This document shows, one piece after another, positions 1 through 32,376 of a DNA stretch of 32,376 nt (the stretch's first letter is position 1; each line of letters starts with the position of its first letter). A program made the translations under genes and the position numbers. This stretch comes from a virus. The stretch is from positions 1 to 32,376 of the IMG/VR virus record IMGVR_UViG_3300042350_000642. One strand, written 5' to 3'. The notes under the pieces are model-generated. The model worked only from the letters and a program-made list of their open reading frames with translations. It ran no database searches and was not told the DNA's origin.

Positions 1-629
1 AAAGGCTACACGCAGAGGTAGATGGCTGGAATATTTCGGGCGCAATTGATTTGCAGCGAGTCGAAGAGGATGGAATTATTGTCTCTGACTACAAGACTAC
101 CGGTGCATGGGCGGTAATGAATGAAAAGATTGAATGGGAACAACAGTTAAATATTTACGCTTGGCTAGTGGAAAGTGTAAAGAAGACACCTGTAAAGAAG
201 ATTGAGATTATAGCCATAATCAGAGATTGGAGTAGAAGGGATGCGCAAAACAAGGAGGGTTATCCTGAAGCCCCCGTCAAGGTTATTGATGTACCACTGT
301 GGACATACGAAGCCCGTGAGAGTTTTATTAAAGAAAGGATTGGACTACATTCCAATGCGTATTTGGCCACCGAGACTGGGGAAGATTATGTTCTCTGCAC
401 ATCTGTCGAAATGTGGGAAAAACAGACTTCTTATGCGGTTAAGAAAATTGGGAATAAACGAGCAACAAACGTCTTCACGGATGAAGTGGAGGCACAAGCA
501 AAGATGGATGAACTCGGTAAAGGGTATGAAGTAGAAGTACGGGCGGGAGAGCGGACAAGGTGCGACACGTTTTGTCCAGTTAATAAGTTTTGTAAACAGT
601 ATCAAGATTATTTAAAGGAGAAAGTATGA
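1..629 (+). CDS. PD-(D/E)XK exonuclease, RecB/Cas4-like (5' partial)
   Basis: The open frame runs in from the left edge (first whole codon at 3) and ends at 629, giving the last 208 residues. Window residues 5-32 carry the core of the PD-(D/E)XK nuclease fold: E5, D16 in a GAID context, and D29-x-K31 in SDYKTTG. These match motifs II and III of RecB-like and Cas4-like exonucleases. Near the C-terminus three cysteines (C187, C191, C197) recall the iron-sulphur cluster of Cas4/AddB nucleases, but a fourth ligand would have to lie in the missing N-terminus. Its likely role is 5'-3' resection of double-stranded DNA, feeding the ERF annealing protein encoded just downstream. The ttg at 51 is only an internal leucine codon. 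The nuclease fold is fairly secure; the iron-sulphur cluster is inference. Confidence 0.82.
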   Translation, partial: RLHAEVDGWNISGAIDLQRVEEDGIIVSDYKTTGAWAVMNEKIEWEQQLNIYAWLVESVKKTPVKKIEIIAIIRDWSRRDAQNKEGYPEAPVKVIDVPLWTYEARESFIKERIGLHSNAYLATETGEDYVLCTSVEMWEKQTSYAVKKIGNKRATNVFTDEVEAQAKMDELGKGYEVEVRAGERTRCDTFCPVNKFCKQYQDYLKEKV

Positions 630-793
630 AAACTAGACAAGAAATGGTATACGACTTTATGGTGGCATTGGCTGGAAATTCATATCACTATAAGGAATGG
701 ACGGAAAACGTAGAGATTTTTGGAGATTACACTCCACATTTAATGGCCTATGCAGAAGAGTTTGCTGACAGATACTTAGGGAGTTTAGGATGA
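626..793 (+). CDS. Small acidic protein of unknown function (55 aa)
   Basis: A 55-residue frame starts at ATG 626, inside the stop of the exonuclease gene (ATGA overlap), with a strong AAAGGAG ribosome site at 614-620. It ends at 793, overlapping the next start by four bases. It is acidic and aromatic-rich (MKTRQEMVYDFMVALAG at the start), has no cysteine cluster and no membrane segment, and I do not recognise a family. Its exact fit between two coupled genes is the main support. It may be a helper of the recombination genes, but nothing in the sequence shows this. Confidence 0.72.
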   Translation: MKTRQEMVYDFMVALAGNSYHYKEWTENVEIFGDYTPHLMAYAEEFADRYLGSLG

Positions 794-1014
794 ACACACC
801 ATACACAACCAGCACCGGCATTAAGATTGGTTCGAGATACAACGAATCCCCTAAACCACAGATGATAGATGACATGGATATGCTAAGACTACAAAGGGCT
901 TTAATCTTTAGTGGTCGGGCGCAGAAACAAGACAACCTTGTGATGATAAAAAATGTGCTTGCAATAGGTTGGATTTTCTTATTAATTGTTGCAGTATTTT
1001 GGATAAAAAAATGA
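790..1014 (+). CDS. Small tail-anchored membrane protein (74 aa)
   Basis: The 74-residue protein has a polar N-terminal part of about 50 residues and one hydrophobic segment at about 53-71 (MIKNVLAIGWIFLLIVAVFW), followed at once by WIKK. This is a tail-anchored topology, with the soluble part probably cytoplasmic. The start overlaps the previous stop (790/793) and its own stop overlaps the ERF start (1011/1014), so it is translated as part of the recombination block. I do not recognise a family. A membrane peptide among early genes could act on the host envelope or in superinfection control, but that is speculation. Confidence 0.7.
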   Translation: MNTPYTTSTGIKIGSRYNESPKPQMIDDMDMLRLQRALIFSGRAQKQDNLVMIKNVLAIGWIFLLIVAVFWIKK

Positions 1015-1700
1015 GTATATATAGAAAGTTACAGGAGGCTCGCATACAGCTCCAAAGAACTAAGTTGTCAAAGTCAGGTAAGAATAAATTTGCTGGCTAT
1101 GAGTATTTTGAGTTAGCAGACTTCCTGCCGGAAATTCAGGAGATATGTCTTAAAGTGGGTTTATGTGGGATTGTATCGTTTACACCGGATACGGCGTATT
1201 TAACCTTTCACGATATAGATGCAGTAGAACCGAATGTTGCAACCTCGTTTACTACCTTTACATCGCCCATGTCCTCGGCGCAGTTAAAGGGATGCCATGA
1301 AGTGCAGAACCTAGGTGCGGTGCAGACTTACTTAAGGCGGTATTTATGGACTATGGCGTTTGAAATCTGTGAGCATGATTCTCTAGATGCGGTAACTGGT
1401 AAAGAGACAGGCAAAGAGATTACTAATGAGAAACCGGTAAAGCCCCCTGTTAAGGAAGTTAAGGAAACTATTAGCGGTAAAGAAGGATCTTGGCAGATTA
1501 CTGTATCCACGAATGATTTATTTCAGGATGCGGTTAAGTTAGCCACTTCTACATTACTTGCCATTACAAACACGCCCGCAGATGTAGACGAGATATTTAA
1601 GGTGAATAGAATTATCTACGACAAGCTGAAAGAAGAACACAACGAAGTATACGCAGAATTATTATCAGCATTTAAATCTAAGAAAAAGGAATTAGCATGA
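1011..1700 (+). CDS. erf: ERF-family single-strand annealing protein
   Basis: This 229-residue protein belongs to the ERF superfamily of phage recombinases, which coat single-stranded DNA and anneal complementary strands. The family signature is visible in two places. At residues 20-33, KSGKNKFAGYEYF matches the conserved 'K..k.kFgkYeY' start. At residues 102-111, GAVQTYLRRY is the classic GSA-xTYxRRY helix, followed by a HDSLD acidic segment. The C-terminal third is Lys/Glu-rich and variable, as in other ERF proteins. I chose ATG 1011 rather than an upstream in-frame TTG because it makes an ATGA overlap with the previous gene and starts at the usual family length. Together with the exonuclease at 1-629 it forms a two-component recombination system like lambda Exo/Beta or P22 Erf. 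Confidence 0.88.
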   Translation: MSIYRKLQEARIQLQRTKLSKSGKNKFAGYEYFELADFLPEIQEICLKVGLCGIVSFTPDTAYLTFHDIDAVEPNVATSFTTFTSPMSSAQLKGCHEVQNLGAVQTYLRRYLWTMAFEICEHDSLDAVTGKETGKEITNEKPVKPPVKEVKETISGKEGSWQITVSTNDLFQDAVKLATSTLLAITNTPADVDEIFKVNRIIYDKLKEEHNEVYAELLSAFKSKKKELA

Positions 1701-1951
1701 GTGATTACCCAAACACAGGCGTTCTGTGGACAACAAAAGAAAAGAAACATCCTAAAGCCCCTGATCGTTACGGACAACTAGACTTAGACAGAGACTACCT
1801 TAGAGCGTTATTAGACAATTCACGAGGGCTGGTGACGATTAAGATTGATGCGTGGGAGAGAGATTCCCGCAATGGCACGTTCTTATCTTTGAAAGTAAAC
1901 ACATATCAGAAAGAAGCACCTAAAGAGGAGAGATTACCTTATGACGAATAG
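1697..1951 (+). CDS. Small DUF736-like phage protein (84 aa)
   Basis: An 84-residue protein starting in an ATGA overlap with the ERF stop. The pattern 'G-x-LW-x-x-x-K-K-x-x-P' near residue 8, then a predicted beta region ending in GTFLSLKVN at about residues 62-70, resembles small phage proteins of the DUF736/YnaK type. Those often sit beside recombination genes and may be OB-like nucleic-acid binders. The match is by eye and weak. The position directly after the annealing protein fits a single-stranded-DNA accessory role, which is inference. Confidence 0.7.
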   Translation: MSDYPNTGVLWTTKEKKHPKAPDRYGQLDLDRDYLRALLDNSRGLVTIKIDAWERDSRNGTFLSLKVNTYQKEAPKEERLPYDE

Positions 1952-2195
1952 GAAAATAGATTGGCAAAAGCTGGCCAAGAATTTACAGAAAGCCCTTGAA
2001 AAAGAAATTGACGAGAGCGAACAACACCGCAAGTGGTGTTTAGAATGGCGAGAAAAATATGACAAGCTTGATGAGGACTGTAAGAAAGAAATCGTTAAGC
2101 TAAAGTCTGAGTTAAATATGTCGGTTATCCGAGGTCATAAGTTAAAAGGAATCATAGAATACTTGGAGGACAAGATTGGAAACAATCCAGTTTGA
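1941..2195 (+). CDS. Coiled-coil protein of unknown function (84 aa)
   Basis: ATG 1941 has a GAGGAG ribosome site about nine bases upstream and overlaps the previous gene by 11 bases. The protein is highly charged (Lys, Glu, Asp) and almost entirely helical by composition. Heptad-like spacing runs through residues 10-80, for example LQKALEKEIDESEQHRKW. No membrane segment or cysteine motif is visible. It probably forms a coiled-coil dimer or oligomer, but no family or function can be assigned. Confidence 0.7.
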   Translation: MTNRKIDWQKLAKNLQKALEKEIDESEQHRKWCLEWREKYDKLDEDCKKEIVKLKSELNMSVIRGHKLKGIIEYLEDKIGNNPV

Positions 2196-2592
2196 AGGAG
2201 TTAAGACGGGTTTAAAGCAATCGAAAGATGGTTACATACTGACGGTTGCGGTTCATCCTGACGATTTACCTGACGACTTGATGCGGGATTTTGTGGGCGC
2301 ACGATACATGGTTGTTATGGTGAGGATAGGCGATGACGAAAGACCTATAAACCGAGAGGAGTTTAAGAAACATCATCCAGCAGTAGCACAGGCTGGGATG
2401 TTGTGTAGGGATAGAGAGTTTTGGGGTTATGTGGAGATAAGTTGTAACGAGATCATAACCACAGAAGGAGAGTGCGTAGAGTGGTTTAAGTATTACTTTG
2501 AGGTAGGTTCACGGGCGGAGTTAAAGACTAATGAAGATGCCCGAAACGCATTTATAAAATTTAGAGAAGGATTTGAAGCATGGAAAAAGTAA
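2176..2592 (+). CDS. Conserved phage protein of unknown function (138 aa)
   Basis: The start is TTG 2176, supported by a GGAGG site about seven bases upstream; the gene overlaps the previous one by 20 bases. The protein begins METIQFEGVKTGLKQSKDGY and has a central DDLMRDFVGARYMVVMVRI segment. I recall similar proteins in other proteobacterial phages, where they lie near recombination or replication genes, but with no known activity. The composition is mixed alpha/beta and soluble. A role tied to the nearby exonuclease/ERF pair is only suggested by location. Confidence 0.72.
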   Translation: METIQFEGVKTGLKQSKDGYILTVAVHPDDLPDDLMRDFVGARYMVVMVRIGDDERPINREEFKKHHPAVAQAGMLCRDREFWGYVEISCNEIITTEGECVEWFKYYFEVGSRAELKTNEDARNAFIKFREGFEAWKK

Positions 2593-2867
2593 AGAATTTA
2601 ATCCCGTACAGTGTTTATCTGCCGAAAGAGTATCACGACAGGATAAGCGAGTTGGCCAAAGAACGCAAAGCTTCCGGCTTAATTCGTGATGCTATCTGCA
2701 TGATACTTGATGGTAGTAAACCTTACAGGGCTGGCTATAACCAAGCTATCCGTGATGCAGTTAAGACTGTTGGCAAGATACAGTATCTAGACATAATAGC
2801 CATCAAAGGTAGATACATAGACAACACGGTCACTGAGCAGTTAGAAATGTTAGAGAAGGTGGACTAA
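2580..2867 (+). CDS. Ribbon-helix-helix DNA-binding protein (95 aa)
   Basis: Residues 6-43 read as a ribbon-helix-helix (Arc/CopG/MetJ-type) fold. A short beta strand (LIPYSVYLP) is followed by helix A (KEYHDRISELAKERK), a turn with the typical Ser-Gly, then helix B (LIRDAICMIL). Such proteins bind operators as dimers, inserting the beta ribbon into the major groove. The remaining 50 residues are unassigned and could drive oligomerisation. The start overlaps the previous gene by 13 bases. It is the clearest DNA-binding regulator candidate in the early operon. I could not find its operator. Confidence 0.72.
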   Translation: MEKVKNLIPYSVYLPKEYHDRISELAKERKASGLIRDAICMILDGSKPYRAGYNQAIRDAVKTVGKIQYLDIIAIKGRYIDNTVTEQLEMLEKVD

Positions 2868-3049
2868 TGAACGAAAACGACTTAAGGGATTGCTTTGCAA
2901 TGTTTGCCATGATGGGTTTAATAATTAATAAAAATTATGGTGATTTAGCGGAAGAGGCTTATTTAGTAGCAGATACCATGATAGTAGCCCGTAGGCCACA
3001 AGAGGAGGCAGGTATAACCGCAATTAAAAAACGGAGGGTTAAAGAATGA
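2867..3049 (+). CDS. LRDxFA-family small phage protein, copy 1 (60 aa)
   Basis: This 60-residue protein shares a pattern with the gene at 4266-4478: LRD-x-FA near the N-terminal side, then about 25-30 residues later a tyrosine, AD-x-M and AR (here LRDCFA and ADTMIVARR). I recall this as a widespread short phage family without known function. The start codon shares one base with the previous stop (TAATG), and the stop overlaps the next start (ATGA). Two members in one operon suggest duplication and separate roles. Confidence 0.7.
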   Translation: MNENDLRDCFAMFAMMGLIINKNYGDLAEEAYLVADTMIVARRPQEEAGITAIKKRRVKE

Positions 3050-3462
3050 GAGAGATTAATCAACGGTTTTGGGATGCCATGATTATTAGATCGTGGAATG
3101 AGTTTGGCAATTCTTACTTGCTGGGTATGGCATGTATGTATGAGTTTGGTGTTTATCCGCAAGAAACAGGCCTTTTAAGATCAACTAAATTAATTAAACA
3201 AGGTACAAGAGTATGGGTAGCACAACATTTAACACCTTTAAGTGAGAGGTTGTGGATTACACCTAAAAACAAACAGGTTGAGTTACTTGACTGGTTAGAA
3301 GAGACTAAATTAGATTGCATAATAAATAAAAAAGCAAAGAAATATGGCGTTGAGGCTGTTAGTAAATTAAGAACAAACCAATTACATTTAAAACAAAAAC
3401 GGTTATCAGGTGAAATGGAGCAAAGTTTAAACAGAAACAACATGTGGAAGGTGGTGAAATGA
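3046..3462 (+). CDS. Hypothetical protein (138 aa)
   Basis: A 138-residue basic protein coupled by ATGA overlaps to both neighbours. It is rich in Trp and aromatic residues in the first 90 residues (FWDAMIIRSWNEFG; WITPKNKQVELLDWLEE) and Lys/Asn-rich at the C-terminus. There is no signal peptide, membrane segment or metal motif. I do not recognise a family. The perfect fit in the overlapping operon makes it a real gene. Confidence 0.68.
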   Translation: MREINQRFWDAMIIRSWNEFGNSYLLGMACMYEFGVYPQETGLLRSTKLIKQGTRVWVAQHLTPLSERLWITPKNKQVELLDWLEETKLDCIINKKAKKYGVEAVSKLRTNQLHLKQKRLSGEMEQSLNRNNMWKVVK

Positions 3463-3656
3463 AATCGATACAAGTTGTTGTAGTAATGTGGATTTTATTT
3501 TGTGGACTCATTATCTATCTAACCGAAGTAAGTCGTAGAGAAGAAGTCTACAAATTAAACTGCGAACTATTACTAGGTGGTTGGCATCCTGATGTACCCA
3601 AAGATTACGCAAAGTTGTGTGAAGAGGCTAAACAAACAATGAGGAGCGATAGATGA
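3459..3656 (+). CDS. Small N-terminally anchored membrane protein (65 aa)
   Basis: I chose ATG 3459 rather than an upstream GTG at 3444 because it makes the usual ATGA overlap and has a GGAAGGTGG ribosome site. The product opens with a hydrophobic helix at residues 3-23 (SIQVVVVMWILFCGLIIYL) and then a polar 40-residue domain with two cysteines. This is a signal-anchor layout, with the C-terminal part probably periplasmic. It resembles the size of small spanin or superinfection-exclusion proteins, but it lies in the early operon far from the lysis cassette, so a lysis role is unlikely. No family recognised. Confidence 0.68.
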   Translation: MKSIQVVVVMWILFCGLIIYLTEVSRREEVYKLNCELLLGGWHPDVPKDYAKLCEEAKQTMRSDR

Positions 3657-3835
3657 TTATTAGAAAGGTGCGTGGGGAAAACAAAATATATCCTATAAAA
3701 ATAACTCAAGTTGAATTTGATATAGCAAAAAGACTAGGAATAAAACTTGAAGAATTTGTTAAAAAGTATCTTGTTACGATTGCAAAACAAAGAAAATGGA
3801 AATGGTTTTTTGAAAAGAAAGCGAGGGAGCTGTGA
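3653..3835 (+). CDS. Small basic protein of unknown function (60 aa)
   Basis: A 60-residue, strongly basic protein (MIIRKVRGENKIYPIKITQ at the start; KKYLVTIAKQRKWKWFFEKK near the end). ATGA overlap with the previous gene; its stop is overlapped by the GTG start of the alpha-CTD-like gene. The pattern 'K-I-T-x-x-E-F-D-I-A-K-R-L-G-I' suggests a short helix-turn-helix-like segment, but too little is present to call one. Coupling to the next gene hints at a shared role in transcription; that is inference. Confidence 0.62.
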   Translation: MIIRKVRGENKIYPIKITQVEFDIAKRLGIKLEEFVKKYLVTIAKQRKWKWFFEKKAREL

Positions 3836-4269
3836 TAGATATTAAATTACCAATCAGTGCTTTAGGTTTAAATGTTAGAGCTATGAATTGTTTGAAACAT
3901 GGTTCAGATATAAAAACCATAGAAGATTTAATATTGTACGAAAAAGATTTGTTAAGAATACTTAACTTAGCAAAAGGTACGCACAATCACATAAAAGAAA
4001 AACTTGCCAAACACGGCCTATATTTAAAGACAGATCCAAAAAGTTTAGAGGTAACTCCAAGCAATTTAGAGGTAGACAAACACATCAAGGATTACATTAT
4101 CAGTCAACAAAAGATTGAAATAGAAGCGTTGCGTAAATTGGTTGAAGAGCAAGACATAAAAATTCTTGATTTAGTATTTGACTTAGCGTATGCAAACAGA
4201 ACGGATGAGTTTCGTAAAGATCCAATAGCTTTTGCAAAAGCAGTTTTAAAGGAGGCAATTGAAAAATGA
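3832..4269 (+). CDS. RNA polymerase alpha C-terminal-domain-like protein with coiled-coil tail
   Basis: Residues 7-65 line up with the C-terminal domain of the bacterial RNA polymerase alpha subunit over its whole length, with one single-residue gain and one loss. In LNVRAMNCLK, R16, N19 and C20 match E. coli R265, N268 and C269. The stretch IKTIEDL matches IHYIGDL, and NLAKGTHNHIK then matches NLGKKSLTEIK. In E. coli this helix-hairpin-helix domain binds UP-element DNA and activators. Three of the other contact residues differ (A47 for G296, G49 for K298, T50 for S299). The alpha N-terminal domain needed for polymerase assembly is absent. In its place residues about 80-145 form a charged, probably coiled-coil tail. 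GTG 3832 has a GGGAG site and overlaps the previous stop. It could compete with, mimic or recruit host alpha-CTD. Confidence 0.85.
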   Translation: MIDIKLPISALGLNVRAMNCLKHGSDIKTIEDLILYEKDLLRILNLAKGTHNHIKEKLAKHGLYLKTDPKSLEVTPSNLEVDKHIKDYIISQQKIEIEALRKLVEEQDIKILDLVFDLAYANRTDEFRKDPIAFAKAVLKEAIEK

Positions 4270-4478
4270 AAGCATTTCCAAGTACTGAACCGATTTACAG
4301 AAACGATATAGTTGGTGTTAAAGAGAGTAGCGGTATGGATTTAAGAGATTACTTTGCCATCCAATTTGCTACCAATCAATTAAAGTTAATTGTAGAAGGT
4401 CGAGGGTTTGATGCGTTAGAAACCTTTAAAACATCCTACAAGCTGGCTGACATTATGATGAAAGCGAGAGAGAAATGA
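4266..4478 (+). CDS. LRDxFA-family small phage protein, copy 2 (70 aa)
   Basis: This 70-residue protein has the same core as the gene at 2867-3049: DLRDYFAIQFA at residues 25-35, then YKLADIMMKARE at the end. A 24-residue N-terminal extension (starting MKAFPSTEPIYRND) is absent from the shorter copy. Coupled by ATGA overlaps on both sides. Function unknown. It directly follows the alpha-CTD-like gene. Confidence 0.7.
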   Translation: MKAFPSTEPIYRNDIVGVKESSGMDLRDYFAIQFATNQLKLIVEGRGFDALETFKTSYKLADIMMKAREK

Positions 4479-4768
4479 CTAAGCCAGTAGCGTGGATGGC
4501 ATCGAACGAATTACTTTTCAGTGTAGTTAAAGACGAGATTTACCATATTCCACTTTATACCCATCCAATGCGTGAGTTAACCATGAACCCTGACATCTTG
4601 CCTACGCTTGAGGAGTGGAAATTAATTTGCGCAATGGTTAAGCAACAGCGTGAAATGTCCGATGATGAGATAAAACAAGTGTATGGCAAATACTTTGATG
4701 CAAAGCATTGTGACTGGTTGCATTTGCAATGTATCAGGGAAATATTAGAAAGAGCGGGGGAGAAATGA
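4475..4768 (+). CDS. Small phage protein with KPVAW / PLYTHP motifs (97 aa)
   Basis: The N-terminal part carries KPVAWM at residues 3-8 and PLYTHPMRELT at about residues 26-36. I recall this pair of motifs from many short phage proteins of unknown function, where they act as an N-terminal cap on varied C-terminal parts. The rest is acidic and helical (LPTLEEWKLICAMVKQQREM onward). Coupled by ATGA overlaps to both neighbours. Role unknown. Confidence 0.7.
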   Translation: MTKPVAWMASNELLFSVVKDEIYHIPLYTHPMRELTMNPDILPTLEEWKLICAMVKQQREMSDDEIKQVYGKYFDAKHCDWLHLQCIREILERAGEK

Positions 4769-4944
4769 ACAAGTATCAAGAAACTTTATATTTTTGGTAT
4801 GAACCAATAAGTAAAAAATTTTTAACTGACTTTGAGTGCGCTGGCTCACCAAACATAAAACTTGTCTATGACATTAAAAGAAACAAAATTAAATTTCTTG
4901 GATATCACAACGGTGGCAAACTAATAGAAAAGAGGGGTAAATGA
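4765..4944 (+). CDS. Hypothetical protein (59 aa)
   Basis: The start at ATG 4765 is preferred over an upstream in-frame start at 4729 because it forms the operon's usual ATGA overlap with a GGGGGAG ribosome site. The 59-residue product is basic and aromatic-rich (MNKYQETLYFWYEPISKKFL) with a predicted beta-rich second half. No recognised family. It starts a more AT-rich stretch than the upstream genes. Confidence 0.62.
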   Translation: MNKYQETLYFWYEPISKKFLTDFECAGSPNIKLVYDIKRNKIKFLGYHNGGKLIEKRGK

Positions 4945-5153
4945 AAAAAGATTTTGAAGAATGGGCGCATGGCAAGATTTCACTAGCTCACGAAGGTAGG
5001 TCTTACGCTAACACAAGCGCACAGGTTGCTTGGTCGGCTTGGCAAAGAGCTTGGAATTTAGCCATTAAGAAACAACGACAAAAGGATGAAGAAGAGATTG
5101 AACATTTAAACCTTGTAATTTCTGTAGCATCAAAAGCACTTAATTCGAAGTAA
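4941..5153 (+). CDS. Small phage protein with AWxAWQxAW motif (70 aa)
   Basis: The sequence FEEWAHGKISLAHEGRSYA at residues 5-23 followed by VAWSAWQRAWNLAI at about 29-42 is a pattern I recall from many short phage proteins, typically 'FexW....Y....tq.aWeaWqaa'. The C-terminal 25 residues are a charged helix. ATGA overlap with the previous gene. No function is known to me for this family. Confidence 0.7.
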   Translation: MKKDFEEWAHGKISLAHEGRSYANTSAQVAWSAWQRAWNLAIKKQRQKDEEEIEHLNLVISVASKALNSK

Positions 5154-5177
5154 AACCTTAAAGAAAGAGAGAACTAA

Positions 5178-5420
5178 ATGAGTGAAAATATAGAAGCCGG
5201 CTGGGAAACGTTATATTCACAATCAAAAACTACAGCAGAGGATTATTTTTTCTTTGCTAGGGCTTTGTTAGAAAAGGAGGATATAAAATATTCGGCTGCG
5301 GATGTAATTGCATTAGCACAAGTAATGGCTTACGATTTGCGTACAACAGCTATACTTGTTTCCGCTCAAAAGATTAAGGTTGCTATCGAACACTGGGCGA
5401 TGGTATATGACAGAACTTGA
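5178..5420 (+). CDS. Hypothetical helical protein (80 aa)
   Basis: ATG 5178 follows a 24-base gap that contains AAAGAAAGAGAG, a purine-rich ribosome site. The 80-residue product is soluble and helical by composition (TTAEDYFFFARALLEKEDI; ADVIALAQVMAYDL). No recognised family. It overlaps the next gene by 14 bases. It is one of only two internal genes in the early operon separated from its upstream neighbour by a gap, the other being the gene after the 159-base leader. Confidence 0.66.
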   Translation: MSENIEAGWETLYSQSKTTAEDYFFFARALLEKEDIKYSAADVIALAQVMAYDLRTTAILVSAQKIKVAIEHWAMVYDRT

Positions 5421-5550
5421 GTACTACAAAACAATAGCCGAACTACAGGCCGAGTGTTTAACTAAAGATAAAATGATTTATGAATTTCAATATCTAATTA
5501 AAGACTTAAAGTATCAAATTGAACAACTAGAGAAAGCACTTAATGACTGA
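5407..5550 (+). CDS. Small coiled-coil protein (47 aa)
   Basis: I placed the start at ATG 5407 (MTELEYYKTIAELQAE), not at the longer frame from 5356, because the longer version would overlap the previous gene by 65 bases with an out-of-character N-terminus. The 47-residue product is one continuous charged helix with heptad spacing of Leu/Ile, so it is probably a coiled coil. Overlaps the next gene by eight bases. No known family. Confidence 0.6.
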   Translation: MTELEYYKTIAELQAECLTKDKMIYEFQYLIKDLKYQIEQLEKALND

Positions 5551-5863
5551 CTATTGCACTGAATCGAATACGTTTGCCCCAGCAAACAAATGTTTCCCAT
5601 TAAACAGTCCAGATAAAGCTGTAATGAAAAACTGGCTTAAAAATAAAAATGTTTATGTAGGTGAAACACCAATAGGAAATAGGCACTTTTGTCCATTTGT
5701 ATTTACTACTGGATTCCGATTTATGGACGTTATTACTGGATCTATGTATTTACCAAACGGGCAATGCCTATCTTCTAGTTATTTAAGGGTAAAAAGTTTT
5801 ATTAAATTAAAAGAAGATATACCAGAATTGATTAAAATTTTACTTAAAAGTAGGAAGAATTAG
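5543..5863 (+). CDS. Hypothetical protein (106 aa)
   Basis: A 106-residue protein with four cysteines (residues 5, 17, 50 and 75 approximately) and many aromatic residues. It opens MTDYCTESNTFAPANKCFP and ends in a basic helix. The cysteine spacing does not match a zinc ribbon I recognise. Its base composition is clearly AT-rich compared with the exonuclease/ERF end of the operon. It is the last gene before the structured gap. Real by operon fit; function unknown. Confidence 0.62.
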   Translation: MTDYCTESNTFAPANKCFPLNSPDKAVMKNWLKNKNVYVGETPIGNRHFCPFVFTTGFRFMDVITGSMYLPNGQCLSSSYLRVKSFIKLKEDIPELIKILLKSRKN

Positions 5864-6022
5864 GGGGTTGATATTTTTAGTGTTCAGCGATTAGTCTTGT
5901 AGATACGAAGCGCCATTAGCACAGTAAGTGGTGTACCCCCGTGAAAATTGGCATCACTTACACCTCACAAGCTTGAGGCCGGCAGGTAATCTACATATCC
6001 GGCCACCTAACCTAAAGGAGAA
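5863..6022 (+). ncRNA. Candidate structured RNA or leader in the largest intergenic gap
   Basis: Several complementary pairs lie in this non-coding stretch. GTAAGTGGTG (5924-5933) pairs with CATCACTTAC (5952-5961) in ten base pairs with one G-U. GGCCGG (5977-5982) pairs with CCGGCC (5999-6004). GTAGAT (5899-5904) can pair with ATCTAC (5989-5994), which sits in the loop of the previous hairpin, giving a pseudoknot. GGGGGT (5863-5868) can pair with ACCCCC (5935-5940), which sits in the loop of the first hairpin. CAAGCTTG at 5969-5976 is a palindrome. The region ends at the AAAGGAG ribosome site of the next gene, so it could be a cis-acting leader or a separate RNA. No tRNA, tmRNA or known riboswitch pattern fits. 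Confidence 0.5.
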
Positions 6023-6025
6023 ATG

Positions 6026-6205
6026 ATGATTGTTTTAGATGATGGCGTGTATATTGAAGACGGCACAGGTATTGTAGACCATGATGAGTATGTTAAGTTT
6101 ATTGACGAGCATGGAACTCCTATATCTATTAATGCTAGATTAGTAATGAAACTGTACGAAACTGCTAAACGGATTGTTTATGAAGATGAAGATGGCAGAT
6201 GTTGA
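6026..6205 (+). CDS. Small acidic protein downstream of the structured leader (59 aa)
   Basis: Two ATG codons lie in tandem at 6023 and 6026. The AAAGGAG site at 6014-6020 is better spaced for 6026, giving MIVLDDGVYIEDGTG. The 59-residue protein is very acidic (Asp/Glu-rich throughout, ending EDEDGRC) and short-strand-rich. Acidity and size recall DNA-mimic or inhibitor proteins of phages, but there is no family match, so this is only a possibility. It is the first gene after the 159-base structured gap and could be controlled by it. Confidence 0.66.
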   Translation: MIVLDDGVYIEDGTGIVDHDEYVKFIDEHGTPISINARLVMKLYETAKRIVYEDEDGRC

Positions 6206-6353
6206 AAAAGAATACGCCTCGATGGGGTATGTCTTAACCGAACTAGACGGGGCTATATATGTACAGAAACAAGAAGTTATTAGAGATAGTCAGGAAGTCC
6301 CCTTGCCAATACTGCGGGACTCAGGATGGGACAGTAGTAGCGGCGCACAGTAA
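6192..6353 (+). CDS. Possible overlapping small ORF (53 aa)
   Basis: A frame opens at ATG 6192 (also ATG 6186 in frame) and ends at TAA 6351-6353, giving a product starting MADVEKEYASMGYVLTELDG. It fills the 53-base gap between the genes ending at 6205 and starting at 6259, but then overlaps the putative nuclease gene by 95 bases in another frame. The first 30 residues look protein-like. The last 20 (Ser/Asp/Gly-rich) look like an out-of-frame shadow. The ribosome site is weak. It may be a real short gene, a remnant, or chance. Confidence 0.33.
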   Translation: MADVEKEYASMGYVLTELDGAIYVQKQEVIRDSQEVPLPILRDSGWDSSSGAQ

Positions 6354-6546
6354 CCAGCTCCGTGACGGGAAAGGGCGTGGTATCAAAGCGCACGATTATC
6401 GCATTGCAGCGCTATGCTACGGTTGCCACATGGAGCTTGATCAGGGTACAAAAATGTCTAAACAAGAGCGTGTAGAAATGTGGGACGAATCCCACCGGAA
6501 GACTATAGGTTGGCTGTTTGAGAACGATCTATTGTCGGTTAATTGA
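6259..6546 (+). CDS. YbcO/HNH-like putative nuclease (95 aa)
   Basis: The protein has a zinc-binding nuclease layout: C16-x-x-C19, then AAHSNQ with H30, a GKGRGIKAHD segment, and C53-x-x-C56-H57 followed by MELDQG. This order (Cys pair, A-H-x-N, K-x-x-D, C-x-x-C-H-x-x-x-D) resembles the lambdoid YbcO/DUF1364 family of putative nucleases and more distantly the NinG/HNH group. Such enzymes may cut recombination intermediates. That would fit the exonuclease/ERF pair in the same operon. The ribosome site is weak (ACGGGG, seven bases upstream of ATG). The gene ends the early operon and overlaps the converging late operon by 18 bases. Confidence 0.72.
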   Translation: MYRNKKLLEIVRKSPCQYCGTQDGTVVAAHSNQLRDGKGRGIKAHDYRIAALCYGCHMELDQGTKMSKQERVEMWDESHRKTIGWLFENDLLSVN

Positions 6547-9500
6547 CTTCCTTATTTTCTCGGCATTTTCTGCCGCCTGTGAGATCAAGACTTTCATGCG
6601 AATAATCTCATTCTCTTTATCCTCTTTTGACATTTCTTTATTATTGGTTATCATATTTATATATCTTCTATAAGACGCTAATTGATCTGTTGTTTGATTG
6701 TATATCTTCTCTAGCGCAATTAAATTACCCTTTTCTGCCATTATTTCAGCAACCTTTTCCATCTCACCCTGCTCTGCATAACGCTTCATATCTGCAAATG
6801 CTTGGTTGATCCGGTTACTATTCTCATAGAAGTTAGTTACATACTTAGACTGCGCTTCTGGTAACTCTTTAGCAAACCCAAGAGCATACTGATCTAACGC
6901 TGGCTTGCCGGGTTTTTCTATCTCACTAAACGGTTGTACCGCTTTGTCAGATACAGACGCTACAGTAGAACCTAACCAGCCAAAGTATGTCTTGATTGCG
7001 TAATCCATCTGTACAGGAGAAATGCCCTGTGCTTCAGGATTCATGGTTAATATCTTAGACGCTCCGCTAGAAATGCCGCCTAACGCCTTGGCTAATTCAC
7101 TTGTGTTATTACTAAACCGTTCCTGTTTAGAAAGTCTTTCCATACCGGAAGTCTCTATAGGCGCACCTGTAAAGCTATCTTTGTTAGCGTAAATATCAAT
7201 CAACGGCTTAACAACTTGAGGAGTTGGATTTAAAGATAATGTATCTACAATAATAGCTTTCATCCTATTGTAAAAGACTTTACCCTCTACATCTTCATCA
7301 CGGATTTGCTCTAATGACCGCTCTGCTATCGTACCTAACGCACCTATTTCAAACGGTTTTGGTAGACGATATGCTGTGTCACCAACCTTAAACCACCAGA
7401 AATTATCACGATCCCAATCTTCACGTTTCTTAAAGTCTTCGTCATCCTCATAGGCCATGTATAAGCCCATAGATGCCAGCATGACCGCACTAGATACTAT
7501 TGAGAACCTTTGCGCTTTAAGCCTGTCTGATTCTTCTATAGGCTTGCCTGTGGACATATTACATAGAACACGATAGGTAGGTGTAACCCCATCTCTACCG
7601 AGCTTATATAGACCTTGTAACCGAGTATTAAAGAATGGCACTAATTGAGAGACAAGCTTAACCGCACGGAAAGATCCTTGGCCAGTAAAGTTTAATAGAT
7701 CCCTCGCGGCAAATGATGCCTCTAAATGAGTCTTACCTTCATCAATCATCTTCTGATACAAGGCTAGACGGTTGGCGTTTTCAAACCTGTTGCCAAACTC
7801 GTTATAACGCTCGTACATATCAACAAGGATATTCTTTATTTGAGACGGATCAGTAAGTATGGTATCTTTTTTTGTACCTTTATTTATCAATCTTTTAATC
7901 AAGGCTGCCTGATCACCTTCATGCGCAGCGCCTAACTCAAACACGCCACCACCAGCTAAAGCGGAAATAAAGGTTGGATTGCCACGATCACTGAGCTTAA
8001 GTCCACGTTGTACGTTATCTAAGACGTTAAGACCTACAGGGCTTATACCTGCGGATGCAATCGTATCACGGAACAAGTTTCTAATTTTATAGCCGGGTGA
8101 TAATGTAACACCAAACCGGAGGGCGTTGGTAAATCCTTTTGCTATATCTAAGAACGGAGACTTTGGACCAAGAAAACTAATTAATGAAATAGACTCTACT
8201 AAGTCAGGATCGTTTACGGCAAAGTATGCCTTCTTACCATTCATCATAGTAGTAATAACATTCTTACCTTCGTAAGTACTCTTGACTTGTACAGCAGCTT
8301 GTAAATTTTCCGCAGCCAATAAGGTAGAATTAGCAGCCGCATTTTTCATCGAGGCAGAAAGAATATGCGACCAGTTACGCAACACGTTCTCCATCAAATC
8401 ACCCATCCGTTCCTTCTCTCCACCTTTCAAAGCTTTTGAGAAGTACTGACCAGTTAGTTTTGACGAATCCTGTACGGACACAATATTTCCATCTTCCATT
8501 TCTTTATAAAATGGAATGTAATATATGTCATTAGCAAACCGATTGTAGGCTTCTTGGTCTATAACGCCTTGTTGTTTTGCTACGTCTAGGACAGAACGGT
8601 TTAATGCGTTCTCTTCATTTAAGGCTGTTCTATATAATCCACCTCGTGGCTTACCATCAATATCACCTTTAAGTAACTCATTACGCCTTGCAACTTCGGC
8701 CGCTGGAAATGATGGACTTGCCGGCTCTTTACCACGATCTTTAGGGGCTAACGCCTTCCAAGCGTTATATTTCTTAGCTACTTCTGCGTCACGGTTTAGG
8801 GCTTTCCATACTTGATATCGTTCTACGTCTGTGCCTAACGGCTTCATTATTTCAAGTAAACCTTTTGTTCCCTGTCTTATATCTAGCGCACCGTCTTTTA
8901 TGTATACCTGTCCTTGCATTAGAAGTCCATCAAGCCCGCCATCGACAGACTTAGACAATACCGCCTTCATGTAAGCATCTTGGCTATACTTTTTAATAGC
9001 ATAAAACTCGTCAAATAAGCCAGTAATTAACCGGTCAAAGAAATTAGGTTTTAACTCTGCAAACTTTTCTTTAATCGTAGATTTTTTAGTTGGTCCAAAT
9101 CTAGTTCTTAATTTATCAGCGTATTGTAGATCTACACCATCCATAGAATCTAATGCAAATTGCAAAGTTGAATCATTTTCAGAAAAAGCCTCCTTTGCAT
9201 ATTGTTTATATTCTCCACTTATGGGAATTAAATTTTTAACATTTAAAGTTTCTCCACTTTCAGGATAAGGTTTTCCATCTTTATCATATGCGCTGATTGA
9301 ACTAAATTTTTGACCTTTAATGTCTAAAGAATCTATAACTTCTGCTTTTGGATTCCAATCTCTTGTATTAATAACAACAGGAACTTGCTCAATTCCAGCA
9401 TTTGCAAGAGCTAACATTCTGTGCCGGCCTTCATGTTGTTTTATAACTGCCTTGCCATTAATTAAATCAATATCTAAATATATTTCTTGATATTCTTCAG

Positions 9501-12500
9501 CAAGTTTTTGGGGATCTAATTTTGTAACTTCCTTGTCTAATATCTTTCGCATATCCTTTGTAGTTGTTGCATTAACAAAATCCATAGGATTTATATATGC
9601 AATATATGCTTTAGCTGTTGTAGGCCGACCAGAAACGGAATAATAATTAAATATAGAGTCTATTCGTTCTGGAGTATATCCAGCAACACCTTTTGTTTTT
9701 TCTTTTATTTCTTCTTTTGCAAATAAACTCTGCTGTGATTTTGTGCTTATCGGCTCTATCGTTTCCGGATTAAAGTTAGAGTTACCAACTTCTTTAGTAA
9801 CGCTATCCATGTAAGTTTTAAATGTCTCAGTAGGTAAGTACTTTTGATTGCGCAGTTTTTGATAAAATTGACGCAGTGCAGCACCAAGCCGGCTAAAAAA
9901 TCTTTCTACAACAGTTAAAGGCTTTTCTTGTGTAGTTGCCCACTTAGCTGTTTGATCTGCATACCATTCAGCAAAAGACTTCCAGTATCTTTCAACATTT
10001 TCAAATTGAATATTCTCTCCGCCAGCAGTGGTCTTACCCATCTTCCTAGCTCGTAAAGCATCAATTAAATTTCTACCTGTCTTACCTTTTAAACCCATTA
10101 GAAACTTATTATGTTCTGCTTGTAACGCATTTTTTACAGCTTGCGGGGCGTTTGCGTACACTTGTTTTTCGTGAACGTGACCAAGCTCGTGCGCTATGAT
10201 TTCGAATGTTGCGTTCTTTGATGGAAGCTCTCTAAACGCTACAACAAAATTTCCATTCCCAACTTCATAAGCAACACCCTTGTCGTTTTTGCTTACATTT
10301 GCCATAACTCTTCTAGCGGCAATATCTGAACCGGTAAAATTGTTATAGTTTTTCTTAACATCATTAAATGTAGTGACGTAAATATTACCCGTTAAGCCAA
10401 GCATATCTTTCCAGCCGGCAATAACTCCCGCCAAATCTTTTGAAACATCAGAAGATACAGCTATTCCATTTTTGTACTTTATAAATGGAGTTTTTTCGTG
10501 TTTATCTTTTGCTTGTTGTTTTAAGAACTTTGTTGCAGCCAATAAGTCTTTAGCCATATCAGGAGGAATAAATTTCTTTATCCAACCGTTATCGTTATCT
10601 ACCTCTATCTGCAACATTGGTAGAGTGCCTTTATACATTGGCTTATAGATAACTTTACCTTTTGGGTGAATTGTTTCTAGCAATCCATAGTCACCATTTT
10701 TATAAGCAATCCTACCATCTGAATACTTTTTATCAGACGGTTCAACTATTTCACCCATAAAACCTTTGGCAAAATCCAAACCCTTTTGACCGGAAAGATT
10801 ATCTTCAGCATCCTGTCCAAGTTCAAAGTCTTTAGCTGCGCCTTCACTACGGGCGGTAACTTCTTTCTTCTCAGCATCTTTCTTTTCTTTATCTTCTACT
10901 TCTTTCTTGGCTTTATCTTCTTTATCTTGCTGGGCTTTCTTCTCTTTCTCGGCCTGTTCTAAACTTTCTGGAGTTGTAACTTTTAAATCAAAATCTTTTT
11001 TAGGAGCTTTTTTTCTTTTAGCAGCTTGACGTTCTTGATTAATTTCAGCCTGTGTTTTAACTTCTTCTTTAGGGGCAATTTGCTCAATAGGTTTATTAAC
11101 ACCAAGCTTTAGGTTTTCTCTAATCTCAGCAATTAACTCAGAGTAACTAGACCATCTATCCCATTTAGCCTTTGCTTGTCTTAGCTCCTCTATGCGTTTT
11201 TGTACTGCCGCCTCATCCTTAACGTCAATGCCTTCAGCCCGTGCTATCTCCGGCCTCTTTGCTGCGCCAGTTATTGCACTTAATCTTTGCCCTAAATCAC
11301 GCTGTACCTTAGATGCATACTCTGCCATTTGCTCCGCTTCACGCATAGCAGAATCATCAAACCCAAACAAGTCCCCTGTGGATTCACGATCACCAGTCAT
11401 AGACTTAACTGCTTGCATTAGGTTAATGGAGTTAGTAATAGACTTACCATCCATCACCGCCTTTATACCTAGATTTTGCAATGCAGCATCTTGTGGTGCG
11501 GTTTCCGCTATTTGAGTGGCCGCTTCATCGCTGATGAGATCGGCACGATGCGAGGCAACGAGGTCACTGACTCCGTTAGTTGCGATGGAGAACGCCCTTT
11601 TGCCTGTCGCTCTTGCCAGAACTCCGCTAGACTCTGCTTCTTCTCTGGTGTAGCCCGGTCTTTGGAAGAATTGTACATAATCTTTTACCTTTCCTTGTCC
11701 TTCACGGATATTAAGTAATGCATCTAATGACGCTGCCTGTTCAACATTAAACCCGTCAGCCTCTCTATGAATCTGTGCTGGTATAGTCTGCTCACCACTA
11801 CGCTTGGCTAAATCAAATCGGTGTCTTCCTGAGATAATTTCTAGGTTGCCACCCAATCTTTCCCATACTTGAATAGGTGCTACGCCCGTTCTATCAAACT
11901 TACCACCTAGAGCTTCAACAACTCCTTCTTTAGATGCGCCCGATTTAAATTGTGGAACATCCTTAGATAACGATAGGTCTGCAACCGGTACTTCAAATGT
12001 TTGTAACCCTTCAATTATTGATGGAGTATCAAATTTATCCACCTTAGTAGGGTCATTTTTGCCCTGTATTTCGTCTAAAATAGGCTCTAAATTAGGCTTT
12101 TTATCGCTGGAACTTATTGATTCTATTGGGGTAATTGGCAAAGTGGTAACGTTACCACTTGGGGCTTCTTCCTTAACTTTTTCAGGTTGTATTATAGGTG
12201 TTGGTTTTATTTCAGGCGTGGGCTGTATTACGGGTGGCGACTGTAATTCAAGCGTCTTTTGTGGCTGTACGGCTGGTGTTTTAGTAATTTCAATTGGTGG
12301 CAATACTTGAAAGAACGGAAGCTCTAAGAATTTGTCTATTTTCTGTTGTGTTTGTGGGTTTTTATTTTTATTTCTTAAATTTAATAACTCTGTACGCACT
12401 ACAGCAGCTTTATTAGGATCGCCTAAATCTGCACCAACAACCGCAGGATTCTTATATATTTGAGCGGACGGACCAATACCCAATACCTTTAAAGTATCAG

Positions 12501-13893
12501 GAGTGACAGTCCTCAATAACTGTTCTTGTCTCTGAAGAGCAATCTGCTCAAATATCTGAGCTTGATTAACATCATCTACAGACTGACCAACTTGACCGGC
12601 CTCTGTCCCGTAAAAAACTGGTGGAACAATTGCTTGCTGTCTAGTTGGGGTAGATGGTGGAAGATTTGCATATCTAGATCCTTCTACTTCTTTTGTTCTT
12701 GGATATGGATATGCTTGTTTTAATCCGGCATTTGTAAACTCATCTACAGGATTTTCTCTAAATTGATTCTCTTGTTTTGGAAACGCAGTAGACCCATTTG
12801 GATTAACCCGAATAGGAATATTAATAACTGTTCCTTCAACATTAGGATCGTAAGTTAATAATAGGACTTCTTGAGATTCGCCCTTCTCGGCGGCAACTCT
12901 TTGTGCTTCAAGAATATCGCTTCGTGCTTTAGACTTATTAACAGACCTACCATAGATACCTAAAGGTCCAAGTAGAGCCACATCAAACGCCGTTTCTCCA
13001 TAATTACGCAAAGCTTCTGGGCTAAACAAGTCTTGTTCAGACTGTACTCTGCCCAACATTTGCTGAGTTATCTCAACTGGCATTTCTGTTAATGCAGTTC
13101 TTGTTGTGCCTTTTACAATTGTTCCAAAGTCTCTACTTTGTAAACTAGGAAGGAATGTTTCTTTAGCCAGCTTTTCTTTTGCTAATTGCTCGGCTTCTTT
13201 TGTAGCGCCCTTCTTTAGTAAGTCTGAGACTTCTTTACCAAAAATACCGCCAACTATAGTTTTACCAAAAGGAATAAAGTTTTCTGCTACTTCTAGACCG
13301 GCCATAGGAACAGCAAATCCTGCCGCCCTTCCTGCATTTACGTCTACTTTCTCACCCTTTTCTTTTTGTAGCTGGGCTTGTTGCTGTATGTTTCCACCGT
13401 ATTCGCTAAAGAAGAATGGTAGGAATGTACCAACGATACCGCCACCAATTGCACCATACGGACCTAAAGGCGAACCAGCCATAGCGCCTACTCTAGCACC
13501 ACCAAACGCCGTAGCAAGTGTTGGAACCTGTTCCGCTATTGCGCCCGGAATTTCACCTAGTGCTGTACCGGCAGCAGATAGTAATCCCTTTTTGTTATAC
13601 GCCTCCTCAACTTTACTTAATCGAGACTGATCTCCGCCTAGCCTTTGCTGGATATCTTCTTGCCGTGTAATGCCTTCTTCTGCCGCCTTATTAGGATCAA
13701 ATATACCGCTAATACCAGCTCTAACGCTAGATCCAAATGACTCAGCACCACGTTGTACATCAGTAAGTAAGCTTTCTTTTCTTTTTGGCTGGCGTTCTAA
13801 AGTTAATCTTTTAACTGTTTTCTCAATAACAGACGGATCTGTATCTTCAGGAAACTCTAGCCTTGTTCCATCAAATAGTTCTGCTATTGGCAT
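6529..13893 (-). CDS. Giant polyvalent/internal virion protein with ParB-like, metallopeptidase-like and LPD38-like regions
   Basis: This 2454-residue protein ends the late operon. In order I see: a short N-terminal domain (LFDGTRLEFPEDTDPSVIEK); a Gly/Ala-rich hydrophobic stretch at about 115-165; a ParB/DdrB-like domain at about 630-830 with ISGRHRFDLA near 685; a Lys/Glu linker at about 970-1015; and a zinc-peptidase motif HELGH at 1235-1239 with a possible third ligand E1309 in FAEWYAD. Then follow a second ParB-like HEGRHRMLAL near 1484 and a long C-terminal part with LPKPFEIG near 2180, typical of the LPD38 domain. It ends in a charged helix after a membrane-like segment near 2080-2120. 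This architecture matches the 'polyvalent proteins' of phages and conjugative elements, thought to be injected with DNA to counter host defence. The ribosome site is weak. Confidence 0.85.
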   Translation of the reverse strand: MPIAELFDGTRLEFPEDTDPSVIEKTVKRLTLERQPKRKESLLTDVQRGAESFGSSVRAGISGIFDPNKAAEEGITRQEDIQQRLGGDQSRLSKVEEAYNKKGLLSAAGTALGEIPGAIAEQVPTLATAFGGARVGAMAGSPLGPYGAIGGGIVGTFLPFFFSEYGGNIQQQAQLQKEKGEKVDVNAGRAAGFAVPMAGLEVAENFIPFGKTIVGGIFGKEVSDLLKKGATKEAEQLAKEKLAKETFLPSLQSRDFGTIVKGTTRTALTEMPVEITQQMLGRVQSEQDLFSPEALRNYGETAFDVALLGPLGIYGRSVNKSKARSDILEAQRVAAEKGESQEVLLLTYDPNVEGTVINIPIRVNPNGSTAFPKQENQFRENPVDEFTNAGLKQAYPYPRTKEVEGSRYANLPPSTPTRQQAIVPPVFYGTEAGQVGQSVDDVNQAQIFEQIALQRQEQLLRTVTPDTLKVLGIGPSAQIYKNPAVVGADLGDPNKAAVVRTELLNLRNKNKNPQTQQKIDKFLELPFFQVLPPIEITKTPAVQPQKTLELQSPPVIQPTPEIKPTPIIQPEKVKEEAPSGNVTTLPITPIESISSSDKKPNLEPILDEIQGKNDPTKVDKFDTPSIIEGLQTFEVPVADLSLSKDVPQFKSGASKEGVVEALGGKFDRTGVAPIQVWERLGGNLEIISGRHRFDLAKRSGEQTIPAQIHREADGFNVEQAASLDALLNIREGQGKVKDYVQFFQRPGYTREEAESSGVLARATGKRAFSIATNGVSDLVASHRADLISDEAATQIAETAPQDAALQNLGIKAVMDGKSITNSINLMQAVKSMTGDRESTGDLFGFDDSAMREAEQMAEYASKVQRDLGQRLSAITGAAKRPEIARAEGIDVKDEAAVQKRIEELRQAKAKWDRWSSYSELIAEIRENLKLGVNKPIEQIAPKEEVKTQAEINQERQAAKRKKAPKKDFDLKVTTPESLEQAEKEKKAQQDKEDKAKKEVEDKEKKDAEKKEVTARSEGAAKDFELGQDAEDNLSGQKGLDFAKGFMGEIVEPSDKKYSDGRIAYKNGDYGLLETIHPKGKVIYKPMYKGTLPMLQIEVDNDNGWIKKFIPPDMAKDLLAATKFLKQQAKDKHEKTPFIKYKNGIAVSSDVSKDLAGVIAGWKDMLGLTGNIYVTTFNDVKKNYNNFTGSDIAARRVMANVSKNDKGVAYEVGNGNFVVAFRELPSKNATFEIIAHELGHVHEKQVYANAPQAVKNALQAEHNKFLMGLKGKTGRNLIDALRARKMGKTTAGGENIQFENVERYWKSFAEWYADQTAKWATTQEKPLTVVERFFSRLGAALRQFYQKLRNQKYLPTETFKTYMDSVTKEVGNSNFNPETIEPISTKSQQSLFAKEEIKEKTKGVAGYTPERIDSIFNYYSVSGRPTTAKAYIAYINPMDFVNATTTKDMRKILDKEVTKLDPQKLAEEYQEIYLDIDLINGKAVIKQHEGRHRMLALANAGIEQVPVVINTRDWNPKAEVIDSLDIKGQKFSSISAYDKDGKPYPESGETLNVKNLIPISGEYKQYAKEAFSENDSTLQFALDSMDGVDLQYADKLRTRFGPTKKSTIKEKFAELKPNFFDRLITGLFDEFYAIKKYSQDAYMKAVLSKSVDGGLDGLLMQGQVYIKDGALDIRQGTKGLLEIMKPLGTDVERYQVWKALNRDAEVAKKYNAWKALAPKDRGKEPASPSFPAAEVARRNELLKGDIDGKPRGGLYRTALNEENALNRSVLDVAKQQGVIDQEAYNRFANDIYYIPFYKEMEDGNIVSVQDSSKLTGQYFSKALKGGEKERMGDLMENVLRNWSHILSASMKNAAANSTLLAAENLQAAVQVKSTYEGKNVITTMMNGKKAYFAVNDPDLVESISLISFLGPKSPFLDIAKGFTNALRFGVTLSPGYKIRNLFRDTIASAGISPVGLNVLDNVQRGLKLSDRGNPTFISALAGGGVFELGAAHEGDQAALIKRLINKGTKKDTILTDPSQIKNILVDMYERYNEFGNRFENANRLALYQKMIDEGKTHLEASFAARDLLNFTGQGSFRAVKLVSQLVPFFNTRLQGLYKLGRDGVTPTYRVLCNMSTGKPIEESDRLKAQRFSIVSSAVMLASMGLYMAYEDDEDFKKREDWDRDNFWWFKVGDTAYRLPKPFEIGALGTIAERSLEQIRDEDVEGKVFYNRMKAIIVDTLSLNPTPQVVKPLIDIYANKDSFTGAPIETSGMERLSKQERFSNNTSELAKALGGISSGASKILTMNPEAQGISPVQMDYAIKTYFGWLGSTVASVSDKAVQPFSEIEKPGKPALDQYALGFAKELPEAQSKYVTNFYENSNRINQAFADMKRYAEQGEMEKVAEIMAEKGNLIALEKIYNQTTDQLASYRRYINMITNNKEMSKEDKENEIIRMKVLISQAAENAEKIRKSINRQ
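9060..9780 (-). other. AT-rich module inside the polyvalent gene (second ParB-like region)
   Basis: By hand count, sampled 60-base lines here are about 28-33% GC (for example the lines starting 9181, 9241, 9481, 9541, 9601). By contrast, 7321 is about 45% and 11221 about 53%. The reading frame is intact. The stretch encodes residues of about 1371-1611, which hold the second ParB-like HEGRHR motif and flanking alpha/beta sequence, for example GRPTTAKAYIAYINPMDF. The co-incidence of a composition shift with one apparent domain suggests an inserted or swapped module. Boundaries are approximate. Confidence 0.5.
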
Positions 13894-13895
13894 AT

Positions 13896-16064
13896 TTATT
13901 TTACCGGGTTGCCTTTGGAATCAAACTTTAAAATATTTGTACTGGAGACTGTTGGTTGCGTATATGGGTCGTCCGGATACGTTTTATTATATCGTTTTAT
14001 ATACTCTGGGCTAGAAAGCACTGCGGCTTTTTCAGCTTCATATTGCGCTAAAAATTCTTTGTTACCCATAGAATAAAGAGGATTGTTTTTGTATTTTGCA
14101 TCAATAGGATTTAATAACATTTTTGTATACCTATCTAAAGCCTGCTCCCTCTTTAAAGCATCATCGTTTAAATTTTTTAATCTTCTTTCTTCTAGTGTAT
14201 CAGTCCTGCTTAGATCAAGTCGATCATTTTCTATTTTTCTTTGAACTAACAACTCATCCCTATATTCTTTTGTTAGGTTTTGGTTTCTTAATTCCGCATC
14301 AATTCTAGCAAGATTATAGGCCGCACTTTGTGCTAGTTGAGCTTTTGTATTCTCACCTAAAGCTTGATACCTTAAACCTGTACCAAAAGACTTATCAAGT
14401 GCAGCTCGTTGTGCAGCTCTTGTTTTCTGAGTATCGCTCATCATTTGTAGTCCGGCCAACCCGCCCGCACCAATATTCTCATTAGCGTACTTAGACGTAC
14501 CACCATACATTTTAAGTGCCGCAGCTAACAATGCCATGTTCTGATCATTCTTTTCCTGCTTGACTATATCCTCTTCTTGACGCATAAGTCTTTCAAAGTA
14601 CTTTGCAAAGTCTGACGTATCTTTTTTACTTGCTCCATCAGAAGGTTTTGTTTCTTCTTTTGTTGGAATAGGAGGCAAGTTTATTCCTTGGTCAGCCGTC
14701 ATTTGCGCATCTGTACTTTGGAAGATTGGCGGAACAATTGGCTTTTTAGACCCAGACGGTTTTGCAGGAGGTGGTTTAGGCGTAAAACCAGCATCAAGAT
14801 TAGCTTCTCTAGCTATCTGCTCATCCGCAGTTTCTTTTATTTCTAATGGTTTAACCGTATTTTTAGGCGGAGTTTTTCCATAAACATCTTCAATTGTCTT
14901 ACCCTGCCTAACAAGATTATTAATAAAATTTGAAAAGTTTGTTGATTTTGTTTCTGACGTATCCAAATCTATATCTTCCATTGTAGAAGCTCCGCCCTTT
15001 TGGAAACGAATTGCTCCACCTTCAGCTAATTCTACTATGCCTTGTCCGGTCTTCTTACTTAACTGAGACATAACATCACCTACTGTACGGCCTCGTAAGT
15101 ATGGGTTTTGTTTTAATACTGTACTAGATACTGCTTTTTCCATAGGTGTTTTAGGATCAAGACTTAATAACTCTTTAGCGCCCTGTAGCCCAAAGTGATT
15201 GGCAGCATAAACTTCACCGTATGTTGGATCTCTACCAAAGGCTTTCTTTAATCCTTCAGCATTTTGGCGAGTAAATAAAGTACCTAACTCAGCGTTCTTC
15301 TCAGGATCTAACTGCTCTCCTTCTTTACCGCCCATACCCTTCCATGTGGCATTAGTAAACTGGAATAAACCTTTAGCAGAACTTAATGGGTTTGCAGCGT
15401 CAGGTCTTCCACCGCTTTCTGAATATGCAATTCTTTGTACTAAATCTGCTGGTAATTTATATTTTTCTGCTTTTGAGGAGATAAGTTGCTTAATACCACC
15501 AGCCGGCATTTGAGATGTTTTAGTGGATTGCGTAGGCATGCTTGACGTATCCGCTTCTCCTGCTGGAGTTAATGGCACACTGTAATCCTGAACCTGCATG
15601 GCGCTTACATAATCGTCATACTCGTCTTGTTCATTATCTTCATCTTCAATTAAATCACCTTCAGCAAACGCAATAATTCCACCGCCGGCCATTTGCATAG
15701 GCGGTACTGGATTAGACGCTATACCTACATCAGCAGCTCCTTGTGGTGGTTGTTGAGGTTGCTGTATGGGCGGTTGCATAGGAACTTGCATTGCAGGAGG
15801 CATCCTACCCATTGCTTGTGGATTATCTGCTTGTGCGTTTTGCGCCATAATCTGTTCCATAACAGATTGTGTTTGTGGCTGTGTCTGCATTGCTTTTGAC
15901 TTGAGATTTAAGTCAATCATCTCAGCTTTTTTAGCTAATATCGCAGGAACTATTTCCGGCAGTATTTGCTTCCTTTGCGCCATCTGCATAATCATGGCCT
16001 GAGGTAGTCTAGCCAAGTCTTCAATAGACCCGCTTTGCTGTTTAATTGCGCTTAATATACTCAT
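13896..16064 (-). CDS. Virion-associated lytic transglycosylase (722 aa)
   Basis: Residues about 195-335 form a soluble-lytic-transglycosylase (SLT/goose-lysozyme-like) domain. Its catalytic glutamate is E216 in YSESGGRPD, and it also has AKGLFQFTNATW and AANHFGLQGAKELL, the usual family blocks. The N-terminal 130 residues are Met/Gln/Pro-rich (a run QPPIQQPQQPPQG) and then acidic. The C-terminal half is helical and charged with Pro-rich linkers, like ejection proteins. It probably opens the peptidoglycan locally during DNA entry, as T7 gp16 does, rather than causing lysis. It also carries the short motifs GGGIIAFAEGD and LAEGGAIRFQKGG, shared in style with the 1033-residue protein. It lies two bases before the polyvalent gene. 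Confidence 0.82.
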   Translation of the reverse strand: MSILSAIKQQSGSIEDLARLPQAMIMQMAQRKQILPEIVPAILAKKAEMIDLNLKSKAMQTQPQTQSVMEQIMAQNAQADNPQAMGRMPPAMQVPMQPPIQQPQQPPQGAADVGIASNPVPPMQMAGGGIIAFAEGDLIEDEDNEQDEYDDYVSAMQVQDYSVPLTPAGEADTSSMPTQSTKTSQMPAGGIKQLISSKAEKYKLPADLVQRIAYSESGGRPDAANPLSSAKGLFQFTNATWKGMGGKEGEQLDPEKNAELGTLFTRQNAEGLKKAFGRDPTYGEVYAANHFGLQGAKELLSLDPKTPMEKAVSSTVLKQNPYLRGRTVGDVMSQLSKKTGQGIVELAEGGAIRFQKGGASTMEDIDLDTSETKSTNFSNFINNLVRQGKTIEDVYGKTPPKNTVKPLEIKETADEQIAREANLDAGFTPKPPPAKPSGSKKPIVPPIFQSTDAQMTADQGINLPPIPTKEETKPSDGASKKDTSDFAKYFERLMRQEEDIVKQEKNDQNMALLAAALKMYGGTSKYANENIGAGGLAGLQMMSDTQKTRAAQRAALDKSFGTGLRYQALGENTKAQLAQSAAYNLARIDAELRNQNLTKEYRDELLVQRKIENDRLDLSRTDTLEERRLKNLNDDALKREQALDRYTKMLLNPIDAKYKNNPLYSMGNKEFLAQYEAEKAAVLSSPEYIKRYNKTYPDDPYTQPTVSSTNILKFDSKGNPVK

Positions 16065-16076
16065 TATTTATCTCAC

Positions 16077-17504
16077 TTATTTAATCATATTTGCTAAAGA
16101 TAAACCGCCAAGCCCAATACCGGCTAGTTGGCTTGCAAAACTAGGTGGAGCTGCTGTTGTTGTCTGTGTACCATAAGTATCTCCAAGTGGAACGCCTCGT
16201 AAGATATTGGACATAGATCCTAACTGCTGTTCTGCAAACCCTGCTCCACGCATTACGTCTTGATACTGTGCATCTAACTGTTGTTGAGCAACGCCTCGTT
16301 CTGATCCACCATAAGCACCTAAAGCCGCAGCTCTTGCAATATCGGCCTGTTGTTGTAATGCGCCTTGCTGTCCTAGACCTTGACCCATTGCACCATATGT
16401 CTGACCTAACTGCCCTAAACCAGCAGCTCTTTGCAACTGAGCAGCTTGATTAGCCCGTTGCGCTTCTAGAGACTGCCCAGCACCAAGTTGCTGTATACCC
16501 AACTGTGCTTGCAGATTAGTCTGCCCTGTAGCCTGTTGAGCAGCTTGATTAGCCAACATAGCTTGCATATTCTGACCAGCGCCAAACTGCTGAACCCCAA
16601 GTCTAGCCTGTTGATTAGCTAACTGAGCCTGTTGTTGAGCTTGTTGATTGGCTAACTGAGCTTGTAAATTCTGTCCTGAGCCTAATTGCTGAACACCTAA
16701 TTGAGCTTGCAAGTTTTGCGCATTAGCAGATTGTTGTAATTGATTCTGAGCATTAAATTGATTCTGTGCATTTTGGAAAGCATTTTGTGAGCCTGTAGCC
16801 TGTATGTTCCCCATCTGCGTCTGAAGATTTCTTTGTGCCTCAGATTGCATTAATGCGTTTCTTGCACCACCGTAAGTACCTTGTCTAGAAGATCCTAAAT
16901 TAGCACCAACAAGTTGTTTTTGTGCATCCCGCATAGCCTCAGCTTTTTGTACATCAACAACATTCTGCTGGTACGGAGACATATACTGAGATACATTTTG
17001 TCCAAGATACTGTTGTGGACCAGCCATTTGATACTGATTTAAATTTTGAGCGTTTACGTTACCAGCTCCGGCTATATCAAATGATGACAGTCCTTGTGGG
17101 GCATTAACAGTTTGCGGTCCAGCCATTTGAAACTGTGTTAAGTTTGGCGCACTTACATTTGAACCACCTTGATACCCTGCTTTAGCCGCATCTAAAGAAC
17201 CTAATCCTGTTTGATAAGCAGATTGTCCTTGACGAAACTGCGTAGGCTGTCTCAAATCAGATATTTGTTGTCCAGCAGCTACTTCGTTAGGGGATAATCC
17301 AGCTATTCTCCCTGCGCCCGCTAATCCAGATTGATCTAGAACATCTCCATATCTTTGTTGATATGATTGGGAAAATAATTTTTGCGCTGCGGGTAGTAAT
17401 CCACCAGCAACACCATCTCCCGTTTGGCCAACACCCGTAAAGTACGGTTCTAATATAGCCGGTGTAGTGGTTTGTGCGGTACTTACGGTAGTATTTGTTG
17501 CCAT
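16077..17504 (-). CDS. Gln/Ala-rich internal or ejection protein (475 aa)
   Basis: An Ala/Gln/Asn/Gly-rich protein with no cysteine and very few charges. The central part (about residues 225-360) is built from repeats of the type NLQAQLGVQQLGSGQ. Earlier, two copies of a shorter unit occur (NLTQFQMAGPQ and NLNQYQMAGPQ). The C-terminus (about 400-475) is Gly/Ser/Thr-rich with LGGLSLANMIK at the end. This composition, and its place between two other ejection-type genes, fit a structural helical-bundle protein carried in the capsid, like P22 gp7/gp16/gp20 or T7 gp14-16, although I see no direct sequence match. It has an AAGGA ribosome site upstream. Confidence 0.7.
   Translation of the reverse strand: MATNTTVSTAQTTTPAILEPYFTGVGQTGDGVAGGLLPAAQKLFSQSYQQRYGDVLDQSGLAGAGRIAGLSPNEVAAGQQISDLRQPTQFRQGQSAYQTGLGSLDAAKAGYQGGSNVSAPNLTQFQMAGPQTVNAPQGLSSFDIAGAGNVNAQNLNQYQMAGPQQYLGQNVSQYMSPYQQNVVDVQKAEAMRDAQKQLVGANLGSSRQGTYGGARNALMQSEAQRNLQTQMGNIQATGSQNAFQNAQNQFNAQNQLQQSANAQNLQAQLGVQQLGSGQNLQAQLANQQAQQQAQLANQQARLGVQQFGAGQNMQAMLANQAAQQATGQTNLQAQLGIQQLGAGQSLEAQRANQAAQLQRAAGLGQLGQTYGAMGQGLGQQGALQQQADIARAAALGAYGGSERGVAQQQLDAQYQDVMRGAGFAEQQLGSMSNILRGVPLGDTYGTQTTTAAPPSFASQLAGIGLGGLSLANMIK
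16425..16830 (-). repeat. Gln-rich tandem repeats in the 475-aa protein
   Basis: The coded repeat is a Leu/Gln/Ala unit of roughly 15-25 residues. NLQAQLGVQQLGSGQ, ARLGVQQFGAGQ and NLQAQLGIQQLGAGQ are the clearest copies, joined by LANQQAQQQ-type spacers. The spacing is uneven, so the array probably grew by repeated slippage and recombination. Confidence 0.7.
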
Positions 17505-17514
17505 AATTTATCCT

Positions 17515-20500
17515 TTATATGGGCATGAGTTTGGTTGGTTTAATTTCACGCCCCTGCTTACGGTTACCCGTTCTTGCTTTACGAACTCGATCCATCATCG
17601 CATAAAGTTGTTTTGCGCCAGCCTTTGATGAACCATTGCCTAAATGTGAAACTACATCTGCTGGTATTACAAATTCTCCATCAGCTAATCTAGCCTCTTG
17701 TGTTCCTTCTATACTTGCCTTAATAGAGTCTGACATACCATCTCCACCGCCAGATAAGAATCTAGGAACTCCACCTTCGGCATATCCACGGCGTTTCTTT
17801 TGATATTGATAAATATTGGATGCATTTAATGGCTCTGGACCATACGGATTTCTAACCATATACTGCCCCGCAGGTGTAGCATTTGGTGATTGATATACTG
17901 GAGGAGGAGGTGTTGCAGATGCGGTGCCTATTAACTCTTGCGCTCTTTCAACAGCTCTTGAAGAATCCCTTATATTGTTTTGTACTTCCTCTGACATATC
18001 TAATGCTCTATTTGCATTAGCTCTTACTGTTTCAATATCAAGCGGTGCAACAGTAGGAGGAGGAGGGGGTGGGGGTGGTGCTATAGCTCCAGTTAATGGT
18101 GTTGGTTCAACAGACGGTGTTACCACAGGCGGAGGCGCAACAGGTTGAGGAGTTGGTTGGTTATAAATATTACCGTATATTGTAGATAAGTAATCTTGGT
18201 TTTGTTTTAATAAGCCCGCATATCTTTCATCAGACATAGGATCTACTTCACGCCTATTATTTTCTATCTGAATCATATAATCTATATCTTCTTGATTTGT
18301 TACTGGTCCGCCATCGGCATATCCCATGAAACCGTTTTGCATATTTCCATTTACGTTATTCATATCATCGCCACCGTACTCGTCATCTATAGCTCCACCC
18401 ATAGCAAATCTATAAGGGTTTTCACTTACGGCTTGTTGCGCACGTTTTTTACCTGCTAAAACTCTAGCATTAAAATTAGCTTCTTCTGCTTGTTGTGCCA
18501 TTAAAGAACGGTCATATTCTTTTTTGAGTTCATTACCTTCATCTACGCCCATCATGCCTGTTGTTCCCATAATTAGTGGAACACCAGCATTATATATACC
18601 AGCATTTTTAGTAAATGTAGACATGGCATTTTTATATTCGGGGGTATTACTATTTTGTAATAAGTTGCCTATACCTTTTTGGACTGCTTCAGGTCTTCTA
18701 AATGTTGGATTAGCACTTACGGCAGGTCCAGTACTTGTTGTTATTCCTAACCCAGAGGTTGAATTGTCTAAGCCTATTTCTTTGAGATAGTCTGCACTAC
18801 CAGATATATTAGGAGCATCCATAGTTTGCAATACTGAAGGATCAGTTCCTGCGGCTTCTAATCCACCTACAAGATTAGACATACCATAAGCAGCAATACC
18901 GCCCATCAAAGCACGTTTCATATCAAATCCACCGGGCTTACCAAAACCTGATGCAATTCCACCTATACCTGCCGCCATAGCGGGATTACCAAACATTGCT
19001 CCCGCTGCTATACCAGCGTAAGGAGCTAAATCTTTAACAAAAGGAACAGCTTCGCCTATTGGACGCAATACTGCCTTCTCAAACGGTTGTGCGACACGAG
19101 TAAATGCATCTGATATTCTTCCGCCTATGCCGTAATGTTGTACTTCTCCACCATCTGCATAACGATTTAAAGAACGATATCCCGCCGATGGACTATAAAC
19201 ATTACCAGCGTTTATTCTATTTTTAGGTATATAGTTAGATCCTGAAGATGTTGAAGTGCCGTAAGTGTAAACTCTATTTGCCTCTTCTTCCGCATCTATC
19301 TGTGCTTGAGATTTAGGCTGTTCAGCTCCGCCACCTAAATTAGATAGGCCATATAATCCAGCGGCAGTTAAAGCTAACTTTCCGGGACTTGATTGGTTAT
19401 AGTAATCTTTAGCTGAATCATATAAATCACCGGGATAGTCTAACGGGTTTGTATTACTTAAATAGTCTACTGCTCCTGTAGCTTTATTAATTACATAATC
19501 TTTACCTTCAATTCCTCTTGAGGCAAGATATCTATAGGGATCATCTCGGAATTTTACTTTGTCGTATCCCTGTGCATCTTGATTAATGTATTGACTATCG
19601 GGTGTATATGCAGCATCAAGATTAGCCTGATTAAGTATATCTTCTCTAAGCCTTAAATCTGGAGTTAGTTCTATTTTTTTAGGCGTAAACTCTGCATTTT
19701 GAATATCTGGATTTCTATTTATAACTTCTCCGCTATCCGTCATTTGCAATTCACCCGGCAATGCCGGTGCTGCATCTGGATAAAAGTTTGGTGGGCCAGA
19801 TATTTCTCCGGGCATACCTAAGTCTGGATCAAGATTTACTGTTGATGGAATAGCGGATTCAGAAAGATTAAGACCTTTTTCCTGTAAATATTTTCCAAAG
19901 TCTCCCTTTAATTCATTAAAGTATGGATTAACAACTTCGCCTAACTTGGCTCCTCCATAAGACATTGCACCAGCTTGTGCGCCAGCTCTTAATGCACTAT
20001 TTATATCTCCAGTTTTAGCATAATCAACACCACCACTTAATCCAGCAGAAAGTCCAGCTTTGCCTAAATCACCCAATCCAAATTCTTTTCCAACTCCCTG
20101 TGTTACACCAGTAGTTGCACCAGATATTGCTGCTGCTTCTAAAGCAGATTTTAAGTCCTTATCTTTTGCAAACTTTGATCCTCCAGCTGCTGCCGCTGCT
20201 GCCGCTGCCTGAGCTAATGTACTTTGTCCTGCTGTAGCAACTGCTGCTGCTATCTGTGCTAAAGTTCCCCATCCACCGGGAATTACATCCGCTACAGCGT
20301 CATCAATTGCTACACCAACATCACTAATAGGTGCAGTTATAGGTTGAACTACTGCCTCATCTAATGCTGAAGTTACTTGGCTAATTGGTGCTGTAATAGG
20401 TTGAAAAACAAGATCGTCTGCTCCTGCAAATACGTCTGAACCAGCTTGAGCTACTTCATCAACAATATTAAGTATGCCTGTATCGCCACCGCCCGTTCCT

Positions 20501-20616
20501 ATAACATCAGATACTACGTCTAGTATTCCACCACCGCCGCCACCGTGCAAAGTCATGCGCCCAAAGATTGGTTGAAAAGCCCCTATCGGAAGATACGATT
20601 CGTGGTTATATCTCAT
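17515..20616 (-). CDS. Large ejection/tape-measure-like virion protein (1033 aa)
   Basis: I chose ATG 20616 over ATG 20631 because it makes an ATGA overlap with the upstream stop, with GGATGG as ribosome site. The N-terminal 220 residues are Ala/Gly-rich and amphipathic (QAAAAAAAAGG, two copies of QPITAPIS), as in ejection proteins that insert into membranes. A second Ala/Gly-rich hydrophobic stretch lies near residues 530-600. Pro-rich linkers (APPPPPPPPT) follow. The C-terminus carries SDSIKAS, then ARLADGEFVIPADVVSHLG and a helix with MMDRVRKARTGNRKQG. I recall that ending from tape-measure and other internal virion proteins of phages. Motifs YADGGEV, FAMGGAI, YADGGPV and YAEGGVP recur along the protein. 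Exact role unproven. Confidence 0.72.
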   Translation of the reverse strand: MRYNHESYLPIGAFQPIFGRMTLHGGGGGGILDVVSDVIGTGGGDTGILNIVDEVAQAGSDVFAGADDLVFQPITAPISQVTSALDEAVVQPITAPISDVGVAIDDAVADVIPGGWGTLAQIAAAVATAGQSTLAQAAAAAAAAGGSKFAKDKDLKSALEAAAISGATTGVTQGVGKEFGLGDLGKAGLSAGLSGGVDYAKTGDINSALRAGAQAGAMSYGGAKLGEVVNPYFNELKGDFGKYLQEKGLNLSESAIPSTVNLDPDLGMPGEISGPPNFYPDAAPALPGELQMTDSGEVINRNPDIQNAEFTPKKIELTPDLRLREDILNQANLDAAYTPDSQYINQDAQGYDKVKFRDDPYRYLASRGIEGKDYVINKATGAVDYLSNTNPLDYPGDLYDSAKDYYNQSSPGKLALTAAGLYGLSNLGGGAEQPKSQAQIDAEEEANRVYTYGTSTSSGSNYIPKNRINAGNVYSPSAGYRSLNRYADGGEVQHYGIGGRISDAFTRVAQPFEKAVLRPIGEAVPFVKDLAPYAGIAAGAMFGNPAMAAGIGGIASGFGKPGGFDMKRALMGGIAAYGMSNLVGGLEAAGTDPSVLQTMDAPNISGSADYLKEIGLDNSTSGLGITTSTGPAVSANPTFRRPEAVQKGIGNLLQNSNTPEYKNAMSTFTKNAGIYNAGVPLIMGTTGMMGVDEGNELKKEYDRSLMAQQAEEANFNARVLAGKKRAQQAVSENPYRFAMGGAIDDEYGGDDMNNVNGNMQNGFMGYADGGPVTNQEDIDYMIQIENNRREVDPMSDERYAGLLKQNQDYLSTIYGNIYNQPTPQPVAPPPVVTPSVEPTPLTGAIAPPPPPPPPTVAPLDIETVRANANRALDMSEEVQNNIRDSSRAVERAQELIGTASATPPPPVYQSPNATPAGQYMVRNPYGPEPLNASNIYQYQKKRRGYAEGGVPRFLSGGGDGMSDSIKASIEGTQEARLADGEFVIPADVVSHLGNGSSKAGAKQLYAMMDRVRKARTGNRKQGREIKPTKLMPI

Positions 20617-20996
20617 ACTTTTGCCATCCATTCATATTTTGGATTATCGCTTGGCTGCACATCTACGCCTAGGGTTTTTAACATAGTTAATGTTTGTTGA
20701 AGTTTATTACTGTTTGGCACATTTTCTTTTGGTCCATACACAGCTTTTAAATCTGAATCACGAATTTTGTCCACAAATCTTGATAATGCTCTAGCAACTT
20801 TTAATGGAGCATCTGTTGTAAATAAATGTAACTCAACTAAACCTTCACCTATAGTCAGAAGAACTAAAACAGAATTACCTTCTTGTAAAATGATTGCTAA
20901 TTTTTTATTGATTGCAACATTTAAGCCACGCAAGAATTTACTTGGATCTTTACCAAGTTTTTGATATTCCGCATTAATAATTTCTGTAGGTTTCAT
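20613..20996 (-). CDS. Small virion-module protein of unknown function (127 aa)
   Basis: A compact alpha/beta protein beginning MKPTEIINAEYQKLGKDPSK, with VLVLLTIGEGLVELHLFTTD in the middle and KYEWMAKV at the end. I recall similar short proteins in the ejection modules of other environmental podovirus-like phages, unnamed. The strand-rich centre followed by helices recalls a GNAT-like fold, but no acetyl-CoA-binding loop is visible. ATGA overlaps couple it to both neighbours, so its product is probably made in step with the ejection proteins. Confidence 0.66.
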   Translation of the reverse strand: MKPTEIINAEYQKLGKDPSKFLRGLNVAINKKLAIILQEGNSVLVLLTIGEGLVELHLFTTDAPLKVARALSRFVDKIRDSDLKAVYGPKENVPNSNKLQQTLTMLKTLGVDVQPSDNPKYEWMAKV

Positions 20997-21289
20997 ACTG
21001 TCACCGTCACTGTTCCTAAATTAACTGTTGCCGATACGCCGCCTAAGTATGCAAAATTAGGTAGAACTATCTTTAAGTATTCTCCATCCCGAAAGACTGT
21101 TCCTTCCCTAAGATTGTAACCCGATGTCGGCAAATTTAAAAGCCGTATTCCATCCAACTGTAAAGGAGTATTTGAGTCTAACTGCGTAAAATATAACCTT
21201 AAAACGGATATTAACTGATTAAATTGGCTTTGGTCGTAATCTGTTGGCGCTAATGGTAAAGCTGGAGATCGGAAGGTTTGCATCCCCAT
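20993..21289 (-). CDS. Small virion-module protein ending in a GTVTVTV strand (98 aa)
   Basis: The 98-residue protein has an acid/aromatic helical N-terminal half (TDYDQSQFNQLISVLRLYFT) and a strand-rich second half ending VNLGTVTVTV. Its start shares one base with the stop of the 681-residue gene; a second ATG at 21283 is possible. It sits next to the P22-gp10-like gene, so it may be a tail-plug or fibre-docking component; that is inference. The last strand resembles the C-terminus of the zinc-ribbon protein at 31283-31666. Confidence 0.64.
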   Translation of the reverse strand: MGMQTFRSPALPLAPTDYDQSQFNQLISVLRLYFTQLDSNTPLQLDGIRLLNLPTSGYNLREGTVFRDGEYLKIVLPNFAYLGGVSATVNLGTVTVTV

Positions 21290-23334
21290 TATCTACGCCC
21301 ATCCGGTCTACCATCTAATCTTGGACTACCTAGTTGCCATTGAACGTCTACTGTACTCGATGAAATCTCTACCGCCATCTGTCTTGCACGGGTTCTTAAA
21401 AAGACTTGTTCTGTATATATGTCTACTGCCGTCTGAATTACAGCAGCCGATTCGGTATTAGTATATGCCGATCCGGGGAAGTTGCGTGGCTTAATTGTCA
21501 TTGTCACTTCAGGCAGCGTAGCCGTAGAACCAGTAAAACTTACGTCTGGAATAATCCGCTTAGTCAATATAAACTGATCTCCGTCAATTAAATCAAAGTC
21601 AGATGAGGCAATATATGCAGTCATGGCAGATACATTATCATTTGTTCCTTGCTCATGGTTGTACATAATAGCGTCTGCGGTCAGATCACTCGATAGAATT
21701 GTCTGTGAAATGTTTACTGTATAAGTCCCTACCCCACCAGTTCCAGTTCCTAATGCAGTTATTAATGTTCCAGTTAAGACAGCACCACCTGTTATAACGC
21801 TACCTACTTTTAACATTCCAGAATTAATTGCCGTAACCGTCATGGTTGTTCCAGTAATGGACGCCGTAATGTAGGTTGCAGTAAACGCTTGAGGGTAATC
21901 CCTTAGTGATGAATCTGACCATGCTGTTCTTTGGATTGATCCGTAATACCAAATTTTTTCTAAATGGTTGTAGATAACATAGGCATTATTAATCTGGCTA
22001 GTTGCTGTTGGATAAAACCACCACACTTCATTCCAGCCTTCGTTTGTTCCTGAGACTACTTGATCAGCTTGATCATAATTAAAGTTCTCAAAAACGTGGT
22101 TTCTTAATGAGCAAGGCAGAGTCTCTACTCTACCGCCATATGCATAAAACTTATCATGCCCCATCCAGTAGGCTGTATTATTCACAGCTACCACGGATCT
22201 TGGGCTAATAATAGATATATTATCCGATAACTCAGTTAGTCCAAATACGTCTGTTGTACCTAAGAATTGGAATGAGTTTAGCGTTCCTTCCGTATACACA
22301 AGGATTTCTTGTCGTGTTGCAATGGCACAAATAATCCTAGAACCACGAGATACTCGAATAAATCCCGCCGTATTGGTCGTTAATGGTGTCCATATATTCG
22401 GCTCATCTTGGCTTGCCCAACGAATTAATAAAGGATCAAACGATCCTCCACCATACGGCGTTGCCCCAAAACAAACTAAATGTTTACTATTTTGTGATAC
22501 TAAAGTTTGCATTGCCTGAGTCGGAACATCTGCGGCGGGTACTGAGCTTATTGTAGTTGATGATAATAACGATGCACGAGTTGTTAATCCAGATGAATAT
22601 TGCCAATAGTAAATAGCGCCGTTCCGTACATTAGCCACCATATCATCATCAAAGTTACCTATAAACCAATCTCTTTGAGCAATAAATACTGGCGATGCTG
22701 CTCCTGATCCCCAAGCTCCTGCTGACCATGCACTTGCACCCCAACCATAACCCTGTGAGCCATTATCTTGACCAATATTAATTTGAAATGCAGCCGTAAT
22801 TCCCGTTCCCCCACCTGTGGCTGTAGAAGTAGCCGCTGCTGTTGCGGTGATCGTAAATGAATTAGTATTTACATAAGTCATAATATATTCGGCATTAAGT
22901 ACTGTTGCCGATATACCACCTACTGCTGAAGCACCTGAAAAGGTTACATAGTCACCACTTATGCCACCATGTGCGGAAATAGCCACAATTACCGTTTTAG
23001 ATCCGTTTGTAGTCGTAAAACAATTATCAGTTGCTGGTGAGATAAATGTCTGTCGAATTGGAGTCATATCATATAACTGCTGACCAGCTTCGATATATAG
23101 CTTTCTACTTGACCCAATACCTAAGAAATTCTCGTTACTTGTGGTTATCCAGTTAAATGCTTGTCGTACAATACCCGGAATAATAAGCAGTGAATACCTT
23201 AACCAACCACCCACTTTTTGTGGATATCCAGAACGAAACCGTATCTTATCGCACTCAAACCATCCACCCTCGTTTGAGTAGTTTGTCTGATCTCGATTAA
23301 CTCCGGGCTTAAACTGGATTTTCTGTAATGGCAT
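21289..23334 (-). CDS. P22 gp10-like DNA stabilisation/tail hub protein (681 aa)
   Basis: The N-terminus [16 protein letters not shown], followed by [22 protein letters not shown], is a signature I recall for the packaged-DNA stabilisation (head-plug, P22 gp10-like) family of environmental podovirus-like phages. The body is beta-rich, with [20 protein letters not shown] and repeated strand-turn units. Two Thr/Ser/Gly/Ala-rich segments interrupt the core, at about residues 100-189 and 484-554, and look like inserted beta modules. In P22 this protein closes the portal-adaptor channel after packaging. The gene starts one base after the muramidase stop. Family call moderately secure; exact hub position is inference. 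Confidence 0.74.
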
Positions 23335-23335
23335 C

Positions 23336-23872
23336 TTAACCTATCATGGTCGAGGCAGATGTTTGCACATCGGCTACCCGCTTGAGCCAGCCTTTGCCGT
23401 AAACTGGGAAGTTATTTAATGACTTGTAAAACTCTTCTTTATTATTGCTAAACTTTTTAAGCAAGTCTAGTCCATTTGATTCTTGGATCGCCTTTAATGT
23501 TGCAGGTCCAAACACACCATCTGGAGTTACTCTTAATGACTTTTGAATCATGCGACGAGCAGCGGCTGGTCCAGCATTAATAGCAAAATCAAAAACAGCG
23601 TAGTCCACGCCAGCAGGTAGATCATCACCCCTGACTGCATCCCAATAATCTCTTTTATATACCGGTTTAACATCTTCTTTCTTTAGCGCTTTCATATCGT
23701 CTTGAGTTACTTCGTGTCCAATGTACTTTTCCCAAACAGCTTGAGTACAGCCCCACATGGTAGAACCTTCACGGCCATCAGGTAAATGATTACCCTTATC
23801 ACGTTGGTCATTAGTAAATCCACCTTCATGGGCTACAACCATATCAAATGACTTATCCCAATTACTTAGCAT
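23336..23872 (-). CDS. Endolysin: GH108 N-acetylmuramidase
   Basis: The 178-residue protein is a glycoside hydrolase family 108 muramidase that cuts peptidoglycan glycan strands at the end of infection. The catalytic glutamate is E16 in [11 protein letters not shown]. The block [20 protein letters not shown] (about residues 93-112) and the peptidoglycan-binding-3-like ending ([15 protein letters not shown], then [12 protein letters not shown]) match the family. Between the catalytic motif and the usual TxWGxT block there is a short insertion ([10 protein letters not shown]). No signal peptide is present, so it needs the holin to reach the wall. It overlaps the holin gene by 11 bases. Confidence 0.88.
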
Positions 23873-24263
23873 TTTTCTTCATCTCCATCACTTTTTCCAG
23901 GGTTCTGCCTCCGAAATAGAAGCTCATAATGAGCATCCCCCACTGACCAAGCAGCTCTACATAGTTGTTATTTACTTCAATATCCCAAGCACTCATCATG
24001 CCAAATACTGTATAGGTTAATAAAATAAATATAAGAGTCATAGGGCGAATGTTTTTAGATAGCCAAGAGTCCGACATCATGTCGGCTTGTTGCCGCTTGG
24101 TGAGCTCTTGTTGTTCGCTTACATCTGCTTGTAACTGAGCGAGTTCACCGTTCTGGGCTAGTGTTGCTAATTCTAACTGTGCCTTAGCCTTGGCTTCCGG
24201 ATCTGGAATGAGCTTATCAATTAACTTACCACCGATGTTTAATATTGCATCAAGTCCTAACAT
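23862..24263 (-). CDS. Holin, GTA 3TM-type (133 aa)
   Basis: The layout matches the 'holin of 3TMs, gene-transfer-agent type' family. An amphipathic charged N-terminal region (IPDPEAKAKAQLELATLAQ) leads to SDSWLSKNIRPMTLIFILL, where one membrane segment begins (about 72-92). A second segment follows at about 105-120 with GQWGMLIMSFYFGGRTLEKV, the family's G-x-GGR-x-x-EK ending. It would form the lesion that lets the muramidase reach the wall. The gene lies directly upstream of the muramidase in transcription order and overlaps it by 11 bases, a typical holin-endolysin pair. Confidence 0.84.
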   Translation of the reverse strand: MLGLDAILNIGGKLIDKLIPDPEAKAKAQLELATLAQNGELAQLQADVSEQQELTKRQQADMMSDSWLSKNIRPMTLIFILLTYTVFGMMSAWDIEVNNNYVELLGQWGMLIMSFYFGGRTLEKVMEMKKNAK

Positions 24264-24553
24264 TCTTTAGCCTTTCTAAAATGAAGTAGTGCTAAGTCAA
24301 ATATGATAATAGATGCGCCAATATCCTTAGTTATCCATAGCGGAAACAACGTATCTACAGGGTACGTACCAAACTCAAAGAAGTGTAATGAACGCATAAC
24401 TTGCACCATCAATCCCATTGTCATTACAAATATGCCAATCTTGCTTAACATCCGCATATCCGTAAAAAAGCCAGCAAAAGCCAAAAACGCTACTATAAAA
24501 ACTGCAATCAGTTCAATTACTAGAATAGACATGAGCCAATGAGTTAATGTCAT
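24257..24553 (-). CDS. Three-segment membrane protein in the lysis cassette (98 aa)
   Basis: Hydrophobic segments are visible at about residues 8-29 (SILVIELIAVFIVAFLAFAG), 37-55 (SKIGIFVMTMGLMVQVM) and 72-92 (WITKDIGASIIIFDLALL), ending in a short basic tail (HFRKAKEC). Its start overlaps the previous stop (ATGA) and its stop overlaps the holin start by seven bases. It could be a second holin, an antiholin or a pinholin. I do not recognise a named family. Confidence 0.68.
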   Translation of the reverse strand: MTLTHWLMSILVIELIAVFIVAFLAFAGFFTDMRMLSKIGIFVMTMGLMVQVMRSLHFFEFGTYPVDTLFPLWITKDIGASIIIFDLALLHFRKAKEC

Positions 24554-24906
24554 TTCTTTGCTCTTCTTTGTTTAATCTCGTCTGCAACTTCACCAATATC
24601 CATATGCTCACGCTTACTCATATAGTTGGATATCCAATTAATCACAGCAATACTGCACAAACCTAACACCCATGCTAATCCAATTAACACGTCTAATTTA
24701 TCAGTACCAATACCTAGTTTTTCAGCAGCTAATCCTGTAAACGCAAAGCCAGCCATTGCACTAATACCTCCAGCAATAAAGACCGATGCAACCTTACCTT
24801 TTTCCTGTAACTTCTCAGGAGTCCAAAACATGGCAAGTGACAAACCACCAAATAAACCACCAAGGGCTGGTGCTAGTTTATCAATCAGGAATCCTTCTGG
24901 CATCAT
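24550..24906 (-). CDS. Putative holin-like membrane protein (118 aa)
   Basis: The protein has Gly/Ala-rich membrane segments at about residues 12-30, 41-62 and 70-92 (VLIGLAWVLGLCSIAVINWI), then a charged cytoplasmic-type tail (MSKREHMDIGEVADEIKQRR). Size and layout match phage holin-like proteins, but the family is not certain. Two ATG codons are in tandem (24906, 24903). The first makes an ATGA overlap with the 48-residue gene, and GGA lies about nine bases upstream. Confidence 0.68.
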   Translation of the reverse strand: MMPEGFLIDKLAPALGGLFGGLSLAMFWTPEKLQEKGKVASVFIAGGISAMAGFAFTGLAAEKLGIGTDKLDVLIGLAWVLGLCSIAVINWISNYMSKREHMDIGEVADEIKQRRAKK

Positions 24907-25049
24907 TTCTTATTCCAAAGTTCAAACAAAGTCTTCACTTTTTCTTCAAGGACTGACACTTTATTATCCATTTTGGCAAGCACAATAACAAGCGTTACAA
25001 ACCCCACAAGCAGGGGCCAAATCTTTGCTAGTATATCTACTGTTTCCAT
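24903..25049 (-). CDS. Small single-span membrane protein opening the lysis cassette (48 aa)
   Basis: A 48-residue frame from ATG 25049 to TGA 24903 overlaps the next gene by four bases. One membrane segment (about residues 9-26, KIWPLLVGFVTLVIVLAK) is followed by a short charged coiled coil (NKVSVLEEKVKTLFELW) and KK. This layout recalls small lysis-regulating or Rz-like inner-membrane proteins, but it is shorter than typical spanins. Its AAAGGGGAG ribosome site lies in one arm of two alternative hairpins at 25052-25076. Confidence 0.72.
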   Translation of the reverse strand: METVDILAKIWPLLVGFVTLVIVLAKMDNKVSVLEEKVKTLFELWNKK

Positions 25050-25076
25050 TGCTCCCCTTTAAGGGGGTTGCCCCCC
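25050..25076 (-). promoter_or_regulatory. Alternative hairpins covering the ribosome site of the first lysis gene
   Basis: Read on the - strand, GGGGG (25076-25072), loop GCAA (25071-25068) and CCCCC (25067-25063) form a five-pair stem with a GNRA-type tetraloop. The same CCCCC arm can pair with GGGG (25057-25054) across the loop TTAAA. That GGGG is the core of the ribosome site for the ATG at 25049. The two hairpins are mutually exclusive: one exposes the site, the other hides it. No U-tract follows, so it is not a simple terminator. The pairing is seen; control of translation is inference. Confidence 0.55.
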
Positions 25077-25080
25077 GCCT

Positions 25081-25305
25081 TTACTGCACTGTCTCTTCAG
25101 GTGCCGCCACTAAAGATTGCTTTAACATATTAACAAATGCTTGTTTGCCCACATTGAGTTGGTCAAGATTAAACTGCGATGATGCCATTTTCCGACTTAA
25201 ATCATCAATGTGATTAACCATCATTTGCTGCTCGTTGGTCATATCGTCTATCAAATACTCTACTTCATCAATAGTTATGGCGGGCTTTTTAGTGTTTTCG
25301 CTCAT
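25081..25305 (-). CDS. DUF6447-like small helical protein (74 aa)
   Basis: The start SENTKKPAITIDEVEYLIDDM followed by a long amphipathic helix (about residues 25-66) and FVNMLKQSL matches, by eye, the short phage family I know as DUF6447: 'ITIDG-x-EY..dlsdeak..l..i...d..i..l...l..lq.ar.ay...lk..L'. Function unknown. It has a clear AGGAG ribosome site just upstream of ATG 25305. It lies between the tail-fibre partner gene and the lysis cassette. Confidence 0.7.
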   Translation of the reverse strand: MSENTKKPAITIDEVEYLIDDMTNEQQMMVNHIDDLSRKMASSQFNLDQLNVGKQAFVNMLKQSLVAAPEETVQ

Positions 25306-25339
25306 GCTATTCTCCTAGGTTGTACTACGGTTTAAAAAT

Positions 25340-25657
25340 CTATGCGCTCCAAGGTAGCGGTGTATTTGCCGGGCTAACAGGTGGTGTAATTAGGCTGTCA
25401 ATTTGCCCTTGTACACAAGACTGTGCGCTGTCTATTTGGTTCTCAGGAATCCAACTAATAACTAACGCCTCAGTTAGATTTGCGTAAGGCACAAATGTAG
25501 TCTGGTCTGTAGAGTCAAACTGTGTGTTGCCTTGGATAGATGCAGTATAAGTGCCGTCTACTCCTGTTACTTCCCATAGTGCGTTAATCACATAGTTTGG
25601 GTCAGGCTGTTGCACTGTGTACATTGCCGTGATTTTTGTTGTAAATACTGTTGCCAT
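25340..25657 (-). CDS. DUF7936-like small virion/tail protein (105 aa)
   Basis: I start at ATG 25657 (MATVFTTKITAMYT) rather than at an upstream ATG at 25681, because AGGAG at 25669-25665 is correctly spaced for it. The pattern INALWEVTGVDGTYTAS, then PYANLTEALVISWI and QIDSLITPPVSPANTPLPW, fits a small phage family annotated as DUF7936 in my recollection. It is beta-rich at the front with one helix behind. It follows the tail fibre gene directly, with its ribosome site overlapping the fibre stop, so it may be a fibre accessory or assembly factor; that is inference. Confidence 0.72.
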   Translation of the reverse strand: MATVFTTKITAMYTVQQPDPNYVINALWEVTGVDGTYTASIQGNTQFDSTDQTTFVPYANLTEALVISWIPENQIDSAQSCVQGQIDSLITPPVSPANTPLPWSA

Positions 25658-25667
25658 TTTAATTCTC

Positions 25668-28600
25668 CTATCTAGATGCAAGTTGTTGTTTAAGTGAATC
25701 TACTTCTGCTTTTAACTCTTTTATTGCGTTAATCATGTACCAAGTTAAGTTATCTGCGTCTACAGTCATTACGCCTGTGCTTTCAGTCTTAACACACTCA
25801 GGTAGTACCTGTTGAAGTTCTTGTGCAATAACACCAAGTTGAACACCTTCTTTTTTAATAACAGAATGTGCTGGTAATTCTGTAACTTCTTCAGGTAAAC
25901 GGTACTCAAAGTTACGCACTTGGATTGCAGTAATCTTATCTAAACCTGTGTTGTTATCTACAATGTTCTTTTTAAGTCTTGCGTCAGAAGTTTGTGACCA
26001 AGTTGATGAGTTATTACCTTGATATACGCCACCACCAGCAGGGTTAATAAATCCTGTGCCAGTACCTTTACTAGCAGAGTTATATCCGATAACAATTTCT
26101 GATGAGTTATTTCCTCCTGACGGGTAAGCAAATCCACCAACATAAATGTTGGAGTTTCCAGTTGTTAAATCTGTTCCCCCTACTGGAGTACCGTAGCCAG
26201 CAGAAGTACCAATACAAGTATTGTTTGCGCCAGTAGTAATGGCATACCCAGCCTGATAGCCTACTGTTGTGTGGTTAGAGCCGGTGGTGTTTGCATATAA
26301 CGCTGCCTCCCCTATTGCAGTATTATTTGAACCTGTGGTGCTTGAGCCAAGGGCATTAACGCCTACTGATATATTGTAATTACCTGTTGTATTTGTATCA
26401 AGTGCGCCATGACCAACTGCAACATTCTGTGTACCAGTTGTATTTGAATATAAAGAATACGCACCATAAGCGGTGTTATAACTACCTGTAGTATTTGTAT
26501 ACCCAGAAAAATAACCTGAAAAAACTGATTGCGTACCTGTTGTATTTGAATATCCAGCTTGATACCCTACTGCTACGTTAGCAGAGGCGGAGGTGTTTGA
26601 AAGAAGAGCATTAAACCCTACCGCTACATTATTACCTCCAGTAGTATTGGAATACATAGCCGATGTGCCTACGCTTGTATTGTTAGCACCTGTTCCAGTT
26701 GAATACAAAGATTCATAACCTATGGCTATATTGTATGAGGCGGTAGTACTTGAATAAAGAGAATACATACCAACAGCAACACTGTAACTACCAGTAGTGT
26801 TGGAAGTAAGCGCACTTTGCCCAACACCCGTATTACGAACTCCTGTTGTATTGCCGTACATTGCATTTTTACCAACAGACGTGTTATACGAGCCAGTTGT
26901 ATTAGTGCGAAATGCATTATCGCCAACCGCTACGTTTTCTGTGCCTGTGGTATTTGAATATGCTGATTGATAGCCAACTGCTGTGTTACTAGATGCGGTG
27001 GTGTTTTTTGCTAATGAACCTGCACCAACAGCCGTATTAGAACCGCCTGTGGTTGTGCTTCCACCAGAGCCAAATGATGTTGAATCCTGACCACCAATAA
27101 AAGTGTTATATACCCCTGTGGTGTTGGAGTATCCTGCTTGTACACCAAAAGCCGTAACTAAGCCAGTAGTATTACTAAACCCTGCTTGATAACCAACTGC
27201 TGTGTTGTTAGAGGCTGTGGTGTTTGATGATAGTGCGCTATGACCAAATGCGGAATTTGCTGCCCCAGTAGTATTTGCTGCAAGGGCGTTATATCCAAAT
27301 GCGTTATTTGAACTAGCAGTAGTATTTGCTGTTAAAGCACCAACACCAACAGCGTTGTTTTGACTTCCAGTGGTGTTACTTTGCAACGCTCCAAATTGAA
27401 GTCCGGGGGCATAACCACCTACTGCTACGTTTAGTGTTCCTGTTGTATTTGCATACAAAACACTAGAGCCAACTGCTGTTATACCATTACCTGTTGTAGT
27501 ACTATAACCTGCCTGATAACCAACAGCCGTGTTGTGAGATGCAGTGGTGTTAAACCTAAGAGCAGAACGACCAATGGCAGTGTTTTGAGCGCCAGTAGTA
27601 TTTGACAAAAGGGATGCATCACCAAAAGCAGAATTGTCGCCAGCAGTTGTGTTTGCACCTAAAGCAGATGACCCAAAAGCACAATTATTAAATCCAGTTG
27701 TATTTGCGCCTAAAGCAGCAGCACCAAAAGCATTAACACCGCTTCCTGTTGTAGTACTTAATCCTGCTTGGTATCCTACTGCTGTGTTGTTTGAAGCGGT
27801 GGTGTTTGCTTGAAGTGCAGATACTCCAACAGCAGTATTAGATGCACCAGAAGTATTTAATGCAAGAGCATAAAAACCTAATCCAGTATTAAAACTTGCA
27901 GTAGTATTAGCCAATGCAACACGACCAATTGCTGTGTTTTGATTTCCTGTTGAATTTAACAACAATGCACTATCGCCTAAGGCTGTATTATCTATGCCAG
28001 TTGTGTTAGCGTTTAAAGCACTAGCACCAACAGCAGTATTTGTAGCACTAGCACCAGCACCACGACCTACTCTTACACCATAAACAGTTAAGTCAGTACC
28101 AGAGTATAAAAGGTTGGCTGAGTCTGTTAGTAGACCACTAGCACCTGCGTATGTTACTCGACCACTTGTTAGTCCTGCGTTGGTGATTGATGTTGATGCG
28201 TTTATCGTAGTAAATGAGCCTGCTGCTGCCGTATTAGCACCAACAATACCATCAAAATTAGCTGCGTTAATTCTGCCACTTACTCCTAAACCACCTGTAA
28301 TTACAGTAGTTCCTGTAGTCGTAGAAGTAGAAGCCGTCCCTGCGGTAAAGGTCGTAGCACCACTAGCGGATAAAACACCCGTAGTAAGAGAAGTCAGATG
28401 CGTTATAGCGTCTACTACGTTTGTACCGTTGTTATAGACAAACATGGTCTTACCAGCAGCTACGGCAATTCCTGTTCCTGTTGTGTTCTTAACCGTTACC
28501 GCATCCGCTAGACCGTTATTAACTAGGTAGAGTTTCTCAATTTGGCATCCAGAACCAAGGATTAAGTTCCTTGCACCGCCAGATGTACCTGTTAGGTTAA

Positions 28601-28808
28601 GGCGTAAGTTACGGGCTGACTGTGTAGCATTTGTATCTGTTAAGGTTATGGTTACATCCGCACTTGAGAAGGCTACGTCCGCTGAACCTGTTATTGCCTC
28701 ACCTAGAGCAGAATCGCCCAAGTTTACATTGGTTGTAGTTCCCCATGTACCGGTCTGATCTCCCGTGCCGATTAACTCTATCTTTAGTGCTGAATATGTG
28801 GATGCCAT
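25668..28808 (-). CDS. Tail fibre/spike with YadA-head-like repeats and S74 chaperone (1046 aa)
   Basis: The N-terminal region (MASTYSALKIELIGTGDQTG to about residue 150) is an attachment domain recalled from other environmental phage fibres. Residues of about 257-925 consist of some 37 tandem units of about 17 residues, of the type NTAVGYQAGYSNTTGTQ. This is the left-handed beta-roll repeat of YadA/Hia head domains. From residue 941 (SDARLKKNI) to about 1035 lies a peptidase S74 intramolecular chaperone, which trimerises the fibre and normally cleaves itself off at the serine before DARLK. The C-terminus is a coiled coil. This is the likely host-recognition protein. A clear AAAGGA ribosome site precedes ATG 28808. 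Confidence 0.9.
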   Translation of the reverse strand: MASTYSALKIELIGTGDQTGTWGTTTNVNLGDSALGEAITGSADVAFSSADVTITLTDTNATQSARNLRLNLTGTSGGARNLILGSGCQIEKLYLVNNGLADAVTVKNTTGTGIAVAAGKTMFVYNNGTNVVDAITHLTSLTTGVLSASGATTFTAGTASTSTTTGTTVITGGLGVSGRINAANFDGIVGANTAAAGSFTTINASTSITNAGLTSGRVTYAGASGLLTDSANLLYSGTDLTVYGVRVGRGAGASATNTAVGASALNANTTGIDNTALGDSALLLNSTGNQNTAIGRVALANTTASFNTGLGFYALALNTSGASNTAVGVSALQANTTASNNTAVGYQAGLSTTTGSGVNAFGAAALGANTTGFNNCAFGSSALGANTTAGDNSAFGDASLLSNTTGAQNTAIGRSALRFNTTASHNTAVGYQAGYSTTTGNGITAVGSSVLYANTTGTLNVAVGGYAPGLQFGALQSNTTGSQNNAVGVGALTANTTASSNNAFGYNALAANTTGAANSAFGHSALSSNTTASNNTAVGYQAGFSNTTGLVTAFGVQAGYSNTTGVYNTFIGGQDSTSFGSGGSTTTGGSNTAVGAGSLAKNTTASSNTAVGYQSAYSNTTGTENVAVGDNAFRTNTTGSYNTSVGKNAMYGNTTGVRNTGVGQSALTSNTTGSYSVAVGMYSLYSSTTASYNIAIGYESLYSTGTGANNTSVGTSAMYSNTTGGNNVAVGFNALLSNTSASANVAVGYQAGYSNTTGTQSVFSGYFSGYTNTTGSYNTAYGAYSLYSNTTGTQNVAVGHGALDTNTTGNYNISVGVNALGSSTTGSNNTAIGEAALYANTTGSNHTTVGYQAGYAITTGANNTCIGTSAGYGTPVGGTDLTTGNSNIYVGGFAYPSGGNNSSEIVIGYNSASKGTGTGFINPAGGGVYQGNNSSTWSQTSDARLKKNIVDNNTGLDKITAIQVRNFEYRLPEEVTELPAHSVIKKEGVQLGVIAQELQQVLPECVKTESTGVMTVDADNLTWYMINAIKELKAEVDSLKQQLASR
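26036..28040 (-). repeat. Tandem array of about 37 units of ~51 bp in the tail fibre gene
   Basis: The array encodes units of the form N-T-A-V-G-x-x-A-L-x-x-N-T-T-x-x-x. Most are 17 residues; a few are longer, such as one with a PGLQFGALQ insertion and one with a TSFGSGG insertion. The subset containing NTAVGYQAG recurs about every five to six units. At DNA level neighbouring units are diverged, so the array is old, but stretches like the NTAVGYQAG code are close enough to recombine. It is coding sequence, not a CRISPR array. Confidence 0.85.
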
Positions 28809-28818
28809 TTGTTTTCCT

Positions 28819-29517
28819 TTATGCCGCTATATCATTCCATACCGGAGTTTGTGTATCAATAATATCAGTCCAAGTAGGTGTTTGTCCATCATTTATCGCC
28901 CCCCAATTTGGCACTTGATTCGTATCTATAATGCCCCAAACCAATACCGGCTCTATCTCTCCTGTTGCTGATACACCTACTACATATACTTCAACAGACG
29001 GAACTACGGTTACCGTTCCTACATTACCTGTTGCACTTACACCTGTTACATTAACATTTATCTGTATAACTACTGTTACAGTACCAACTTGTCCAGTTCC
29101 GTTTACGCCCGTTACATTAAAACTAACGTCCGTTTGAATACTTACACTACCTACACTTGCAGTCCCTGATACTCCAGTAATATTTACGTTTACATCACAA
29201 GTAACAGTAACTAACCCAACTGCGCCTGTACCAGATACTCCTGTTACGCTAACTGCGGCGGTTCCTGTAACACTTACAGATCCTACACTTCCAGTAGAAC
29301 TTACTCCTGTTACTGAAACATTAGCATTTGCTGTAACAGTTACTGCTCCTACACTTGCTGTTCCAGATACACCAGTTAAACTTACATTTGCATCTGCATT
29401 TATAGTTACAGAACCTACTGATCCTGTTGCTACAAATGATACATTTCCATTACCCCAAGATGCCTCACCCCATCCTTGGCTTCCATAACCTCCTAGGGCA
29501 ATTGATACATCAGCCAC
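28819..29517 (-). CDS. Repeat-rich beta-structured virion protein (232 aa)
   Basis: The start is GTG 29517; an ATG two bases upstream is out of frame. After a Gly/Trp-rich N-terminus (GYGSQGWGEASWGNG, residues 10-24), residues 26-193 are about seven and a half repeats of 22 residues with the core VSVTGVSGTASVGSVTV. They probably form stacked beta strands. Residues 194-232 are a different repeat of 11 residues with the pattern W-x-x-I-x-D-x-Q-x-P-x, three full copies and a partial one. Both repeat types recur, as I recall, in environmental phage structural modules. It lies between the 145-residue virion protein and the tail fibre, so a connector or fibre-attachment role is possible. Confidence 0.72.
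   Translation of the reverse strand: MADVSIALGGYGSQGWGEASWGNGNVSFVATGSVGSVTINADANVSLTGVSGTASVGAVTVTANANVSVTGVSSTGSVGSVSVTGTAAVSVTGVSGTGAVGLVTVTCDVNVNITGVSGTASVGSVSIQTDVSFNVTGVNGTGQVGTVTVVIQINVNVTGVSATGNVGTVTVVPSVEVYVVGVSATGEIEPVLVWGIIDTNQVPNWGAINDGQTPTWTDIIDTQTPVWNDIAA
28939..29442 (-). repeat. 22-residue (66 bp) tandem repeats in the 232-aa protein
   Basis: Copies begin VSLTGVSGT, VSVTGVSST, VSVTGVSGT, VNITGVSGT, FNVTGVNGT, VNVTGVSAT and VYVVGVSAT, each followed by x-VG-x-V-[TS]-V/I. The first copy lacks the TGVS turn and the last degenerates after GEIEPV. The strictly regular 22-residue period suggests one repeat per structural layer. Confidence 0.85.
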
Positions 29518-29519
29518 AT

Positions 29520-29957
29520 TTACGCTATTCGAATGATGGCGTTAGTTGAATCTGCCGCAGGAAATACAATTGTAAATGTTCCCGCAGTAGATGTCTTAGC
29601 ACCACCAAAGTCTAGTACGCATACTGTTGGATCACCGGCTGCCGTGTCGTTATATATCAAAGCCCCAAAAGCCGTAATCGTAGCCGTGGTAAACGATAAG
29701 TCCGCAAAGTCTGTAAACGCCGTAGTACCTGTAGAAGTTGGTGTTACGTTTGTCAATGTCCCACCACCCGCTGAATAAGTACCAGAGTTAGCTACTTCGT
29801 TTGTAACCGTATACGCTGTGGTCGCTGCTGTAAAGGACGCTGAGTTGTCGTACAAAGCTAACTTAAACGTATTTCCTGTACCAGTTGTAAAGTTATGCAC
29901 TGCTTGCATTAACTCTACTTTAAAGCTAGTACACATAAAATTGCCTGTAAATGCCAT
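29520..29957 (-). CDS. Conserved beta-rich virion protein (145 aa)
   Basis: The protein begins MAFTGNFMCTSFKVELMQAV and contains FKLALYDNSASF, TNEVANSGTYSAGGGTLTNV and the ending FTIVFPAADSTNAIIRIA. I recall closely similar proteins in many environmental tailed phages, always in the structural block and with no assigned function. It is beta-rich and almost free of charged residues in the middle. AGGAG lies seven bases before ATG 29957. A decoration or tail-shaft protein are both possible. Confidence 0.74.
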   Translation of the reverse strand: MAFTGNFMCTSFKVELMQAVHNFTTGTGNTFKLALYDNSASFTAATTAYTVTNEVANSGTYSAGGGTLTNVTPTSTGTTAFTDFADLSFTTATITAFGALIYNDTAAGDPTVCVLDFGGAKTSTAGTFTIVFPAADSTNAIIRIA

Positions 29958-29966
29958 AATAAACTC

Positions 29967-30245
29967 CTATAAAAGATTAATTAGTTCTGCATGACCTGAA
30001 TCTTTAAGCTTTTGTGCAATAGTTACACGGTCAAATTTAACTGCTTCATTCATGTAAAAAACTAATATCCCACGAATATGTTCACGAAACGCTACTGCCT
30101 GATCTCGAATGACGGGATGTGACTGATCGCCAATCTGGATAATTTTATCTAATGCTCGATCTGCCAACTCCTCTGGTGTAAACCCACGATAGTCTACTGT
30201 TGCTACTTGAATTAGTCCTATCTCACTTTTGTTCTGTGCGTTCAT
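29967..30245 (-). CDS. Small helical structural-module protein (92 aa)
   Basis: A helical, soluble, 92-residue protein containing YRGFTPEELADRALDKII and HPVIRDQAVAFREHIRGIL. I recall similar small proteins next to adaptor genes in environmental phages, without known function. ATGA overlap with the adaptor gene stop suggests the two are made together. It may be an assembly chaperone or a minor head-completion component. Confidence 0.7.
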   Translation of the reverse strand: MNAQNKSEIGLIQVATVDYRGFTPEELADRALDKIIQIGDQSHPVIRDQAVAFREHIRGILVFYMNEAVKFDRVTIAQKLKDSGHAELINLL

Positions 30246-30901
30246 CTTACGGGATACCTTACTTGTCCACTACGATAAGCATCTTGACGGTTCTTGCCAT
30301 CGCCTAATTGTTTGAGTTCTTCCATCGCTTCGTCATAGCGAGCTTTGTAAAAATTAATCACTTCTGCCTCTGACTTCATAAAGGAGGCCGCCTCTAATAA
30401 TGAGCCATACAATAATACTGAATCAAAGTTATCACCTAACCATGATGTTGATGCCGTAACTATGGAATTTGGATAATAAAAGTAATGTAACTCTGCGGAA
30501 TAATTTGCATCCGGAGTAGGTCCTAGAATAAAAGTATTATCATCAAAAACTGCATAGTACTTTGGCACTCCATAAAACGGTGAATCTGTATCCGGATACG
30601 ACTCTCGAATAAAGTTTACATCCTTATTCAGTAGATATAAGTACTCGTTACTTGCGTTAATTATAGCTAAACTAAAGGTAGATAACCAGTCTGTAGGCGT
30701 AGTTAAATACTTATTTCCACTTGTTAAATTACCTGTTACGTTCTTTCTAATTGCTGGTAACTGCACCATATTGTAGATGCGCTGTTCTGCCATCTTTACG
30801 AAAGTAGCAATCTGGTTTGCAGAAGTAAAAGCCCCTACCGTATCTGGAAAGGTATTCTCAGCATAGCCTTTAATTGCAGCAGTTAATTCTGTGTAGTTCA
30901 C
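30242..30901 (-). CDS. Head-to-tail adaptor-like protein (219 aa)
   Basis: The N-terminal half is helical (MNYTELTAAIKGYAENTFPD, then FVKMAEQRIYNMVQLPAIRK). It is followed by a beta-rich insertion (LTTPTDWLSTFSLAI, YYAVFDDNTFILGPTPD) and a helical C-terminus with LLYGSLLEAASFMKSEAEVI and YKARYDEAMEELKQLGDG. This order matches P22 gp4/SU10-type adaptor proteins, which form a dodecameric ring under the portal. The start is GTG 30901, overlapping the previous stop by four bases. The family call rests on pattern recollection. Confidence 0.76.
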   Translation of the reverse strand: MNYTELTAAIKGYAENTFPDTVGAFTSANQIATFVKMAEQRIYNMVQLPAIRKNVTGNLTSGNKYLTTPTDWLSTFSLAIINASNEYLYLLNKDVNFIRESYPDTDSPFYGVPKYYAVFDDNTFILGPTPDANYSAELHYFYYPNSIVTASTSWLGDNFDSVLLYGSLLEAASFMKSEAEVINFYKARYDEAMEELKQLGDGKNRQDAYRSGQVRYPVR

Positions 30902-31089
30902 GCCATCGGGCCTCTAGCTATACGACCTTTAGTAGCAGCGCCATTCCCACGGGTTTCTATTCCTGTGGTCTTTACACCAGCCATTTGGTTTTTTGGTTGT
31001 ATTGGCTTACCGTCCATCGTATGTGGTTCAGCATAGACTGTAGCATCGCCAATCTCTTTACCCATAACTTTCTTAGAGAACTTTGCCAT
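30898..31089 (-). CDS. Small basic protein of the connector module (63 aa)
   Basis: A 63-residue basic, Gly/Lys-rich protein (MAKFSKKVMGKEIGDATVYA), probably disordered, ending GNGAATKGRIARGPMA. The start shares one base with the stop of the upstream gene and follows AAGGGG. I recall short basic proteins of this kind in similar phages, always beside the adaptor, but no function is known. It could bind DNA in the head. Confidence 0.66.
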   Translation of the reverse strand: MAKFSKKVMGKEIGDATVYAEPHTMDGKPIQPKNQMAGVKTTGIETRGNGAATKGRIARGPMA

Positions 31090-31274
31090 TATCGACCCCT
31101 TGAGCCAGATTTCTGATTCATTACACGAGCCATGTTTCTACCGTATTTCTTCATATCAAGGGTAGTAACACCACCAGCTTTCATGCCGTGCATACGCTTC
31201 TCATGTCCCTTGACGGCTTTCTTTGCTACCTTTTCCATCATTGGCTTATCTTTTTTTACGTCTTCATGTTTCAT
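31089..31274 (-). CDS. Small Lys/Met-rich basic protein (61 aa)
   Basis: A very basic 61-residue protein (MKHEDVKKDKPMMEKVAKKA, then KGHEKRMHGMKAGG) ending in MARVMNQKSGSRGR. The KxHEKRMHGM and GRNMAxVMNQKS segments are familiar from small proteins in environmental podovirus-like phages. It has a strong TTAGGAG ribosome site. Probably a DNA- or nucleoprotein-associated virion peptide; unproven. Confidence 0.7.
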   Translation of the reverse strand: MKHEDVKKDKPMMEKVAKKAVKGHEKRMHGMKAGGVTTLDMKKYGRNMARVMNQKSGSRGR

Positions 31275-31282
31275 AATTACTC

Positions 31283-31666
31283 CTAAGTTATGGTTACTGT
31301 TACGGTTCCTAAACCACTTTGGGCTGCTAAATTGTTTGGTGTTAGCCCATCATTACTAGACCCTCCAACGGGATTCCATCCCCATTGAAATATTCTACTA
31401 CCTCCTGACACATATCCCAAGTTATCTGTGCCAGAATTTTTATAACTTACATCTGGTCTAGGATTCCTTAAAGCCTGTGGATCATCTACTGGGTACATTC
31501 CTAAACTTAACTGCGGTTGATCCGGTTCCCAACACTCAGGACATACTTTAATATTCTTTTGTGTCTGTTTTATTGTTAGCTTCTTTAACTCTTTCAGTTT
31601 GTAACGCTGTCCACAACGATCACACTCCGCAATCGCATTTTTTCCGGATGCAAATGCATTAGGCAT
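31283..31666 (-). CDS. Zinc-ribbon protein with beta C-terminus (127 aa)
   Basis: I start at ATG 31666 (MPNAFASGKNAIAECDRCGQ), preceded by AGGA; a longer frame from 31687 lacks support. A zinc ribbon is formed by C15-x-x-C18 and, after about 25 residues with KELKKLTIKQ, C-P-E-C. A loop of Pro/Asp/Asn-rich sequence follows, and the C-terminus ends in GLGTVTVTIT. Such zinc-ribbon proteins lie between connector genes in related environmental phages, in my recollection. The function may be in packaging or head completion. It overlaps the upstream gene by eight bases. Confidence 0.72.
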   Translation of the reverse strand: MPNAFASGKNAIAECDRCGQRYKLKELKKLTIKQTQKNIKVCPECWEPDQPQLSLGMYPVDDPQALRNPRPDVSYKNSGTDNLGYVSGGSRIFQWGWNPVGGSSNDGLTPNNLAAQSGLGTVTVTIT

Positions 31667-32376
31667 AGAATGTATTCCTAGGAACAAATCGAGAAGGTGC
31701 TTTTTCTCGGTCTTCTGTTGAGGCTAATAACCACTGTTCTTCGTACTCTTGTTTTAAAAACCCAAGCCGTGCCTGTCCATCTGGAAGTTTTTGTGCCATA
31801 TAAAACGCTAGTCCAGATACTAAACACGGTAGTAATCTAAACGGTATATCTTGAATAATCTCACCATTCGTTCCACCGTCTTGGATTCTGCGCAAACGCC
31901 AGTAGATAAATGTGTATGGTCCACCACCCGCATCCGGAGTTGGCCAGATATTAATACATGGTAAGTTCTGTACGGTAATTGGCGCTGCCGTTGTGTGGGA
32001 TGCGGCGGTTGTGTTATTCTGCCCTCTTGCACAGTTAGTTAATACGTTTCCTACAATATTTACATAACTAATTGTCTCGGAATCAATCTTAATAAATCCA
32101 GCACTAGGTAAGCTATATGCACTAGAAACCGTGATTGATGTTGTTGTAGCATTAATTGTGCCATCTAAAGTTGCAGTTGCGGTGTAATCTAAGCCTGTTT
32201 GACGGTTAATCCATACTTGAATTGGTCTACCAGTAGTCAGTTTATTAGGAATCGTAGCGTAGGTTGGCTCAGATATACGACTAATTGATATGTCTATTTG
32301 GGTAGACGGAGTACTATTATTTTGGCGGATTTGATGGTCTAAAAGGTCTATTGAATCAATCGGAATTGGGTAAATA
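31659..32376 (-). CDS. Conserved connector/tail protein (5' partial)
   Basis: The frame is open to the right edge, giving the last 238 residues; the N-terminus lies outside. A TTG at 31895 is only an internal leucine codon. Visible parts, in order: YPIPIDSIDLLDHQIRQ, then ISRISEPTYATIPNKLTTGR and PIQVWINRQTG, a Thr/Ser-rich beta insertion of about 70 residues (starting ATLDGTINATTT), then INIWPTPDAGGGPYTFIYWR, and a helical end with LPCLVSGLAFYMAQKLP and QEYEEQWLLASTEDRE. I recall this core from head-tail connector proteins of environmental podovirus-like phages. The insertion resembles small beta modules found in many phage virion proteins. Confidence 0.74.
   Translation of the reverse strand, partial: IYPIPIDSIDLLDHQIRQNNSTPSTQIDISISRISEPTYATIPNKLTTGRPIQVWINRQTGLDYTATATLDGTINATTTSITVSSAYSLPSAGFIKIDSETISYVNIVGNVLTNCARGQNNTTAASHTTAAPITVQNLPCINIWPTPDAGGGPYTFIYWRLRRIQDGGTNGEIIQDIPFRLLPCLVSGLAFYMAQKLPDGQARLGFLKQEYEEQWLLASTEDREKAPSRFVPRNTFYA

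Follow-up and report, generated by a model that had tools for sequence, protein, structure and literature searches.

Organisation of the locus and its virus

The window analysed here is the whole 32,376-nt stretch of IMG/VR record IMGVR_UViG_3300042350_000642. On its plus strand, at 3832-4269, lies a gene of 145 aa (GTG start, TGA stop; preceded by a Shine-Dalgarno-like GAGGGAG, read from the sequence, at 3823-3829), the product of which begins with a head related to the C-terminal domain of the RNA polymerase alpha subunit (alpha-CTD). The gene shares 4 nt with each of its plus-strand neighbours: GTGA with a 60-aa gene immediately upstream in the same operon, which has no Pfam family (3653-3835), and ATGA with the gene for a DLRDYFA-type small protein of 70 aa immediately downstream (4266-4478). 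Further upstream on the same strand, 3444-3656 encodes a small conserved membrane-type protein of 70 aa, which provided the syntenic marker for 44 viral loci. The operon around 3832-4269 is early-type, made up of small, tightly packed genes, and adjoins recombination genes. Elsewhere in the window, a 2454-aa protein (6529-13893) carries an LPD38 polyvalent-protein domain (E 3.6e-42), and internally repetitive structural-type genes are present at 28819-29517, 27143-27950 and 16438-16697 (VTGVSGTGSVG-type; tail-fibre-like; Gln-rich repeats).

A 58,312-base contig (G001) is essentially the virus of the window, extended beyond the 32-kb record, and its copy of the 145-aa protein is 100% identical. 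G001 encodes terminase, portal, major head protein, transglycosylase, a PD-(D/E)XK nuclease, an ERF annealing protein, a DEAD-type helicase and a Toprim protein, and the nearest cultured matches of its terminase are in Pelagibacter phages HTVC027P and HTVC023P (53-56% identity). In this 58-kb sister contig the scanned proteins included no recognisable RNA polymerase, a result that rests on a scan of the larger proteins and not on a PF00940 search, the control of which was silent; the host polymerase is therefore probably used.

With the conserved gene at 3444-3656 as anchor, the alpha-CTD gene was found in 2/44 syntenic loci, only in the window virus and in G002 (78% aa identity), and this rarity among related phages marks it as accessory. 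A third lineage of the head is carried by L102/L103. The heads of the three lineages stay open, with 34/70 residues invariant, and evolve under purifying selection (dN/dS 0.23-0.40 among the three heads), from which it follows that 3832-4269 is a real gene.

An alpha-CTD head separated from RpoA

The alpha-CTD mediates the effects of UP elements and many activators on RNA polymerase. In the 145-aa protein the alpha-CTD head comprises residues 1-66 (3832-4029), of which residues 5-59 match RNA_pol_A_CTD (Pfam PF03118; E 1.7e-10; 40.9 bits versus a curated cut-off of 23.8). PDB sequence matches are to RpoA in all but the weakest, and rpoA models account for the significant NCBIfam matches, which cover only model positions about 235-338 (C-terminal part). 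The N-terminal dimerisation and beta/beta' contact domain of alpha is absent, as the protein starts at the CTD, and no second Pfam domain was found. The AlphaFold (AF2) model, a monomer built from 27 aligned sequences from the window and the loci, has a mean pLDDT of 85 and a pTM of 0.48, the latter expected for two parts joined by a flexible linker. It places the alpha-CTD helices at residues 8-11, 15-24, 30-34 and 48-60 in a compact helical fold with helix-hairpin-helix motifs, for which the top Foldseek matches in the PDB are RpoA CTDs (e.g. 8hvr_K, TMt 0.82, rmsd 1.4), DNA-bound ones included.

Profile, structure model and fold search thus bear out the initial annotation of this gene as a free-standing alpha-CTD that lacks the assembly domain; the AlphaFold comparison that it had proposed gave a predicted model matching solved alpha-CTDs, and the best profile and fold matches were to RpoA, not to another helix-hairpin-helix family. 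The alignment, which it had described as almost gapless, takes one 1-residue insertion and one 1-residue deletion. In sequence, and in the fold of the predicted model, the head is an alpha-CTD, and it is separated from RpoA.

No relatives of the whole 145-aa protein were found in the bacterial genomes or phage records searched. Head matches in INPHARED (MT839982, MT839913 and others) were rejected as cultured-phage relatives because two were inspected and proved to be bacterial rpoA operons, and most of the rest resemble rpoA. These two phage-deposited records (L016, MT839982.1; L017, MT839913.1) read as bacterial rpoA/ribosomal-protein operons, and several other 'phage' records matched look alike. 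Plasmid matches to a viral head were likewise set aside, since they resemble rpoA on chromosomes or large replicons.

On the DNA-contact face, the alignment upholds the reading of R16, N19 and C20 as equivalents of E. coli R265, N268 and C269, and that of an altered second loop, with A47, G49 and T50 instead of G296, K298 and S299. K297 is kept (K48), E302 is replaced by H53 and E261 by G12. Of the complete 265 determinant (R265, N268, C269, G296, K298, S299, E302), a functional feature that PF03118 membership does not require, the window protein retains R, N and C and carries the changes G296A, K298G, S299T and E302H. Across the three head lineages, R265 is the sole invariant canonical residue of the UP-element face; K298 is lost, its equivalent being Gly, Ile or Val, the E261 equivalent is Gly and that of E302 His throughout, and the invariant residues include R16 (R265), T50 (S299) and H53 (E302). 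Equivalents of N268 and C269 are replaced in the L102 head. Among 21 further viral heads obtained by a motif scan (described below), where conservation of R265, N268 and C269 is biased by the search motif, G296 is kept and K298 and E302 mostly so, and all three are missing only in the window protein and G002. The head core carries a net charge of +3 in the window protein and G002, versus +1 in E. coli. As judged from its residues, the contact face is remodelled rather than erased, and still basic, which argues against a simple UP-element decoy and not against DNA binding as such.

A tail shared with other small phage proteins

Behind the head, the AF2 model predicts a low-confidence linker (residues 67-79; 4030-4068; pLDDT about 50 in block 71-80), a long helix (residues 80-129; 4069-4218) and a second tail helix (131-144). 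Residues 96-129 (4117-4218) form a core module common to other small phage proteins, and the end module, DPIAFAKAVLKEAIEK (4219-4266), is similar to the ...DPLEFARAILNKASEK ends found on many neighbours in related phages; all these parts are on the plus strand. This segment had been taken for a new coiled-coil tail. It is helical by prediction, and a coiled coil is plausible; a strong coiled coil is unsupported beyond composition, since the heptad score was matched by 553/2000 shuffled tails and is thus no better than that of shuffles. Nor is the tail new or specific to the alpha-CTD, as it recurs in small early proteins from related phages.

The tail core was identified, at 77-82% DNA identity and also at the protein level, in small genes that lack an alpha-CTD (L014, L015, L054, L055), and in L054 and L055 it is carried under MKPSAYISDGGILFKESPPDS..., a common head in these phages. 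Among the 44 syntenic loci plus the window, 24 distinct proteins have the DPIAFAKAVLKEAIEK-type (FARAIL-type) end and nine have the core motif, so that the 145-aa protein belongs to a set of shuffled small early proteins in which tail core and end are shared with differently headed members. The L102/L103 head, 62% identical to that of the window protein, carries another tail (...KLTDEEMLEVYKK...FDFAKAILKKASEQ). Head and tail thus move independently of each other.

G002, the nearest relative, shares with the window protein 55% of head residues (1-58) and nearly all tail residues, and dS between the two is 0.24 for the tail, 0.84 for the head and from 1 up to saturation for most of the other genes they share. 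A tail conserved by strong selection was rejected, because the tail is also unusually poor in synonymous change; selection on the protein does not account for the low dS, which points to an exchange of the tail later than that of its surroundings. On these comparisons, the alpha-CTD head and the tail have been combined by module exchange. A possible route, suggested and not proven, is offered by the encoded ERF annealing protein and by the resemblance of gene ends that meet in ATGA overlaps. The early region (3444-5863 in the window; in L056-L099, the first few genes after the match) resembles a kit in which heads, cores and ends of small proteins are interchangeable, with pieces including MKPSAYISDGG, MTANELADKL, NLVKEQ and FARAILKKASEK, with ATGA overlaps at the joins. 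The swapped tail illustrates how phages construct new small early proteins from interchangeable pieces.

Viral alpha-CTDs outside RpoA and their possible role

One motif scan identified an alpha-CTD in 31 viral contigs, and in none (0/31) was it part of a full RpoA; pattern-based scans of this kind miss divergent members. Partners in the scan include sigma-70 region 4, HD-hydrolase, HTH and many helical or unassigned extensions (several of the contigs analysed are short fragments, and E-values of the locus scans are relative to the candidates). A sigma-70 region 4 match and an alpha-CTD are combined in one protein above the Pfam cut-off in L024 (4593-5582) and L037 (5353-6219) and below it in L025 (5251-6174), L036 (5404-6192) and L040 (5776-6231). 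Such fusions hold both promoter-upstream contacts of RNA polymerase in a single polypeptide. An HD-domain hydrolase-like partner (YfbR-like, below cut-off) is present in L034 (5464-6186), L043 (5452-6177) and L045 (5452-6177), the alpha-CTD of L035 lies within a 1449-aa protein, and gp23 of the cultured Ruegeria phage vB_RpoS-V16 (L049, 2932-3798) joins an alpha-CTD to an annotated pyrophosphatase. Two ORFs with alpha-CTD profile matches lie close together in L021 (5794-6219 and, on the minus strand, 8343-8966), L040 (5776-6231 and 6268-6795) and L046 (5436-5690 and 5680-6219).

A free-standing sigma-70-region-4-like protein of 54-65 aa is encoded in 22/44 syntenic loci of related phages (examples at L058, 4451-4636; L101, 2631-2810; L102, 542-706). 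In G002 and L102/L103, two of the three head lineages, its gene lies two genes upstream of the alpha-CTD gene. Sigma region 4, fused in some phages and neighbouring in others, thus suggests a link to promoter recognition, although a suggestive one only, since neither the window phage nor G001 yielded such a gene.

Neither the 145-aa protein nor the E. coli CTD matched an alpha-CTD family in PHROGs, and no tested phage-encoded alpha-CTD was found in the open-licence literature. Alpha-CTDs detached from RpoA apparently constitute a broad phage class, undescribed in that literature and as a PHROG family. That they amount to a general, undescribed plug-in system, in which such heads, combined in many ways with sigma-region-4 domains, enzymes and swapped helical tails, would recruit phage proteins in trans to the host's promoters or polymerase with their DNA or partner preference changed, is a bolder and rather doubtful proposal.

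Without the domain for dimerisation and beta/beta' contact, the 145-aa protein cannot replace alpha in the polymerase, and its action would be in trans. We tentatively favour, short of calling it probable, a putative early transcription adaptor or regulator consisting of an alpha-CTD head on a helical tail. The remodelled, still basic head (R16, T50 and H53 invariant) would engage promoter-upstream DNA and/or host transcription factors that contact the alpha-CTD, with host RNA polymerase or regulators as further possible partners; the helical tail may serve in oligomerisation or docking to another factor, and the host alpha-CTD would be helped or displaced in trans at chosen promoters. The RpoA-CTD profile, PDB and fold matches, selection on the head, probable use of the host polymerase, sigma-region-4 fusions and neighbours and the head charge of +3 are consistent with such an adaptor, and the replacement of G296, K298 and E302 (UP contact) and E261 (sigma contact), the accessory status of the gene and the lack of a sigma-region-4-like gene in the window phage argue against it. 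That the protein may redirect host transcription, as first proposed, is a reasonable reading.

A free head could instead act on proteins, titrating host regulators that use the alpha-CTD (activators, anti-alpha proteins) off the polymerase and so shutting host promoters. Retention of the fold with erosion of the DNA-contact set would fit such a decoy, and detachment from RpoA would suit a competitor, but the alpha-CTD surfaces used by activators differ between hosts, and we regard this as unlikely. A PD-(D/E)XK nuclease and an ERF annealing protein in the operon, together with weak HHH_5 matches in some viral alpha-CTD proteins, would be compatible with a generic helix-hairpin-helix nucleic-acid binder reused for replication or recombination, not transcription; this is distinctly unlikely given that RpoA, and not HHH_5 or other such families, gives the best profile and fold matches, and that the sigma region 4 fusions point to promoters.

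Alanine substitutions at the UP-contact positions of E. coli alpha weaken UP binding. The earlier idea that the protein sits on UP elements and blocks the host alpha-CTD has R265 and N268 in its favour, both retained in the window protein, and a fold that matches DNA-bound alpha-CTD structures (e.g. 3n97, 1lb2); it is weakened by erosion of the 265 determinant in this lineage (G296, K298 and E302 in the window protein and G002, N268 and C269 in L102) and now appears very unlikely. Highly improbable is a by-product of module shuffling in an accessory region, devoid of specific function and heading for loss: the rarity of the gene among relatives and its swapped tail module would fit, but open heads in three lineages, with 34/70 residues invariant and dN/dS of 0.23-0.40, speak against such decay. 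The preferred adaptor reading, in which an alpha-CTD is paired with a swapped tail, looks, from sequence, like a modular way of hooking phage proteins onto host transcription. A phage alpha-CTD class with altered contact residues would supply natural variants for dissecting the binding partners of the domain, and might uncover a new way in which phages take over transcription.

Compared with the bacterial RpoA CTD (PF03118), the window protein has the same sequence profile, fold and R265/N268/C269/K297 equivalents, but differs in lacking the N-terminal domain, in the changes G296A, K298G, E302H and E261G, and in its helical phage tail. vB_RpoS-V16 gp23 (YP_009997157.1) likewise has an N-terminal RNA_pol_A_CTD match (E 1.2e-10) outside RpoA, but belongs to an unrelated phage, and has a longer, different partner (annotated 'pyrophosphatase') and no shared tail. 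The sigma region 4-alpha-CTD fusions (L024, L025, L036, L037, L040) are also encoded on phage contigs and detached from RpoA, with a DNA-binding promoter-recognition domain where the window protein has the shared tail. The T4 ADP-ribosyltransferases Alt and ModA modify alpha Arg265 (PMC2988021) and so place alpha-CTD function under phage control; however, they modify the host domain chemically and are not alpha-CTDs themselves. Rac of LUZ19 causes a cleavage that releases the alpha-CTD (PMC7552054), so that a free alpha-CTD arises in the infected cell; there it is the host alpha that is cleaved, whereas the window phage encodes its own variant domain. As the host alpha-CTD is already a phage target in these two systems, an alpha-CTD owned by the phage is biologically sensible.
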